Below, in pieces: positions 1 to 64,000 of a DNA stretch of 64,000 bases. Source of the DNA: Sphingobium ummariense RL-3 (GTDB lineage: Bacteria > Pseudomonadota > Alphaproteobacteria > Sphingomonadales > Sphingomonadaceae); assembly GCF_000447205.1 (NCBI RefSeq), contig NZ_AUWY01000101.1:1-64000 (forward strand), in the 5' to 3' direction. Below the pieces are notes generated by a model that did no database searches, was not told where the DNA came from, and worked only from the letters and a program-made list of their open reading frames with translations. Position 1 is the stretch's first letter. The number at the start of each line of letters is the position of its first letter. Made by a program: the position numbers and the translations under genes.

Positions 1-62
1 TGACGTGAGCCCCTGAAATGTGACCGATTTTAGGTAGAGTCCGACGAAAGGAGTCGGACGGA

Positions 63-329
63 ATGAAGCGCAGCAGGTTCAGCGAAGAGCAGATCATCGC
101 GATCTTGAAGGAGCAGGAGGCTGGCATGGCGACGGCAGATGTGTGCCGGCGTCACGGGATCAGCTCTGCGACGTTCTACAAATGGAAGTCGAAATATGGC
201 GGGCTAGAGGTGTCGGAGGCCCGGCGCCTGCGGACGCTGGAGGAGGAGAACTCCCGGCTGAAGAAGCTACTGGCCGAGGCGATGCTCGACAATGTCGTAT
301 TGAAGGATCTGGCGTCAAAAAAATGGTGA
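63..329 (+). CDS. IS3-family transposase OrfA
   Basis: This 88-residue protein is the DNA-binding subunit of an IS3 transposase. Residues 1-45 ([20 protein letters not shown], then [20 protein letters not shown]) form the usual helix-turn-helix, and residues 50-75 form the short coiled coil that pairs with OrfAB. The frame ends just after a run of seven adenines near 317-323. This is a classic slippery site at which a -1 shift would give the OrfAB fusion. The product probably binds the terminal repeats and moderates transposition. Confidence 0.93.
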
Positions 330-1213
330 CGCCCGGCGCGAAGCGGGAAGCGGTCGCCCATGCTCGTGAACATCACGGGCTGAGCGAGCGTCGGGCGTGC
401 AGTCTGGTTGGCGTGAGCCGCAGGGTGATCCGGTATCAACCGACAAGGGTTGATGATGCGCCCTTGCGGGCGCGGTTGCGTGAGCTGGCGGCGGAACGCC
501 GCCGGTTCGGCTACCGTCGCCTGGGCTATCTTCTGGCGCGAGAGGGTATGACGCCCAACCACAAGAAGCTGCGGCGCATCTACCGCGAGGAGAACCTGCG
601 CGTGCGCCGTCGTGGTGGCCGTAAGCGGGCCTTGGGCACGCGAGCGCCGATGCTGTTGCCGGACGGGCCGAACCAGCGCTGGTCGCTGGACTTCGTCTCC
701 GACACGCTGACGTGCAGCCGTCGCTTTCGCATCCTGTGCGTGGTCGATGATTACACGCGGGAATGCCTCGCGCTGGTGGCCGACACGTCGCTGTCGGGCG
801 TGCGGGTCGCGCGGGAGCTGACGCGGCTGATCGGACTGCGCGGCAAGCCGCATACGGTGGTCAGCGACAACGGCACCGAACTGACCTCGTCGGCCATCCT
901 GCGCTGGTCGCAAGAGCGTCGGGTCGAGTGGCATTACATCGCGCCGGGCAAGCCGATGCAGAACGGCTTCGTCGAGAGCTTCAACGGCCGGCTGCGCGAC
1001 GAGTGCCTCAATGAGACGCTGTTCACCTCACTGGCGCATGCCCGCTTTGTGCTCGACGCTTGGCAGCACGACTACAACCACGTCAGGCCGCACTCGAAAC
1101 TGGGCGGGAAGACCCCTGCTGAGATCGCCGGCCAACCTGTCTGGGGGCATGCCCCCAGACAGGTTGCCATCACCTCAACCAACCATCATGAAGGAGCGAG
1201 ACTCTACCTCTGA
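323..1213 (+). CDS. IS3-family transposase OrfB (DDE integrase core)
   Basis: The frame runs from the ATG at the slippery A7 run to the stop just inside the right repeat. An HTH_21-like region comes first ([17 protein letters not shown]). It is followed by an rve integrase core with the expected acidic residues: D in [10 protein letters not shown] in VVSDNGTEL and E in [13 protein letters not shown]. The C-terminal [17 protein letters not shown] is typical of the IS3 family. It is probably made mainly as an OrfAB fusion by -1 frameshifting, and its own ATG may be used little. No internal stop or truncation is visible, so the element may be active. Confidence 0.92.
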
Positions 1214-1239
1214 ATGGTAACAATCAGGGGCTCACGTCA

Positions 1240-1720
1240 CCTCGACCGCTCTTTCTTCCGTCGCAAACAGCAGGCTGTCGAGGACGGCGGAGAGATGATT
1301 CCGCATGGCCGCCCGCGCCGCCGCAGGGTCGCGGGCGCGCAACGCGGTCAGGACCGCCATATGTTCGTCGACCACTGGCTTGATGTTCGCGCTACGAGCC
1401 TTCTCGTGCAGTAAGGATGCTTCGGGCGATGTGCTTCGCAGCATCCACAACCGTTCGACGATCTCTATCAGCGCCGCGTTTCGCGTCGCTCTGGCGAGCG
1501 CGATGTGGAATTCGCGATCGGCGCGCTCCGTTCCTGATGGAGCGGTATTTTCTCGCGCGATCTCTTCGATCAGCTGCTCAAGTTCGCGGACTTTTCCGTC
1601 AGTAATCTGGGTCGCCGCCAACGCGGCGCATTCGCCCTCGACTAATAATCGCGCTTCGGTCAGCTCGAAAGCAGAGATGTTGAAGCCAGAACGCTCTTCA
1701 TCACCGGGCAATCTCACCAC
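1240..1720 (-). pseudogene. GntR-family regulator, FCD domain only (both ends lost)
   Basis: The translation is the ligand-binding FCD domain of a FadR-type GntR regulator: FELTEARLLVEGECAALAA near the start, then REFHIALARATRN and the C-terminal VDEHMAVLTALRARDPAAA repeat region. The N-terminal winged helix that should precede it is missing. Sequence upstream of 1722 is instead an IS5-family left end. At the other end the frame runs into the IS3 right repeat, so the last few residues are element-encoded. The gene therefore appears dead, with one element at each edge. Its original regulon cannot be told. Confidence 0.8.
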
Positions 1721-1784
1721 ATAGGGTCAGGACCGATTGATGTGAGAGGCGCGATCTGATTCAGGCTCCGCAAGGAGACTGAAT

Positions 1785-1944
1785 GTGAGCGACCTGTACT
1801 GGCTGACCGATGAGCAGATGGCGCGGCTCGAGCCGTATTTCCCGAAGAGTCATGGCAGGCCGCGTGTTGACGATCGGCGGGTGTTGAGCGGGATAATCTT
1901 CGTGAACTGCAACGGGCTGCGCTGGCGGGACGCGCCGAAAGATT
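1785..1944 (+). pseudogene. IS5-family transposase, N-terminal fragment
   Basis: The fragment begins MSDLYWLTDEQMARLEPYFP and continues through the DDRRVLSGIIFVNCNGLRW region. This is nearly identical to residues 1-54 of the intact transposase starting at 9259. Homology stops at about 1944, after DAPKDYG, where an unrelated IS110 sequence begins. The DDE catalytic residues are therefore absent. The start codon appears to be GTG here, where the intact copy has ATG. Confidence 0.85.
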
Positions 1945-2313
1945 ATGGGCGTCGGCGTGCAGACATCCGCCGCGTTCGCAGCCGCAGTGGATGAAGCGGG
2001 CCGCTTCCGACAATCGCGTAATGCCGGCGCCTACTTCGGCCTGGTGCCCAGACGCCACCAATCGGGCGAGCTCGACTGGACAGGCCGAATCACCAAGCAA
2101 GGCGACGGGACCGTGCGCAAGCTGCTTTACGAGGCGGCCAACTCGATCCTGACCCGGAGCCGGGAAACCTTTGCATTGAAGACTTGGGCGATGAAGATCG
2201 CCAAGCGTCGAGGCCTGAAGAAGGCCCGCGTCGCTCTCGCCCGCCGCCTCGCAGTGATCATGCATGCCATGCTGCGCGACGGCACTTTGTTCCAAGCATA
2301 TGAGATAGAGTAG
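1945..2313 (+). pseudogene. IS110-family transposase, C-terminal fragment
   Basis: About 120 residues match the Transposase_20 domain at the C-terminus of IS110/IS1111 recombinases: NAGAYFGLVPRRHQSGE, then GRITKQGDGTVRKLLYEAA and KIAKRRGLKKARVALARRLA. This domain carries the conserved serine region of the family. The N-terminal RuvC-like DEDD domain is missing because the sequence upstream of 1945 belongs to an IS5 element. It cannot encode an active recombinase by itself. Confidence 0.85.
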
Positions 2314-2794
2314 AACCTGTTTGCCAGCGGTGAAGCGTCAAGGCTGATCCGAGGGGGGTGTCCCGAGAGGGAACGCAGGGACGAACGATCTGCGAAGGTG
2401 GTCAGATGGGCGGAAAAGCCCGCGTCGAGTCAATGCAACGTTCGCCTCCGTGAGACCCGATACAGCACGGCCAGCCTTCGGTCTGGCCAGTGCGGACAAA
2501 TCCATGAAGCCCTCAAGGGATCACACCGCCGAGCTCTGCAATTACAGATCCTGAGCCTAGCCATTTCTGCGAAACTCGCCGAGACGCCTTGCAGTCCGTT
2601 GTATAAGGGGCCCGTCTCTCCGGATAAGGCCCTTCATGAACTGGTGAATTGCCGCAGCCGCGTCGGTTAAGCCATTGCAGATATGGCTGAACGTAGGGCG
2701 AGTTCCGACGAGCCGGTTTGACGACATGAGTGTCGGCTATGTTGGCGGAATTGGACGCATGATCGACCACAGCGAGGGGGCAACCTCCACCCAA
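2314..2794. other. Non-coding stretch after the IS110 fragment
   Basis: No convincing gene is seen. The first part (2314 to about 2548) is probably the 3' non-coding end of the IS110-type element. The 12-mer at 2549-2560 matches an IS5 right repeat. The rest, up to the stop of the PepSY gene at 2795, has no recognisable content; short open frames on either strand resemble no protein I know. Confidence 0.4.
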
Positions 2795-4291
2795 TCAGCC
2801 CAATAGCGCCTTTCTTTCGGTCAGCGAAATGCTGCCGGCCAAGGTCGCGAGCATAAAGAGGCCGGTCAGGACAAGACCGCCATCAACGGTCAGGGCAATG
2901 CCATCGCCAGTGCCAAAGAGCATGAAGTGCGCAGCCGCCAGCGCGACCAACGACATTCCCGTTGCCAAACGCATCGACCGGCAAATGGTGGTGACCGCAA
3001 GGATGGCAGCCATGCCGAGCGTCGCCACGCTTATCGCGCCCCATACCCAGATCGGTATCGTGATCGATGGCGTGAACAATGCGGCGAAAGCAGCCCCGCA
3101 AAGGGCAAGGGGCTGACCCCAGACCGTCGCAGCCCAAACGCGCTCCCATCCTGGCGCGGCGCGGCCCTTGTCGCGTCGCCGGGCCAGCCAGATATTGACG
3201 CCGCCTGCGGCGAGATAGGTCAGGCCCAGGCCGAGCAGCGCATAGGCGATCTTGATAGGCCCGCCGCCGAACCAGCCGAAGTGCAGCAAGCCCAGCGAAC
3301 CCAGAATCTGTTGGCCGACATTGTTGTCCGCGGCCTTCTGCTCATAATAGAGCATACCCGCGCGATCGAAGGCGTAGGTATCCGCATTGACGAGGCGCGA
3401 CGATCCGTCCTCCACTTCGAACATGACCGCAGCGCCCTGTTCTTCGGGATGTTCGATGGCAAGATAGCTTATCCGGCCGTCGGGGGCCTGGCTGGCGATC
3501 TCGGTGAATGCCGGGCCCAGGTCGATGGGCGCGGCCGGACGGACGTCTTCCACCGGATGCGGTGGAGTGAACAGAGCGTAGACCTTCGCAGTGTCGCCCT
3601 GGAACACCGCGAGGCCGAGCGCGCCGATGATGATCGCGCTCAGTCCGAGCAAGGCGCCCGTCAACGAGACCGTGACGTGGAAAGGCAGCGCCCATACCCC
3701 GATGCGATTGTGCAGATCGGCTTCCTGCAGGCGGCGCGCGCCGCCCAGACGAAGATGGAAGGTGTCGCGAAAGATACGCGGATGGGCCAGCAGGCCGGAG
3801 ATGAGGGAGGAGAGCAGTGCCACCCCCGTCAGCCCGACGATGAAAATGCCCCAGCTTTGCGGCAGATGCAGGTTGATATGCAGACGCGCCAGGAATTCGG
3901 TCCATCCCTGTCGCACGGGCAGCAGGCGCCCCTCCGCATCGGCGGCCCAGGTCGTCCGCTGCCCGTCTTCGGTGTCGATCCGCAGCATCGGCCAGGGGCG
4001 ATCCTCTTGCGGCATCCTGACGAACACATGCTCGACCGGCGCCTGCGCCTGCGCCTGCGCCTGCGCCATGGCGGCGCGGTAGGCGGCCTGCGTGGCGTCG
4101 CCGGAGAAGCTCTCCATCCGGGGCAGACCCGGGTTTTCCCAACGCTGGAACTCGTTGAGGAACACCGCGACGGTGCCGGTGAGACACACCAGATAGAGAA
4201 TGGCGGCGAAGGCGATGCCAAGGCCGCTATGCCCCTTGAGGACGGCCCGCACGAGATCGGGCGACGGGAAGCGGGCGGCTTTCCTGCTCAT
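2795..4291 (-). CDS. PepSY-domain membrane protein of an iron-uptake operon
   Basis: This 498-residue inner-membrane protein belongs to the PepSY_TM family, linked to ferric-siderophore receptors and thought to help reduce or release iron from siderophores in the periplasm. The first membrane segment is at about residues 20-45 (GLGIAFAAILYLVCLTGTVA). A periplasmic PepSY region follows, and later segments carry conserved histidines in LHINLHLPQSWG and LLHFGWFGGG. An AQAQAQAQA stretch encoded near 4045-4080 is a short tandem repeat. The chosen ATG overlaps the upstream stop by four bases, so translation is probably coupled. It is third in an operon with a TonB receptor; a paralogue lies at 34711-36288. 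Confidence 0.85.
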   Translation of the reverse strand: MSRKAARFPSPDLVRAVLKGHSGLGIAFAAILYLVCLTGTVAVFLNEFQRWENPGLPRMESFSGDATQAAYRAAMAQAQAQAQAPVEHVFVRMPQEDRPWPMLRIDTEDGQRTTWAADAEGRLLPVRQGWTEFLARLHINLHLPQSWGIFIVGLTGVALLSSLISGLLAHPRIFRDTFHLRLGGARRLQEADLHNRIGVWALPFHVTVSLTGALLGLSAIIIGALGLAVFQGDTAKVYALFTPPHPVEDVRPAAPIDLGPAFTEIASQAPDGRISYLAIEHPEEQGAAVMFEVEDGSSRLVNADTYAFDRAGMLYYEQKAADNNVGQQILGSLGLLHFGWFGGGPIKIAYALLGLGLTYLAAGGVNIWLARRRDKGRAAPGWERVWAATVWGQPLALCGAAFAALFTPSITIPIWVWGAISVATLGMAAILAVTTICRSMRLATGMSLVALAAAHFMLFGTGDGIALTVDGGLVLTGLFMLATLAGSISLTERKALLG

Positions 4292-4866
4292 GCGAATCCT
4301 CTCAGCATCGCCGCGCCAAATCCCACCAGCGCAGTTCCGATCAGGACGGCCGTCGCGCGCAGGATGCGGCTGTCGGCCAGAGTCCAGGCCATGGCTCCGC
4401 CCCAGGCAACCGGAACGATCAGCCCGCCGATCAGCAGGCGCGTCTGTGCTTCGCCGGGCGCCCAGACGGCATAGCTGATGCCCACGGCCATTGCGGCGAT
4501 CATGCCGACAGGGCCCGCAAGCGACCAGCGCAAGATCGTTCGCCAAAGGCCGGGTGTTCGCTCGGCCGGTTCCGGCGCCAGCCCGTCGCGCGCCTTTCTC
4601 GCTGTCCTGGCCGGCCGCAGCGTGTAGCCCGAGGCAATCAGGACAAGAGCCGAAAGGGGAATCAACGTCGCCGCGAAGAAGAGGCCGCGCGCGCCGTCCA
4701 CCAGCCATGCCGGCCAGATCAGGGTGGCGGCGATAACCGCCCACCCGGAAGCCCGCCAGCGCGCCTTGTCCGTTCGTTCCCGCCAGGCGCGACGCAACAG
4801 CCAAGCCCCTGCCAGACCGCCTGCAAAGATAACCGTTGCGGCGAGGAGAGGCTGAGCTAGGGTCAA
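4288..4866 (-). CDS. Membrane protein, apparent fusion of DUF3325-like and second small module
   Basis: The 192-residue protein has about six hydrophobic segments. Residues 1-85 resemble the small DUF3325-type proteins of ferric-siderophore operons. Residues 105-192 (RWSLAGPVGMIAAMAVGI, then TLADSRILRATAVLIGTALV) align with the 101-residue protein at 34409-34714. Thus two proteins that are separate in the second iron operon look fused here. The start is a TTG inside TTGA, overlapping the receptor stop, and the 3' end overlaps the PepSY start by four bases. The role is unknown; co-transcription with receptor and PepSY gene points to siderophore iron handling. Confidence 0.65.
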   Translation of the reverse strand: MTLAQPLLAATVIFAGGLAGAWLLRRAWRERTDKARWRASGWAVIAATLIWPAWLVDGARGLFFAATLIPLSALVLIASGYTLRPARTARKARDGLAPEPAERTPGLWRTILRWSLAGPVGMIAAMAVGISYAVWAPGEAQTRLLIGGLIVPVAWGGAMAWTLADSRILRATAVLIGTALVGFGAAMLRGFA

Positions 4867-7127
4867 AAGCCTGCCTCGATCATTACGCCGATGCTGCGCG
4901 GCGTGCCGATGATCGCGAAGTTCGTGAAGTTGTTCACATACTGGTCGTACTTCTCGTCGAACAGATTGTTGGCGAACACCGACAGATTCCAGTGGTCCGC
5001 CTCATAGCCGATACGCGTATTGACGATCGTGCGGCCACCGACGCGGCTGTCCGACTGGGGGAGCGAAACGTCGGTATAGACGCCGCTGCGATAGCTTGCG
5101 TTGACGTTGGCGTTGAAACCGCCGCCGAAGCGGACATTCGCGCCGCCCGCGAGCGTCCAGCGAGGTGCATAGGGAAATTCGAGACCCGACAGGTCGGTGA
5201 TCGAACCGACATCGGTGACGAACTCGTCGAATTTCGTGCGCGTGTGGCCAAGGCTGGCATACCAGTCGAACGCCGAGGAGACGCGATGCGCGAGCTCCAG
5301 CTCGAACCCGTAGATATGGGATTTGCCGGCGTTCACCGTATGCGTGTCATAGAGCCCGTTGCCGAAATTGACGGTGGCCTGCTGGTCGGTCCAGTCGATG
5401 TAGAAGGCGTTGGCATTGACTGTCAGGCGGCCATCGAGCCATGCGGAACGCAGCGACAGCTCGTAGTTCCAGGTGAATTCCGGATCATAGGGAAACAGCT
5501 GCGAACGCGCCGTGTTGAAGCCGCTGCCACCGGAGCGATAGCCGCGTTGTGCGACGAAGGCGGTGGAGATGTCGGGCGTCCACGCCATTTCAACGCCGCC
5601 CTTGGGCAGGAAGGCATTGAAGGTGCGGGTGCCGACCGGGGCGGAGCCGTTGGCATCCGATACAAAGCCGAGCACGGCGGCGTTCACGGCCTGGATCACC
5701 GGCACTAGCGTATCGCCGAAGGCGGTCGGATCGGGCAGAGTACCGACAAAGGTCGCGAGCGCTTCGCCCCCGATCTTGTTGCGCTCATGATCGTAACGAA
5801 AGCCGCCCAGAAGGGAGAGACGGTCAGTCAGGCGGTAACGGGCGTCCGCGAAGATCGCCATCGTTTCCACCTTGGTCGGAAAATCCGACGTGTAGTCGAC
5901 CGGGATGAAAGGCAGGGCACCCGTATAAAGCGTGGCGACCTGTTCCGCCGTCTCTGCGCCTAGGACGTCCGTGAGCAGGCCCGCAATGGTGGGGCCCGGT
6001 GTAGGCACCAGCGTGACCTGATGCGAGCGCCGATATTGATCGCGGTTGTAGTAAAACAAGCCGGCAAGCCCGCTTAGGCGATCGCTCTCGTAATTGAGGC
6101 GCAACTCCTGCGTGAAGATCTCGGCGCCGCCGGCTATGTCGCTATAGGCCGTACTGGCTGCGGATGAATCGCCGTCATATTTCCGCGTGAAATCGGTATC
6201 CGTCCACGTGGTAAGCGCATTGAGCGAAAGGCCGCCGCCCAGATCGTAGCGCAGGTCGAGCGTCGCCTGATCATTATCGACATCGCTGCTGTTGGGGTAA
6301 TCCGACGGGTTGGTGCGGTTGTCGAAATAATCTCCGACCGACCGGTCGACATAAGTGAAGAGATAGCCGCCCTTTGTCTCGAAATGATGGTAGCCGAGGT
6401 GCGCTTCGAAGCCCGGCAAGGCGGACGGCGTCCACAACAACTTGCCGCGAATGGACGTCGAATCCACGCCGCTTTCCGGCTCGTCACGGGTGATGTTACG
6501 GATATAGCCATCCGAATCCCGCTTCTCGGCCGAGACGCGGAAGGCCAGTTCGCCGGGCACCAGCGGCCCGCCGCCGGCCAGGGCAAATTGCGTTGTGTCG
6601 AAGGAAGAAACGAGCGCGCGCCCCTTCAAGCTCCAGTCGAATGTCGGGTCCTGCGTGCGGATATGGACCGCTCCTGCCAGCGCATTGAGTCCCTGGATCG
6701 TCGATTGAGGCCCGCGGAATATCTCCACCTGCGCGACATCCCACATATCGGTCGGACCGTTCGACAGAATGTCCTGAGGCAGGGGCGCGCCGTCCACGAA
6801 GACAGTCGCCGTCGCCCCGTCGCCACCGCCCGACACGCCGCGCTGGTCGATGCCGCGAATGGAGAACCCGGAAGCGCCATAGGTTTCTGAGACATTCGCG
6901 GTTCGATTGTAGATGTCCTGGACCGTCAGAATATTCTCCTCGTCCAGCCGCTCTTTCGTCGTCACGCCCACCGAAGCGGTGGTCTCCTGCAGGCTGCGGG
7001 TCGCCTTCTCGCCGGTAACGATAATCTCGTTCTGCTCGCCCTGCGGCACCGTTTCCTCGGCGAATGCAGCTGATGGCATTGCCAGAAGGGCGAGAGGCGG
7101 TAGCGGAAGCAGCAGTCGGATTTTCAT
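4863..7127 (-). CDS. TonB-dependent receptor, probable ferric siderophore type
   Basis: The 754-residue outer-membrane receptor starts with a signal peptide ending AAFA. A TonB-box-like segment follows (NEIIVTGEKATR) and then a plug domain (FSIRGIDQRGVSGGGDGATA; VEIFRGPQSTIQGLNALAGA). The rest is a long beta-barrel with a typical C-terminus (NNLFDEKYDQYVNNF ... GVMIEAGF). No N-terminal STN signalling domain is present, so it is not a FecIR-type transducer. It leads an operon with the membrane protein and PepSY gene, which favours an iron-siderophore substrate. A Fur-like palindrome lies 42-58 bp upstream of the ATG. The exact ligand cannot be told. Confidence 0.88.
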   Translation of the reverse strand: MKIRLLLPLPPLALLAMPSAAFAEETVPQGEQNEIIVTGEKATRSLQETTASVGVTTKERLDEENILTVQDIYNRTANVSETYGASGFSIRGIDQRGVSGGGDGATATVFVDGAPLPQDILSNGPTDMWDVAQVEIFRGPQSTIQGLNALAGAVHIRTQDPTFDWSLKGRALVSSFDTTQFALAGGGPLVPGELAFRVSAEKRDSDGYIRNITRDEPESGVDSTSIRGKLLWTPSALPGFEAHLGYHHFETKGGYLFTYVDRSVGDYFDNRTNPSDYPNSSDVDNDQATLDLRYDLGGGLSLNALTTWTDTDFTRKYDGDSSAASTAYSDIAGGAEIFTQELRLNYESDRLSGLAGLFYYNRDQYRRSHQVTLVPTPGPTIAGLLTDVLGAETAEQVATLYTGALPFIPVDYTSDFPTKVETMAIFADARYRLTDRLSLLGGFRYDHERNKIGGEALATFVGTLPDPTAFGDTLVPVIQAVNAAVLGFVSDANGSAPVGTRTFNAFLPKGGVEMAWTPDISTAFVAQRGYRSGGSGFNTARSQLFPYDPEFTWNYELSLRSAWLDGRLTVNANAFYIDWTDQQATVNFGNGLYDTHTVNAGKSHIYGFELELAHRVSSAFDWYASLGHTRTKFDEFVTDVGSITDLSGLEFPYAPRWTLAGGANVRFGGGFNANVNASYRSGVYTDVSLPQSDSRVGGRTIVNTRIGYEADHWNLSVFANNLFDEKYDQYVNNFTNFAIIGTPRSIGVMIEAGF

Positions 7128-7168
7128 GATTCCCCCATTTGATTGAGGGCCACCTATGAAATATGATA

Positions 7169-7185
7169 TTGCGAGTCAATCGCAT
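7169..7185. promoter_or_regulatory. Fur-like palindrome upstream of TonB receptor
   Basis: TTGCGAGTCAATCGCAT contains the palindrome TGCGA-n-T-n-A-n-TCGCA. Its layout fits the 7-1-7 pattern of Fur boxes. A site of the same layout lies before the paralogous receptor at 32159-32175. Regulation by iron is inferred. Confidence 0.55.
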
Positions 7186-7751
7186 TGAATGATTATACTT
7201 GCTCGGGGCGGGGTCGCCGTATCCGCCAGTGGACAGGAGCGCATGGCGCCCGGCGTCAGGTCTTCACTGCTTCGGTACGGCGGTTGATGGGGCAGAGCCA
7301 GCATTCTCCTGTACGTCTCGAGAGGAGGTTGTCGCGCTACGCTCACCGTCAGGGAGTTTGGCAATTTGGCGGAAACGAGATGCTGGCACTTCCTGCTGGA
7401 GGGCAATCTCGAAAATCCCTGCTTTCGCGATCAATCTATCAGAAACTGCACGCCTGTGGCCCACCCGCTTACCTTTGCTGGCGAGTGCCTGAATGTAAGA
7501 CAGCTTTCCACAACCTAATCCGAAGGTGGGAATGACGGCTATGTCGGCGATTGCTGGCGCGATCATCGGCTTGGATCGGCGGCTTCGCGCCTCATTCCGG
7601 ATGTTTGCAGGTGGCCGTCGTGATCCCGGAACTGCCTCTCACCTGATGGTGAGCAGATGGTCACTGTTGAATGACGCCGGGTCGGTGGGAGAACGGCTAT
7701 TTGAGTTCCCAATATTTTCTCGTTAACGCGTCAACAAGAGGCGATGATTTC
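7186..7751. other. Intergenic stretch without recognisable gene
   Basis: Between the receptor promoter and the hydrolase gene I see only short open frames with no recognisable domain. The longest on the minus strand (7264-7566) starts MIAPAIADIAVIP, has no plausible family and no good ribosome binding site. The stretch may hold decayed sequence. Confidence 0.4.
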
Positions 7752-8735
7752 CTATCGAAACTCATCCGAGTGCCTGGCCATGAAATCGAGGATCAGACCC
7801 GCAATCTCGTCGGTCTTCTCGTCGAGCGCAAAATGGCCCGCGTCGAGCAGGTGAACTTCCGCGTTCGGCACGTCTTTCTTGAACGCCGCGCCTCCCGCCG
7901 CGATGAAGGACGGGTCATTGGATCCCCACACAACCAGAGTCGGCGGCTGATGCTCGCGGAGCCAGGCCTGCCATTGCGGGTAGGCCGCGACATTGGTCCG
8001 ATAGTCGTAGAGCAACGCCGACTGGATCGCGCCTTGGCCGGGTTTTGCAAGGTGCGCAAACTCGTTCAACCAGGCTTCCGGATTGTAGCGCTCGGGATGC
8101 TTCGTGCCCGCTGTATGACGCTGCATCGTGGTCTCGAAAGACAAGAAGGTGTCAACAATTTCCGGATGGCCTTTCGGATCAGCCCAGAATTCAGCAATGC
8201 CGGGCCACTTCGGGCCCAAGCCTTCTTCATAAGCGTTGCCGTTCTGGGTTATTAACGCCTCCAATCTCTCTGGACGCGCCAGTATCATCCGGAAGCCTAC
8301 CGGAGCGCCGTAATCGTGAATGTACAGGCTGTAACGCTCGATCTTGAGACGTACCAACAGATCATCCATCACCTTCGCGAGATGATCGAACGTGTAGGGA
8401 AAGGCGGGCGGATCAGGTGCGTCGCTTTGTCCGAAGCCCGGGTAATCCGGCGCAATGACGTGGTATCGAGTGGCCAGCAGCGGGATCAGCGCTTCGTACT
8501 GGCGAGACGACGTCGGAAAACCATGCAGCAGGACGATTGTCGGCACATCTTTCGGTCCTGCCTCGCGGTAGAAAACCTCGACGCCGTCGATCTGCATCCT
8601 GTGATAGGTCGTAGTCGAATTGGAAGACGCCTGTGGAGCGGCCCAAACTGTTGCTGGGAATATGGCGAATAGTGCAGCGGCTGCCGTCACGCTGATCAGC
8701 CAGCCCTTTCCCCGCAGGAGCAGATGATAAATCAT
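7752..8735 (-). CDS. Exported alpha/beta hydrolase, epoxide hydrolase/dehalogenase-like
   Basis: The protein has 327 residues from the chosen ATG, which gives a clean signal peptide (hydrophobic core then ATVWAAPQ); a longer frame upstream would bury it. The fold is alpha/beta hydrolase: oxyanion motif LLHGFPTSSRQ, then IHDYGAPVGF with aspartate in the nucleophile position, as in epoxide hydrolases and haloalkane dehalogenases. The acid lies near WGSNDPSF and the histidine in DAGHFALDE. The signal peptide suggests the periplasm. The gene stands alone, so the substrate is unknown. Family assignment is firm; reaction type is inferred from the aspartate nucleophile. Confidence 0.82.
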   Translation of the reverse strand: MIYHLLLRGKGWLISVTAAAALFAIFPATVWAAPQASSNSTTTYHRMQIDGVEVFYREAGPKDVPTIVLLHGFPTSSRQYEALIPLLATRYHVIAPDYPGFGQSDAPDPPAFPYTFDHLAKVMDDLLVRLKIERYSLYIHDYGAPVGFRMILARPERLEALITQNGNAYEEGLGPKWPGIAEFWADPKGHPEIVDTFLSFETTMQRHTAGTKHPERYNPEAWLNEFAHLAKPGQGAIQSALLYDYRTNVAAYPQWQAWLREHQPPTLVVWGSNDPSFIAAGGAAFKKDVPNAEVHLLDAGHFALDEKTDEIAGLILDFMARHSDEFR

Positions 8736-9194
8736 GAGAAAATCCTCGCTCGCGCCAATGTCGATCTTTCCCCTACTAGCGATTCCGGGGAGCCTTCGGT
8801 GGAGCTGGGCACGAAGAAAATGCAGAAACGGGGTCATGGCTGGGTGTTCGTCAGGAGAACCTTGTCGGTTACATCAATGACACTGCGGGGTCCGTATTCG
8901 CGCAGAAGTTGCCGGGCAGTCGCGTTCTGAACGCGGGGCGTTTCGGGCCCCGACCGGACCCAGCGGAGGAGAAAACCCTCGAGAATGCGTTCGATCGATC
9001 GCGTGCAAGTACCCTTTCAGAACGCGGATACCATGATGCAGCCGGACGACAATGGAACGACGCCGGGTGTATCGGCGGCGCTTGGCGAGTGGCGTGAAGC
9101 GGTTCTCATTGGAATCGCGATGCCGGGAGTGTTGGCACTCGGCTCACGGTCTTTGTTGGCGAAAGTCGGCGGCTTCGGCACGTATGGAACAGCT
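8736..9194. other. Unassigned stretch cut on the right by an IS5 element
   Basis: An open plus-strand frame from 8985 (including GEWREAVLIGIAMPG and LLAKVGGFGTYGTA) runs into the IS left end at 9195. It may be the start of an interrupted gene, but I do not recognise it. It does not continue the macrocyclase frame found on the right of the element, so the insertion site has been rearranged. Confidence 0.35.
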
Positions 9195-9258
9195 CTAGGC
9201 TCAGGACCCAATGATTGGCTGAGAGCGATGTGATTCAGGCTCCGCGAGGAGACTGAGC

Positions 9259-9606
9259 ATGAGCGACCTGTATTGGCTGACGGACGAGCAGATGGCGCGT
9301 TTGTCGCCGTATTTTCCCAAGAGTCACGGCAAGCCTCGGGTTGATGACCGGCGGGTGCTGAGCGGGATCATCTTCGTCAATCGCAACGGGCTGCGCTGGC
9401 GAGACGCGCCCAGGGAATACGGTCCGCACAAGACGCTCTACAACCGATGGAAACGGTGGGGCGAGATGGGCGTGTTTGGCCGGATGATGGAGGGTCTGTC
9501 CGCCCAGAAAGCCGAACCGCAGACCCTCATGATCGATGCGACCTATCTCAAGGCCCACCGCACGGCTTCCAGCCTTGGGGTAAAAAAGGGGATCTCGGCC
9601 GCCTGA
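9259..9606 (+). CDS. IS5-family transposase, first frame
   Basis: This 115-residue frame carries the N-terminal DUF4096-like domain (SDLYWLTDEQMARLSPYFP; RRVLSGIIFVNRNGLRWRDA) and the first catalytic aspartate (TLMIDATYLKAHR). It ends after SLGVKKGISAA. A TAAAAAAGGGG run at about 9581-9591 sits at the junction with the second frame. A -1 shift there would join the two halves into a full DDE transposase, as in the IS427-type group of IS5. Confidence 0.88.
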   Translation: MSDLYWLTDEQMARLSPYFPKSHGKPRVDDRRVLSGIIFVNRNGLRWRDAPREYGPHKTLYNRWKRWGEMGVFGRMMEGLSAQKAEPQTLMIDATYLKAHRTASSLGVKKGISAA

Positions 9607-10016
9607 TCGGACGGACCAAGGGCGGCATGAACACCAAGCTTCACGCCGTCACCGATGCCAACGGCCGCCCCTTGAGCTTCTTCATCACGGCCGGCCAGAT
9701 CAGCGATTACACCGGCGCGGCAGCCCTGCTCGATGATCTGCCCAAGGCGCAGTGGATGCTGGCTGACCGGGGCTATGACGCCGAATGGTTCAGGGACGCG
9801 CTCGAGCAAAAGGGCATCACGCCCTGCATCCCGGGCCGGAAATCCCGTTCCTTTCCAGTGAAATACGACAAGCGCCGATACAAACGCCGCAGCCGCATCG
9901 AGATCATGTTCGGCCGCCTGAAAGACTGGCGCCGTGTGGCAACCCGCTACGACCGCTGCCCAACCGTCTTCTTCTCCGCCATCGCCCTCGCAGCTACCGT
10001 GCTCTTCTGGCTGTGA
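9590..10016 (+). CDS. IS5-family transposase, second frame (DDE core)
   Basis: The frame is open from 9447, but meaningful sequence begins near 9590 after the slippery run, with GRLIGRTKGGMNTKLHAV. It holds the second aspartate in WMLADRGYDAEWF and the glutamate region RRYKRRSRIEIMFGRLKDWR, ending FFSAIALAATVLFWL. It is made only as a fusion with the first frame by -1 frameshifting. No internal damage is visible, so the element may be functional. Confidence 0.88.
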
Positions 10017-10036
10017 TCAACGAGTCCTGAGCCTAG

Positions 10037-10531
10037 TTTGATTGCCCAGCAAGCGCCTTGCCTGGCAAGGCGTTTCATATCGGCATGATTGCCCGCATGC
10101 AGGAGCATATGGAAACGCCATTCCAGAGCGATGGCCCATCGATGATCACGCCGCTGATGGCGCAGCCCGTGCTGGAGGCCTGCCTCGCTATCCCAAGCTG
10201 GAAATGGATATCGGTCGGCAGAAACAGGGCAGTCATCCGCGATGCATTTGGAGAACGGTTGCCACAGAAGATCATCGACCGGAAGGGAAAGCCAGGCCCG
10301 GAGAGCTTCTCGTTCCAGCTTCTGAAGGCGCGCGAGCAGGAGCTGAGAGAAATTCTCCTCGACGGCCTGCTGGCTTCTCATGGGATCATAGACTGGGACA
10401 AGATTGAAGCCGCGTTCCACGCACTCGCGACACAGGACGGTATGCAAGGACGGAGGTTGCTCCAACTCGCCGACGCCGAAGCCTGGTGCCGACATTGGTC
10501 AGGTCGGAAGATGGCCCGGCATGATGTATGA
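10037..10531 (+). pseudogene. Lasso-peptide macrocyclase (asparagine synthetase-like C protein), 3' fragment
   Basis: The frame in phase with LPGKAFHIGMIARMQEHME continues with MITPLMAQPVLEACLAIPSW, KWISVGRNRAVIRDAFGERLP, and ends ADAEAWCRHWSGRKMARHDV. This matches the C-terminal part of the asparagine-synthetase homologues that close the isopeptide ring of lasso peptides in sphingomonads and Caulobacterales. In these, the run P-L-x-x-Q-P-x-x-E-x-C-L-x-I-P-x-W is characteristic. The glutaminase domain and the ATP pyrophosphatase loop are missing, since the sequence left of 10037 is an IS5 element. It is therefore a relic. An ordinary AsnB tail is the alternative, but the context of an isopeptidase relic nearby favours lasso. 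Confidence 0.72.
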
Positions 10532-10532
10532 T

Positions 10533-10934
10533 TCAGGCGGTTCGCAGCCAATTGGCGATGACGAGGCCATCGACCCGCTCGAATTCGCGAACATTATCGG
10601 TGACGAGCGTCGCCCTGATGGTGAGGGCGTGCGCCGCAATCAACATGTCGTTCGCGCCGATCGGCGTACCGCGCCGCTCAAGATCGGCCCTCAGCCGCCC
10701 ATAATGCGCATTGGCATCGTCGCCGAGCGGCAATATGGGGAGCAGCTCCAATATGGCCTCCAGCTGTGCGGTCAGCCGGGGGAATCCCCGTCGCTCGGCG
10801 CCATAACGCAGCTCGCTCGCGACGATGATGCTGGTCGCGATATTGTTCTCGCCGACCTCGGCGATGTGCGCCGCAATCACGCCTTGAGGATGCCGGATGA
10901 GGTCCGACAGGATATTCGTGTCGAGAAGGAACAT
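10533..10934 (-). CDS. vapC: VapC-type PIN-domain toxin
   Basis: The 133-residue PIN-domain endoribonuclease starts FLLDTNILSDLIRHP, giving the first acidic residue. Further acidic residues lie in ASELRYGAERR, in GANDMLIAAHAL and in LVTDNVREFERV, as expected for a four-acid PIN centre. It would cleave RNA unless neutralised by the antitoxin whose gene ends three bases upstream. The stop lies directly against the macrocyclase relic, converging with it. The pair may help to stabilise this unstable region. Confidence 0.9.
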   Translation of the reverse strand: MFLLDTNILSDLIRHPQGVIAAHIAEVGENNIATSIIVASELRYGAERRGFPRLTAQLEAILELLPILPLGDDANAHYGRLRADLERRGTPIGANDMLIAAHALTIRATLVTDNVREFERVDGLVIANWLRTA

Positions 10935-10937
10935 CGA

Positions 10938-11171
10938 TCAGAAGGCAACGGGATCGGCGGGAAGATCATCGATAGGACCGAAATCATCGTCGATCGGCTG
11001 CAATGTCTTCAGCCTTGCCAGCAGCGAGGGCGTCGGCGCTGGCTCGATGATGATTCGCGAGCCCTCCTTGCGCATGATGGCGTCCTCTCCTGGAAGCTCA
11101 AACTCACGAGGGATGCGCACGGCCTGGCTGCGACCGTTCTTGAACAGTTTGACGTGGCGCTCGATATTCAT
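10938..11171 (-). CDS. vapB: VapB-type antitoxin
   Basis: The 77-residue protein has an N-terminal AbrB/SpoVT-like swapped-hairpin DNA-binding domain (HVKLFKNGRSQAVRIPREFE). An acidic C-terminal tail (PIDDDFGPIDDLPADPVAF) should bind and block the VapC toxin encoded just downstream. Such antitoxins repress their own promoter together with the toxin. The gene is intact. Confidence 0.88.
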   Translation of the reverse strand: MNIERHVKLFKNGRSQAVRIPREFELPGEDAIMRKEGSRIIIEPAPTPSLLARLKTLQPIDDDFGPIDDLPADPVAF

Positions 11172-11215
11172 GGCCGCTCCTTGGCATAGGCCTTAGCATA
11201 TGCCGACCAGCCTCG

Positions 11216-11640
11216 CTACGAAAACCGCAGCCTCGGCGCCGATCCTGTAACGCCGTCATGATGTCCGTCATCGAATTGAAGGCCGGACGATTCCGCTGTT
11301 GCCTTAGCCGGCCCCCATCTGCCGGTTCGATCCCTCATTCCTTCCCATCTCTTGCGCCATTCGTCGTCGGTCGGAGCGATTCCCCGGAGCCAGAAATCGA
11401 ACCAGGCGATGTTCCGATCATAGATCGAGAGCCGGTGAGCCGGCTGCCATTTGATGTGAAACTCGTCGGGATAAAGATAGGCATCTACGGGCTGGCGATA
11501 GAAGTGCAGCGCGCGAATCTATTCCAGCGCATAGAGATATGCGTCATCCGCAAGATTGAGGAGTAGGGGGACGTTGATTCTTGCCGCATTTCTCGAAACG
11601 GACATGGAACGCCAGAAATCCGTGTCGTCCTGCGACAGGA
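11216..11640 (-). pseudogene. Lasso-peptide isopeptidase (Atxe2-like S9), C-terminal fragment with stop
   Basis: The minus-strand translation reads DFWRSMSVSRNAARINVP, LLLNLADDAYLYALE, a TAG at 11519-11521, then in the same frame VDAYLYPDEFHIKWQPAHR and LSIYDRNIAWFDFWLRG, ending at a TAG at 11216-11218. The block PDE-F/Y-H-x-K-W-Q-P-x-H-R ... WFDFWL is what I know from the C-terminus of Atxe2-type lasso isopeptidases; the histidine in PDEFH should be catalytic. The serine-bearing part is gone, replaced by an IS5 relic from about 11645. Truncation and an in-frame stop make it a pseudogene. A generic S9 peptidase is the alternative. Confidence 0.68.
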
Positions 11641-11644
11641 GGGG

Positions 11645-12213
11645 ATGACCCGGTGGTGCCATGCCGGTGTATGGGAGCGGGTGTTCGACACGCTGACCGC
11701 CGACAGCGACAACCAGTATCTGATGATCGACAGCACCACCGTCCGCGCCCATCAACAGGCGGCGACCTGAAAGGGGAGGCAAGGACCAGGCGCTGGGGCG
11801 TTCCTGAGGTGGACTGACGACCAAGATCCACATGCTGGCGAACATGTTTGGCCGACCATTACGCTTTCGCATCACACCGGGGCAGGCCAGCGACGTCACT
11901 GCCGCTCCCGATCTTCTGGAAGGCCAGAAGGCCGTGGCCATACTCGCTGACAAAACCTATGACAGCAATGACTTACGGGGACGGATCGCCGCCATGAAGG
12001 CCGACGCGGTCATCCCGTCAAAGCGCAATCGCAAGGCTTTCATTCCGCACGACACCGCCATCTACAAGCACCGTAACCGGATCGAGCGATGCTTTGGCTG
12101 CCTCAAGCATTTCCGTCGCTTCGCTACACGCTACGATCGCCGCACCGCCCACTTCAACGGCTTCGTTCACCTCGCCGCAGCTATGATCTGGCTGCGGTGA
12201 ATGTCGATCCGGC
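11645..12213 (+). pseudogene. IS5-family transposase relic, 5' truncated and frameshifted
   Basis: The first piece reads VWERVFDTLTADSDNQYLM, IDSTTVRAHQQAAT and then a stop. After frame changes the protein resumes from 11832 with MLANMFGRPLRFRITPGQAS, ILADKTYDSNDLRGRIA and KHRNRIERCFGCLKHFRRFA. These are the DDE residues of an IS5 transposase split over two or three frames. The N-terminus is missing on the isopeptidase side. A second IS5 element abuts it at 12214. Confidence 0.82.
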
Positions 12214-12844
12214 CTAAGGTCTGTGGGGATTCATCGTGAATTGATGACGGCGGCGGCGAGGTAGATCATGGCCTCGAAGCTCCGATCGGTTTTGCAGGCG
12301 CGCATTGCGATGCGTTTGAATTCCTTGAGTTTACAGAAGAAGTTTTCAATCAGGTGGCGCCATTTGTACATCTCGACATCCAGCGGGATGGGTTTGGCGC
12401 GGCGTGGATGCTGCGAAATGACGACTTTGGCTCCACGCTCGTTGAGGTCTGCGACGATTTTGTTTCTGTCGAAGGCCTTGTCGGCGAGCAGAGCGCCGAA
12501 CTTGATGCCGTCGATGAGCGGGGGGACGCCGACAGTATCGAAGCGGTGGCCGGGCATCAGACGGAAGCGCACGAGGTTGCCCAAAGCATCGGTGAGCGCC
12601 AGTATCTTGGTCGTCATCCCGCCTTTGGAGCGGCCAATGGCCTGGCTCTGAGTCCCCCTTTATGGATGGCCCGCCCCTTATTGAGGCCCGGTTGTTCCTC
12701 CCGCTTCGCCCCGGATCAGTTACCTTGCCCAGACAGTGCGGTTCCATCTTCGCCCACTGGGCCTCGGTCAGTACAAAGCGTTCCATCCAGAGCGTGAATC
12801 ACATCTCCAGCAAAATGGGAATCCTAAATCCCCACAGGCCTTAG
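12214..12844 (-). mobile_element. IS5-family element with internal deletion
   Basis: The left end CTAAGGTCTGTGGGGATT at 12214 and the complement of the right end, CTAAGGCCTGTGGGGATT ending at 12844, form good inverted repeats. The element is about 631 bp, shorter than the usual 800-plus bp, because the middle of the transposase is deleted. Both ends remain, so it could in principle be moved by a related transposase supplied in trans. Confidence 0.82.
12231..12786 (-). pseudogene. IS5-family transposase with internal deletion
   Basis: The N-terminus MERFVLTEAQWAKMEPHCLG runs to DPGRSGRNNR. Then about 80-90 residues normally present, including the first catalytic aspartate, are missing. The rest resumes in another frame with MTTKILALTDALGNLVRFRL, LLADKAFDRNKIVADLNERG and KWRHLIENFFCKLKEFKRIA. 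It lacks a complete DDE triad and cannot be active. Confidence 0.85.
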
Positions 12845-12862
12845 ACCAGCCGTTTGAGTTAC

Positions 12863-13603
12863 CTAGGCGTTAAACCCTGCATCTGCGGCGAGAATGGAAC
12901 CGGTGATGATGCTCGCAGCAGGGCTCGCCAGGAACACGACAGCGTTTGCAACTTCCCGCGGTTCAGCGAAGCGTCCGAGCGACGTCAGGCTCCGCTGGTA
13001 GTCAGCACTTTCTCCGTCCGCCGGATTCATCTCGGTGTCGGTGGAGCCAGGCAGCACCAGGTTTACCGTGATGCCCCGAGGGCCGAGTTCACGCGACAGG
13101 CCGCGGGTGAAGGATGTCATAGCGGACTTGGACATCGCGTACGCGGTGACACCCGCAAAGGGCACGCGATCCGCGAGGCTCGAGCCGAGCGAAATGATGC
13201 GTCCTCCTGACGACAGATGGGGTATCACGGCCTGCGCGAACAGGAGCGGCGCGCGCACGTTAACGGCCATCAGCGCGTCGTAGTCCTCCAGCTTCGTATC
13301 TACGATAGCACCCGCAATGCCAATCGCTGCGCTGTTCACGAGAATGTCGAGGCCGCCGAGCCCCGCTACAGCCTCATTAACGGAGCGCTTGATCGCCTCC
13401 GGATCCGCGCTATCGGCCTGAATGGCGACAGCTCGACGTCCGAGCTCATCGATCGAACGCGCTACATCATTCGCACGCTCGGCCGAGCGGTTGTAGGTGA
13501 AGGCGACGTCGGCGCCATTCTCCGCCAGGACGAGGGCGATCGCCGCCCCAATGCCGCGCGACCCGCCAGTCACGAGCGCCCGTTTCCCACTGAGATCAAT
13601 CAT
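12863..13603 (-). CDS. SDR-family oxidoreductase (FabG-like)
   Basis: The 246-residue classical short-chain dehydrogenase has the cofactor motif TGGSRGIGAAIA at residues 13-24, an NSAA variant of the NNAG motif, serine in ISLGSSLADR and the YxxxK pair in AYAMSKSAM. The C-terminus ITGSILAADAGFNA is typical. The basic environment after the first strand suggests NADP(H). It is transcribed away from a TetR gene, with repeated candidate operators between them, so the TetR probably controls it. The substrate is unknown. Confidence 0.88.
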   Translation of the reverse strand: MIDLSGKRALVTGGSRGIGAAIALVLAENGADVAFTYNRSAERANDVARSIDELGRRAVAIQADSADPEAIKRSVNEAVAGLGGLDILVNSAAIGIAGAIVDTKLEDYDALMAVNVRAPLLFAQAVIPHLSSGGRIISLGSSLADRVPFAGVTAYAMSKSAMTSFTRGLSRELGPRGITVNLVLPGSTDTEMNPADGESADYQRSLTSLGRFAEPREVANAVVFLASPAASIITGSILAADAGFNA

Positions 13604-13612
13604 CGTTCATCC

Positions 13613-13688
13613 TTTATGTAGTGATCGCTGCACAAATGGCTATGATGGTTGCAGTAGGCCGTCAACCGATTTATACAGTGATCGATGC
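13613..13688. promoter_or_regulatory. Two direct repeats between SDR and TetR genes, candidate operators
   Basis: TTTATGTAGTGATCGCTGC (13613-13631) and TTTATACAGTGATCGATGC (13670-13688) agree at 16 of 19 positions. Each contains the near-palindrome AGTGATCGCT or a variant of it. The second overlaps the TetR start codon, which would allow autorepression. The binding role is inferred. Confidence 0.5.
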
Positions 13689-14347
13689 GGAAATCGGAAC
13701 AAGCCTCATCGGATTGTGCGCCCGCGCCGACGCGCAGCCGAGGGCGGCCGCGCGCCTTCGACCGCGACGCCGCTCTGAACGTGGCGATGCGCTTATTCTG
13801 GACGCGCGGATATGAGGCGACATCCATTGCCGACCTAACCGATGCGCTCGGCATAGGATCGACGAGCCTCTACGCCGCGTTCGGGTCGAAGGATGAGCTT
13901 TATGCCGAGGCGCTCGCGTTATACTGCACGAGCTTCGAACATCTCGTCTTCGGCAAGTTTCGTCACTGCACCACCGCGAGAGCTGCTGCGGCTGCATTTC
14001 TGAAGGACTCGGCTGCCGCCATGACTGGTTCCGATTGCGACCTTCCGCACGGTTGCATGGCGACGCTCGCCTTTGTTGGAAGTGAAGGTCACGCAGAACT
14101 GGACGAGATTTTGCGTTCGACCCGGGCGAGTGGGTTTGACATCCTCAAGCGACGGTTTGACGAAGCCGTTGCGGACGGTGATCTTAGTGCGTCGGTGGAC
14201 ACCGACAAACTGTCGAGTTTTGTTCAGACCGTACAGAGTGGGATGGCGATACGCGCGCGCGACGGTGCGTCCCGAGCGGAACTGGAAGCTGTCGCGGGAA
14301 TGGCAATGGTGGGCTGGGACGGCTTCGTTGAACAAACCGGTGGATGA
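13685..14347 (+). CDS. TetR/AcrR-family regulator
   Basis: The 220-residue protein has a basic N-terminal tail (SRGRPRAFDRDAAL). A TetR helix-turn-helix follows at about residues 24-70 (ALNVAMRLFWTRGYEATSIA; ALGIGSTSLYAAFGSKDELY). The C-terminal ligand domain is of the TetR_C_16/AcrR kind and contains CDLPHGCMATLAFVGSEG. It is divergent from the SDR gene and is its likely repressor, through the two direct repeats in between. The effector is unknown. Confidence 0.87.
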   Translation: MRKSEQASSDCAPAPTRSRGRPRAFDRDAALNVAMRLFWTRGYEATSIADLTDALGIGSTSLYAAFGSKDELYAEALALYCTSFEHLVFGKFRHCTTARAAAAAFLKDSAAAMTGSDCDLPHGCMATLAFVGSEGHAELDEILRSTRASGFDILKRRFDEAVADGDLSASVDTDKLSSFVQTVQSGMAIRARDGASRAELEAVAGMAMVGWDGFVEQTGG

Positions 14348-14501
14348 ACTTGTAGGTCATACGATCAGGGTGGCGCCCATCGTTGAGGGTGACGGAGTTC
14401 AGCCGGGAGCCCTGCATCCGAATGACACCTGGCGAGAAGAGTGTGGACGTCCACCGTCCATTGGCTTGCTCGATACCGGCACGGAAGCGAGTGGTACAGG
14501 C

Positions 14502-16487
14502 TTGCCGCGCCGGCACCGCAGCGTTGATCCCGGCGATATTCAGCACCTGGCCAGAGAGTTTGCGTCCTTTACCGGGCCGATCTCGCTCGGGCGATTCTTG
14601 GGAGCAGCTCTGATATCTGCTCTTTGCGGTTTGCCGGCTGGAGCCCAGTCGGTGAGCGGACCCAGTTATACGGAAGCTGCACTTGCCGTCCCCCGACCGG
14701 TAGATCGAGCCTTTGAAGGCGTAATCGACCTGCACGTCGACGCCACCGATGTGCGGCATCGCATCTTTTCGGTACGGCAGCGGCTTCCAGTCGATGGCGG
14801 CAGCGCTGTGACGCTCCTCTATCCCCGATGGGAACCCGCCAGCCATGGGCCAAGCCTCACCGTCACCGATCTCGCGGGTCTCGTCATCGAGGCAGGGGGG
14901 CGGCGCATCCCGTGGCGCCGTGATCCTTACGAGCCGCATGCCTTTCATCTGAACGTGCCACCGGGAACGAGCACGATCGACGTACGCTTCCAGATGGTCG
15001 CCGGCGGTGATCTGCTGACACCGGACGTTGTGTCTGTGCCATGGCAGCGTCTCACCCTTTATCCTGCCGGCTGGTATGCCCGGAACATCCCGGTGGCGGC
15101 CACGCTGACGCTGCCCGAGAGCCTGCACCCGTTTACCGCGCTGACGGTCGAGGGCTTGGAGGGGGCGACCGCGCGATTTCAGACGACGACGCTGGAAACG
15201 CTGCTCGACGCGCCCGTGCTCGCCGGTCGCTACGCGGCGCAAGTGCCGCTTACCGCGCCCGGCCCCGGGGCCGTATCCCTCGATCTCGTCGCGCAGCGGC
15301 CCGACGACGTTGCGGTCCCGGCGGCGCGGATCGCCGAGCTGCGCAGCCTGATCGAGCAAATGCGGGCCGTCTTCGGGCCCACGCCTTTTGCGCGCTACGA
15401 TGTTCTCGTGCGGCTGGACGACGATGGCTCGTCCGGCGGAACGGAGCATCGGACATCGAGCGAAAACGCGCTGGCATCCTCGCTCTTTCACGACTGGCAA
15501 AACCAGATCCTCTCGCGCGACCTGATCGCCCACGAGATCGTCCATGCCTGGAACGGCTTCCATAGAACGCCCGCCGATCTCTGGGCACCGACGCCTAACG
15601 TCCCCGTCGCGGGCAGCCTGCTGTGGATGTACGAAGGGCAGACCGAGTTCTGGGGGCGGGTGCTGGCCACGCGGGCCGGCCAGTTCACGCCGGCCGAGGT
15701 GCGTGATCGCCTTGCGATGGACGCAGCCGAGGTCGCCATTCGACCCGGCCGAGCGTGGCGTTCCTTGTCCGACGATGTCAATTATCCGTCCTTCATGCTT
15801 CGCCAGGCCGTGCCCTGGCGCGACTGGCAGCGACGGCGGGATTATTATTCGGAAGGCGTTATGCTGTGGCTGGCGGTCGATGCCGAACTGCGTGAACGCA
15901 GCAAGGGCCGGCACAGTATCGATGATTTCGCGCGAATCTTCTTTGCTGGTGCCGCTCCCAACGCGCCAACCCGCACTTATAGGTTTGCAGATATCTGTGA
16001 GGCGCTCGATCAGGTTGCGCCTGCGGACTGGCAAGGATTTCTGCGGACCTGGATCGAGGGACATGACGAGCTGGACACGACCAGTGGACTGACGCGCCAT
16101 GGCTGGCGGCTGATCTTCACCGCAGTCCCCACCGCCGCCTTCCGGGCGGGCGAGGAAGAAGCGGGCGTTGCGGATCTTAGCTATTCGATCGGCCTGACGG
16201 TGCGCGCCGACGGCACGGTTCGGGCGGTGGCATGGGATGGTCCTGCATATCAGGCCGGGCTGCGGCCGGGCATTCGGATCATCGCGGTCAACGCTGCGCC
16301 CTACGGCCGAGATGCCTTGCTGGATGCGGTTCGCGCCTCCGCGAACCGTCCCGTCGTCCTGACCATCGAACGGGATGGTCATCGATCGGATGTCCCGATC
16401 CGTTATGTCGGCACGCTTCGCTATCCGCGGCTTGAACGGATCACGGATCGGCCGGACACGCTCGCGGCACTGCTAAGCGCTCGCTGA
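14502..16487 (+). CDS. M61-family peptidase (glycyl aminopeptidase-like) with PDZ domain
   Basis: The product is an exported zinc metallopeptidase. An N-terminal beta domain precedes the M61 catalytic domain with HExxH in LIAHEIVHAWNGFH; the third zinc ligand is the glutamate in MYEGQTEFWG. A C-terminal PDZ-like segment (VRAVAWDGPAYQAGLRPGIR) ends the protein. A signal-like helix (LGAALISALCGLPAGAQS) lies at about 14595-14650, but no ATG precedes it in frame. TTG at 14502 or at 14598 are possible starts, so the 5' end is uncertain. It converges with an S9 peptidase gene, and both fit a role in peptide breakdown outside the cytoplasm. Confidence 0.75.
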   Translation: MPRRHRSVDPGDIQHLAREFASFTGPISLGRFLGAALISALCGLPAGAQSVSGPSYTEAALAVPRPVDRAFEGVIDLHVDATDVRHRIFSVRQRLPVDGGSAVTLLYPRWEPASHGPSLTVTDLAGLVIEAGGRRIPWRRDPYEPHAFHLNVPPGTSTIDVRFQMVAGGDLLTPDVVSVPWQRLTLYPAGWYARNIPVAATLTLPESLHPFTALTVEGLEGATARFQTTTLETLLDAPVLAGRYAAQVPLTAPGPGAVSLDLVAQRPDDVAVPAARIAELRSLIEQMRAVFGPTPFARYDVLVRLDDDGSSGGTEHRTSSENALASSLFHDWQNQILSRDLIAHEIVHAWNGFHRTPADLWAPTPNVPVAGSLLWMYEGQTEFWGRVLATRAGQFTPAEVRDRLAMDAAEVAIRPGRAWRSLSDDVNYPSFMLRQAVPWRDWQRRRDYYSEGVMLWLAVDAELRERSKGRHSIDDFARIFFAGAAPNAPTRTYRFADICEALDQVAPADWQGFLRTWIEGHDELDTTSGLTRHGWRLIFTAVPTAAFRAGEEEAGVADLSYSIGLTVRADGTVRAVAWDGPAYQAGLRPGIRIIAVNAAPYGRDALLDAVRASANRPVVLTIERDGHRSDVPIRYVGTLRYPRLERITDRPDTLAALLSAR

Positions 16488-16576
16488 ATCGCGCCATTGG
16501 CTGACTTGCCCCCCCGGCGGACGAACCCTCCCGGTCTATCACCACTGGCGATGCGCTTGCTTGATACCGGCCCACC

Positions 16577-19030
16577 TCACTCGGGACCGCCCAGATGCTC
16601 AGCGAAATATCGTATCGTCCGCATCACGCCATATGGCTCGCGGCCCCCGAAGTGGGTGGAGTCAGGCATGATCAACGTGTCGTAGACCTTTCCTGCCCGA
16701 TTGAACGCTGCAATGAGCTGCATGAGGTTCTGAAACGGCACGTTCTCGTCCGCTCCTGCCCCGATCAGCAGCAGATTGCCTTTGAGACGTTCCGCCAGGC
16801 TGCCGCTGAAAAGCCGTTGATAATAATCTTTCGTCCTTTGATCGGTGGGGATGCCGAACTTGCGCTCGGTGTTGAAGTCCATACTCGAGTCGAACAGATT
16901 GCCCGTGCTCTCGCCGGATACGACGACCTTGAAGAAATCAGGGTAGAGCAGCGTCGCACGGAGGCTGCCAAATCCGCCAAAAGAATGCCCGGTCGTACCC
17001 ACCCGGCCGAGGTCCAAATAGGGGCGGGTCGCAGCCATGTTGCGGATCGCGGCAACGTGATCGGCCGCGCCCATCGGATCGTCCGTTTCATCGAACGTCT
17101 CGCGAAACGCCTTGGAGCGGAACCCCATGCCCCGCGCATCGAAGCCTACTACGATAGCGCCGGCTTCCGCGAACGCGTGGGCGTTCAGCATGGTAGAGTT
17201 GAGAAAGACATCCCGGAATGTCGTCGGCGTGAACTTGGAGCCGGGATTTGGGTAGGTGATATCGATGATCGGGTATTTTTTGGCTGGGTCAAAGTTGATC
17301 GGCTTGACCATCAGGCCGTACAGATCGGTCTTCCCGTCCGCCGCCTTGACGACGAACTGTTCAGGCGGGCGCCATCCGGTCGCGGCGAGCGCAGTGATGT
17401 CCGCGCTGAGCACGTCAGCGATGGCCGTTCCGTCGATCCGGCGCAGCACCACCTTGTCCGGCTGGGCCGACGTGGAGAAGCTGTCGATGATGTATCGGCC
17501 GCTGGGCGAGATGCTCCCGCTCGAGGCGACAATCGGGGCGATCGGATTGATGAAATCGTGGTCGGCATTGTCCGGCGTCAGCAAACGCGGCTCGCCACCG
17601 TCGAGACTGACGCTGTAGAGATGGCGATAATAAGGGTTACGCCCCGCCTCACGCCCGGCCGCCGCGAAATAGGCCGTACGCGTCGTCTCATCGACCCCGA
17701 TGAGATCCGTTACAACCCACGCGCCTCGGGTCAGATGGCGTTTTACCCGCCCCGTTCTACCATCGTACAAGTAGAGATGGCCCCAGCCGTCGCGTTCGGA
17801 ATACCAGATTGCCTCCCTCCCGGACGACAGAACGTTTATATTCGCGCCGTTGAATGAATTGGCGTTGGTGGGAATAAATGCCTGCGATGTCTCGGTGATC
17901 ACGTCCGTGACTTTTCCGTCGGCAAGCGTGATCCGGGACAGCCGCGCTTCGCGACCGCCGCGCTTCGTTCCCAGATACCAGACCTCGGTCCCCGACCACC
18001 AGACCGTGCCCGTCAGGTAAATTGAAACCACCGCGCCATCGGCCAGCGTTTGAGGATCAATCGCGGCTGGCGTGACAGTGCCCGCTGCCATGTCGATGAT
18101 GTCCAACGTCGCATCGGGATAGCGCTCGTCGGACGCGAGCGGGAGGCGTCCGGTGTGGATGATGGGCCGACCGCCCTCTGGCGGAAGATATTCGGTGACG
18201 AGGTGGCGTTCGGGTATGTTCCGAAGATCATGCCGTGCCGCCAGGACATATCGTCCATCGGGCGACCAGAATGCACCATTGAGTGGTTCGGGCAGACCGG
18301 ACCGCCGCCGCACGACCCGCGTGAAATCAGTCTGGAGATCCTGCCCGCCATAAGCGAACCCCTCGACCCCTCCCGTGGTCAGTTGCCGCTCGGCACCGCT
18401 GTCGACCTCCCTGAGCCAGAGATTGTGGTCGCGAATGAACAGGGCGCGCTTGCGGTCCGGTGAAAAGACGAGATCGGCGCCGGGAATCGGCGTGGCGCCG
18501 CATGACGTCACCGGAAGATCGCAGCGATAAGTCTGCGTCGGCACATCACAACCGCCCACCCCCTGCGGCCAGCGACACTCGGCACCCGGCTTGGCGACGT
18601 TCACCAGGATCGAGCGACCATCGCCTGGCACGGCAATGCTGACGATCCTCGGCACTCCCTGAGCGCCTGCGGTGTTAAGGGCCGCGTTCATCGCCAGAGG
18701 ATCGAATAGTTGCTCCTGCCGCCCCGTCGCGGCATCGACGACGATGAAGCCCTGCTCGCCATTATCCAGTACCTTGCGGAACCAGAACCGGTCCGTTTTG
18801 CCGATCCAGCGAAAGGTCACACCGCTGTTGCGCACCTTGGCGAACAGCTTCGCGCTGGCGAACTGCTGGGCATGGGCGACCCGCGCATCCAGATCGGCCT
18901 GCGACTGATCCCGCTGAGCAGCGGCGCTGGTCGCGGTGAGCATGGCGCTGGCGAGCAAGATAACACGGTACGGGCGCGATGCCGTGCTCCTCGCCTGTTT
19001 ACGTTTCCGTCCGGTCAGCTCAATCATCAT
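16577..19030 (-). CDS. S9 (DPP-IV-like) exported serine peptidase
   Basis: The 817-residue protein has an N-terminal signal (VILLASAMLTATSAAAQ). A DPPIV_N beta-propeller follows at about residues 100-550 (FWSPDGRYVLAARHDLR; WYSERDGWGHLYLYDGRTG), then an alpha/beta hydrolase domain. The triad can be read as serine in TTGHSFGGFGS, aspartate in GAGADENVPF and histidine in MPDSTHFGG. Such enzymes remove dipeptides or cut small peptides in the periplasm. It lies downstream of a FecI-FecR-TonB receptor set on the same strand, with a 96-bp gap to the receptor. This suggests that it digests what the receptor imports. Its C-terminus differs from the isopeptidase relic at 11216-11640, so I do not call it an isopeptidase. 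Confidence 0.82.
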   Translation of the reverse strand: MMIELTGRKRKQARSTASRPYRVILLASAMLTATSAAAQRDQSQADLDARVAHAQQFASAKLFAKVRNSGVTFRWIGKTDRFWFRKVLDNGEQGFIVVDAATGRQEQLFDPLAMNAALNTAGAQGVPRIVSIAVPGDGRSILVNVAKPGAECRWPQGVGGCDVPTQTYRCDLPVTSCGATPIPGADLVFSPDRKRALFIRDHNLWLREVDSGAERQLTTGGVEGFAYGGQDLQTDFTRVVRRRSGLPEPLNGAFWSPDGRYVLAARHDLRNIPERHLVTEYLPPEGGRPIIHTGRLPLASDERYPDATLDIIDMAAGTVTPAAIDPQTLADGAVVSIYLTGTVWWSGTEVWYLGTKRGGREARLSRITLADGKVTDVITETSQAFIPTNANSFNGANINVLSSGREAIWYSERDGWGHLYLYDGRTGRVKRHLTRGAWVVTDLIGVDETTRTAYFAAAGREAGRNPYYRHLYSVSLDGGEPRLLTPDNADHDFINPIAPIVASSGSISPSGRYIIDSFSTSAQPDKVVLRRIDGTAIADVLSADITALAATGWRPPEQFVVKAADGKTDLYGLMVKPINFDPAKKYPIIDITYPNPGSKFTPTTFRDVFLNSTMLNAHAFAEAGAIVVGFDARGMGFRSKAFRETFDETDDPMGAADHVAAIRNMAATRPYLDLGRVGTTGHSFGGFGSLRATLLYPDFFKVVVSGESTGNLFDSSMDFNTERKFGIPTDQRTKDYYQRLFSGSLAERLKGNLLLIGAGADENVPFQNLMQLIAAFNRAGKVYDTLIMPDSTHFGGREPYGVMRTIRYFAEHLGGPE

Positions 19031-19126
19031 GCCCCCCTGAAGGTGTCGATTGTGCGAGGTGTATGGTCGTCAGACATGCAATCTTGGCCGGCCCGTGTTG
19101 GAGAGCCGGTGCGCGCGTTCGTGGCG

Positions 19127-22100
19127 TTAGAAGCTCGCCTTCATCGTCACGGCGAAGCGCCGTCCGAGCGTGTCATAGCTAGAGGGGAAGGTATTTCCGC
19201 TGTTGAAGCCGCCGGCGCCGATGGTACCGCCGACGATGGGCGGCTTCTTGTCGAAGAGATTCTGGACGGTCAGCTGGAGCGAATATCTGCTTCCGACCAA
19301 CTGCCTGAAGCTGAGGTCGAAGTAGTCGTAGCTCGGAATGCGGTTGAAGTCGAAGCTCTCGCCCAGTTCTGAAATTGTGCCATTGAAGAGGCGATCGGGC
19401 GAGCGCAGAGCATCTATGTGTCGCCAGAGCAGAGAGATGTCGGACCGACTGTGGAGCGAGATTGTGTTGCGCACCGACCATTGGAATTCGGGACGGAGGG
19501 ACGTACAGCCCACGGAGTAGATGCCGACGCAATCGCGGTCGACGCTGGCGGGCGACGCCTGGAAGCTGGATTTGCCTGCCCAGTTGCCCGAAGCGATGAG
19601 CATCCACCGAGCGAAACCTAGATCATGCTGGTATGTGGCAGTGACATCGATGCCGTCCGCGGCGAGGCGGCCAAGATTTGAGCGCGCGAGTGTGATGCCG
19701 GGAAAGACGGTCTGATCGCCATTCAACCCCCCGGTGAGGGGATCGCGCCGGATCAGCATGCAGGAGGGGTTGGTGAGGCTAGGACTGTTGAAACAGCCAT
19801 CGACGATATCGACGGTTGTGGGAGCGGAAATCGCGCCCGTTACCTTGATATTGTAATAATCGACAGTCAGGCTGAAGCGCGGCAGGAAAGCGGGCGTAAA
19901 AACGGCACCGATCGTCCAGCTCGTAGACTCCTCTGGCCGTAGGCCCAGGTTCCCGCCGGTGGTGACGTTCGCTTGGCCGGCCGTGGGCTGCTGAATGACG
20001 CCGATCTGGTTTGCAGGAGCTCCCTGCGCAATACAGACATCGCGTAAAACACCGGACGGCGTTGGCCGTCCGGAAACCGGCGCGCCGCGATCCGTGAGGT
20101 TAGCGCACGGATCGTCCTGAAGGCGGCCGATGCCTGTGGCCCGTGGCTCGAACAACTCGAAGATGTTGGGCGCGCGTACGGCACGAGCATAATTACCGCG
20201 TAGTTTTGCACCGCGGACAGGCGACCAGCCACCCCCGACCTTCCAGGTCGTGGTTTGAAAGGACGGACTGCCGGGCGCATCAATCGAATAGCGCGAATAG
20301 CGGACGCCCGCTTCCAGTGTGAGATCTTGCAGAAGCGGTCTGTCCTGTACGATCGGTGCCACCACTTCACCCACCGCTTCCCAAACATCGTACACGCCCC
20401 TGATATTTGGCAGGCCACCACCACCACTGGTGTCGGCCGCGAGGAGCACGGCACTCACTGTCTGGGACGCCTTGTAACGGCGATATTCTCCGCCGACCGC
20501 AAAGGAGACGGGGTTTGCCGCCCACGGGAATGACCAGCCCAGATCGCCGGAGATCTTGGCATTGACCTGCGTGAGCGCGGTACGCTGAGTGACTGTGGTG
20601 TCGGTCGTGAGGAAACCGTTCATCGCCGGCGTGATCGAACCGTCCGGCCCGAACCAGTTCACCGCCACACAATTGTTCGACGGATCTTGGCACACGATGT
20701 TGCCCGCTGCATCCCGTGTCGCGAGCATTGACTGGCGGATACGCGAGGTGCGGAAAAAATTCTCCTGGAGAACAACATTCTCGCTTTCGCCATAGGCGCC
20801 GAAAACATCATAGCTGATATTACTCGTGATCGCGCCCCTCAAGCCAAACTGATAGTCTTGAAATGTCGTCTTCGCGGTCAGATAGCGGAGACCGTTCTCC
20901 ACCGAGCGGCGCGACATCACTGAGGAGACTGTGCGATAGGCGGGGTCCCCCGCCATAGCGGTCGAGGCGGCAAGGCAGTCGGACGCACTGATCGCATTGG
21001 CGGCGCAGAATTGATTACGCGCTCCCGCCGGGAGGTAAGGGTTGCTGAGCGGAATCTGGACCGGTGTCGAAAATGCGCCGCCAGGCGCGATGATGATGGC
21101 GACCGTGTTGCGCGACCAGATGGCGCGTCCATAGACCTCCGCCGCGTCGGAAATCTCATAGCGAGAGGTGCCATAGAGGTTATAACGCTCGAAGCCAGTC
21201 TGATAGAGATTGAAGGGGTTGAAATTGTAAGGAGCATAGATGGTGGCCAGGGCGCCGCCGCTCGTGATCTGCTGCGATCCGCTACCCGGGAGGCTGAACG
21301 TGCTGGGGACGGCAACGGTCGATCCGCTTGGGAGGCCCGTGATCGAATCGAATTGACGCACTCCGAAGGATCGTGATCCCTGGTAGACGGGATCAGCCTT
21401 TTGATAGCCTGCCGCGAGCACGATATTCCCGCGCCCTCCGCCAAAGCGTTTGCCCGCGATGATATCGCCGCGAAAGACATTGCCGTCGCCTTGTTCCGTG
21501 ATCTGTTCCGACAGCGTTGCCTCAAGTCCGGTGAAGCGGCTTCTGGTCACGAAGTTGACCACGCCGGACACTGCATCCGCGCCATAGGTCGTCGAGGCGC
21601 CACCTGTCAGCACGTCCGTCCGCTCGATCATCGCCAACGGGATATTGTTCAGGTCGAAACGGCCCTGGAGTTCGGCGGGGGCCAGGCGGGCGCCGTCGAC
21701 AAGGATTAGGTTCCGGTTGTCACCGAGGCCGCGGAGGTTGACAAAAGAGGCGCCGGCGTTTCCGAGGTTCTGGGCGGAGCCGCTCGCGGGCACGAGGCCC
21801 GGCAGGTCGCGAAGGAGCTCCTCGGCCGTGTTGGACGATTTGAGCTGGATCTGGTCAGCAGATACCACATTCACTGGCGAAGAGCGCTGGAGGTTGGGGT
21901 TCCGGATGAGGGAGCCGGTGACGACGATGTCTCCCGAAGCCGCATTCTGGCTTGCGGCCGCCTCGCCTGGAGGCGGCCCGGAGTCGAGCAACTCGTCGGG
22001 CGTGTCGCTTTGCGCGAGGGACATGGGACGGCTGGCATTTACCTTTTTTGCTGCCGGCCTTTGCTGCTCCCGGACGATCGCCACAGCTCCGGCAAAGCCA

Positions 22101-22363
22101 GGTTGAGCGCGGAAACCGGTGCCTGCAAGGATGCGGGCAAGGGCATCGTCCGCTGACATGCTTCCGCGCACGCCGTCGCTGCGCACGCCGATCATATCGT
22201 CACCCCGGAACAACACCTGGCGACCGGACTGCCGAACATAGTCCGAGAGGGCGGACTTCAAACTACCGGCCTCGATCTGGTAGGCGCGTGGTTGTGCACT
22301 AGCAGGCGTAACCATCGCAGTCAGACACACGCCGGCGGACAGTGCCGCAAAAGTCCTGGTCAT
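19127..22363 (-). CDS. TonB-dependent receptor with STN signalling domain
   Basis: The 1078-residue outer-membrane receptor starts with a signal peptide ending TPASAQ. An STN (secretin/TonB N-terminal) domain lies at about residues 25-100 (YQIEAGSLKSALSDYVRQSG ... ADDALARILAGTGF). It is followed by a TonB-box region (GDIVVTGSLIR), a plug (RGLGDNRNLILVDGARLAPA; MIERTDVLTGGASTTYGADA) and a long barrel ending TLGRRFAVTMKASF. The STN domain should touch FecR, whose gene is directly upstream, so substrate binding can activate the FecI sigma factor. A peptidase gene downstream suggests a peptide ligand; a siderophore remains possible. Confidence 0.88.
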   Translation of the reverse strand: MTRTFAALSAGVCLTAMVTPASAQPRAYQIEAGSLKSALSDYVRQSGRQVLFRGDDMIGVRSDGVRGSMSADDALARILAGTGFRAQPGFAGAVAIVREQQRPAAKKVNASRPMSLAQSDTPDELLDSGPPPGEAAASQNAASGDIVVTGSLIRNPNLQRSSPVNVVSADQIQLKSSNTAEELLRDLPGLVPASGSAQNLGNAGASFVNLRGLGDNRNLILVDGARLAPAELQGRFDLNNIPLAMIERTDVLTGGASTTYGADAVSGVVNFVTRSRFTGLEATLSEQITEQGDGNVFRGDIIAGKRFGGGRGNIVLAAGYQKADPVYQGSRSFGVRQFDSITGLPSGSTVAVPSTFSLPGSGSQQITSGGALATIYAPYNFNPFNLYQTGFERYNLYGTSRYEISDAAEVYGRAIWSRNTVAIIIAPGGAFSTPVQIPLSNPYLPAGARNQFCAANAISASDCLAASTAMAGDPAYRTVSSVMSRRSVENGLRYLTAKTTFQDYQFGLRGAITSNISYDVFGAYGESENVVLQENFFRTSRIRQSMLATRDAAGNIVCQDPSNNCVAVNWFGPDGSITPAMNGFLTTDTTVTQRTALTQVNAKISGDLGWSFPWAANPVSFAVGGEYRRYKASQTVSAVLLAADTSGGGGLPNIRGVYDVWEAVGEVVAPIVQDRPLLQDLTLEAGVRYSRYSIDAPGSPSFQTTTWKVGGGWSPVRGAKLRGNYARAVRAPNIFELFEPRATGIGRLQDDPCANLTDRGAPVSGRPTPSGVLRDVCIAQGAPANQIGVIQQPTAGQANVTTGGNLGLRPEESTSWTIGAVFTPAFLPRFSLTVDYYNIKVTGAISAPTTVDIVDGCFNSPSLTNPSCMLIRRDPLTGGLNGDQTVFPGITLARSNLGRLAADGIDVTATYQHDLGFARWMLIASGNWAGKSSFQASPASVDRDCVGIYSVGCTSLRPEFQWSVRNTISLHSRSDISLLWRHIDALRSPDRLFNGTISELGESFDFNRIPSYDYFDLSFRQLVGSRYSLQLTVQNLFDKKPPIVGGTIGAGGFNSGNTFPSSYDTLGRRFAVTMKASF

Positions 22364-22423
22364 TATCGAGCCCCCTTCGAGCCCCTTCCTGGGGCCTTCG
22401 ATATTTGAGAGAGTCTCGGCTTC

Positions 22424-22438
22424 GAAACCCGTATGTCA
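22424..22438 (-). promoter_or_regulatory. Candidate FecI-type promoter element upstream of TonB receptor
   Basis: On the minus strand the site reads TGACATACGGGTTTC. Its near-copy TGACAATACGGGTTTC precedes fecI (24037-24052), and both lie about 61 bp from the likely start codon. The shared element is a good candidate for the sigma-factor recognition sequence. Confidence 0.5.
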
Positions 22439-23410
22439 CTATTCCGAAATTTTGATCGTCTCCCCGTCTTCCGTCACGCGCAAGCCATATGCATCACGCA
22501 GGAGATGCGTAAAGCCATCGATATTGGCGGCCTGGAAGGCTCCGTCGATCCGCATGTCGGTGGCAACCTTGCCTGTGACGAGGATTTGCCGGCGATGATA
22601 TCGGTTGAACTCCCGGGCAGCGTCCGCCAGCCGGGCGTCGCTGAAGTTCAACATGCCTTCACGCCAGCCCAGCGCGTTTTCCACGCGTGTTTCCGCATGT
22701 TCTGCGACCAACATCGCGTTATCACGAACGACAGCGACGTCCCCGGCGGAGATAGTGGTCGAACGTTTTACCTTGGCATCGGTTGTCGCGTCGACGCGGA
22801 CACGGCCTTCCAGCACGGATACGGTCACGTTCGTACCATCGCGCCGGATAGCGAATTTGGTGCCGAGTACTGTTACCGAACGCGTGCCGACATGAACCAC
22901 GAACGGTGTGTGTTCGCGGTGCCTGATATCGAAGAATGCCTCGCCCTGATCGAGCCACACCTCCCGGCGGTGGGCGGTAACCGCGGCTCGTAACCGGGTC
23001 GCGGTATTCAATTCCACCTTGCTGTGGTCGGCGAGCACGACCTTTTGTTGTGCGCCGATCGGGGTCGCGAATGCCTGGGTTACGCTTCGCGGAGGTCCGT
23101 CCGAGAAGATCAGTGTCGATCCTGCGCCCACGACAAGCGCAAGTGACGCAGCTATCGCCCAAGGTTGCCAACGGCGATAGAAGGGACTTTGCGGCCGGTC
23201 GAATTTCTCGCCATCGATTGGGCCCAGGGAGCCAATGCGGTCCGCAGCGCGCCAGCCGGTCTGCTGCCGCAGATAGGCAGCACGGTGCAGAGAAGACTCC
23301 GCGAGCCACGCCTCAAGTTCGGCTTCTTCGCGTGGTGACCAGTCCGGCTCCTCCTGGCGAAGTATCCAGCGCGCGGCACGGTCGCTCGCTTCATGTGCCG
23401 GACTCGTCAT
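22439..23410 (-). CDS. fecR: FecR-family anti-sigma factor
   Basis: The 323-residue protein has a cytoplasmic N-terminal DUF4880/anti-sigma segment (DRAARWILRQEEPDWSPREE ... EAWLAESSLHRAAYLR). One membrane helix follows at about residues 85-105 (PWAIAASLALVVGAGSTLIF). The periplasmic FecR domain contains RREVWLDQGEAFFDIRH and FVVHVGTRSVTVLGTKFAIR. The C-terminal DUF4974/STN-contact region ends LRDAYGLRVTEDGETIKISE. It would hold FecI until the receptor's STN domain signals. The chosen ATG overlaps the fecI stop by four bases; a longer upstream frame is out of keeping with the family. Confidence 0.9.
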   Translation of the reverse strand: MTSPAHEASDRAARWILRQEEPDWSPREEAELEAWLAESSLHRAAYLRQQTGWRAADRIGSLGPIDGEKFDRPQSPFYRRWQPWAIAASLALVVGAGSTLIFSDGPPRSVTQAFATPIGAQQKVVLADHSKVELNTATRLRAAVTAHRREVWLDQGEAFFDIRHREHTPFVVHVGTRSVTVLGTKFAIRRDGTNVTVSVLEGRVRVDATTDAKVKRSTTISAGDVAVVRDNAMLVAEHAETRVENALGWREGMLNFSDARLADAAREFNRYHRRQILVTGKVATDMRIDGAFQAANIDGFTHLLRDAYGLRVTEDGETIKISE

Positions 23411-23976
23411 TCCGACCTCCGAACCTGGCGCTTCTGGCGGGAGGGCCATGCGACCTTGCCCGAACCGCCGAGCATGAAGTCCGTCAGTGCGCGCATTCCC
23501 TTGGTCAGTTGTTGCTCGATCGCATCTATACCGACGCCGAGACGATCCGCGGTCTCGCGCGTGGTAAGCCCTTCCACCTTTCTCAATCGCACGACCTCGC
23601 GGCAACGTGGGGGCAGCGCGCTGAGGCCTGCGAGTGCTCGTCGCAGCTCATCCCGCGCATCGATGTGGCGGTCGGCCATGGTCAGGTCGGGAGGTGCGCC
23701 GACGCCCTCGAGGTTCGCCAGGAATTCGATCGACACGATCTGACTACGACGTGCCTGTTGGATGAGGTGATTGCGAGCGATGGCGAACACATAGCCCGAC
23801 GTATGCGCGGGAAGGCCGTTGCGCGCGCCGTGAAGCGCCAGGGCGTAGATATCGTGAGTCAAGTCAAACACATCCTCCGGCCCGCGCCAGTTACGGCGGA
23901 TGTAGCGCGTCAGAGCCGGTTCGAGGGTAAGAACCTCTCGGCAAAACCAATCATCCAATGCCGCTTGATCAACCAT
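23407..23976 (-). CDS. fecI: FecI-type ECF RNA polymerase sigma factor
   Basis: This protein of about 189 residues has sigma region 2 (PEDVFDLTHDIYALALHGAR; GYVFAIARNHLIQQARRSQI) and region 4 (LSALPPRCREVVRLRKVEGL; TTRETADRLGVGIDAIEQQL), as in iron-type ECF sigma factors. I chose the ATG at 23976 because AAGGTGG precedes it at a good distance. With it, the shared upstream motif sits at the same distance as before the receptor gene. A GTG five codons earlier (23991) is the alternative. It should direct transcription of itself, fecR, the receptor and perhaps the S9 peptidase gene. Confidence 0.88.
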   Translation of the reverse strand: MVDQAALDDWFCREVLTLEPALTRYIRRNWRGPEDVFDLTHDIYALALHGARNGLPAHTSGYVFAIARNHLIQQARRSQIVSIEFLANLEGVGAPPDLTMADRHIDARDELRRALAGLSALPPRCREVVRLRKVEGLTTRETADRLGVGIDAIEQQLTKGMRALTDFMLGGSGKVAWPSRQKRQVRRSE

Positions 23977-24036
23977 CTGGTCGCGAGCCACCTTTCAAAG
24001 CTGTACAGCCTTCCAGGCTAAGATGATCGTGATACA

Positions 24037-24052
24037 GAAACCCGTATTGTCA
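24037..24052 (-). promoter_or_regulatory. Candidate FecI-type promoter element upstream of fecI
   Basis: On the minus strand the site reads TGACAATACGGGTTTC. It matches the element before the receptor gene (22424-22438) except for one extra adenine. This suggests that fecI is autoregulated. The 186 bp further on, up to the AraC start at 24239, hold nothing I recognise. Confidence 0.5.
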
Positions 24053-24238
24053 ATCGACGCGACTATGAGGATTTCGCAAAAGAGCTCGCGATCAGGCAAG
24101 CGGGTCATTGCCTTTATGAGCGAAGCACGCACGCTGAAGCAGTGGGGTGCCCGGCGGTAGATGCGTATGTACTCGGCGTTTAGGTTGATTGGCGCGATCT
24201 GATTTGTTGCGGGACTCTCGCAGGCCTATATTTTCTCC

Positions 24239-25246
24239 ATGCAAGGCCCATCCACCTTTTCGCTGCCAATCGGCGCGCTGTCGAAGCTCGGGATGCCGAT
24301 CGAACGGCTGTGCGCCCGCGCCGGCGTGGCCGTGTCGAACGCGTGGGTGACGAGCGAATTCTTCCGGATCTGGGCCGCGGCCGAGGAAGAATTCAATGAC
24401 CCCGGCGCAGGCATTCGCTTTGGCGACGAAGGGATCGCGCGCGGCTACGGCGTCGCGGCGATCGTTGCCTTGCACGCGCCGGACTTTCACAGCGCCCTTG
24501 CGGCGCTCTCCCGATACAAAAGCCTGACCTGCCCCGAACTTGTGGAGATCGAGGTAAGGGGAAGTGAAGCCGTTGTTCGTTATCGCTGGCTCCAGGCGAC
24601 CGGACCGGTCCCGCGCCTGCTCGTGGATGTGACCATGGCGTCCCTGCGCCAGCTCGCCTGGCGAGGGACCGGCGGAAAGGTCATGCCCATCCGGCTGGAA
24701 CTGACGCGGCGTCCAAGGGACAAGGAGCTTTTGCGACGGCACTTTGGCTGTCCGATCGTCTTCGGGGCGGCAAGTGACGCGATGGTGTTCGATCGCGCAG
24801 CGCTCGACGTTCCGTTTCTCACTGCGGACGGCGGCGCCTTCGCCCATTTGGTGAGCGGCCTGGAGCAGCGCATCGGCGCAGGAGAAGGCTTCCCCGCTTT
24901 TGCAGGCGAGGTAGCCGTCGTCATCGCACGGCAACTGAGCGAGGGACGCCAGCCGAGCGTCGGGGCGGTCGCTGGGCGCCTCAATCTCAGCACCCGCACG
25001 CTCCAGCGTCGGCTCCGCGAACTCGGTACGAGCTTTCAGGAGCAACTTGCGGGCGTGAGGTGGACCGTCGCTGCACGTTTGCTCGCCGTCACCGACCTCG
25101 ATGCGGTGGCCATTTCCATGCTGGTTGGCTTCGTCGAGCCCAATTCATTTGCCCGAGCCTTCCGCCACTGGGAGCGGACAACCCCGGCCCGCTGGCGCGA
25201 CCAGATGGTCGATGGGCGTCGCTTTCACCAAGGAACCCCGTCATGA
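24239..25246 (+). CDS. AraC-family regulator (arabinose-binding-domain type)
   Basis: The 335-residue protein is of the OruR/ArgR-like AraC group. The N-terminal Arabinose_bd domain begins FSLPIGALSKLGMPIERLCA and continues through GYGVAAIVALHAPDFHSALA. The C-terminal double helix-turn-helix (VAGRLNLSTRTLQRRLRELG; ISMLVGFVEPNSFARAFRHW) ends TTPARWRDQM. Its stop overlaps the ATG of the next gene by four bases, so it is co-translated with the reductase-like enzyme that it probably controls. The inducer is unknown. Confidence 0.88.
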   Translation: MQGPSTFSLPIGALSKLGMPIERLCARAGVAVSNAWVTSEFFRIWAAAEEEFNDPGAGIRFGDEGIARGYGVAAIVALHAPDFHSALAALSRYKSLTCPELVEIEVRGSEAVVRYRWLQATGPVPRLLVDVTMASLRQLAWRGTGGKVMPIRLELTRRPRDKELLRRHFGCPIVFGAASDAMVFDRAALDVPFLTADGGAFAHLVSGLEQRIGAGEGFPAFAGEVAVVIARQLSEGRQPSVGAVAGRLNLSTRTLQRRLRELGTSFQEQLAGVRWTVAARLLAVTDLDAVAISMLVGFVEPNSFARAFRHWERTTPARWRDQMVDGRRFHQGTPS

Positions 25247-26268
25247 CTCCACTGCGCGTTCTCGTCACAGGGGCGTCCGGTTTCATCGCCGGCCACTGCA
25301 TCCTCCAGCTTCTGGAGCAGGGTCATTTCGTCCGCGCCACCATCCGGTCGTTGGCCAAGGAAGCGGTGGTGCGCGGCGTTCTCCAGAATGCGGGGATGAT
25401 TCATTCTGACAGGCTGAACTTTGTCGTGGCCGATCTCCTGAGCGACGACGGTTGGGCAGAGGCCGTCGCCGGCATGGACATCGTCCTGCATGTCGCCTCG
25501 CCGGTCTTGCCGGGAAGGGTGGCGAACGAGGATGACGTGATCGTCCCGGCGCGCGAAGGCACGTTGCGCGTGCTGCGCGCGGCACGCGACGCAAGGGTGA
25601 AGCGCGTCGTTCTGACCTCCGCCTTCCACGCCGTCAGCTGGGGACATCCGCATGACGGCCATTTGTTCACCGAAGCCGACTGGACGCTTCTCGATGGTCC
25701 CGGTGTCGACGCTTACGGCAAGAGCAAGACGCTCGCCGAACGGGCGGCCTGGGATTTCATAGCCGGAGAGGGAGGAGGCCTGGAACTAACCACGATGTTG
25801 CCGGTCGCGGTCATGGGACCGGTGATGGGCAAGGATGTTTCCGGCGCTAACCACATCGTCCAGCGCATGCTCGATGGCGCGATGCCTGTGGTCCCAAACC
25901 TCTTCATACCCGTGGTCGATGTCCGCGACGTGGCCAGCGCGCACATCATGGCGATGACCAACCCGGGGGCGGCTGGCGAGCGCTTCCTGCTCTCCAATGG
26001 TCCTGCGCTCAGTCTGAAGGAGATCGGCGAAATCATCAGGGCTGCGCTTGGCGATGCGGCCAGGCGGGTCCCGAGGCGCGAACTCCCCAACTTCCTGGTA
26101 CGCATCGCCGCGCGCTTCAATGCCGAGATGCGTCCTTTCGTACCCGACCTCGGCTACGCCAAGAAAACATCGAACGACAAGGCTCGGCGCGTGCTCGGCT
26201 GGTCTCCGCGCGAGCCGCGCGAAGCGATCGTCGCGGCGGCAATGTCGTTGGCGGGAAGAACTGGCTGA
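25243..26268 (+). CDS. NAD(P)-dependent epimerase/dihydroflavonol reductase-like protein
   Basis: The 341-residue extended SDR has the cofactor motif VTGASGFIAGHCILQLLEQG at the N-terminus. HVASP, typical of the dihydroflavonol-4-reductase group, is near residue 83, and the YxxxK pair is in VDAYGKSKTLAERAAWDF. This group reduces ketones or aldehydes on varied small molecules with NADPH. The start is the ATG overlapping the AraC stop, although an open frame extends further upstream. The substrate is not deducible; the AraC partner suggests an inducible function. Confidence 0.87.
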   Translation: MTPLRVLVTGASGFIAGHCILQLLEQGHFVRATIRSLAKEAVVRGVLQNAGMIHSDRLNFVVADLLSDDGWAEAVAGMDIVLHVASPVLPGRVANEDDVIVPAREGTLRVLRAARDARVKRVVLTSAFHAVSWGHPHDGHLFTEADWTLLDGPGVDAYGKSKTLAERAAWDFIAGEGGGLELTTMLPVAVMGPVMGKDVSGANHIVQRMLDGAMPVVPNLFIPVVDVRDVASAHIMAMTNPGAAGERFLLSNGPALSLKEIGEIIRAALGDAARRVPRRELPNFLVRIAARFNAEMRPFVPDLGYAKKTSNDKARRVLGWSPREPREAIVAAAMSLAGRTG

Positions 26269-26434
26269 GCCGCCGAATTGTCGCCCCGAGCAATTTGAAG
26301 GGCTAGCACCGGGAATCTTTTTGGTGTGGATGCGGTGCCGCCCACGGCCGCCCGGCCTAGGACGGCCGTGTGCTACTAGCGGAAGAGCCTATAGCCTCGC
26401 AGCGCTGCCTTCGCGTAACCTCGTTGCCATCAGG

Positions 26435-26851
26435 TCAACGTGTCCTCGTCGCGATGAAGCGCCAGTCGGCGACTACGGCGAACCGATGCGGTTTCGCGCG
26501 ACAGGCGTACACGTCGCTATCCAATATCGCCCGGAGATCGGCAAAGCTCTCGTAGCGCACGACGACGATGTCGTCCCAATTGTCGTCAGGGCCAGCCAGG
26601 AGACTGTGGATTCGCTGCCCGGCATAAACGAGTTGCGGCGTCACGCCGACCTCTTCGCATGCCGCGTAGAACCCACCGACATATCCTTCGTAGTAGCCGC
26701 TCCGCGAGTCCGGCTTAACCTCCGCAAAATCGTGGGCGTAATTGGGCGTGTCACGGAATCGGATGAGATTGACCATGACGACGGGCCCTTCGCCGATCGC
26801 CTGCGTCGCCTCTTCAAGAGCAGCATCTTCGAGCTCGTTTGCTTGTGTCAC
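26435..26851 (-). CDS. DUF1330-like protein
   Basis: About 138 residues with the DUF1330 signature EGPVVMVNLIRFRDTPNY near the N-terminus, then DDIVVVRYESFADLRAILDS. The fold is a ferredoxin-like dimeric alpha-beta barrel; no reaction is established for the family. I chose a GTG start (VTQANELEDAALEEA) because GGAGGTG precedes it closely; a longer frame exists but looks non-coding. It is divergent from a LysR gene, which probably regulates it. A second DUF1330 gene lies at 37726. The 166 bp between 26269 and 26434 hold no gene. Confidence 0.75.
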   Translation of the reverse strand: MTQANELEDAALEEATQAIGEGPVVMVNLIRFRDTPNYAHDFAEVKPDSRSGYYEGYVGGFYAACEEVGVTPQLVYAGQRIHSLLAGPDDNWDDIVVVRYESFADLRAILDSDVYACRAKPHRFAVVADWRFIATRTR

Positions 26852-26938
26852 TATGCACCTCCAGTTCTGACCCAAGCCATTATCGCGATGGCCACAAGGA
26901 TCGTGTAGAGAGGACGAAAGCAGGATAGAGTTGCCATC

Positions 26939-27874
26939 ATGTCCACACCGCCCAACTTCCAGCGCCTGTTGAACCTGCTTCACTTCGCGCGGGTGGTAGA
27001 GGCCGGATCCTTCGCGGAGGCCGCGCGGCGGGCAGGCACGACAACCTCAGCGCTATCCAAAGCTGTTGCACGCTTCGAGAAGGCGAACGGCGTGCGGCTT
27101 CTCCATCGCACCACGCACGCAATCTCGCTGACACCAGAGGGCGAACGCCTCCTTGAGGGAACACGGGACCTTCTCCGGGAGGCCGAGAGGCTGGAGGCGA
27201 CCCTCGATCATGCAAAGTCGAGTGGGTCGGGCGGGCGCATTCGGTTGAGCGCCCCCGCGCCGCTCATACGCGCCAGACTGGCGCGGCAGGTCCCCGGTAT
27301 TCTGCGTGCGAATTCGGATATCGAACTTGAGCTCAAGGTCGATGATGGCACACTCGATCTAGCTGCCGAGGGCATCGATATCGCGATCCGGTTCGGCTCG
27401 CTCGCCGGCTATGCGAACGTCGTCTCAACCCCGCTGGGGAGCTTCCCTTGGGTGCTGTGCGCCACGCCGCGCTATGTGGAGATCATGGGTACCCCGCAAT
27501 CGCCAGCGGATCTCGACGCGCACCACCAGATCGGCTTTCGCGATCCCGGCTCGGGGCGCGTCATGCCATGGCAATTTGTCGATCCGGCCACCGGCGCTCT
27601 GTTTCGACACCTTCCGCGGCCGCGGATCGTGGTGGAGGATTTGGGCGCGATCTGGTCGATGATGCGCGTTGGCTTGGGGCTGGCGTGGATACCAGCCTGG
27701 ATCGGTCTGGGCCCTTTGCGGGACGGACTTGTCGTCGAACTGCTGCGCGAGTGGCGGGGAGAGGAGACGTCGATCCACGCTGTTCGACTTGAGCGGCGCC
27801 ACACGCCATCGCGCGTTCGTTCCCTGCTTGATGGCCTTCAAGCGGCCGCAGGGGAATGGCGCTATCCCGGCTGA
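26939..27874 (+). CDS. LysR-family regulator
   Basis: The 311-residue protein has an N-terminal winged helix (FARVVEAGSFAEAARRAGTT; SALSKAVARFEKANGVRLLH). The periplasmic-binding-like effector domain follows (LAAEGIDIAIRFGSLAGYAN; MMRVGLGLAWIPAWIGLGPL). It belongs to the CrgA-like subgroup. It diverges from the DUF1330 gene, the usual arrangement for a LysR regulator and its target. The effector is unknown. Confidence 0.9.
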   Translation: MSTPPNFQRLLNLLHFARVVEAGSFAEAARRAGTTTSALSKAVARFEKANGVRLLHRTTHAISLTPEGERLLEGTRDLLREAERLEATLDHAKSSGSGGRIRLSAPAPLIRARLARQVPGILRANSDIELELKVDDGTLDLAAEGIDIAIRFGSLAGYANVVSTPLGSFPWVLCATPRYVEIMGTPQSPADLDAHHQIGFRDPGSGRVMPWQFVDPATGALFRHLPRPRIVVEDLGAIWSMMRVGLGLAWIPAWIGLGPLRDGLVVELLREWRGEETSIHAVRLERRHTPSRVRSLLDGLQAAAGEWRYPG

Positions 27875-28124
27875 CATTCGAAAAGACCATCAAGCTCGCA
27901 AATCCGGCTCGAGGCGGCAGCCAGCCGTCTTGACTGCGGCTGTGTGCCGGTTTTGCCATTGAACATGGAGAACGGGCGCCGGCATTCCCGCTTCGTGTCC
28001 GCCGCTTGGGCGACGACCTTCGCGACGCGGCAAAGGAAGTCGAGTTTCGACGGAGTGAAAATGGATCGCCCTGCTCCGTTCACCGGTGCGCCGGATTTTC
28101 CGCTGCCCTGACGTGCGCCGTCAT
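27875..28124. other. Intergenic stretch, nothing recognised
   Basis: A 73-codon minus-strand frame (27862-28083) includes KLDFLCRVAKVVAQAADTKR but matches no family I know and overlaps the LysR 3' end. I do not call it a gene. Confidence 0.3.
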
Positions 28125-28440
28125 GCCCTAGACCAGCGCGTCAAAGACGGTTCGGATGCGACGGGCTCAGATCCTCATGCATGGCGATCCAGACCGGAAG
28201 ATCGGCGGTGAACAGATCCGGCAAAACAGGCTCGAGCCCCCGGGTCGCGGATTGCGATCGGGTCCTGTAATACGCCGATGCCGAACCCGGCACGCACCAT
28301 GGCAATCTGCGCGAGCTGGTTGTCGGTGTCGAGCGCTCAGGATAATCGAAGCAAACGCCGATGACCTCGATGCCTTGGTGGACATCGGCCTCGACGCCTG
28401 GCCTGGTCGCTAAAGACGTCCGAGATCGCATCTGGTCGCC
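28125..28440 (-). pseudogene. LysR-family regulator, frameshifted C-terminal relic
   Basis: Read over two or three frames, the minus strand gives IAMVRAGFGIGVLQDPIAIR, then after a shift LEPVLPDLFTADLPVWIAMH and EDLSPSHPNR, then FDALV. This is the effector-domain end of a LysR regulator of the AraC/CrgA-like subgroup. The frameshifts and missing N-terminus make it a pseudogene. An N-terminal LysR scrap starts back to back at 28441 on the other strand. Confidence 0.6.
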
Positions 28441-28545
28441 ATGGATCGCTCCGAAACCATGCGGCTCTTTGTCCGGATCGTCGAGCGTGGAAATTTCGCG
28501 AGTGCCGCAAGGGATTTGCAACTTCCTCGCGCCACGATGACCAGA
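28441..28545 (+). pseudogene. LysR-family regulator, N-terminal relic
   Basis: MDRSETMRLFVRIVERGNFA followed by SAARDLQLPRATMT is the first helix-turn-helix of a LysR regulator. Similarity ends at about 28545; the frame then runs through unrelated codons. The relic could come from the same ancestral gene as the C-terminal relic to its left, split by an inversion. Confidence 0.6.
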
Positions 28546-28607
28546 GCTGCCCTTCCAAGAGCCAATAATCCCGGAGGGGCAACAAGGGAGCTGGGCGGCG
28601 TAGGGAG

Positions 28608-29027
28608 TCACAGCTCAACCCTGTCCAGAATCTCATAATATGCGTTCAGGTCGAGCCACTCGATCCCCGAGACGACTTTGCCGTCCTGGAGCGTCATGAT
28701 GTACATGTAGCCGTTCTTATATGGTTTGCCGTCAATGGCTCGGCTGCTGCTGTCTATCCTCGCAAAAACCTCGGTTCCGTCCGCCCACACGCCGCGAGTT
28801 TTGATTGCAAGTGGCTCAGCGAAGCGCGCGAACAGGGCCGCTTCGGCATTGTCGAATAGATCCTTCATGCCTCGGTACGTCCGGGCAACCGGCCCATGTC
28901 CCGCGATTGTCCATTCGACGTCAGGGGCAAAGATGGCCTCGAAGAATTTTGTGAAGTCCTGGGAGGCACTTTCGAGGGCCTCGGTGACAAGGCGCAGATT
29001 GGCTTCTTCCTGAGGAGTGTAAGACAT
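28608..29027 (-). CDS. NTF2-like (SnoaL-type) small protein
   Basis: The 139-residue protein has the cone-shaped NTF2 fold pattern: DFTKFFEAIFAPDVEWTIAG, TYRGMKDLFDN, FARIDSSSRAIDGKPYKNGY, and KVVSGIEWLDLNAYYEILDR. Members bind small hydrophobic ligands or act as isomerases and cyclases; no reaction can be assigned here. The start is the ATG after AAAGGTGATT. It is divergent from a TetR gene with repeated candidate operators between them. Confidence 0.8.
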   Translation of the reverse strand: MSYTPQEEANLRLVTEALESASQDFTKFFEAIFAPDVEWTIAGHGPVARTYRGMKDLFDNAEAALFARFAEPLAIKTRGVWADGTEVFARIDSSSRAIDGKPYKNGYMYIMTLQDGKVVSGIEWLDLNAYYEILDRVEL

Positions 29028-29081
29028 AATCACCTTTCTCGTTGCGGGTAGCCGGGCTAAGAGCGACCTCGTTGAGGCTAG

Positions 29082-29121
29082 ACCGGTCGTTCCAGAATTC
29101 TTGGATATACCGATCGTTCCA
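29082..29121. promoter_or_regulatory. Repeated motif between NTF2-like and TetR genes, candidate operator
   Basis: ACCGGTCGTTCCA (29082-29094) and ACCGATCGTTCCA (29109-29121) are direct repeats differing at one base. The inverted pair TCCAGAATTCTTGGA (29091-29105) lies between them. The placement suits control of both divergent promoters by the TetR protein. Confidence 0.5.
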
Positions 29122-29146
29122 AAAATCAATTCTGTTTGAGGCAACT

Positions 29147-29761
29147 GTGACCAAAGACGACGATGCGAGCCGCGCGCGGGGACGCCCGCGCCAGTTTGAT
29201 GCCGAGGCCGCGCTGGTGGCGGCAATGCGCGTGTTCTGGCGACATGGCTATGCCGGTGCCAGCATTGGCACACTCATCCAGGCGATGGGGATCAGCCGCG
29301 CTACCATGTACGCGTCCTTTGGCGACAAGGAGGATCTGTTTCGCAAGGTCATGGATCTCTATGAGCGCGAGAAGACAGCATACATGATCGACGCACTCGA
29401 GCAGTCGACTGCCCGCGGCGTGGCCGAACATCTTTTGGACGGCACGATCGCGTTACAGACGAACACCGCCGACCCCAAGGGGAGCATGGGCATTGTCCAC
29501 TCTCTAAGTCACGCGCCCGGTGACGAGAGCATCAGGGAATTCGTGACGCAGCGAGGCCTCTATTGGCGCGACAGGCTGGTCGCTCGCTTCGAACAAGCCG
29601 CAGTCGACGGGGATTTTCCGACGTCGATCTCAGCGCGCCACCTTGCGCTGACGCTGAAGGCAACGACCGACGGGCTTCTGGTGGCAGCCGCCAGCGGTAT
29701 GGACGAGACCGGGCTGCGGGGCATCGTGCAAACCTTCTTGGGCATCTGGCCGGGGCGCTGA
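29147..29761 (+). CDS. TetR/AcrR-family regulator
   Basis: About 204 residues from a GTG start (VTKDDDASRARGRPRQFDAE). The helix-turn-helix is FWRHGYAGASIGTLIQAMGI, SRATMYASFGDKEDLFRKVM; the C-terminal domain resembles TetR_C_16 with SMGIVHSLSHAPGDE. An upstream TTG in frame at 29042 would place coding sequence over the candidate operators, so I prefer GTG. It probably represses itself and the divergent NTF2-like gene. It resembles in layout the TetR at 13685. Confidence 0.85.
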   Translation: MTKDDDASRARGRPRQFDAEAALVAAMRVFWRHGYAGASIGTLIQAMGISRATMYASFGDKEDLFRKVMDLYEREKTAYMIDALEQSTARGVAEHLLDGTIALQTNTADPKGSMGIVHSLSHAPGDESIREFVTQRGLYWRDRLVARFEQAAVDGDFPTSISARHLALTLKATTDGLLVAAASGMDETGLRGIVQTFLGIWPGR

Positions 29762-29864
29762 AGGTCGCGAAAGATCTGCATCGGCAACCGACTTCACAGC
29801 CGCTGGATCGGCTAGCCAGCCCTGCACTTCCTAGCCGCGACCGGCCGGGCGGCTGGGAACGCAT

Positions 29865-30390
29865 GACTTGCTGGAGGGTGACATCGCACCTGGGAAACGC
29901 GCCAAAGGCCCGGGCATATTCGCGACTGAACCGCGATGAGCTCTCATAACCGGCCTGAGGGGCCGCGTTGCTGATGGTACGAAAGCAACCAGATAACGCG
30001 GCGGAAGCACATTCTGCCAAGACGCGATCAGGACGCACTCGAAGATTGAAGAGCCGGTTGCGAAAACCGATCGGTGCAGCCAATGGGCGAAGCTCACCGC
30101 ATCGCTTGGCGAGAGTAGGGTTGGTAAACATCGCTCGATGGATCAGTTGCGGATACAGCCCGCGTGATGGCGACTGGCACGGCAAATGGCTTTGGCGGCT
30201 TGAATTAGCTCGGGGATTGAAGCGCTTCGACATCGAGAGTGACGCCGATATACCAGCGAAGGCTACAATTAGGGAGGAACTCTCATTCGAGCGCGCGGCA
30301 ATCGTGGCCTCCGTAGCTCGTTGGCGGCCGAATGCGGTTTCCGCCCGTTCAAGATGACCGTCGATAAAGTCACGATCGGCCAGCATACAG
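29865..30390 (-). pseudogene. AraC-family regulator relic
   Basis: The minus strand retains the last AraC helix, PQAGYESSSRFSREYARAFG, followed by FPRCDVTLQQ. Upstream pieces in the same or neighbouring frames (MFTNPTLAKRCGELRPLAAP; SLIVAFAGISASLSMS) could come from the N-terminal half, but the continuity is poor and the first DNA-binding helix is not seen. I read it as a decayed gene. The stretch 30391-30612 up to the IS256 element holds nothing recognisable. Confidence 0.5.
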
Positions 30391-30612
30391 CGTGCCTCCG
30401 CATGCAGAAACTGCGGCAGATACTGGCCATATTCGCTCTACATGACCTCGCAAGAAAGACGAGATCATGCTCACGTCTTGGGGGATCGCACTTGCCGTCG
30501 AGGCACATAGGGGACCGTCAAGCGTTACCAATTAGATTCATTACGACTGAGGTGGGCTGCACTTGCGGCGGCAATCATTCCTCTGAGCCATGCTTCGTGA
30601 ACGTTGATCATC

Positions 30613-31973
30613 GGGACGTGTCTCACGGGGTGTTGTAGGAAGGTTGCCCTGAGGGGGTAGCCACCGTCGATCTTCTGGTAGGGTTCGGATGCGAACTCGA
30701 ACCTGGAGAAGACGAGGATGACCGATGACAGAATGGCCCTGATCGAGCTGATCGAGCAAGGGGCTGATAGCGATCTGGTGCGCGAGATGCTGGCTTTTGC
30801 CGCCGAGCGCATGATGGATCTGGAGATCGAAGCGAAGACGGGTGTCCCTTGCGGGTCTCGCAGCCGTGAGCGGCTCAACCACCGCAATGGCTACCGCGAG
30901 CGGGGCTGGGATACGCGCGCCGGGCGGATCGATCTGGCGATCCCCAAGCTCAGGAAGGGCAGCTACTTCCCGAGCTTTCTGGAGCCGCGCCGCACGGCGG
31001 AGAAGGCACTGGCCGCGGTGATACAGGAGGCTTACGTCCACGGCGTCTCAACCCGCTCGGTCGACGATCTGGTAAAGGCAATGGGCGCCAGCGGTGTTTC
31101 AAAGAGCCAGGTGAGCCGTCTGGTTGCCGAGATCGACGAGCGGGTGAACGCCTTCCTCACGCGGCCGATCGAGGGCGAGTGGCCTTATCTGTGGATCGAC
31201 GCCACCTACCTCAAGGAACGCGAAGGCGGTCGGATCGTCTCGACGGCGGCGATAATCGCGGTGGGCGACAACACCGATGGCCGGCGCGAGGTGCTGGGCG
31301 TCGCCACCGGCCCATCGGAAGCCGAGCCCTTCTGGAAAGCTTTCCTGCGTTCGCTGGCGGATCACGGCTTGCGCGGGGTGAAGCTGGTCATCGCCGACGA
31401 CCACAAAGGGCTGCGCGCCGCTGCCAGCAAGGTGTTTGCCGCAAGCCAGCAGCGCTGCCGTGTTCATTGGATGCGCAATGCGCTGGCCCATGCCGCACCC
31501 AAACAGCGACCGGCGGTCATCGCCATGATCAAGACCATCTTCGCGCAGGAGACTGCCGAGGCGGCGCACCAGCAGTGGGAACAGGTCGCCGATGCCCTGC
31601 GCGAAAAGTTCCCCAAGCTCGCCGACATGATGGACGCATCACGTGAGGACGTGCTGGCCTACATGACCTTCCCGAAGGACCACTGGGCGCAGATCGCGTC
31701 CACAAATCCGCTGGAAAGGGTGAACAAGGAGATCAAGCGAAGGGCCGATGTCATCGGCATATTCCCGAATGACGCCGCCGTCGTCCGCCTCGTCGGAGCG
31801 CTCATGCTGGAGCAAAACGATGAGTGGGCCGTATCGCGCCGCTACATGACGCTGGAAACCCTCGGCTCGGTGAGCCATAATCCCATCGTCAGCCTGCCAG
31901 CCCAAGCTGCCTGACCCAAACCCGACCCTCCCGTGGATCGACGGTTCCTACACCACCCCGTGGGACACGACCC
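30613..31973 (+). mobile_element. IS256-family insertion sequence, complete
   Basis: The left end GGGACGTGTCTCACGGGGTG at 30613 pairs with the complement of the right end, GGGTCGTGTCCCACGGGGTG, ending at 31973. One Mutator-type transposase fills the element. The length of about 1.36 kb is typical. I could not see a clear 8-9 bp target duplication in the flanks. Confidence 0.88.
30718..31914 (+). CDS. IS256-family (Mutator type) transposase
   Basis: The 398-residue DDE transposase has the family zinc/RNase H-like layout. The N-terminal part contains RERLNHRNGYRERGWDTRAG and LEPRRTAEKALAAVIQEAYV. The first aspartate is in YLWIDATYLKERE, the second in VKLVIADDHKGLRAAASKVF, and the Mutator signature is QQRCRVHWMRNALAHAAPKQ. 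The glutamate is in STNPLERVNKEIKRRADVIG. The gene is intact and probably active. Confidence 0.95.
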   Translation: MTDDRMALIELIEQGADSDLVREMLAFAAERMMDLEIEAKTGVPCGSRSRERLNHRNGYRERGWDTRAGRIDLAIPKLRKGSYFPSFLEPRRTAEKALAAVIQEAYVHGVSTRSVDDLVKAMGASGVSKSQVSRLVAEIDERVNAFLTRPIEGEWPYLWIDATYLKEREGGRIVSTAAIIAVGDNTDGRREVLGVATGPSEAEPFWKAFLRSLADHGLRGVKLVIADDHKGLRAAASKVFAASQQRCRVHWMRNALAHAAPKQRPAVIAMIKTIFAQETAEAAHQQWEQVADALREKFPKLADMMDASREDVLAYMTFPKDHWAQIASTNPLERVNKEIKRRADVIGIFPNDAAVVRLVGALMLEQNDEWAVSRRYMTLETLGSVSHNPIVSLPAQAA

Positions 31974-32158
31974 AGCAGATCAAGGGTCAGACCCGTCCTA
32001 TCGCCACAAACACGCGGCGTGAGTTAGCGCAACCCTGCAACCCTCGACAGGAGGGGGCTGGCTCCAGCACCCCCAAGATTGATCGGCTGAGTTTGACGAA
32101 CGGAAAAGGAGGTTCGTAGTCTTCCGGCTCAAGAGAATGCAGCGCATGTAATCTGCTA

Positions 32159-32175
32159 TTGCAAATGACTTGCAG
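32159..32175. promoter_or_regulatory. Fur-like palindrome upstream of second TonB receptor
   Basis: TTGCAAATGACTTGCAG contains the palindrome TGCAA-n-T-n-A-n-TTGCA. It lies 57 bp before the receptor ATG and has the same spacing as the site at 7169-7185. Iron control by Fur is inferred from layout and context. The remaining sequence from 31974 shows no gene. Confidence 0.55.
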
Positions 32176-32231
32176 AATCGGACGCGCATGACTAGGCAGC
32201 GAAAAAACCGAAAAGGGGAACCCGCTCTCTC

Positions 32232-34391
32232 ATGCCTGCCTTGCTGACCATCCTCGCCGCCACCGCCGCCGCCGTCCCGGCTGCCGAAGCCCCCGCCGCG
32301 CCGGGCGATACCGAGATCATCGTCACCGGTGAGCGGACCGAGGGGCAGGATGATTATGCGGTCAGGAAGCAGACCACGACGATGCGCTTCCCGCTCTCGC
32401 AGCGCGAAACGCCCCAGTCGGTCAGCGTCGTCACCCGCGCCCAGATCCAGGATTTCCAGCTCAACGACATCAACGACCTGCTGAAAACCGTGCCCGGCGT
32501 TCAGGTGCAGGCGCAGGAAACCGACCGCATCTATTATTCGGCGCGCGGCTTCGACATCCAGACCTTCCAGATCGACGGCATCGGCCTGCCCTTCGCGTTC
32601 GAGGTGCAGACCGGCTCGATCGACACCGCCATCTACGATCATATCGACGTGGTACGCGGCGCGCCGGGGCTGCTCTCTTCCACCGGCAACCCGTCCGCCG
32701 TCGTCAACTTCATCCGCAAGCGCCCTACCAAGACCTTCCAGGCGAGCGGCAGCGCGCAATATGGCTCCTACGACCATCTGCGCCTCGATGCGGACGTCAG
32801 CGTGCCGATCACCTCGGACGGCAGCATCCGCGCCCGCGCTGTGGGCGCCTATCTGGATGAGGACAGCTATCTCGACCGCTACGGCCTGCGTCGCTGGACC
32901 GGCTATGGCATCGTGGAGGCCGATCTTGGCCCGCAGACCACCGTCACGGTCGGCTATGGCCATCAGGACCATCATAGCCGCGGCGCGACCTGGGGGGCGC
33001 TGCCGCTCTATTATACCGACGGCACCCGCATAGACTTGCCGCGATCGGCCAATAGCGGCCCCGACTGGGCGGGCTGGAACGTCATCGACCGCCAGATTTT
33101 CGGCGATATCGTCCATCATTTCAACGATGACTGGCACGCCAAGCTGACGGTGGTGCGCCGCGCCGTCAGCGAGGATGACCGGCTCTTCTACGTCTATGGC
33201 AATCCGAGCGCAGCCTTCGCAGACGGGATCGATCCGGCGGAAAGCGTGAAGGGCGGCAATATCCGCAGCTATCCCGGCGCGTTCCGGGCGGAAACCCGCA
33301 ACCTCACCATCGACGCCTATGTCGCGGGCAAGGTCGCGCTGTTCGGGCGCGAGCATGACCTGATGTTCGGCGTCAACCGCAGCGCCCAGCGTTATATTCA
33401 GACATCGGGCTATGATTATGGCGCGATCAATCTCGAACTGTCGATCGACGACGTGTTGAGCGGCAACACGCCCGAGCCGAACTTCCCGACCGTCTTCAAC
33501 ACCAACTTCCTTGAAAGCGGCGACCGCACGACCAAGCGCGAGACCGGCTACGGCCTCATCCGCTTGAGCCTCGCCGATCCGTTCAAGCTCATGCTCGGCG
33601 GCAATCTTACCCACGCCACCAGCGAAGGTTTCTCCTACGGCGCGAACATGGCCTATGACTGGACCCGCTTCCTGCCCTTCGTCGGCGCGACGCTCGACCT
33701 AACCCAGAGCATCAGCGCCTATGCGAGCTTCGCCACCATCTTCAATCCCCAGACCCAAACGACCGCCAATCGCGAACTGATCGACCCGATCAAGGGCGAC
33801 AATATCGAGGCGGGCTTCAAGGGCGAATGGATGGGCGGCCGCCTCAACGCCAGCCTCGCCATCTTCCAGGCGCGGCAGAAGAACACCGCCGAATCCGCCG
33901 GTTTCGACGAGACCATCGGCCAGACCATCTATCGCGGTGTCGACGCGAAGTCGCAGGGGATCGAATTCGAGTTCGCCGGCCTGCTCGCGCCGGGGCTTCA
34001 GGCGACCGGCGGCTACACCATCATGCGCGTGCGCGGCGAGGATGATGAGCCGGTCCGCACCTTCGTGCCCCGTCAGCTCGGCCGCCTGACGCTCACTTAC
34101 TCGCCGCCTGCGCTCCCGGCGTTGAAGGTCGGCGCGGCGGTGCAATATCAAAGCAAAATCTATCTCGAACCCGGCACCGTCTCGATCACCACCGGCGCAC
34201 CGATCCGCGTCACCCAGCCCAAATATGCGCTGCTCGATCTGCTCGCCAGCTACAAGCTGACCGACAATCTGCAGATCAGCGCGAACCTGAAAAACGTCAC
34301 CAACGCCAAATATCTGACCGCGCTCAATTACGACCAGGGCTATTATGGCGCGCCGCGCACCATCCTGGGCACGATCAGCCTCAGATATTGA
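32232..34391 (+). CDS. TonB-dependent siderophore receptor
   Basis: The 719-residue receptor has a signal peptide (MPALLTILAATAAAVPAAEA) and a TonB-box-like segment (TEIIVTGERTE). The plug (RETPQSVSVVTRAQIQDFQL; VPGVQVQAQETDRIYYSARG; VVRGAPGLLSSTGNPSAVVN) and barrel follow the siderophore-receptor pattern of FhuE/FpvA-like proteins. The barrel ends TILGTISLRY. No STN domain is present. It leads an operon with three membrane-protein genes, including a PepSY protein. The exact siderophore is unknown, but hydroxamates or mixed types are common ligands in this group. Confidence 0.9.
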   Translation: MPALLTILAATAAAVPAAEAPAAPGDTEIIVTGERTEGQDDYAVRKQTTTMRFPLSQRETPQSVSVVTRAQIQDFQLNDINDLLKTVPGVQVQAQETDRIYYSARGFDIQTFQIDGIGLPFAFEVQTGSIDTAIYDHIDVVRGAPGLLSSTGNPSAVVNFIRKRPTKTFQASGSAQYGSYDHLRLDADVSVPITSDGSIRARAVGAYLDEDSYLDRYGLRRWTGYGIVEADLGPQTTVTVGYGHQDHHSRGATWGALPLYYTDGTRIDLPRSANSGPDWAGWNVIDRQIFGDIVHHFNDDWHAKLTVVRRAVSEDDRLFYVYGNPSAAFADGIDPAESVKGGNIRSYPGAFRAETRNLTIDAYVAGKVALFGREHDLMFGVNRSAQRYIQTSGYDYGAINLELSIDDVLSGNTPEPNFPTVFNTNFLESGDRTTKRETGYGLIRLSLADPFKLMLGGNLTHATSEGFSYGANMAYDWTRFLPFVGATLDLTQSISAYASFATIFNPQTQTTANRELIDPIKGDNIEAGFKGEWMGGRLNASLAIFQARQKNTAESAGFDETIGQTIYRGVDAKSQGIEFEFAGLLAPGLQATGGYTIMRVRGEDDEPVRTFVPRQLGRLTLTYSPPALPALKVGAAVQYQSKIYLEPGTVSITTGAPIRVTQPKYALLDLLASYKLTDNLQISANLKNVTNAKYLTALNYDQGYYGAPRTILGTISLRY

Positions 34392-34408
34392 GCGGGGAGG
34401 GAGAGAGG

Positions 34409-34714
34409 ATGACCGTCACGTCGCGCCGCTGGATCAGGATCGCCTTCGCCGGGCCGGGCGCGGTGCTGATCGCGCTGGTCGTGATGGCCGGCATGGCGCT
34501 GTGGCTGCCGGGCGGGGCGGCGGGGATCGACAATCTGGTGCTGCCGCTCATCCTCGCGCCGCTCCTCTGGGCGGGCCTCTTCTTCCACGCCTGCCTCGAC
34601 CGCAGCCTGGCGCGCGTGGCGACCGTTGCCTTGGGGCTGCTGCTCGTCCATTCTGCCCTTATCGCCCACAAATTCCTCGATAAAGGCCCGGCGTCCACGG
34701 AGGCCCATCGATGA
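34409..34714 (+). CDS. Small membrane protein of iron operon
   Basis: The 101-residue protein has three hydrophobic segments (IRIAFAGPGAVLIALVVMAG; LPLILAPLLWAGLFFHACL; VALGLLLVHSALIAHKF). The ATG follows GAGAGAGG and is preferred to a TTG that overlaps the receptor's last codons. It aligns with the C-terminal half of the 192-residue protein at 4288-4866, sharing an AGP motif near the start and a D-R-x-L-x-R-A/V pattern. Its 3' end overlaps the PepSY start by four bases. It may be a DUF3649-type iron-uptake accessory protein; the family name is tentative. Confidence 0.65.
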   Translation: MTVTSRRWIRIAFAGPGAVLIALVVMAGMALWLPGGAAGIDNLVLPLILAPLLWAGLFFHACLDRSLARVATVALGLLLVHSALIAHKFLDKGPASTEAHR

Positions 34715-36288
34715 TCCACCTCCCCAAGCAAGAGACCAAAGCGATGGTCGCGGTGCATGGCTGGTCGGGCATCCTGCTCGGGCTGCTGCTCTATGCCGTG
34801 GTGCTGACCGGCACCGCCGCGGTGTTTGCCGAGGAGATCGGCGCATGGTCGGCCGGCCATGTCGCGACCCAGTCCGCGTTCGAACGCCCCATGGCCGACA
34901 CGCTACGCCGGCTGGGGGCGGAAACCCCGGCCAAATATCGCGAAGCGGTCGACCTGTTCGAGACCGGCGACCATGATCTCGGCCTCTTCTTCCACCGGCA
35001 CGAGATGGACGGCGGCGAACTCATCAGTCGCGGCCTCTTCTATGTCGTGGGGCAGGATGGCCGCGTGATCCACCGCCAGGTAGGTACCAATGAAGATGTC
35101 TATGGCGCGCGCAACGACAACGCGCTGAGCGCCTTTCTGGTCGACACCCATGTCCGGCTGCACGTCCCCAATCCCTGGGGCCTGCTGCTGACCGGAATCC
35201 TGGGCCTCTCGATGCTGGTCGCAGCCATCTCCGGCCTGCTCATCCACCGCCACCTCTTCAAGGACATCTTCACCCTGCGCCGATCGGGCAGCGCCGTGCT
35301 GGCGAACCGCGACGCGCACAGCGTCGCCGGCACATGGAGCCTGCCCTTCGCCTTCGTCCTCGCCTTTACCGGCAGCTTCTTCTCCTTCTTCGGCACGATC
35401 GGCGTTCCGGTGGTGGCGATGGCGGCGTTCGGCGGCAATGTGCAGGCATTGACGGAGGCTGTCTATGGCAACCCCGGCAAGCCCGATCCGCGTTTAGCCG
35501 CGATCGGCAATATGGACCGCATCAATGCCGACGCCATTGCGCGCGCCGGCGCGATTCCGACCTTCGTCACGATCGAGAATTTCGGCCGGGCAGACGCGAA
35601 GGTCACGACTTATCATCCGCCACGGTCCGGCGCGATTGCGCCCATGTCGCTGCTTTATGACGGCGCGACCGCCCGATTTCTCCAGGAAAAGCCGCTGATC
35701 GGCCCGAAGCCCTCGGCCGGCGGTACGCTCGCCGCAATCATGTCGCCGCTCCATTTCGGCAATTTCGCCGGGCTGCTGTCCAAGGCGATCTGGTTCGGGC
35801 TCGGTTTTGCGATGTGCTATGTCACCTATACCGGCATTCGCCTCTGGCTCGTCCGGCGGGAGGGAGGTGTGCGCTCCTTTGCCTGGCTGGAGCGAACCAA
35901 CATGATCGTGGGCCTCGGCCTGCCCTTTGCGCTCGGCGCCTCCGCCGCCGCCTTCCTTCTCGCAATGCCGCTGGGCAGCGCGACCTGGTGGACGCCGGCG
36001 GGCTTCCTCATCGGCGCGGCGCTGGCGATCGGGGCAGGCGCGATCGCGCCCAGCGCCGCCCGGTTCCGCCTATGGTTGCACGGCGCGACAGGCACATTGT
36101 TTGTCCTGCTGCCGCCGCTACGCCTCCTGACCGGAGGTCCCGGCTGGCGCACGGCGCTTGCCGCCGGCCAGCCGATCATCGTCACGCTCGACATCGCCTT
36201 CCTGCTCGCGGGCGGGTGGCTGCTTTGGCAATTGCGCGGCAAGGCGAGCGCGCCGCGTCAATCCGTCGCGTTGCAACCGGCAGAATGA
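34711..36288 (+). CDS. PepSY-domain membrane protein of iron operon
   Basis: The 525-residue PepSY_TM protein has a first membrane helix at about residues 15-40 (HGWSGILLGLLLYAVVLTGT). A periplasmic loop follows, then helices carrying conserved histidines (VDTHVRLHVPNPWGLLLTGI; RDAHSVAGTWSLPF; IMSPLHFGNFAGL). The C-terminus adds several further helices. Members are proposed to reduce or release iron from siderophores in the periplasm, as FoxB/PiuB-like proteins. Four-base overlaps join it to both neighbours, so the operon is translationally coupled. Its paralogue is at 2795-4291. Confidence 0.85.
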   Translation: MIHLPKQETKAMVAVHGWSGILLGLLLYAVVLTGTAAVFAEEIGAWSAGHVATQSAFERPMADTLRRLGAETPAKYREAVDLFETGDHDLGLFFHRHEMDGGELISRGLFYVVGQDGRVIHRQVGTNEDVYGARNDNALSAFLVDTHVRLHVPNPWGLLLTGILGLSMLVAAISGLLIHRHLFKDIFTLRRSGSAVLANRDAHSVAGTWSLPFAFVLAFTGSFFSFFGTIGVPVVAMAAFGGNVQALTEAVYGNPGKPDPRLAAIGNMDRINADAIARAGAIPTFVTIENFGRADAKVTTYHPPRSGAIAPMSLLYDGATARFLQEKPLIGPKPSAGGTLAAIMSPLHFGNFAGLLSKAIWFGLGFAMCYVTYTGIRLWLVRREGGVRSFAWLERTNMIVGLGLPFALGASAAAFLLAMPLGSATWWTPAGFLIGAALAIGAGAIAPSAARFRLWLHGATGTLFVLLPPLRLLTGGPGWRTALAAGQPIIVTLDIAFLLAGGWLLWQLRGKASAPRQSVALQPAE

Positions 36289-36608
36289 TGACTCTGCTCA
36301 CCCTCGCGGCAATCCTGTTCTCGGCCAGCTTCGTCCTGTTCCTCGGCCTTGGCGATCCGAAGCGCCGCCGCGCCGCTCGCAGGGGGGCGGGGCATCGCGA
36401 GACCGTGCGTCGGCTGCTTTCCTTCTTGGCCTTGCTCCCGGGCATGGCTTTCCTCCTATATGGCGATGCCGCCGCCTTCCTCCTGTGGCTGGGTGGAGCG
36501 GCGGTTGCAGGCTGGATTGTCACGCTGGTGCTGGCATCTAGGAGTGATCCAAAGGGCGTGCGCCGCAGAGGCGTCCAAGGCCGGCAAGAAGCACAATCGG
36601 CCTACTGA
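36285..36608 (+). CDS. DUF3325-like small membrane protein
   Basis: The 107-residue protein has three hydrophobic helices: LLTLAAILFSASFVLFLGLG, then after a basic loop (GDPKRRRAARRGAGHRETVR) LLSFLALLPGMAFLLYG and AAAFLLWLGGAAVAGWIVTL. This pattern fits DUF3325, a family found at the end of ferric-siderophore operons. ATGATG overlaps the PepSY stop. In the first iron operon the counterpart seems fused to a second module (4288-4866). Its biochemical role is unknown. Confidence 0.68.
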   Translation: MMTLLTLAAILFSASFVLFLGLGDPKRRRAARRGAGHRETVRRLLSFLALLPGMAFLLYGDAAAFLLWLGGAAVAGWIVTLVLASRSDPKGVRRRGVQGRQEAQSAY

Positions 36609-36957
36609 ATGCCGCGCCTGAATCTTGGGAGATGAATAAGTTGGGTAGGACCGGTGGATAATGTTTTCGTCTTCCCACGACCCGTCCAAACCGCTCAACT
36701 CTTCAATTTCGCTGCCGACGTGCAGACCATCCGGTATCCGGCAGCTGGCGATCCAAGCCGGAGGCTTAGCGCCTGATTTTCCATGCCCAGCAGCAGACGT
36801 TCCGCTTTATCGGCATCAACCGACCAGGTCCAATCGCTCAGATTTGCGTTTGGAATGACGGCTGCTACCCAAGCCGATATTGCGTAGCGGCCTCTTCGCA
36901 CTGGTAGGAGACAATCTGTTTGACATATGAACAAAGGCGAAGATCAGGGCCAGATAT
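36609..36957. other. Intergenic stretch, nothing recognised
   Basis: About 350 bp separate the iron operon from the WYL regulator. I see no open frame with a plausible product, no clear terminator and no operator-like repeat. Confidence 0.4.
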
Positions 36958-37725
36958 ATGTCGAGAACAAGTCGCCTAATCGAATTGCTTGGAGTGCTAC
37001 ATACCCGCAGGATGCCGGTCACGGCGCTCGACCTTGCAGACGCGTTGGCTGTTTCACAGCGCAGCATTTACCGGGACATCGAGACTTTACGCTCTATGGG
37101 GGCGCCGATTGAGGGTCAGGCTGGCGTTGGTTATGAATTGCGGGGAGGTTTTTTTCTGCCGCAACTCGCCTTCTCACCAGAAGAACTGGATGTCCTGATA
37201 CTTGGCTTGGGCTGGGTACAAGCCCGGGCCGATCCCGCATTGGCGCAGTCCAGCGAGAGCGCATTGGCAAAAATCCTGTCCGCGAAGCGCAGCGGCGCAG
37301 TGATAGACCATGCGCAGCCCTCGCTCATTGCAGCGGCCTCGGTGTCCCGGCGTGCCGACCCCCCACAGGTTGCCCTGCTGCGCGATGCAGTCCGCCGACA
37401 GTGCAAGGTCCGGATCAGCTATCAGGACGCGAAAGGCGCAACGTCGGATCGCACCATCTGGCCGATCGCCATCGTCTATTTCGACGAAGTGCGTGTCTTG
37501 GCCGCTTGGTGCGAACGCCGATCGGCTTTTCGTCATTTCCGTGTCGATCGCGTTCAGGTGACGACTATCTCGGACGAGCGATACCCCGGACGTCGCCAAG
37601 CGCTTGTGACGAAGTGGCGAGAACAGGATCGCGACTGGCGCGCGATGCTGACGGATTCTGGCAGGAGCGGCGGCTATGTGAGGAGCGACGATTTCGGTTC
37701 GGCTCCCACATCAGAGGAAAAATAG
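36958..37725 (+). CDS. YafY-like HTH/WYL-domain regulator
   Basis: The 255-residue protein begins with an HTH_11 domain (RTSRLIELLGVLHTRRMPVT; DALAVSQRSIYRDIETLRSM). A WYL domain follows (VRISYQDAKGATSDRTIWPI; ERRSAFRHFRVDRVQVTTIS). WYL proteins sense small ligands or nucleic acid species. The stop codon is followed at once by the ATG of a DUF1330 gene, so the two form one unit. It is probably autoregulatory with the DUF1330 partner; it is not near any defence genes. Confidence 0.88.
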   Translation: MSRTSRLIELLGVLHTRRMPVTALDLADALAVSQRSIYRDIETLRSMGAPIEGQAGVGYELRGGFFLPQLAFSPEELDVLILGLGWVQARADPALAQSSESALAKILSAKRSGAVIDHAQPSLIAAASVSRRADPPQVALLRDAVRRQCKVRISYQDAKGATSDRTIWPIAIVYFDEVRVLAAWCERRSAFRHFRVDRVQVTTISDERYPGRRQALVTKWREQDRDWRAMLTDSGRSGGYVRSDDFGSAPTSEEK

Positions 37726-38097
37726 ATGATTACTCTTTCACCTGACGCGTTTGAAACCTTTCTGGCCGACAGTGACGATGGGCCCGTTGTGATGCTGAAC
37801 CTGCTGCGCTTTGCGCCCGATGGCGGCCGGGAGCGCCATCTGGAATATCTGCGCATGGCTAAGCCGATCCTGGCTCGGTTCGGGGCAAGCATTGTCTTCC
37901 GCGGCAACGGGCTGCCAGTGCTGACTGCCGGTGAAGAGAAGGGATGGGATGCCGTCCTACTGGTCCAATATCCGAACCGTTCCACGTTCAAGGCAATGGT
38001 GGACGATCCAGAGTATCAGGTTGCATTCCAAGTCGGGAAATCGGCTCTTGCCGATATCATTCTGCAGCCGCTGCGGCCGAACCAAGAAATGATGTGA
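37726..38097 (+). CDS. DUF1330-domain protein
   Basis: The 123-residue protein has the DUF1330 signature DDGPVVMLNLLRFAPDGGRE near the N-terminus. WDAVLLVQYPNRSTFKAMVD and DPEYQVAFQVGKSALADIIL follow, an alpha-beta-barrel dimer fold. It starts directly after the WYL regulator's stop and presumably shares its transcript. It resembles the DUF1330 protein at 26435-26851, which also pairs with a regulator. The function of the family is not established. An IS1380 element begins 57 bp downstream. Confidence 0.82.
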   Translation: MITLSPDAFETFLADSDDGPVVMLNLLRFAPDGGRERHLEYLRMAKPILARFGASIVFRGNGLPVLTAGEEKGWDAVLLVQYPNRSTFKAMVDDPEYQVAFQVGKSALADIILQPLRPNQEMM

Positions 38098-38154
38098 GCG
38101 CGACGCTTTCCGAAATCGACCATCGGCGGTCGCCCAGCTGCCGATTTTGCCTCC

Positions 38155-39808
38155 TAACCCGGCTTATTCATCGGGCTCAGTCAGCAGGGTTGGCGGGAGT
38201 GGTGTAAGCGATTGCTTTGATGTAGGAAAATGGGTGTCTAGACCAGTCCTGCAGCGAGGCAATTTATGCCACGGGCCACACCCGCCGGGAGCGATGATAG
38301 CGCGCCGGGATTTTCGTTTCCAGCGATCGGGCGCAAGAAGATCACAGCCGCGTTCGACGGAGGTCGGCTCACCTCGGATGGCGGTGTTCTGCTGCTGGCA
38401 CAGGCCGAGCGCGCGATGGGGCTTTGCCGGCGGCTTGCGGCTTGCATTGCCGATCCGCGGGACCCTGTGCGGGTGATCCATCGCCTTGATGACATCCTGC
38501 GTGCCCGGGTGTTCGCGATCGCCTGCGGCTATGAAGACGCCGATGATCTCGACGCTCTGCGCGACGATCCGGGCTTCCGTCTGGCGCTGGGCAAGCTGCC
38601 GGGATCGGGCGCGGGGCTGGCCAGCCAACCGACGATGAGCCGGTGGGAAAATGCGCCGACCACACGCGAACTGGCCAGGATGATGGCCGCGATGATCGAC
38701 ATCTACTGCACCAGCTACCCCGCCGCGCCGGCGGCGGTGACGCTGGATATCGATGACACCTGTGACGTTGTTCATGGCTATCAGCAGCTCTCCTTCTGGA
38801 ACGGGCATCATGGCGAGCGCTGCTTCCTGCCGATCCATGTCTACGACACTGCCACCGGCCGACCGGTGGCGATGCTGCTGCGCACCGGCAAGACACCGTC
38901 GGGCGCCGAAGCTGCCGGCCACATCCGGCGCCTGGTGCGCCATCTGCGCCGGCACTGGCCCGAAACGCACATCACCATCCGCGGCGACGGGCACTATGGC
39001 CGGCCCGAGGTCATGGCCTTCTGCGAGGCGGCCGGCGTCGACTACGTGTTCGGCCTGCCGACCAACGCCGCGCTGCGTGCTGATCCCGAAATCGTCGCTG
39101 CCGCCGATGCCTGCGCGGTTAAGCGGGCTCAGCGCCAATATCCGGTCCTGCGCAACTATGCCGAGACCCGCTACGGCGCGAAGAGCTGGAAGTGCCAGCG
39201 CCGCGTCGTCGCCCGGATCGAGGCCAGCACGCTGGGCATGGACATCCGCTATGTCGTCACCTCGCTGGCCGAAGGTTCGGCTGAGCATATCTACGACACC
39301 CTCTACTGCGCGCGCGGCAACGCCGAGAACCTGATCAAGCGCCACAAGACCCAGCTTGCCAGCGATCGTACCTCGTGCCGCTCAGCCAATGCCAACCAGA
39401 TGCGCCTCATCCTGCACACCGCCGCCTACTGGCTCGTGTGGCGCATCCAGCAGGAAATCCCGAAGGCTGCCGCGCTCGCCACCGCCGAGTTCGCAACGCT
39501 GCGCCTGCGGTTGCTCAAGGTCGCCGCCCGCGTCATCGAAACCGCTACGCGCATCCGCGTCGCCTTCGCGTCAGCCTGTCCCGATGCCAGCCTGTTCAGA
39601 ACCATTGCCACCGGCCTCCGGCCGGCACCCACATAACCAGCGCGGCAGTGCCGCCCAAAGCCCGAGCCCTCGTCCTTCAACCTCGAAAAGCCCATCGATC
39701 CTGACGCGGTGAAAAAAACCGCCGGAGGAGCTTGCTCTGATCACCCGACGACCGACAAACCATGCTCGCACGAACCCGGAGCGGAGGCCTCATGAATAGT
39801 GCGGGCTA
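38155..39808 (+). mobile_element. IS1380-family insertion sequence, complete
   Basis: Imperfect inverted repeats lie at about 38155-38176 (AACCCGGCTTATTCATCGGGC) and 39787-39808 (complement AGCCCGCACTATTCATGAGGC). They enclose one IS1380-type transposase. The length of about 1.65 kb matches the family. It marks the right edge of the element-rich half of the window. Confidence 0.85.
38266..39636 (+). CDS. IS1380-family transposase
   Basis: The 456-residue DDE transposase has the family N-terminus (KKITAAFDGGRLTSDGGVLL). The first aspartate is in AVTLDIDDTCDVVHGYQQLS, the second in THITIRGDGHYGRPEVMAFC and the glutamate in LYCARGNAENLIKRHKTQLA. RTSCRSANANQMRLILHTAA is typical of IS1380. It is full length and without stops. 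The next 180 bp, to 39989, contain no recognisable gene. Confidence 0.95.
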   Translation: MPRATPAGSDDSAPGFSFPAIGRKKITAAFDGGRLTSDGGVLLLAQAERAMGLCRRLAACIADPRDPVRVIHRLDDILRARVFAIACGYEDADDLDALRDDPGFRLALGKLPGSGAGLASQPTMSRWENAPTTRELARMMAAMIDIYCTSYPAAPAAVTLDIDDTCDVVHGYQQLSFWNGHHGERCFLPIHVYDTATGRPVAMLLRTGKTPSGAEAAGHIRRLVRHLRRHWPETHITIRGDGHYGRPEVMAFCEAAGVDYVFGLPTNAALRADPEIVAAADACAVKRAQRQYPVLRNYAETRYGAKSWKCQRRVVARIEASTLGMDIRYVVTSLAEGSAEHIYDTLYCARGNAENLIKRHKTQLASDRTSCRSANANQMRLILHTAAYWLVWRIQQEIPKAAALATAEFATLRLRLLKVAARVIETATRIRVAFASACPDASLFRTIATGLRPAPT

Positions 39809-39989
39809 AAGGTGCGGACCGGCCGCTTCTGGTTTCGATGGTCGCCGCCGCCCGCCGTCTGATCCAGCCTCGATGTTTCGAGCCGCGCTTCAGCCATTTG
39901 CGGACCTGTCTCCCTTCCACGGCTTGTTTGTTTTCGTCATCGCTGCCTCCCCATCCGATCAAGCATTATCCGGCGCGCTTCGAGAAGGA

Positions 39990-40697
39990 TCACTTCGATT
40001 CAAGCTTTGACACGACCAGAGGCGCCACCTTGCCGACGATGATGTCGACGCCCTTGGGGTTCGGGTGGATGCTGTCCGCTTGCATCAGCGCACGGTCGGT
40101 GATCACACCCTCCAGGAAAAAGGGGTAAAGCGCGGCCCCGAATTTCCGGGCCAGCTCAGCATATATAGGGTTGAAGCGCTCGGCATAGTTGCGCCCCATA
40201 TTGGGCGCAGACACCATGCCGGTCAGCACGATCGGGATGCCCCTCTTATGAAGTTCCTCACATATCTCGGTCAGGTTCGCTCGGGTTTCCGCAGGATCGA
40301 TGCCACGCAACATGTCGTTGCCGCCCAGGTTGATCATGGCGAGATCGGGCTTGCGAGGAAGGCCCTCGAGCGTGAAAGCGAGGCGGTTGAGGCCCGCGGC
40401 GCTCGTGTCTCCCGAGACGCCGGCGTTGACGACGCTGGCGGAGATACCGCGCTTCATCAGCGCCGCTTGCAATTTGACCGGAAAGCTTTCGTTCGGGCCG
40501 ACACCATAGCCGGCATACAGACTGTCTCCGAACGCAAGGATCAGCTTGCCGTCGGCAGCCGGGGTGGTGGCGGGTGCGGCATCGACCTTGGCCTGGGGGC
40601 TCGCCGCGGCATTGTCGGCACTATTTTTGTCCGAGCAGCCAGCCAGCGCTTGGAGCATCAGCGCCGCCGCTACATATGGAAAAATCCTGATCGTCAC
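39990..40697 (-). CDS. tesA: TesA-like SGNH-hydrolase lipoprotein (arylesterase)
   Basis: The 235-residue protein has a lipoprotein signal ending in the lipobox LAGC. From a GTG start the signal reads VTIRIFPYVAAALMLQALAG; an earlier in-frame codon at 40715 is less likely. The SGNH blocks are visible: GDSLYAGYGV, GVSGDTSAAG, INLGGNDMLRG and DSIHPNPKG with the Asp-x-x-His pair. It is a thioesterase/lysophospholipase I-type esterase. It diverges from an ABC ATPase/permease pair, the tesA-ybbA-ybbP arrangement conserved in many proteobacteria. Confidence 0.88.
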   Translation of the reverse strand: MTIRIFPYVAAALMLQALAGCSDKNSADNAAASPQAKVDAAPATTPAADGKLILAFGDSLYAGYGVGPNESFPVKLQAALMKRGISASVVNAGVSGDTSAAGLNRLAFTLEGLPRKPDLAMINLGGNDMLRGIDPAETRANLTEICEELHKRGIPIVLTGMVSAPNMGRNYAERFNPIYAELARKFGAALYPFFLEGVITDRALMQADSIHPNPKGVDIIVGKVAPLVVSKLESK

Positions 40698-40714
40698 GAA
40701 CGGAACCTCCAGCA

Positions 40715-41413
40715 ATGCCCATCACAGCGGACGCCGATATCGCAATCCGTGCACGCAATGTCACGCTGACGTTGGGAACCAGTGAAGCGCCGACCCAGAT
40801 TTTGAAAGGGATCGATCTCGATATAGCCAGTGGATCGAGCGTCGGCATCCTGGGGCCCTCGGGCTCGGGCAAGTCCTCGCTGATGGCGATCCTGTCCGGT
40901 CTGGAGCAGGCGAGCACCGGCGATGTCATGGTCGCGGGCATATCCTATCGCGGCTTGGATGAGGATGCATTGGCGCGCGCCCGGCGCGGGCGGATCGGCA
41001 TAGTGCTGCAAAGCTTCCACCTGTTGCCGACGATGACAGCATTGGAGAATGTGGCCGTACCGATGGAACTGGCCGGCGCACCTGACGCGTTCGCGCGCGC
41101 CGAGGCGGAACTTGCGGCAGTGGGCCTTGGTCATCGGATGGATCATTACCCGGTGCAACTTTCCGGAGGAGAACAGCAACGCGTGGCCATCGCCCGGGCC
41201 GTTGCGGGACGGCCGGACATCGTGTTCGCCGACGAGCCTACCGGCAATCTGGATGCCGGGACCAGCGGCACGATCATTGAACTGCTGTTCGCGCGGCAGG
41301 CAGCGGCAGGGGCGACCTTGCTGATGATCACCCATGATCCAACGCTTGCCGATCGATGCGATCGCATCCTGGAAATGCGCGATGGCCGGATCGTGTCGGA
41401 TCGCGTGGCATGA
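40715..41413 (+). CDS. ybbA: YbbA-type ABC transporter ATPase
   Basis: The 232-residue ATPase is of the LolD/MacB type. It has Walker A GILGPSGSGKSSLM, a Q-loop in IGIVLQSFHLLPTM, the signature QLSGGEQQRVAIARAVAG, Walker B DIVFADEPTG and the H-loop LLMITHDP. It pairs with the large FtsX-type permease encoded next, overlapping by four bases. Such complexes act as mechanotransmitters rather than classical importers. In several species they are thought to help move or release lipids or toxic compounds, together with the TesA-like esterase. Confidence 0.9.
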   Translation: MPITADADIAIRARNVTLTLGTSEAPTQILKGIDLDIASGSSVGILGPSGSGKSSLMAILSGLEQASTGDVMVAGISYRGLDEDALARARRGRIGIVLQSFHLLPTMTALENVAVPMELAGAPDAFARAEAELAAVGLGHRMDHYPVQLSGGEQQRVAIARAVAGRPDIVFADEPTGNLDAGTSGTIIELLFARQAAAGATLLMITHDPTLADRCDRILEMRDGRIVSDRVA

Positions 41414-43944
41414 CGCGTGCCCAGGCGGGTGAACTTGGCTGGGGATCAAGCTGGCGGATCGCCCGGCGCGACCTGCATAGCGGGTTCCGCGGCCTCAGAC
41501 TCTTGTTCCTGTGCCTATGGCTCGGCGTCACGACGCTGGCGGCAATCGGCAGCCTGACCGCCGCGATCACTGGTGAACTGTCGGCGCGCGGCCGGACGCT
41601 ACTGGGCGGCGATATCGAGGTGGCTATGACTCAGCGGCAGGCGAGTGCGTCCGAACATGCCGCGCTCGCCGCGCTGGGACAGGTCAGCGACACCATTCGC
41701 ACCCGCGCGATGGCGCGGGGTCCCGGACGCGGCAATGCGCCAGACGCGGTGCTCACCGAGTTGAAGGGGGTCGATGGCGGCTATCCGCTCTATGGCGCGC
41801 TGACCCTGGAGAGCGGGGGCGCCTACCGGTCGCTAGCGCCCGACGCGGTGCTGATCGATAGGGCGCTGGCCGAACGGCTGTTAGTGCGGCCCGGCGACAC
41901 GCTGCGCTACGGCGAAGCATCCTTCCATGTGGTGGGAATCATTGCCGACGAGCCCGACCGGGTCAGTGAGGGTTTCACCTTGGGGCCAGTCGCGATTGTC
42001 TCTCTGGAAGGGCTGAAGCGAGCCGGGTCGATTCAGCCAGGCGCCCTGTACAAAACCAAATATCGCGTTCGCCTGAACGCGGGCGCCGATCCGGACAAGG
42101 TCATCGATCGGTTGAAGGCGCGTTTCCCCTCCGCCGGTTGGGAGTATAAGGACCGCAACCGGGCGGCACCGGGCGCCTCCCGCTTCTTCGAGCGAATGGG
42201 GCAGTTCCTGTCGCTGATCGGTCTCGCCGCGCTGGTGATCGCGGGGATCGGCGTCAGCAATGGCGTGTCCTCCTACCTGGCCTTGAAGCGCAACAGCATC
42301 GCGACGCTCAAGATCCTGGGAGCGACATCGGGCGATATCGCGCGCATCTATTTGTTGCAGATCGGTGCAGTCGCGCTGCTGGCCGTCACAGGCGGACTGC
42401 TATTGGGTGCGCTTCTCCCGATCGCGTTGGTCGCGCTGGCCCGCGATCTGTTGCCCGTCGCGCCGGGCTTCGGAATATTTCCGATCCCGCTTTTGACGAG
42501 CGCGGCTTATGGTTTGCTGATTGCGGTCGCCTTTGCGCTGCCGCCCTTGGCGCGTGCGCGCACGCAGCCGGCGGCGGCGCAGTTTCGCGGCCTGGTGGAG
42601 AGCCGTGCGACGATCGACCGGCAGACTATGATCGTCGTCGCGGTGGCGGCGGCGCTTATAGCGGCGCTCGCGCTGGCGACGGCGCGCGACACCCTGTTTG
42701 CAGGCATGGTGCTGGGATCGGTCGCGGCCGTGCTGCTACTGCTGCTAGCTATCGGATCGGCCATTCGGCGGCTGGCGGCGCGCATGCCGCGTCCGCGCAG
42801 GCCGCTATGGCGGCTCGCGCTTGCCAACCTGCATCGGCCGGGTGCGCAGACCGTGGCGCTGGTCATCGCTCTTGGCCTCGCGCTGACCCTGTTCGTGACG
42901 CTGGCGGCGATCCAGACGAGCCTGAGCGCCGAGATCAGTCGCACGGTCCCGCAGAAGGCGCCCAACCAGATCATACTCGACATCCCGTCCGAAGGGCGCA
43001 GCCGGTTCGCCGATATGGTCCGCGCTATCGCTCCCGAGGCGCGGCTGAACGTCGTGCCGTCGCTGCGCGGTACGATTACCGCTTATGGGGGCAAGCGGGT
43101 ATCGGACCTGAAGGTGATTCCGGACGACGCCTGGTTCCTGCGCGGCGAGCGCGGCGTGACCTATAGCGACGTCTTGCCGCAGGGCAGCGAACTGACGGCC
43201 GGGCGGTGGTGGCCGAGCAGCTATAGCGGACCGCCTTTGGTGTCACTCGACCAGCAGGCCGCGAAGGTGCTGGCGCTGCAGGTCGGCGATCCGATCACCG
43301 TGAGTGTGCTGGGGCGCGAGATCGAGGCGCGCATCGCGTCGCTGCGGAAGGTCAATTGGGACACGATGGGGTTCAACTATGTGCTGGTTTTCTCGCCCAG
43401 CGCGCTGGCTTCCGCCCCGCACAGCCTGACCGCCACGATCGACATGGACGTGCGTCACGAGGGGGCGGTGTCGCGCGCCTTGCTGGCGGCCTTTCCGTCG
43501 GCATCGATCATCGCGGTCAGCGACGTGATCGGCCAGGTGCGCAATGTCCTGGACCAAATGGCGACCGCGATCCTGCTTTCCGCATCGGTCGCCATCCTGG
43601 CCGGCATTGCCGTGCTCATCGGCGCAATCGCCGCGTCGCGCCAGGCGCGCAGCTATGACAGCGTGATACTCAAAATGCTCGGAGCGACCCGCTGGCAGAT
43701 ATTGGGCGCGCAGGCATTGGAATATGCGCTGCTGTCGGCGCTGCTTGCCATATTGGCCTTTGGTCTCGGCATCGCCGCAGCCTCGTACGTCATTATAGAC
43801 CTGTTCGATTTCGATTGGGCCCCTGACTGGCTGGTAGTGCTGGGCACGTTGGCGGTTGGCTCGGTGCTGACACTGGGCATCGGCATGCTGGGATCGCTGC
43901 CCGTCCTGTCGGCTCGGCCTGCGCAGGCGCTGCGGCGCCTATAA
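41410..43944 (+). CDS. YbbP-like FtsX-family ABC permease
   Basis: The 844-residue permease has an N-terminal helix (LRLLFLCLWLGVTTLAAIGS) and a large MacB-type periplasmic domain. Two FtsX blocks of membrane helices follow (GLAALVIAGIGVSNGVSSYL ... LKILGATSGDIARIYLLQIG, and AILLSASVAILAGIAVLIGA ... LKMLGATRWQILGAQALEYA). A duplicated core like this is the hallmark of YbbP. The ATG overlaps the ATPase stop. It works with YbbA; the cargo is not established. Confidence 0.88.
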   Translation: MTRAQAGELGWGSSWRIARRDLHSGFRGLRLLFLCLWLGVTTLAAIGSLTAAITGELSARGRTLLGGDIEVAMTQRQASASEHAALAALGQVSDTIRTRAMARGPGRGNAPDAVLTELKGVDGGYPLYGALTLESGGAYRSLAPDAVLIDRALAERLLVRPGDTLRYGEASFHVVGIIADEPDRVSEGFTLGPVAIVSLEGLKRAGSIQPGALYKTKYRVRLNAGADPDKVIDRLKARFPSAGWEYKDRNRAAPGASRFFERMGQFLSLIGLAALVIAGIGVSNGVSSYLALKRNSIATLKILGATSGDIARIYLLQIGAVALLAVTGGLLLGALLPIALVALARDLLPVAPGFGIFPIPLLTSAAYGLLIAVAFALPPLARARTQPAAAQFRGLVESRATIDRQTMIVVAVAAALIAALALATARDTLFAGMVLGSVAAVLLLLLAIGSAIRRLAARMPRPRRPLWRLALANLHRPGAQTVALVIALGLALTLFVTLAAIQTSLSAEISRTVPQKAPNQIILDIPSEGRSRFADMVRAIAPEARLNVVPSLRGTITAYGGKRVSDLKVIPDDAWFLRGERGVTYSDVLPQGSELTAGRWWPSSYSGPPLVSLDQQAAKVLALQVGDPITVSVLGREIEARIASLRKVNWDTMGFNYVLVFSPSALASAPHSLTATIDMDVRHEGAVSRALLAAFPSASIIAVSDVIGQVRNVLDQMATAILLSASVAILAGIAVLIGAIAASRQARSYDSVILKMLGATRWQILGAQALEYALLSALLAILAFGLGIAAASYVIIDLFDFDWAPDWLVVLGTLAVGSVLTLGIGMLGSLPVLSARPAQALRRL

Positions 43945-44038
43945 CCCGCCGTGACCGACGCTTTAGCGTCTGATCCGAAATTAAGTTGAGTAGTATCACT
44001 GCCAGACCTGTCCGCCTTCGGAGACCAGAACATAGGGA

Positions 44039-44251
44039 TCAGGCGTCAGGACCGTACCATCGCGCGGGATCGAAGCTGATGGTGATCGGCGCACCGTCGA
44101 GAAGAACAGCGGCGGCGCGCGATCTTGCCGCGTTCAGGCGAAACCCGGCAAGCCATTGCCCAACGACCGCCTCTGCCGCCCCGGCGGCGGCGTCGCAGAG
44201 GGCAGCGCGGGTTGTTTCGTCCATGCCCGGCGCGGATGCTTCCTCGATCAC
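44039..44251 (-). CDS. Possible small protein of unknown function
   Basis: A 70-codon minus-strand frame from a GTG reads MDETTRAALCDAAAGAAEAV, then RSRAAAVLLDGAPITISFDP, ending ARWYGPDA. Its composition looks protein-like, with an alanine-rich helix and then strands, but I recognise no family and the ribosome binding site is weak. The rest of the gap 43945-44439 holds nothing else. Confidence 0.35.
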   Translation of the reverse strand: MIEEASAPGMDETTRAALCDAAAGAAEAVVGQWLAGFRLNAARSRAAAVLLDGAPITISFDPARWYGPDA

Positions 44252-44439
44252 CTTCTGGTGACGGCGGCTTCCGGCATGGCATTCCTCCTGCCAGCGGCAG
44301 GACGCAACAGATACGCCGGCGCGAGGCCAGCCCCGTGGAAGGGAAGCGGCAAGCGGGAATCGCGATCCGGATCCCGACAGGTCCACTATCCATCAGAGGG
44401 CCGCTTGATCCCCCCGCACTCCCGCCCTACACCCCCGGC

Positions 44440-45435
44440 ATGACCCACGCCCCCTATCCGGCGCTGCGCCTGCGCCGTACCCGCGCATCGGCCTGGAGCC
44501 GCGCCATGCATGCGGAAAACCGGCTGCATCCGAGCGACCTGATCTGGCCGCTGTTCGTCACCGAAGGACAGGGGGTGGAGGAGCCCATCGCCTCGCTGCC
44601 CGGCGTGTCGCGCTGGTCGGTCGACCGGATGGTGGAGCGCGCCCGCGAGGCGCGCGACGCAGGCATCCCCTGCCTCGCGCTGTTCCCCAACACCCAGCCC
44701 GAACGCCGCAGCGACGACGGGGCGGAGGCGCTCAATCCCGACAATCTGATGTGCCGGGCGATCCGCGCGATCAAGGACGCGGTGCCCGACATCGGCGTGC
44801 TGACCGACGTCGCGTTGGACCCCTATACCGCGCACGGGCAGGACGGGCTGCTCGACGAGAGCGGCTATATCGTCAATGACGCGACCATCGACGTGCTGAT
44901 CGGCCAGTCGCTGAACCAGGCCGCCGCCGGCGCCGACATCATCGCGCCCAGCGACATGATGGACGGCCGCGTCGGCGCGATCCGCGAGGCGCTGGAGGAG
45001 GAAGGCCATGCCAATATCCAGATCATGGCCTATGCCGCCAAATATGCGAGCGCCTTCTACGGCCCGTTCCGTGACGCGGTCGGATCGCGTGGGCTGCTGA
45101 AGGGCGACAAGAAGAGCTACCAGATGGACCCCGCCAACAGCGAGGAGGCGCTGCGCGAGGTGGCGCTGGACCTGGCCGAGGGCGCCGACAGCGTCATGGT
45201 GAAGCCGGGCCTGCCCTATCTGGACATCATCGCCCGGGTGAAGGACGCCTTCGCAGTGCCGGTCTTCGCCTATCAGGTGTCGGGCGAATATGCGATGATC
45301 GAGGCCGCCGCCGCCGCGGGCGCGGGGGACCGCGACGCTCTGGTGATGGAAACGCTGCTGGCCTTCAAGCGGGCCGGGTGCTCGGGCGTCCTGACCTATC
45401 ATGCCCTCCACGCCGCGCGGCTGATGAACGGCTGA
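44440..45435 (+). CDS. hemB: Delta-aminolevulinic acid dehydratase (porphobilinogen synthase)
   Basis: The 331-residue HemB condenses two 5-aminolevulinate molecules to porphobilinogen in haem and cobalamin synthesis. Schiff-base lysines are in IMAYAAKYASAFYGPFRDAV and SVMVKPGLPYLDII. Where zinc enzymes have three cysteines, this one reads LTDVALDPYTAHGQDG, so it is the magnesium-dependent, cysteine-poor form common in alphaproteobacteria. The ATG in GGCATGACCC was chosen; an upstream open frame is not HemB-like. Its stop overlaps the next gene's ATG by one base. Confidence 0.95.
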   Translation: MTHAPYPALRLRRTRASAWSRAMHAENRLHPSDLIWPLFVTEGQGVEEPIASLPGVSRWSVDRMVERAREARDAGIPCLALFPNTQPERRSDDGAEALNPDNLMCRAIRAIKDAVPDIGVLTDVALDPYTAHGQDGLLDESGYIVNDATIDVLIGQSLNQAAAGADIIAPSDMMDGRVGAIREALEEEGHANIQIMAYAAKYASAFYGPFRDAVGSRGLLKGDKKSYQMDPANSEEALREVALDLAEGADSVMVKPGLPYLDIIARVKDAFAVPVFAYQVSGEYAMIEAAAAAGAGDRDALVMETLLAFKRAGCSGVLTYHALHAARLMNG

Positions 45436-47639
45436 TGCGGATCGGAACCCGCACCCGCTTCGTCGTCGCGATCTGCGCGGGTTCCTTCCTGCTCTTCCTG
45501 GTCCAGCCGATGATCGCGCGCATGGCGCTGCCGCGGCTGGGCGGCGCGGCGGCGGTCTGGAATTCGGCGATGCTGGTCTATCAGGCGCTGCTGCTCGCCG
45601 GCTACGCCTATGCCGACCGGCTGGGTCGGCTGCCGGTGCGGCGGCAGGCGTTGGTGCACCTGGCGCTGTTCCTGGTGGCGGCGGTCTTCCTGCCGATCGG
45701 CCTGCGCCCCTGGGAGCCGTCCGCCGCGATCGACCCCGCGGTCTGGGTGCTCTGGCTGCTCGGCGCCTCCATCGCGCCGCTGTTCTTTATCGTCGCGGCG
45801 CAGGCGCCGCTGCTCCAGCGCTGGTTCGCCACGACCGGGGCGGGCGATCCCTATCCGCTCTATGCCGCGTCCAACCTTGGCAGCTTTGCGGGGCTGATCG
45901 CCTATCCGCTGATCGTCGAGCCACTGCTGTCGCTCAAGGCGCAGAGCCTGCTCTGGTCGCTCGCCTATGGGGCGCTGTTCTTCCTGGTCTATGCCTGCGC
46001 CCGGACGCTGCCGGCGCAAGGTGCCGCCGCCGAGCCGGCGGATGCCGCCACCACGCCGCCGCCGGCATGGCGGACGATGCTGCACTGGGCCGCGCTTGCC
46101 GCCGTGCCCTCCGGCCTGATGCTGTCCACCAGCCTGCACCTCACCACCGACGTGGTGGCGATGCCGTTGCTCTGGGTGATGCCGCTGGGTCTTTATCTGC
46201 TGAGCTTCACCGTCGCCTTCGCCGCCAGCCGGCGCTTGGCCGAGGCGCTGAACCTGATCGCGCCGCTGCTGCTGCTGATCGGCGCCTGCATGGCCTTCAC
46301 CAGCGCCACCGCCTTCCCGGTGCTGATCGCGGCGGGCGTGCTGCTGGTGCTGTTCGTGGCGTCGGTGGCGCTGCACGCCCATCTCTACGACCTGCGGCCC
46401 GAGCCCGCGCACCTCACCCGCTTCTATCTGGTGATGTCGGTCGGCGGGATGCTGGGCGGCCTGTTCTGCGCGCTGGTCGCGCCGCTGCTGTTCAACTGGA
46501 CGTTCGAATATCCGATCCTGCTCGCCGCATCCGCGCTGCTGCTTCCCGCCCGGCCCCCGCTGTTCGGGCTCGCGGCGCGGCTGTGGGGCACGCACCGGCG
46601 GCGTATCTGGGGCGGGGCGATCTTCCTGATCGCCGGGCTGTTCCTGTCGATGATCGGCGACGGGCTGCTGGTCGATGCCTGGAAGTCCGACGAGACGAAG
46701 GCGCTCGCCTTCACCGTCATCATCGGCCTGGGCGTGCTGGCGGTGGGCCGGCGCCTGCTGTTCGCGGGCCTGCTGGTCTATCTGATGCTCTGCCTCAGCG
46801 GCTGGGAGAAGATGGCGCAGGCGATGAAGCCCGGCATGCTGACCCGCAGCTATTTCGGCGTCTATATGGTCGCCGACAACGGGCCGGAGCAGCGCATCCT
46901 GGTCCACGGCACGACCCTGCACGGGGTCCAGAACCGGCGGCCCGACCTCGCGCTCGACGCCACCAGCTATTATGCGCCCGATTCCGGCGTCGGGCTGGCA
47001 CTGCGCCATGCGTCCGCCTTCTACGGTCCGGACGCGCGGGTCGGCATTGTCGGGCTGGGGGCGGGGACGCTGGCCTGCTACATCCGTCCGGCCGAACGCT
47101 GGCGCTTCTACGAGATCGACCCGGCCATGGTGGGGATCGCCCGCAACCCGGCCAATTTTACTTTCCTGTCGCGCTGCCAGCCTCATGCCGACATCGCGCT
47201 GGGCGATGCGCGGATGGTGCTGTCGCGCGAGCCGGCACGCAGCGCCGACATCCTCGTCGTCGATGCCTTCTCCTCCGACACGATCCCGATGCACCTGCTG
47301 ACGCGGGAGGCGATGGAAATCTATGCCCGGCATCTGGCGCCGAACGGCCTGCTGCTGATCCACATTTCCAACCGCTATCTGGATTTGCAGCCGGTGCTGG
47401 CCGCCGCGGCGCGGCAGGGCGGGTGGCAGGCGGCGCTGCGCCATTACAAGCCCGACCGCGCCGACGACGAGCATCATTACTCGGCCTCGCTATGGGTCGC
47501 GCTGTCGAAGGATCCTGCGATGTTCGCGCGGCTGACCGCGCTGGGCGGCCCCGGCGCCTGGCAGAAGCTGCGCGAGCGCGCCGGCTTTGCCGACTGGACC
47601 GACGACCACGCCAGCGTGCTGCCGATCCTCAAATATTAG
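45435..47639 (+). CDS. Membrane-embedded spermidine synthase-like protein
   Basis: The 734-residue protein has about ten N-terminal membrane helices (residues 1-430; for example ICAGSFLLFLVQPMIARMAL and LWVMPLGLYLLSFTVAFAAS). A C-terminal aminopropyltransferase-like Rossmann domain has VGIVGLGAGTLACYIRPAER, RFYEIDPAMVGIARNP and ADILVVDAFSSDTIPMHLLT. The fused type is widespread, but its reaction is unproven. The aspartates needed for polyamine synthesis are only partly evident. It is co-transcribed with hemB. Confidence 0.82.
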   Translation: MRIGTRTRFVVAICAGSFLLFLVQPMIARMALPRLGGAAAVWNSAMLVYQALLLAGYAYADRLGRLPVRRQALVHLALFLVAAVFLPIGLRPWEPSAAIDPAVWVLWLLGASIAPLFFIVAAQAPLLQRWFATTGAGDPYPLYAASNLGSFAGLIAYPLIVEPLLSLKAQSLLWSLAYGALFFLVYACARTLPAQGAAAEPADAATTPPPAWRTMLHWAALAAVPSGLMLSTSLHLTTDVVAMPLLWVMPLGLYLLSFTVAFAASRRLAEALNLIAPLLLLIGACMAFTSATAFPVLIAAGVLLVLFVASVALHAHLYDLRPEPAHLTRFYLVMSVGGMLGGLFCALVAPLLFNWTFEYPILLAASALLLPARPPLFGLAARLWGTHRRRIWGGAIFLIAGLFLSMIGDGLLVDAWKSDETKALAFTVIIGLGVLAVGRRLLFAGLLVYLMLCLSGWEKMAQAMKPGMLTRSYFGVYMVADNGPEQRILVHGTTLHGVQNRRPDLALDATSYYAPDSGVGLALRHASAFYGPDARVGIVGLGAGTLACYIRPAERWRFYEIDPAMVGIARNPANFTFLSRCQPHADIALGDARMVLSREPARSADILVVDAFSSDTIPMHLLTREAMEIYARHLAPNGLLLIHISNRYLDLQPVLAAAARQGGWQAALRHYKPDRADDEHHYSASLWVALSKDPAMFARLTALGGPGAWQKLRERAGFADWTDDHASVLPILKY

Positions 47640-47664
47640 CGTCACGGCCTACAGGGAGAGAGAC

Positions 47665-48240
47665 ATGACCAGCAACGATCATCCGGGTGTCACCATCCTG
47701 CCTTTCAACGGCAAGACGCCGGTGATCCACCCCAGCGCCTTCGTCGCCCCCGGATGCCGGATCATCGGCGACGTGGAGATCGGCGAGGATGCCAGCATCT
47801 GGTATAATTGCGTGGTCCGCGCGGACGTGAACTTCATCCGCATCGGCGCGCGCACCAACATCCAGGACGGCAGCGTGATTCATTGCGACAGCGTGGACGA
47901 GCGGTCCGGCCCGAACGGCTGGCCGACCATCATCGGCGATGACGTGCTGATCGGCCATATGGCGATGATCCATGGCTGCGTGCTGCACGATCGCGCCTTC
48001 GTGGGACTCGGCGCCATCGTCATGAGCGGCGCGACGGTGGAGAGCGATGCGATGCTGGCTGCCGGGGCGCTGCTGTCGCCCGGCAAGACGGTGCTGCACC
48101 GCCAGCTATGGGCGGGCCGCCCCGCCAAGTTCATGCGCGACCTGCCCGACGAGGCGCTCATCGACATGCGCGAGGGCGTGGACCACTATGTCCACAATGC
48201 GAAGGCGCACAAGGGCGCGATCAAGGCTGATCAGGGCTGA
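47665..48240 (+). CDS. Gamma-class carbonic anhydrase-like hexapeptide protein
   Basis: The 191-residue protein is a left-handed beta-helix of hexapeptide repeats: VAPGCRIIGDVEIGEDASIW, NCVVRADVNFIRIGARTNIQ, then DDVLIGHMAMIHGCVLHDRA and AIVMSGATVESDAMLAAGAL. The metal-binding histidines appear as H in SVIHCDS, GHMAMIH and the second of that pair. The family (YrdA/PaaY/CaiE-like) includes carbonic anhydrases and proteins with no proven activity. A good ribosome site (GGGAGAGAG) precedes the ATG. Its 3' end overlaps the opposing lipoprotein gene by ten bases. Confidence 0.88.
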   Translation: MTSNDHPGVTILPFNGKTPVIHPSAFVAPGCRIIGDVEIGEDASIWYNCVVRADVNFIRIGARTNIQDGSVIHCDSVDERSGPNGWPTIIGDDVLIGHMAMIHGCVLHDRAFVGLGAIVMSGATVESDAMLAAGALLSPGKTVLHRQLWAGRPAKFMRDLPDEALIDMREGVDHYVHNAKAHKGAIKADQG

Positions 48241-48752
48241 GGCAGCCGCGCCTTCAGCGCGTCGAGCCGGTCGTTCTGGCCGTCCACCAGGGCCAGAACG
48301 CTTGCCCTCACGGCGTCGATATCGTCGATGCCACCGCTCGCCTTCCCGTCAGCTATGGCGTTGCTTCGTTCCACATAGAGCGTGTCGAGGCTGGCGAGCG
48401 CCGACACACTGTCGTTGCGGGCGGATTCCAGCGCGCTGATGCTGGTCTGCGCCGCGACCCATGCGTCGCTGGATACCGCGCTGCCGTCGGCGGCGCGCAC
48501 GGCCTTGTCCGCAACCTCATAGGCCTTGTCGAAGGTCGCGGCGCCGGCCTGCGCCTGCGCGCTCAGCCGGTCGATCTCCGTCCGGAGCGCCGGGTCGGAC
48601 GCCACGGGGGAGGGGGGCGGGGGCGCCTCCGCCATCGGCGCGCTCTCGATCGGCCGCTTGGCGAGCGAGGGATAGTCCGTATGCGCGCCGGCGCAGCCGG
48701 ACAGGAGCAGGGCGAGCGAGGGCAGCAGCCGGCGGGTGATCATGCTGAGCAT
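48231..48752 (-). CDS. Hypothetical lipoprotein with coiled-coil region
   Basis: The 173-residue protein starts with a lipoprotein signal (MITRRLLPSLALLLSGCAG; cysteine in LSGC). A proline-rich linker (MAEAPPPPSPVASDP) and a helical region (LRTEIDRLSAQAQAGAATFD ... TSISALESARNDSVSALASL) follow. I recognise no domain. An ATG three codons downstream of the first may be the true start. It probably sits in the envelope; no partner is apparent. Confidence 0.72.
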   Translation of the reverse strand: MLSMITRRLLPSLALLLSGCAGAHTDYPSLAKRPIESAPMAEAPPPPSPVASDPALRTEIDRLSAQAQAGAATFDKAYEVADKAVRAADGSAVSSDAWVAAQTSISALESARNDSVSALASLDTLYVERSNAIADGKASGGIDDIDAVRASVLALVDGQNDRLDALKARLPQP

Positions 48753-48786
48753 CTAGGCAGGTCGGTGCGCCGGCGCAATGGGCGGT

Positions 48787-49410
48787 TCAGCGCGGCAGCG
48801 CCGCTGCCTCGCGCGCCAGCGCCTCGATCTTCGCGGGGGCGAGCGGCCCCTTGGGCACGACCCAGCTGCCGCCGACGCATTTGATGAACGGTTCCGCCAG
48901 CCAGCGCGGCGCGCTTTCCGCCGTGATCCCGCCGGTGGGGCAGAAGCGTGCGGTATGGAACGGACCGGCCAACGCCCGCAGCGCGGGAAGCCCGCCCGAG
49001 GTTTCAGCCGGGAAGAATTTGAAATGGGTAAGGCCCATGTCCATGCCGCGCATGATATCCGCCGCCGTCGCCGTGCCCGGCAGGAAGGCGATGCCCGCCG
49101 CGATCGCGGCCTTGCCCAGCCCTTCGGTCAGGCCGGGGCTGACGGCGAAGCGCGCGCCCGCCTCCATCGCCGCGTCGAGCTGGGCAGCGTTCAGCACCGT
49201 GCCGGCGCCCACCACGGCGCCCTCGACCTTGCTCATTTCCCGGATCACGTCGAGCGCGGCAGGCGTGCGCAGCGTCACCTCCAGCGCGGGCAGGCCGCCC
49301 TTCACCAGCGCCTGTGCGATCGGCAGAGCGTCCTCCACCCGTTCTACCACCAGCACCGGGATCACCGGGGCCAGTTCCATCACCTGCGCTACGGTCAGGT
49401 CGCTCATCAT
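48787..49410 (-). CDS. eda: KDPG aldolase
   Basis: The 207-residue class I aldolase splits 2-keto-3-deoxy-6-phosphogluconate into pyruvate and glyceraldehyde 3-phosphate, the last step of the Entner-Doudoroff route. The Schiff-base lysine is in LTHFKFFPAETSGG, the catalytic glutamate in LPALEVTLRTPAAL, and the phosphate site in FCPTGGITAESAPRW. It is the last gene of zwf-edd-glk-eda and overlaps the glk stop by one base, with ATGATG at its start. Confidence 0.95.
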   Translation of the reverse strand: MMSDLTVAQVMELAPVIPVLVVERVEDALPIAQALVKGGLPALEVTLRTPAALDVIREMSKVEGAVVGAGTVLNAAQLDAAMEAGARFAVSPGLTEGLGKAAIAAGIAFLPGTATAADIMRGMDMGLTHFKFFPAETSGGLPALRALAGPFHTARFCPTGGITAESAPRWLAEPFIKCVGGSWVVPKGPLAPAKIEALAREAAALPR

Positions 49411-50393
49411 TATTTCTCCCTAAAGGCGGCGGCGGCGCCGAACAGCCCGATTTCGTCGTGGATGGCGCAGCGGATCGGAACGGTCGCCATCAGGCTTTCG
49501 AACCGGCCCTTCGCCTTGAAGCGGGCGTGGAAGCCGCTTTGCGTCAGGAAATCCTTCATTCGCTGGGTGAGGCCCCCGGCCAGCACGACGCCATGGGGTC
49601 CATGCGCCAGTGCGAGGTCGCCCGCAACCGAGCCATAGCACATGCAGAAGCGTTCGAGGGCGCGGCGGGCGAAGGGGTCGCTGCCGTCGAGCGCGGCCTG
49701 CCACAATTCGGGGTCTTCCATCAGCACCACGCGCTCATGGCCGATGGTCGCCAGCGCCTTGTAGATATAGTTGAGGCCCGGCCCGGACACGATCCGCTCG
49801 GTCGAGACGCGCAGGAACTTGTCGCGCAGATAGGAAAGGATGCGCTCCTCGATATGGTCGAGCGGCGCGAAATCGAGATGCCCGCCTTCGGTCGCGACGA
49901 CATGCGGATGACCGTTGTCATAGGCGATCATCGCGACGCCCAGGCCCGTGCCCGGCCCCATCACCGTGACACCGCCGTCATAGGGAAAGGGCCGGTCTTC
50001 GCCGAAGAGGAGTGGCAGGTTCTCGGGGGGCAGGCGCGACACGGCGAAGGCGACCGCCTCGAAATCATTGACCAGGCGGACGGTGCGCACGCCGATATCC
50101 TCCGCCAACGTGTCGGCTCGGATCACCCAATTGCTGTTGGTGAGCTTGATGACGTCCCGCCCGATGGCCGTCGCAAAGGCGATGGACGCACAATCGGGCA
50201 GGTCGCCCGCGCCGTCCTTCTTCTCGTCCTCCGCAAACGCGGTCCAGCAGGCCTCGAGGCTGGAATATTCCTCCACCTTGTACTTGCGCACCGTGCCCAG
50301 CGTCGGCACGCCCCGTTCGTCCAGCGTCGCCCTGGCAAAGCGGGCGTTGGTCCCACCGATGTCGGCGGCGATGATCTCGGTCATGTCAGGCAT
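49410..50393 (-). CDS. glk: Glucokinase
   Basis: The 327-residue Glk-type kinase phosphorylates glucose with ATP. The phosphate loop is EIIAADIGGTNARFARATLD, the glucose site includes LTNSNWVIRADTLAEDIG with the catalytic aspartate in VNDFEAVAFAV, and the adenosine motif is VMGPGTGLGVAMIAYDN. GVVLAGGLTQRMKDFLTQ follows near the C-terminus. It lies between edd and eda in one operon and feeds the Entner-Doudoroff pathway. Confidence 0.95.
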   Translation of the reverse strand: MPDMTEIIAADIGGTNARFARATLDERGVPTLGTVRKYKVEEYSSLEACWTAFAEDEKKDGAGDLPDCASIAFATAIGRDVIKLTNSNWVIRADTLAEDIGVRTVRLVNDFEAVAFAVSRLPPENLPLLFGEDRPFPYDGGVTVMGPGTGLGVAMIAYDNGHPHVVATEGGHLDFAPLDHIEERILSYLRDKFLRVSTERIVSGPGLNYIYKALATIGHERVVLMEDPELWQAALDGSDPFARRALERFCMCYGSVAGDLALAHGPHGVVLAGGLTQRMKDFLTQSGFHARFKAKGRFESLMATVPIRCAIHDEIGLFGAAAAFREK

Positions 50394-50428
50394 CCGTCTC
50401 GTGCGGTCCTTGCCGTCCCTGGGACGGG

Positions 50429-52247
<1,819 letters not shown>

Positions 52248-52255
<8 letters not shown>

Positions 52256-53711
52256 GCCAGCTGGCTCCGTCTCGTTCGATGAGGGCAATGGCCGAGGAGG
52301 GCCCCCAGTTCCCCGACGCATAGGATGCGGGCTTCATATTCGCCTCCTGCCAGCCCTCGATGATCGAATCGATCCAGGTCCATTGCGCCTCCACCTCGTC
52401 GCGGCGGACGAACAGCGTCGGGTCGCCCGCCAGCAGGTCCAGGATCAGGCGCTCATAGGCGATGCGCCGCCGCTGCCCGGCGAAGGCGGCGGTCAGCGAC
52501 ACGTCGAGGCTGACTTCCTCCAGGTGGACCTGCCGTTCCAGTCCGGGCCTTTTGCTCATGATGGTGAGGCGGATATATTCCTCGGGCTGGAGGCGGATGA
52601 TGAGCGTGTTGGGCTCCAGCCCCGATCCGCCGCCGTTGCGGCCGAAGATCGAGTGCCGGACGGGCTTGAACTGGATCTGGATCTCCGACTGGCGCGCAGG
52701 CATCCGCTTGCCGGTGCGCAGATAGAAGGGCACGCCCTGCCAGCGCCAGTTGTCGATATGGGCCTTCAGCGCCACGAAGGTCTCGGTCCCGGACGCATGG
52801 CCCAGCTCGTCGGCATAGCCGGTGACGATCTGCCCGCCGACCGCGCCCGGCGTATATTGGCCGCGCACGCTGTGGGTCTTGACCGTTTCCCCGTTCATCG
52901 GGCGAAGCGAGCGCAGCACCTTCACCTTCTCGTCGCGCACCGCGGTCGGGTCCATCCGCGCGGGGGGCTCCATCGCGATGATGGAGAGGATCTGCAGCAT
53001 GTGGTTCTGCACCATGTCGCGCAGGGCGCCCACGCCATCATAATAGGAAACGCGGCCTTCCAGCCCGACCGTCTCCCCGACGGTGATCTGCACATGGTCG
53101 ATCGCCGTGGCGTTCCACAGCGGTTCGAACATGACGTTGCCGAAGCGCAGGGCAAGCAGGTTCTGCACGGTTTCCTTGCCCAGATAATGGTCGACGCGGA
53201 AGATCTGCTCCTCCGCGAACAGCGCGCCGATCGCGTCGTTCACCTCTTTGGAGGATGCGAGATCCTTGCCGATCGGCTTTTCCATCGCAATTCGGGTATT
53301 GCCGTCGATCAGCCCCGCGGCGGCCAGTCCCTGGGCGGTCGGGGCGAAGAGGGACGGGGGCGTCGAAAGATAGACGGACAGCCCGCGTTCTGCCCGGCCG
53401 TCGATCCGCTCCGCCAGCGCCGCGAACTGCGCCGCATTGCCAGCGTCGACCGGCTGGTACGCGATCATGGCCTTCAGCTTCTCGGCCGTCTGCGCGTCAT
53501 ACCGATCGCCCGGCAGGAATTCCCGTAGCGACGTGCAGACCTGCTCGCGGAACGCGTCGTCCTCCATTTCGGTCCGACCGGACGCGACGATCAGGAAATC
53601 GTCGGGCAGCAACCCGTCCGACAGCAGATTGTAGAGCGAGGGGAAGATCATGCGGCGCGCCAGATCGCCGGTGGCGCCGAAGAGCAGGAACGTAGCAGAC
53701 TGTTCGGTCAA
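52248..53711 (-). CDS. zwf: Glucose-6-phosphate 1-dehydrogenase
   Basis: The 487-residue enzyme oxidises glucose 6-phosphate to 6-phosphogluconolactone with NADP. The cofactor motif [20 protein letters not shown] is at the N-terminus, and the active-site peptide is [35 protein letters not shown] carries the conserved K-P pair. It heads the operon zwf-edd-glk-eda. The 208 bp upstream, to 53919, contain the likely promoter, but I see no clear HexR-type operator. The lactonase gene pgl is separate, at 57255. Confidence 0.96.
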
Positions 53712-53919
53712 AGGATGATCCTTCTCCGTTGGAAGCTTGTCTATGTCTGCACGAGCCGCCTTATAGCGGGAGCGGATCGTTACGCAAGAAGGCTATCGGC
53801 CAAGCCGCCGCGCTGCAACATGCTCTCTGACGCCATGGCGCGGTGCGGTCGTTGGACCTCAGGGATCGGTTGACCACAGAAAGGAACCAGCAAGCAAGGC
53901 GCAACGTTGTTCCCCCGCA

Positions 53920-54369
53920 ATGAACCGCTGGATCCTGCTCTTTCCGATCCTCCTCGCCGCCTGCACCGACTTTCCGCGCGATCCGGATGGAACGCTGGAC
54001 CGGATCACGCAGCGGCGGACGATGCGTGTCGGCGTCGCGGCTGACGGCTCCGCGCCGGGACGGGAGGCCACCAGCCGCCTGCTCTCCCGCCTCTCGCAGC
54101 GCACCGTCGCGCGGCCGGAGATCGAGGCTGGCGCGGCCGAGCCGCTGCTGCAAGGGCTGGAGGGCGGCCGGCTCGACCTGGTCGTGATCCCTTTCGATCC
54201 GAAGACGCCATGGGCGACCCGCGTCTCGCTTTCGCCGCCTATCGCGGTGGCGGGGAAGGATGAGCAGCGGACCGAAGTGCGCGCCGCGATGCGGAACGGG
54301 GAGAATCGCTGGATCATGCTGGTCGAATCTACTGCGCGCGCCGTCGCCGATCCGGAGGTGCGCGAATGA
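53920..54369 (+). CDS. Putative solute-binding-like lipoprotein
   Basis: The 149-residue protein has a short lipoprotein signal (MNRWILLFPILLAACTDFP, cysteine in LLAAC). The stretch LDRITQRRTMRVGVAADGSA resembles the start of family 3 extracellular solute-binding proteins. GLEGGRLDLVVIPFDPKTPW is like their second segment, but the protein is about half their usual length. Its last codons overlap the CDF exporter by four bases, so both are made together. It may assist metal or small-ion handling; this is only inferred from the neighbour. Confidence 0.68.
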   Translation: MNRWILLFPILLAACTDFPRDPDGTLDRITQRRTMRVGVAADGSAPGREATSRLLSRLSQRTVARPEIEAGAAEPLLQGLEGGRLDLVVIPFDPKTPWATRVSLSPPIAVAGKDEQRTEVRAAMRNGENRWIMLVESTARAVADPEVRE

Positions 54370-55313
54370 CCGCGCTGTCTCATCTGCCCGAAGAGGTGAG
54401 GGTGGCGCTGCGGCGGGCGGAGCGGCTGGAATATTGGAACATCTTCTGGACCGTCACCATCGTCGCCTTCATGGGCGCGGTGATGGGGCAGAGTCAGACG
54501 ATGAAGACCGCCTGGGTGGAGGACACGCTGGGGCTGGTCCCGCCCATCGCCTTCCTGGTCGCGGCGCGGATGGAGCGCAAGGGCGGGCGGTCGCGTCGCT
54601 ATCCCTTCGGCTTCGACCGGGTGAACGGCCTCGGCTTCTTCCTTGCCGCCGTCGCGCTCGCGGCGACGGGCACGCTGCTGCTGTGGGATTCGGTGTCGAC
54701 CCTCGTCAGCGCGGAGCATGCGACGGTCGGGTCGGTGGTGCTGTTCGGGCATGAGATCTGGCTGGGCTGGCTGATGATCGCCGCGCAGCTTTATTCGCTG
54801 ATCCCCCCGCTCATCATCGGCCGCAAGGAACTGCCCTTGTCCGAGACGCTGTCGGACAAGCTGCTCCACACCGACGCGATGATGAACAAGGCGAACTGGA
54901 TGACGGGCGCGGCGGGGCTGGCCGGCGTGATCGGACTCGGCATGGGCTGGTGGTGGGCGGATTCGGCGGCGGCCGCCTTCATCTCCTTCGACATCATCCA
55001 TGACGGCATCAAGGCGATGCGCTCCTCCACCGCGGAGCTGGTCGACGGCACGCCGCGCGGCCTTTCCAGTCCGGAGATTGCGGATGATGCGAAACGGCTG
55101 ATCGCGCTGCTCAGCGAGCGCTATCCCGGCGCGGAAATCCGCCTGCGCGAGACCGGCCGCCTGATCCATGCCGAAGTGCTGGGCCACCATCCGCCGGAAG
55201 GGTCATTCGACAGGGAAGCGCACTGGAAGGGCGATCCGGAACGGCTCTGGCGCCTGTCGCAGGTCAGCTTCGTCCCGCCCGATTCGGAGGATGAAGAGCA
55301 GGCCGGTTCATGA
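54366..55313 (+). CDS. Cation diffusion facilitator (CDF) metal exporter
   Basis: The 315-residue CDF protein has about six membrane helices (IFWTVTIVAFMGAVMGQSQT; FDRVNGLGFFLAAVALAATG; IWLGWLMIAAQLYSLIPPLI). Candidate metal-site residues lie in LLHTDAMMNKANWMTG and WWADSAAAAFISFDIIHDG. The cytoplasmic C-terminal domain is short (AEIRLRETGRLIHAEVLGHH). It would export divalent cations such as zinc, cobalt or iron in exchange for protons. The metal cannot be told. Confidence 0.86.
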   Translation: MTALSHLPEEVRVALRRAERLEYWNIFWTVTIVAFMGAVMGQSQTMKTAWVEDTLGLVPPIAFLVAARMERKGGRSRRYPFGFDRVNGLGFFLAAVALAATGTLLLWDSVSTLVSAEHATVGSVVLFGHEIWLGWLMIAAQLYSLIPPLIIGRKELPLSETLSDKLLHTDAMMNKANWMTGAAGLAGVIGLGMGWWWADSAAAAFISFDIIHDGIKAMRSSTAELVDGTPRGLSSPEIADDAKRLIALLSERYPGAEIRLRETGRLIHAEVLGHHPPEGSFDREAHWKGDPERLWRLSQVSFVPPDSEDEEQAGS

Positions 55314-55408
55314 TCGGCGCGGCGATGAATCTCTGCTCTGGCATATGGCGGCGCGTCCCCCTATAGAGCGCGCACGGCGTTCCGGGGCCTTGTGCCCCGA
55401 CAAGGGGG

Positions 55409-55491
55409 CGGGCGTGGCGAAATGGTAGACGCAGCGGATTCAAAATCCGCCGGAGCAATCCATGTCGGTTCGAGTCCGACCGCCCGTACCA
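55409..55491 (+). tRNA. tRNA-Leu (anticodon CAA)
   Basis: The sequence folds as a leucine tRNA. The acceptor stem GCGGGCG pairs with CGCCCGT (one G-U at the first pair), followed by discriminator A and an encoded CCA. The anticodon arm is GCGGA-TTCAAAA-TCCGC, giving CAA. The variable arm is long and the T arm reads GTCGGTTCGAGTCCGAC. No integrase lies beside it. Confidence 0.95.
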
Positions 55492-55589
55492 ACGCTGTTC
55501 CATTCATTTTCCTGCGCGCTGATGGTGGTGGGAATGCGTCCCAAGGCGCCGCAGGGCGGGTTTGGGTGGAGAGCGGACTGTCATTTCAT

Positions 55590-55702
55590 CCTCCCCTGGC
55601 AGGGGAGGTGGCAGGCGCTGAGCGCCTGACGGAGGGTGTCCCGCTCTCGATGACTGGACACTCCTTCACCACTTCGTGGTCCCCCTCCCTTTACAGGGGA
55701 GG
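55590..55702. repeat. Intergenic palindrome cluster downstream of tRNA-Leu
   Basis: Four hairpins lie in about 110 bp: CCTCCCCTGGCAGGGGAGG (55590-55608), GGCGCTGAGCGCC (from about 55614), ACCACTTCGTGGT (55668-55680) and CCTCCCTTTACAGGGGAGG (55684-55702). The first and last are near copies. It resembles the multi-copy intergenic palindromes I recall from sphingomonad genomes. No gene is seen in 55492-55751. Confidence 0.6.
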
Positions 55703-55751
55703 ATATTATGTCCGCCTTTGGCCGCCACCTACCCGTCCGGATTGCTCGCCC

Positions 55752-56888
55752 CTAGCGTCCCGGCTGGGCCTGGAACCAGGGCACCATGCGGGCGATGGCG
55801 TCCTCCACCCGGTCGGTCGACACCGCGAAGCTGATGCGCATGTGCCGGTGCCCGTCGACCGGGTCGAAATCCACGCCAGGCGCCGTCGCCACGCCCGTTT
55901 CGTGCAGCAGCCGCATGCAGAAGGACAGGCTGTCGTTGGTCAGGTGGCCGATGTCGGCATAGATGTAGAAGGCGCCGTCGGGCGGTGCGATTTCCCCCAG
56001 GCCAAGCGCCGGCAGCGCGGCCAGCAGCAGCTCGCGGTTGCGGCGGTAGCTCGCGACATGGCCTTCCAGTTCGGCCACGCAGTCGAAGGCGGTGAGCCCG
56101 GCATGCTGCGCCAGCGACGGCGGCGTCAGGAACAGGTTGCCCATCCGCGCCCGCGCCGCATCGACCAGCGAGGGGGGCACCACGATCCAGCCGAGCCGCC
56201 AGCCGGCCATGCTGAAATATTTGGAAAAGCTGTTCACCACGATCGCGTCGGGCGCGAACTCCAGCATCGAATGGGCTGGCTCGCCATAGGAAAGGCCGTG
56301 ATAGATCTCGTCGGAGATGATGCGGATGCCGCGTTCCGCGCAGACCCGGGCGATGGCCGCCATTTCCGCCGGGGGGATGATCGTGCCGGTCGGGTTGGCG
56401 GGGCTCGCGACGATCAGGCCCTCGGGCGCGGGATCGAGCGCGGCCAGCGCCGCCGCGCCGATCTGGTAGCGTTCGGCCGGACCGCAGGGCACTTCCTCGA
56501 CCTCGAGGTACAGCGCCTTCATCGTGTTGCGATAGGCGACATAGCCCGGCCGCGCCGTCGCCACCCGGGCGCCCGGCGCGAACAGGCAGGACAGCGCCAG
56601 CACCAGCCCCGGCGAGGCGCCGCAGGTCAGCAGCACCTGTTCCGGGTCGACCTCCACCCCGTGGCGCTCGCGGTAGAGCAGCGCGATCCGCTGCTTGAGC
56701 GCCGGGCTTTCCCAATAGCCCATCGGATCGGTGTCGAGCACATGGTGCGCCCGTGCGACGGCGGCGGCAGGCGCGCCGGTGGAAGGCTGGCCGAATTCCA
56801 TGTGCAGGATGGAGCGGCCCTCCGCCCCCAGGCGATGGGCTTCGCGGCTGAGCGCGATGGCGTGGAAGGGTTCGATGCGCGCAATCAT
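55752..56888 (-). CDS. PLP-dependent class I/II aminotransferase
   Basis: The 378-residue fold-type I enzyme has the PLP lysine in VNSFSKYFSMAGWRLGW. Cofactor contacts are in LVASPANPTGTIIPP, IRIISDEIYHGLSYG, and the N-terminal LTCGASPGLVLALSCLFA. It belongs to the aspartate/alanine aminotransferase-like subgroup (AspC/AlaA/DapL-like). Its amino donor cannot be told from sequence. It is divergent from a small membrane-protein gene. Confidence 0.88.
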   Translation of the reverse strand: MIARIEPFHAIALSREAHRLGAEGRSILHMEFGQPSTGAPAAAVARAHHVLDTDPMGYWESPALKQRIALLYRERHGVEVDPEQVLLTCGASPGLVLALSCLFAPGARVATARPGYVAYRNTMKALYLEVEEVPCGPAERYQIGAAALAALDPAPEGLIVASPANPTGTIIPPAEMAAIARVCAERGIRIISDEIYHGLSYGEPAHSMLEFAPDAIVVNSFSKYFSMAGWRLGWIVVPPSLVDAARARMGNLFLTPPSLAQHAGLTAFDCVAELEGHVASYRRNRELLLAALPALGLGEIAPPDGAFYIYADIGHLTNDSLSFCMRLLHETGVATAPGVDFDPVDGHRHMRISFAVSTDRVEDAIARMVPWFQAQPGR

Positions 56889-56952
56889 GCCGCCTGCCTA
56901 GAAGGGCGCGCGCCGGGCCGCAACCTTGCGCGCGCGGCGGCGTTCTCCCGGC

Positions 56953-57216
56953 ATGAACGATACGCTGCTGACCGCGCTGCAATATTATGGGGCGGGGGCG
57001 GCGACTATCGCCGCGCTCGTGGTGTCGCTGAACCTCGGCCGCCGCGTCACGGGCTGGGCCTTCGTGCTGTTCGTCACCAGCTCCATCGCGCTGATCCTGT
57101 GGGGATTCCTGGCGGAGGCCAGCGAAGGGATAGGCTGGCAGAATGTCGCGCTGCTGGGGATCAACGCCACCGGGGTGTGGCGCTACCTGATCTCGAAGCA
57201 CAAGCCGCGGGACTAG
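56953..57216 (+). CDS. Small membrane protein
   Basis: The 87-residue protein has three hydrophobic segments: ATIAALVVSLNLGRRVTGWA, FVLFVTSSIALILWGFLAEA and QNVALLGINATGVWRYLI, with a basic tail. Upstream sequence is weak as a ribosome site, but the frame is well placed. It may be a PRC-barrel-adjacent or DUF-type membrane protein; I do not recognise the family. Confidence 0.65.
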   Translation: MNDTLLTALQYYGAGAATIAALVVSLNLGRRVTGWAFVLFVTSSIALILWGFLAEASEGIGWQNVALLGINATGVWRYLISKHKPRD

Positions 57217-57223
57217 CCATTTT

Positions 57224-57251
57224 CGTCATCCCAGCTTTCGCTGGGATGACG
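57224..57251. terminator. 28-nt palindrome between convergent genes
   Basis: CGTCATCCCAG-CTTTCG-CTGGGATGACG forms an 11-bp perfect stem with a six-base loop. It lies between the ends of two convergent genes, so it can act on both strands. It could be a REP-type repeat as well; no T-run follows. Confidence 0.6.
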
Positions 57252-57254
57252 GGT

Positions 57255-57953
57255 TCAGGTCGAGACCCAAACCTCCACCGGCACCTCGTCCTGAAGCAGC
57301 GCCACGCGGATCGGCAATTCCTCAACCGGCCCACCTGCCATCGCCCGGTCATAGACAGCCCTTTTCGCCGCCCCGCCGATCTGGAGGAAGATATGGCGGC
57401 TGGACAGGATCGCCTTCGCGCTCATCGACATGCGCTGGTGCGGCGCGGCGGGAGGCGTGACCGCCAGCGTCAGCGCGTCGGTGGACAGTCCTTCGACCAG
57501 TTCCGCCGCGCCGGGGAACAGCGATGCGGTATGCCCGTCCTCGCCCATGCCGAGCAGCACGATGTCGAGCGGCCAGGGCAGGGCAGCGAACGCCGCCTCG
57601 CATTCCGGCTGCCCGGCATAGGCGTTGGCCGCCCCGTTCTTCATCGGCACGAATCGTGCCGCCGCCGCCGCGCCCTGCAGCAGCGTCTCGCGGAGCAGCC
57701 GTTCGTTGCTGTCCGCATGATCCGGCGCGACCCAGCGTTCGTCCACCAGGGTGACGACGACCTTGCCCCAGTCGAGCGGCGCCGCCGACAGCGCCTCCAG
57801 CACCGGGCGCGGGGACCGTCCGCCCGACAGCGCGATCGCGGCGACGCCCCGCTGCGCGATCGCCGCCGCCAGCAGTGCCTCGATCCGCCGGGCCAGGTCG
57901 GCCGCAGCCGCGGCGCCATCGTCGAAATCATGTTCCGTCACCATGTCAGGCAA
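57255..57953 (-). CDS. pgl: 6-phosphogluconolactonase
   Basis: The 232-residue Pgl-type lactonase hydrolyses 6-phosphogluconolactone. Family motifs are AAIALSGGRSPRPVLEALSA, VVVTLVDERWVAPDHADSNE and VLLGMGEDGHTASLFPGA. It completes the oxidative route whose other enzymes lie in the zwf operon at 48.8-53.7 kb. The start overlaps the ybaK 3' end by eight bases, forming a galE-ybaK-pgl unit. Confidence 0.93.
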   Translation of the reverse strand: MPDMVTEHDFDDGAAAAADLARRIEALLAAAIAQRGVAAIALSGGRSPRPVLEALSAAPLDWGKVVVTLVDERWVAPDHADSNERLLRETLLQGAAAAARFVPMKNGAANAYAGQPECEAAFAALPWPLDIVLLGMGEDGHTASLFPGAAELVEGLSTDALTLAVTPPAAPHQRMSMSAKAILSSRHIFLQIGGAAKRAVYDRAMAGGPVEELPIRVALLQDEVPVEVWVST

Positions 57954-58422
57954 CCTTTTCGGGCAGGGTACAGATGTCGATCCATTCGGCTCCGGTCAGT
58001 TCCGCCAGCCGCGCGGGCGTCAGCTCCACCGAGCTGGTGCGCGATCCCGCCGCCGGGAACACCGTCTCGAACGCCTGAAGGGAGACGTCGCAATAGACGG
58101 GCAGGGGAGAAGGCAGGCCGAAGGGGCAGACGCCGCCCACCGGATGGCCGGTGATCGCTTCCACCTCCTCGGCGCCCAGCATGCGGGGCTTGGCGCCCAG
58201 CGCCGCCTTTGCCTTGCCGTTGGAAAGGCGCGCGTCGCCCCGCGCGCAGACCAGCACGACAGCGTCGCCGACCCGCAGCGACAGCGTCTTGGCGATCCGC
58301 GCGGGTTCGACGCCCAGCGCCTGCGCGGCTTCCAGCACCGTCGCGGTGCTCGCGCCCTGGTCAATGATCGCGACATCCGGCGCATGAGCCGCCAGGAAGG
58401 CGCGGACCGATTCCGCGCTCAT
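57946..58422 (-). CDS. ybaK: YbaK-family aminoacyl-tRNA deacylase
   Basis: The 158-residue protein is of the YbaK/EbsC family, which removes mischarged amino acids, such as cysteine or alanine, from tRNA-Pro. The conserved lysine lies in RIAKTLSLRVGDAVVLVCAR, and the GxxxP motif in TGHPVGGVCPFGLPSPLPVY. Its start overlaps the galE stop by four bases. The exact mischarged substrate is not determined by sequence. Confidence 0.88.
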   Translation of the reverse strand: MSAESVRAFLAAHAPDVAIIDQGASTATVLEAAQALGVEPARIAKTLSLRVGDAVVLVCARGDARLSNGKAKAALGAKPRMLGAEEVEAITGHPVGGVCPFGLPSPLPVYCDVSLQAFETVFPAAGSRTSSVELTPARLAELTGAEWIDICTLPEKVA

Positions 58423-59423
58423 CCGGCCTGCCGATCGGAAAGCTGCCGTTCCCAGGCCAGCGCATGGGCGACGATGGTGTCGAGGTCGGCATAGCGCGGC
58501 TGCCAGGGGAAGCGCGCCATGATCGCCCGGTTGTCGGAGATCAGCGCGGCCGGATCGCCGGCGCGGCGGGGCGCCATGATGCGCTTGACCGGCATGTTGG
58601 TCACCCGGTCTACTGCGTCCAGCACCTCCAGCACGGAAAAGCCCCGGCCATAGCCGCAGTTGAGCAGATGGTTGCGCTCCGGATCGGCGGTCAGCGCCTC
58701 CAGCGCCAGCACATGCGCGGCGGCAAGGTCGCTGACATGGATATAGTCGCGCACCCCGGTGCCGTCGGGCGTGTCGAAATCGGTGCCGAACACGGCGACG
58801 CTCTCGCGCTTGCCCAGCGCCGCCTCCACCGCCACCTTGATGAGGTGGGTGGCGCCTGCGGTCGACTGCCCCGTGCGTCCCTGCGGATCGGCGCCCGCGA
58901 CGTTGAAATAGCGCAGCGCGCAGAAACTCATCGGATGCGCCGCGCTGACGTCGCGCAGCATATATTCGGTCATAAGCTTGGACATGCCATAGGGGTTGAT
59001 CGGCCGCTGCGGCGTATCCTCCCGCACCGGGCTTTCCTCCGGCGTGCCATAGGTCGCGGCGGTCGAGGAGAAGATGAAGTGCGGCACGCCGACGCGCACC
59101 GAGCTCTCGATCAGGTCGCGGGTCTTGGCGCTGTTGTTATGATAATATTTCAACGGGTTCTCGACCGACTCGGGCACGACGACCGAACCGGCGAAATGCA
59201 TGATCGCGCGGGCGCCATGGTCCCGCAGCGTCGCCTCCACCAACACCTGGTCGGCGATGTCGCCCTCGACGAAAGGCACGTCGTCCGGCACCGCCCAGCG
59301 GAAGCCCGTCACCAGATTGTCGATGACGACGACGCCATAACCGGCGTCCTTCAGCGCCAGCACCGCATGGCTGCCGATATAGCCGGCGCCGCCCGTCACC
59401 AGAACCGTGGGCTTCTCACTCAT
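58419..59423 (-). CDS. galE: UDP-glucose 4-epimerase
   Basis: The 334-residue extended SDR interconverts UDP-glucose and UDP-galactose. The NAD motif is VTGGAGYIGSHAVLALKDAG, the catalytic serine in FSSTAATYGTPEESPV and the tyrosine-lysine pair in INPYGMSKLMTEYM. It heads the galE-ybaK-pgl unit and could feed the galactose-containing glycolipids or exopolysaccharides for which sphingomonads are known. Confidence 0.92.
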   Translation of the reverse strand: MSEKPTVLVTGGAGYIGSHAVLALKDAGYGVVVIDNLVTGFRWAVPDDVPFVEGDIADQVLVEATLRDHGARAIMHFAGSVVVPESVENPLKYYHNNSAKTRDLIESSVRVGVPHFIFSSTAATYGTPEESPVREDTPQRPINPYGMSKLMTEYMLRDVSAAHPMSFCALRYFNVAGADPQGRTGQSTAGATHLIKVAVEAALGKRESVAVFGTDFDTPDGTGVRDYIHVSDLAAAHVLALEALTADPERNHLLNCGYGRGFSVLEVLDAVDRVTNMPVKRIMAPRRAGDPAALISDNRAIMARFPWQPRYADLDTIVAHALAWERQLSDRQAG

Positions 59424-59488
59424 ATGGAAAGGTCTCCCCGAACGTGCCGAGGAGACCTAACCGAGCTATAGCGGGATTGACAGCCCCC

Positions 59489-61678
59489 TCATGCTGCGGC
59501 GCGGGATGGAACGGGGCGATAGAAGGTCGCGCCGCTCGCCGCCATTTCACGGAGCTGCTTCGTGGGCGCGAAGCGCTCGCCATGGGCGGCGGCCAGCCGG
59601 TCCAGCACCGCGACCACGTGCGCGATACCCACGGTGTCCATATGGCTGAACGGCCCGCCGGTGTAAGGCGCAAAGCCCCAGCCGAAGATCGCGCCGATGT
59701 CGCCATCCTCCGGCGTCTCCAGCACGCCCTCTTCGAAGCAGCGGGCGCACTCGATCAGCTGGCGATAGATCAGGCGTTCCTTGACCGCCTCGACATCGGG
59801 CTGGACTGCCGTGCGCGGGAACATCTCGCCGATGACGGGCGACAGATGCTTCTTCCCGCCTTCGGGATAGTCGTACCAGCCCTTGCCGTTCTTGCGGCCC
59901 AGCCGCCCGGCCTCGACCATCTTCACCATGATGTCGTCGGACCCCTGCGGGACATAGGCGTCGCCCAGTTCCTTCTTCGCTGCCGTCATGATCTTGACGC
60001 CCAGCTCGATGGACACCTCGTCGGCGACGGCGAGCGGCCCGGTCGGCATGCCGAGCTGCTTGCCGGCATTCTCGATGAGGGCGGGGTTGATCCCTTCGCC
60101 GACCATCTCCGCGCCTTCCTGCACATAAGTGCCGAAGCTGCGCGAGGTGTAGAAGCCGCGGCTGTCATGGACGACGATCGGCGTCTTCTTGATCTGCGCC
60201 ACGAAATCCAGCGCCTTGGCGATCGCGGCCGGGCCGGTCTGCCTGCCGAGGATGATCTCCACCAGCGGCATTTTCTCGACCGGGGAGAAGAAATGGATGC
60301 CGATGAAATTCTCCGGCTTCGACCAGGCTTGCGCCAGTTTCGTGATCGGCAGGGTGGATGTGTTGGAGCCGAAGATCGTGTCGGCCCCCAGCACCGCCTC
60401 GACCTGTTTCGTCACCTCCGCCTTGATCGCCACATCCTCGAACACCGCCTCGATCACGAAGTCGGCGCCGGCGAGCGCGGCATAGTCGGTGGTCGGCGTC
60501 ACGCGGGCGAGCGTTTCGGCCACCTTCTCCGGCGTCATGCCCTTGCCGATCCGCTTCTTCAGCTGCTCCTCGACATGCGCCTTGCCCTTTTCGGCATAGG
60601 CAAGGTCGCGGTCGAACAGCACGACCTGCATGCCCGCCTGCGCGGCGACGGTGGCGATGCCCGCGCCCATCATCCCCGCGCCCAGCATGGCGAGCTTCGT
60701 CGTCGGCGCCTTGGGCTGGTCCTTGGGCCGGCGCGCGCCGCGCTCGGCTGCCTGCTTGTTGACGAACAGGCTGCGGATCATGTTGCTCGCCTGCGGGTCG
60801 GCGGCGACCTTGGCGAAATATTTGCTCTCCACCCGGATCGCCCGGTCGAAGGGCAGGCTGGCGCCTTCATAGACGGCCGACAGCAGCGCGACCGGCGCGT
60901 TCATGTTGCGCTGGGTCTGCTTCAGCGTCATCGGCATCGCGCCGACCATTGTCTGGACGAAGGCCGGGTTGAACTGGCCCGCGCCGCCGGGGAACTTGAA
61001 GCCCTTGACGTCCCAGGGCTGGGTCGCGGCCGTGGGATTGGCCTTGACCCATGCCTTTGCCGCCTCGACCGCCGTGCCCTGCGGCACCACTTCGTCCACC
61101 ACCTTCAGCATCGCGGCCTCGGCCGGGCGGAACAGCTTGCCCTGAAGCATGTACATCAGCGACGCCTGCACGCCCATGATGCGTGGCAGGCGCTGCGACC
61201 CGCCGCCGCCGGGGAACAGGCCGATCAGGATTTCGGGCAGGCCAAGCTGGGTCTTGGGGCTGTCGCCCACGACGCGCCGGTGGCAGGCGAGGGCGAGCTC
61301 GAACCCGCCGCCGACGCAGGTACCCTCGATCGCGCAGGCGATGGGCTTGCCGCAGGTCTCCAGCCGCCGGAACAGCTGGTTCAGCACGAACACCTTGTCG
61401 AAGATCGCGGCCGGGGCGGGGCGCTCGTCCCCCGAAGTCCCGCTGCCGCTCGCCAGCATCGACCCGAAATATTTGAGGTCCATGCCGGCCATGAAGCCGC
61501 TGTCCTTGCCCGACGCGATGACCGCGCCCTTGATGCCCTCCTCGGAGGCGATGCGCGTGATCGCGGCGTCTAGGTCGGCCAGGAAGTCCGGGCCGATGAC
61601 GTTCATGGACTGGCCGGGCACGTCGATGCTCAGCGTGGCGATGCCGTCGGCGTCTGTGGCGAATGCGATAGTCTGCAT
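59489..61678 (-). CDS. fadB: Bifunctional enoyl-CoA hydratase/3-hydroxyacyl-CoA dehydrogenase
   Basis: The 729-residue beta-oxidation enzyme has an N-terminal crotonase domain with oxyanion and catalytic regions in KDSGFMAGMDLKYFGSML, GGGFELALACHRRVVG and LPEILIGLFPGGGGSQRLPR. The 3HCDH NAD domain has MLGAGMMGAGIATVAAQAG and the catalytic histidine in FIGIHFFSPVEKMPLVEI. A C-terminal 3HCDH domain ends with DTVGIAHVVAVLDRLAAAHG. It is downstream of a thiolase gene, the usual fad partner; a FadJ-type name would be equally fitting. Confidence 0.9.
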   Translation of the reverse strand: MQTIAFATDADGIATLSIDVPGQSMNVIGPDFLADLDAAITRIASEEGIKGAVIASGKDSGFMAGMDLKYFGSMLASGSGTSGDERPAPAAIFDKVFVLNQLFRRLETCGKPIACAIEGTCVGGGFELALACHRRVVGDSPKTQLGLPEILIGLFPGGGGSQRLPRIMGVQASLMYMLQGKLFRPAEAAMLKVVDEVVPQGTAVEAAKAWVKANPTAATQPWDVKGFKFPGGAGQFNPAFVQTMVGAMPMTLKQTQRNMNAPVALLSAVYEGASLPFDRAIRVESKYFAKVAADPQASNMIRSLFVNKQAAERGARRPKDQPKAPTTKLAMLGAGMMGAGIATVAAQAGMQVVLFDRDLAYAEKGKAHVEEQLKKRIGKGMTPEKVAETLARVTPTTDYAALAGADFVIEAVFEDVAIKAEVTKQVEAVLGADTIFGSNTSTLPITKLAQAWSKPENFIGIHFFSPVEKMPLVEIILGRQTGPAAIAKALDFVAQIKKTPIVVHDSRGFYTSRSFGTYVQEGAEMVGEGINPALIENAGKQLGMPTGPLAVADEVSIELGVKIMTAAKKELGDAYVPQGSDDIMVKMVEAGRLGRKNGKGWYDYPEGGKKHLSPVIGEMFPRTAVQPDVEAVKERLIYRQLIECARCFEEGVLETPEDGDIGAIFGWGFAPYTGGPFSHMDTVGIAHVVAVLDRLAAAHGERFAPTKQLREMAASGATFYRPVPSRAAA

Positions 61679-61696
61679 TGGTTTGACCTCTACTCT

Positions 61697-61773
61697 CCGT
61701 TCGCCCTGAGCCTGTCGAAGGGCTTTTCTTTCTTGGAAAAGGGAGGGGCTTCGACAGGCTCAGCCCGAACGGG
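61697..61773. repeat. REP-like palindrome between the two fad genes
   Basis: CCGTTCGCCCTGAGCCTGTC at 61697 and its near-perfect inverted partner ending at 61773 (GACAGGCTCAGCCCGAACGG) bracket a short spacer. This 'CCTGTCGAAGGGC' motif is a repeat I know from many proteobacterial, including sphingomonad, intergenic regions. Confidence 0.75.
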
Positions 61774-61779
61774 AACTGG

Positions 61780-62988
61780 TTAGATACGCTCGATGATCGT
61801 GCCCGTGCCCATGCCCGCGCCGACGCACAGGTTGATGAGCGCGGTGCCCTTGCCGCTGCGTTCCAGCTCGTCCAGCGCGGTGCCCAGCACCATCGCGCCG
61901 GTCGCGCCCAGCGGGTGGCCCATGGCGATGGCGCCGCCATTGACGTTGATCTCGCTGTGGTCGAGGTCCATCGCCTGCATGTAGCGCAGCACGACGCTGG
62001 CGAAGGCCTCGTTCAGCTCGAACAGGTCGATGTCGGCCTTGCTCATGCCGGCGCGCTTCAGCAGCTTGTCGGCGACATATTCCGGGCCGGTCAGCATGAT
62101 CAGCGGCTCCGACCCGATCGAGGCCATGGCGCGGATGCGCGCGCGGGGCTTGAGGCCGTATTTCTCGCCGATCTCCCGGTTCCCGACCAGCACGGCGGCC
62201 GCGCCGTCGACGATGCCGGAGCTGTTGCCGGCATGGTGGACATGGTTCACCCGCTCCAGCTCCGGATAACGGAGCAGGGCGATGGCGTCGAAGCCCGGCA
62301 TTTCCTCGCCCAGCGCGGCGAAGCTGGGCTTGAGCGCGCCGAGCGACTGCATGGTCGCGTCGGGCCGCATATGCTCGTCATGGTCCAGCACGACCTGGCC
62401 GATCACGTCCTTCACCGGAACGATGGATTTGGCGAAGCGCCCTTCGGCCCAGGCGCGCGTGGCGCGCTTCTGGCTTTCCACCGCATAGGCGTCAACATCG
62501 TCGCGGCTGATGCCGAACTTCGTCGCGATCACGTCGGCGCCGATGCCCTGCGGCGCGAAATAGGTCTTGTAGGCGACCGCGGGGTCCATCGCGATCGCGC
62601 CGCCGTCCGACGCCATCGGCACGCGGCTCATGGATTCGACGCCGCCGCCGATCGCGAACAGCGCTTCGCCGGCGATTACCTTGGCCGCGGCCATGTTCAC
62701 CGCTTCCAGCCCGGAAGCGCAGAAGCGGTTGATCTGCACGCCCGGCGTGGTCTGGGCGTAGTCGGCGTTCAGCACTGCCGCGCGGGCGATGTCCGCGCCC
62801 TGCTCGCCGATCGGCGTGACGCAGCCCAGGATCACGTCGTCCACGTCGGTCGTGTCGATCTGCGTCCGATCACGCAGCGCCTCCAGCATCTGGGTCGCGA
62901 GCTGGATGGGGGTGATCTCGTGCAGCGACCCGTCGGGCTTGCCCCGTCCGCGGGGCGTCCGGACGGCATCGTAGATATAGGCTTCCAT
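61780..62988 (-). CDS. fadA: Acetyl-CoA C-acyltransferase (thiolase)
   Basis: The 402-residue thiolase has the acyl-accepting cysteine in [20 protein letters not shown], the histidine in [19 protein letters not shown] and the second cysteine in [16 protein letters not shown]. The ATG at 62988 ([20 protein letters not shown]) was chosen; another start six codons upstream is less likely. It precedes fadB, so together they make a beta-oxidation unit. A LiuR-type palindrome lies about 60-75 bp upstream. Confidence 0.92.
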
Positions 62989-63047
62989 AATTCTCGACCT
63001 CTCCATGGGTGGCCCGCCGGGCGCACCGGATAGCTGTCCTGAATGTA

Positions 63048-63063
63048 TTTACGTTTACGTAAA
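63048..63063. promoter_or_regulatory. LiuR-like palindrome upstream of thiolase operon
   Basis: TTTACGTTTACGTAAA is a perfect 7-bp inverted repeat with a two-base spacer. It resembles the operator of LiuR (MerR family), which controls branched-chain amino acid and acyl-CoA breakdown in proteobacteria. Its location before the fad pair suits this. The gap 63007-63219 otherwise holds no gene. Confidence 0.55.
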
Positions 63064-63219
63064 GTGCAAGCAAAATCCCCTTTCCGGCCTGGCCCGAGGG
63101 CGCCGTAGGGTCACTTGCGAACAAGCCATTCAACTGTCCGCCTCGCTCTACGCCTTTGCAATGCCCCCCTTCGGCCGGCAGGGGTTTACCGCCCCACCAT
63201 ATTCAGCTTGAAGGCATTC

Positions 63220-64000
63220 GTGACCGGAACCGATTCCCCTACCGCGCCGTCGCCCTTCTCCATTCCGATCTTCCGCGCGATCTGGCTTGCCAGCCTCGCG
63301 TCCAACTTCGGCGGGCTGATCCAGTCGGTCGGCGCGGCCTGGATGATGACGTCGCTGGGCGCCTCGCCGGTGCTGATCGCGCTGGTCCCGGCCGCGACGA
63401 CCCTGCCGATCATGCTTCTGGCGCTCTGGGCGGGCGCGGTCGCCGACAATCTGGAGCGGCGCAACGTCATGCTGGCCTGCCAGATCTTCATGCTGCTGGT
63501 GTCCGCGCTGCTGGCGCTGTTCGCCTGGGCGGGGTGGGTGACGCCGTGGATGCTGCTGGGCTTCACCTTCCTGATCGGCTGCGCAACGGCGATCAACGGC
63601 CCCGCCTGGCAGGCGTCGGTTGGTGACATGGTGCCCCGCGACTCGCTGCCCAGCGCGGTGGCGCTCAATTCCATGGGCTTCAACCTCGCGCGCAGCACCG
63701 GCCCGGCGCTGGGCGGCGTGATCGTCGCGGCGGCGGGCGCGGCCAGCGCCTTTCTCGTCAACGCGCTCAGCTATCTCGGCCTCGTCCTCGTGCTGTTCCG
63801 CTGGCAGCCCGAACACCCACCCAAGCTGCTTCCGCGGGAGCGCCTCGGCCTCGCGATGCGGGCGGGCGTGCGCTATGTCGCGATGTCGCCCAAGATCCAG
63901 CTGGTCCTGCTGCGCTCCGGCGTCTTCGGCCTGGGCGCGGCGGCGGTGTCGGCGCTGATGCCGCTGGTCGCCCGCGACCAGCTGGGCGGCGGCGCGCTGA
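63220..64000 (+). CDS. MFS transporter, EntS-like (3' end outside window)
   Basis: The frame from a GTG reads IPIFRAIWLASLASNFGGLI and QSVGAAWMMTSLGASPVLIA, then LIALVPAATTLPIMLLALWA, GAVADNLERRNVMLACQIFM and AWQASVGDMVPRDSLPSAVA. This is the MFS_3 pattern of enterobactin-exporter-like permeases. About 260 residues lie inside the window and the rest is cut off. No ATG fits as start; TTG four codons upstream is an alternative. The substrate is unknown. Confidence 0.83.
   Translation, partial: MTGTDSPTAPSPFSIPIFRAIWLASLASNFGGLIQSVGAAWMMTSLGASPVLIALVPAATTLPIMLLALWAGAVADNLERRNVMLACQIFMLLVSALLALFAWAGWVTPWMLLGFTFLIGCATAINGPAWQASVGDMVPRDSLPSAVALNSMGFNLARSTGPALGGVIVAAAGAASAFLVNALSYLGLVLVLFRWQPEHPPKLLPRERLGLAMRAGVRYVAMSPKIQLVLLRSGVFGLGAAAVSALMPLVARDQLGGGAL

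Follow-up and report, generated by a model that had tools for sequence, protein, structure and literature searches.

The window, by which we mean the whole 64,000-nucleotide stretch of DNA analyzed here, contains the two tail ends of a destroyed lasso-peptide cluster, facing each other, with an intact-looking toxin-antitoxin (TA) pair between them. Its features follow one another as a left insertion sequence (IS), the tail of the macrocyclase gene (C), vapC, vapB, the tail of the isopeptidase gene (E), a truncated IS and an IS-like element (Table 1). We consider it very probable that they are the fossil of one isopeptidase-type lasso cluster, in which vapBC entered the junction between C and E and IS activity together with deletions removed the rest. 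The relic alone is the dead remnant of a known cluster type; the junction matters more, as it is a recurrent insertion slot in related clusters. The original prediction for this DNA had proposed that an intact lasso cluster once lay at positions 10037-11640 and was broken by IS5 elements on both sides. Its observation was right, its interpretation was largely right, and its range agrees to about 15 bases with the limits of homology to the closest intact cluster. It overlooked the vapBC pair between the tails, an in-frame TAG in E, and the truncation of the right-hand IS.

Table 1. Features of the relic and its flanks, in order along the window.
Feature	Position	Strand	Remarks
IS5-family element, 841 bp	9196..10036	+	Adjoins the C fragment on the right; each end has CTAG (by eye)
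Lasso macrocyclase (C), 3′ fragment	10037..10531	+	164 codons and stop; homologous to residues 408-568 of 579 of L014 C
vapC, predicted PIN-domain toxin, 133 aa	10533..10934	-	Open frame; profile matches
vapB, antitoxin, 77 aa	10938..11171	-	Open frame, upstream of vapC; profile matches
Atxe2-type isopeptidase (E), 3′ fragment	11216..11653	-	Homologous part 11318-11653, corresponding to residues 557-668 of 674 of L014 E
Truncated IS5-family element	11650..12211	+	5′ part of transposase missing; joined directly to E
Further IS-like element	12214..12847	-	Transposase-like ORF 12231-12617; inverted-repeat ends by eye

The plus-strand frame at 10037-10531 reads FDCPASALPGKAFHIG...PLMAQPVLEACLAIPSWKW... 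and encodes 164 residues from the C-terminus of an asparagine-synthase homologue; the P-L-x-x-Q-P-x-x-E-x-C-L-x-I-P-x-W pattern is present, as had been claimed. It matches PF00733 at 37.1 bits (cut-off 21), and its asparagine-synthase domain is nearer to lasso cyclases than to AsnB, with E-values of 1.7e-11 for the macrolactam cyclase profile NF033561 (albusnodin/ikarugamycin) and 4.5e-8 for the lasso cyclase profile NF033535 versus 0.097 for the AsnB profile TIGR01536; because it is a fragment, it stays under every curated NCBIfam cut-off. A tree of 79 rows pairs it with the macrocyclase of the cluster L014 described below (support 100/98) and sets two AsnB-like proteins of its own genome apart. 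These E-values and the tree position rule out AsnB of primary metabolism. The gene is not full length, its N-terminal and ATP-binding parts being absent, and is a relic rather than a working member of the family. A search of its own genome with the full L014 macrocyclase returned the tail itself and two weak matches (1.1e-7 and 4.8e-5), both in AsnB-like proteins, and no further piece of C. The frame has no internal stop over its 164 codons, and the decay of C may therefore be recent, or the frame may be open by chance. Since synonymous sites are near saturation, only the low dN is usable (0.19 for C and 0.16 for E), and it mostly reflects time before decay.

On the minus strand, the translation reads ...YPDEFHIKWQPAHRLSIYDRNIAWFDFWLRG... 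and includes the S9-enzyme C-terminus with PDEFHIKWQPAHR and WFDFWL that had been described. Compared with known structures with X at the stop position, this tail is related to AtxE2 across the hydrolase C-terminus (5txe and 5txc, 4.2e-25; 5jrk, 1.4e-4), which rules out an unrelated S9 peptidase. The frame continues to 11216 without homology and is interrupted by an in-frame TAG at 11519-11521. All 7 isopeptidases compared share a Glu (E594 in L014) at the site that aligns with 5txe chain position 610, which we take to be the catalytic acid; the window has Ala there. Because most of the gene is gone, a stop lies within the remainder and this Glu is replaced, E cannot work; an intact frame, the propeller, the Ser nucleophile and the catalytic acid are all lacking. 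The full L014 isopeptidase found in the window's own genome this tail, with its one TAG, and one weak match (1.7e-6), and no further piece of E. An intact S9 gene beside a TonB receptor, at 16577-19030, was considered as an isopeptidase and rejected. It matches structures of dipeptidyl peptidase IV best, and since AtxE2 is absent among the best 60 of its 72 structure matches, it is not counted in the relic. The region 16577-22363, with this DPP-IV-type S9 gene and the TonB receptor, which has a weak STN match under the cut-off, has an isopeptidase-like layout.

Both fragments thus have lasso proteins as their best matches, C by profiles and tree and E by AtxE2, as the original prediction would have it. 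Over all loci collected, the best relative of both tails is a single cluster, L014 of Sphingobium sp. AP50 (NZ_FNYZ01000018.1), with 71% identity over 160 aa for C and 75% over 111 aa for E; the next relatives by bit score reach 47% and 51%. L014, the closest intact cluster for both tails, differs from the window in being complete and free of TA genes: sigma factor, FecR, TonB receptor and E lie on one strand and face C, B, precursor and GntR (gene names follow from position and from likeness to annotated related clusters), with a junction of 55 bp. The facing arrangement was found in 65 of 80 relative loci, where C lies within 600 bp of E on the opposite strand, 62 of them with B. The facing tails are thus the native state rather than a rearrangement. 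The identity of the fragments, their shared best relative and their native layout together support the former presence of an intact cluster at this locus.

Little else of that cluster is left. The absence of a B protein noted for the window extends to the whole genome, in which PF13471 has no match; the same profile recognizes the B proteins of L014, L007 and L008. Among the window ORFs, no precursor-like ORF was found either (best E 0.26 with a home-made precursor HMM, one of whose 10 rows is out of frame), and the precursor A and protease B by which a lasso cluster is recognized are thus missing, B from the genome and the precursor from the window. An intact cluster at the syntenic place in sister genomes would have been further support, and we found no intact or intermediate version of the locus among 94 genomes of the genus. 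The neighboring hydrolase has matches at 1e-30 in 18 of the 94 (own genome included) and, besides the own genome, a close copy (78%) only in G420. By blastn, the 40 kb around that copy share with the window the hydrolase and one 82-base stretch near 61.7 kb; tblastx gave scattered short matches, which were left out of account.

Both flanking elements are related to annotated IS5 family transposases, in agreement with the original prediction, and the idea that IS5 elements broke the cluster on both sides holds insofar as such elements do flank the tails. Plain insertion does not account for all that is seen. The left IS ends exactly where homology to C begins, looks complete and has probably moved recently in this strain, given that it matches 10 further genomic sites with 99-100% identity along about 790-850 bases. 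The CTAG on both of its sides would suggest a simple insertion, yet the DNA to its left is not lasso DNA, no lasso homology being detected there in the comparison with L014. An unseen rearrangement must therefore have happened. A search of plasmids with this left flank (8840-9200) gave no match. On the right, homology to the IS starts at 11650 and overlaps the end of homology to E at 11653. The stretch recurs at 7 other genome places at 78%, and in a relative on a Sphingobium plasmid the IS5 family transposase ORF begins 211 bases before the homologous part, so the junction with E is not an IS end. Given the non-lasso left flank and the internal right junction, deletion or recombination must have taken part besides plain insertion.

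The genes between the tails have the layout of a VapBC type II module, a PIN toxin downstream of a MazE-like antitoxin with both frames open, and differ from the named families in scoring below the NCBIfam cut-offs for VapB and VapC; toxicity is predicted. VapC matches PF01850 (4.7e-18, 66.4 bits, cut-off 23.6) and VapCLeptosp (2.9e-32, 111.7 bits, under the curated 140), and VapB matches VapBLeptosp (2.4e-14, 53.1 bits, cut-off 100), TA_anti_VapB (5.5e-12, 45.7 bits, cut-off 60) and PF04014 (26.2 bits, cut-off 24.7). The stops of vapC and C are one base apart. Homology to L014 covers 10036-10515 (C) and 11361-11646 (E) at the DNA level and 10034-10516 and 11318-11653 at the protein level; by the DNA limits, vapBC takes the place of some 156 bases at the L014 junction, the final codons of C and E among them. 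Relatives of the pair, 70-72% identical and matching over 10543-11204, are carried by plasmids of Sphingobium and Sphingomonas, where no lasso gene lies under the match. No vapC relative was found at the C/E junction in 80 lasso loci, and this particular module was seen there only in the window.

The junction was then surveyed across a wider collection of 306 loci around isopeptidase matches, which overlap in genomes and exclude the window. A convergent E/C pair was present in 278, or 221 after removal of near-duplicates (loci whose joined C and E ends were 98% identical over >500 bases and whose gaps were similar); the 28 loci without such a pair, some of which stop at a contig end, fall outside the gap counts. 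Three matches (G754:C2, G723:C62 and G809:C2) and further low-scoring ones were left out. Of 20 plasmid isopeptidase matches, 14 were added, two (H36 and H44) were already in the set, and four were omitted, H48 and H50 as apparent repeat records, alike in species and score, and H52 and H55 as weak. The stop-to-stop gap between C and E was ≤100 bp in 193 of the 221 clusters, 101-250 bp in 6, 251-799 bp in 6, and ≥800 bp in 16. TA genes over Pfam cut-offs were found in 6 of these 16 wide gaps, and their kinds are unrelated. L018 has an HTH_3 gene with a RelE gene (PF06296), and L089 has PhdYeFM with PIN. L039, L185 and the plasmid cluster L296 of Sphingobium sp. V4 each have a divergent pair of Xre/MbcA/ParS and RES genes, and L020 has AbiEi followed by a frame-broken AbiEii (by eye) and further genes. 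The RES toxins of L039 and L296 are 37% identical, and BLASTP gives no significant match between that of L185 and either of them, so these modules are separate arrivals. In L018, L089, L185, L296 and L039, precursor, B, C and E are all present; separate TA modules have thus come to lie at the junctions of otherwise complete clusters, and we regard recurrent insertion at the C/E junction as shown. The clearest case is the comparison of L018 (Novosphingobium mathurense) with L008 (plasmid Lpl of Novosphingobium sp. PP1Y), which align at 93% identity in two blocks, of 7.8 kb and 7.1 kb; the space between the blocks measures 856 bases in L018, where it contains the RelE/HTH pair, and 16 bases in L008. 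Among the 14 plasmid clusters, L296 alone carried a TA module, the other 13 gaps being ≤48 bp.

The other 10 wide gaps are without a verified TA module and hold an MbnB-like enzyme (L183), a MerR gene with a cation efflux gene (L226), a chemoreceptor (L021), a kinase/phosphatase/patatin block (L366), genes read by eye, or nothing clear; cargo names in L043, L080, L270, L271, L275 and L365, like that of AbiEii in L020, were assigned by eye or without a Pfam match. Some of this cargo deserves mention in its own right. The gap of L183 (6750-8350) encodes an MbnB/TglH/ChrH-type RiPP enzyme (PF05114, 6.4e-45) with an unmatched second gene, and is possibly part of a lasso cluster with an added tailoring step. 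The gap of L332 contains, downstream of C, a second precursor ORF of benenodin-like type (1273-1443, E 1.6e-8 with a home-made HMM). The 7-kb block of L366 (1261-8468) has genes for a patatin-like phospholipase, a PIN-like protein, a protein kinase, PP2C and ROS/MucR, and resembles an island with defence or regulatory functions. Outside the clusters, AHL synthase genes are frequent (PF00765 in 18 of 300 small flank ORFs, among the families listed; for example, L007:6992-7612 and L008:21225-21851), and the flanks also have LuxR-type genes and the conjugation genes TraE, TraK, TrbI and VirB8, so that the clusters have both quorum-sensing and conjugation genes as neighbors.

TA genes are likely enriched over other junction cargo, the contrast being strong against the whole-genome rate and weak to strong against small flank ORFs. 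The 22 gaps of >250 bp sum to 46.9 kb. From 65 RES genes in 99 family genomes (316.4 Mb), 0.0096 would be expected in this much DNA, and 3 were observed; from 261 PIN genes in the same genomes, 0.039 would be expected, and 2 were observed, one of which (in L366) scores 22.2 bits, under the cut-off of 23.6. Both base rates are those of whole genomes rather than of mobile cargo. For a closer control, 300 of 590 small flank ORFs (904 flank ORFs in all) were scanned. Among the families listed (25 of 39 per batch), TA-like ORFs comprised at least one PIN_3 and at least two DUF6088, which we presume to be AbiEi-like, and one Xre ORF of L351 comes in addition; 28 flank families beyond those listed could add more. 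With 11 TA ORFs among about 45 gap ORFs (a rough hand count) against 4 of 300 in the flanks, Fisher's test gives p = 5e-8, and p = 0.011 (31 of 300) if all unlisted families are taken as TA. The phmmer counts use gap-derived queries and so lean towards the gaps. The enrichment is also partly post hoc, as TA genes occupied 4 of 7 wide gaps in the set that raised the idea and 2 of 9 in the loci added later.

We envisage the following course of events. The ancestral cluster would have had the order of its living relatives, with sigma factor, FecR, TonB receptor and E facing C, B, A and GntR. The junction is the place between the two facing operons where an insert breaks neither, and vapBC would have entered it while both gene tails were still present, trimming the last codons of each. 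IS activity and deletions on both sides would then have taken away the 5′ portion of each gene and all that lay further out, so that vapBC remains with about 0.5 kb from C and 0.34 kb from E. As we found no intact or intermediate version of the locus, we infer this order, vapBC first and loss later, from the geometry. Loss of a type II TA module is costly. TA modules at the junction could be retained on this account and would tie the two halves of a cluster together. Erosion seems to have reached both sides of vapBC and then stopped, perhaps because losing the pair was costly; this is what the costly-loss idea predicts, and chance could also account for it. We put forward tentatively, and think rather unlikely, a broader form of the idea: sphingomonad lasso clusters would repeatedly acquire addiction modules of unrelated kinds between the A-B-C synthesis operon and the E-TonB uptake and hydrolysis operon, these modules would punish loss of the cluster, and the window would be an end state, eroded from both sides as far as a module that could not be lost.

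Several other readings were weighed against the fossil cluster. The tails of an AsnB and of an ordinary S9 peptidase, unrelated to each other, might have been joined by IS activity in a region that is IS-rich and mosaic, both parent families being common. The profile E-values of C, the AtxE2 match of E, and the sharing of a single best cluster, L014, by two tails in native orientation make this extremely improbable. It is also conceivable, if rather unlikely, that vapBC came only after the cluster had been reduced to its tails, so that its position is accidental and uninformative on living clusters. The mobility of TA modules fits such a late arrival, as do the plasmid relatives without lasso genes under the match and the lack of this kind of vapBC at any intact junction in the 80 loci; other kinds of TA at the same junction in the five complete clusters argue against it.

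A further explanation, which we hold to be as likely as not, is that the junction receives TA modules solely because it is the one site between the operons where an insert is harmless to both, TA genes being common small mobile cargo with no bond to lasso genes. The varied other cargo, the predominance of wide gaps without verified TA, and the proximity of lanthipeptide clusters to defence genes, in the part of PMC12715929 consulted, all favor this explanation. The excess of RES genes over expectation speaks against it, with a base rate that describes whole genomes rather than mobile cargo.

Isopeptidase-type lasso clusters and their gene order were already known (PMC9266682 and PMC11006600, as far as the text available from them extends), and the accessible portion of PMC9266682 portrays their architecture as almost constant. 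With the astexin-, benenodin- and sphingopyxin-type clusters, the window shares C and an Atxe2-type E with facing tails, and its relatives carry GntR, a benenodin-family precursor, B, TonB receptor, FecR and sigma factor; it differs in keeping the two tails only, with vapBC between them, an insert of which the sections of PMC9266682 at hand make no mention. Class II lanthipeptide clusters are known to lie near defence genes (PMC12715929, in the excerpts available), and that study also cites such a neighborhood for lasso clusters. The likeness is that defence or TA genes occur close to RiPP genes; the difference is that, in those excerpts, neighbors are counted within a 40-kb region, whereas here the TA genes are inside the cluster, between two genes and at one junction. 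In the literature searched, we found no report of TA modules at the lasso C/E junction, which carries little weight since few subscription papers were covered and the sources were partial texts.

The available text of PMC9266682 describes what isopeptidase-type lasso peptides do as enigmatic, and of the 20 plasmid records that match an isopeptidase, 11 are typed as conjugative or mobilizable. If true, a recurrent TA slot between the facing operons would bear on how lasso clusters are kept or lost, and L018 and L008 form a natural pair in which to pursue that question.
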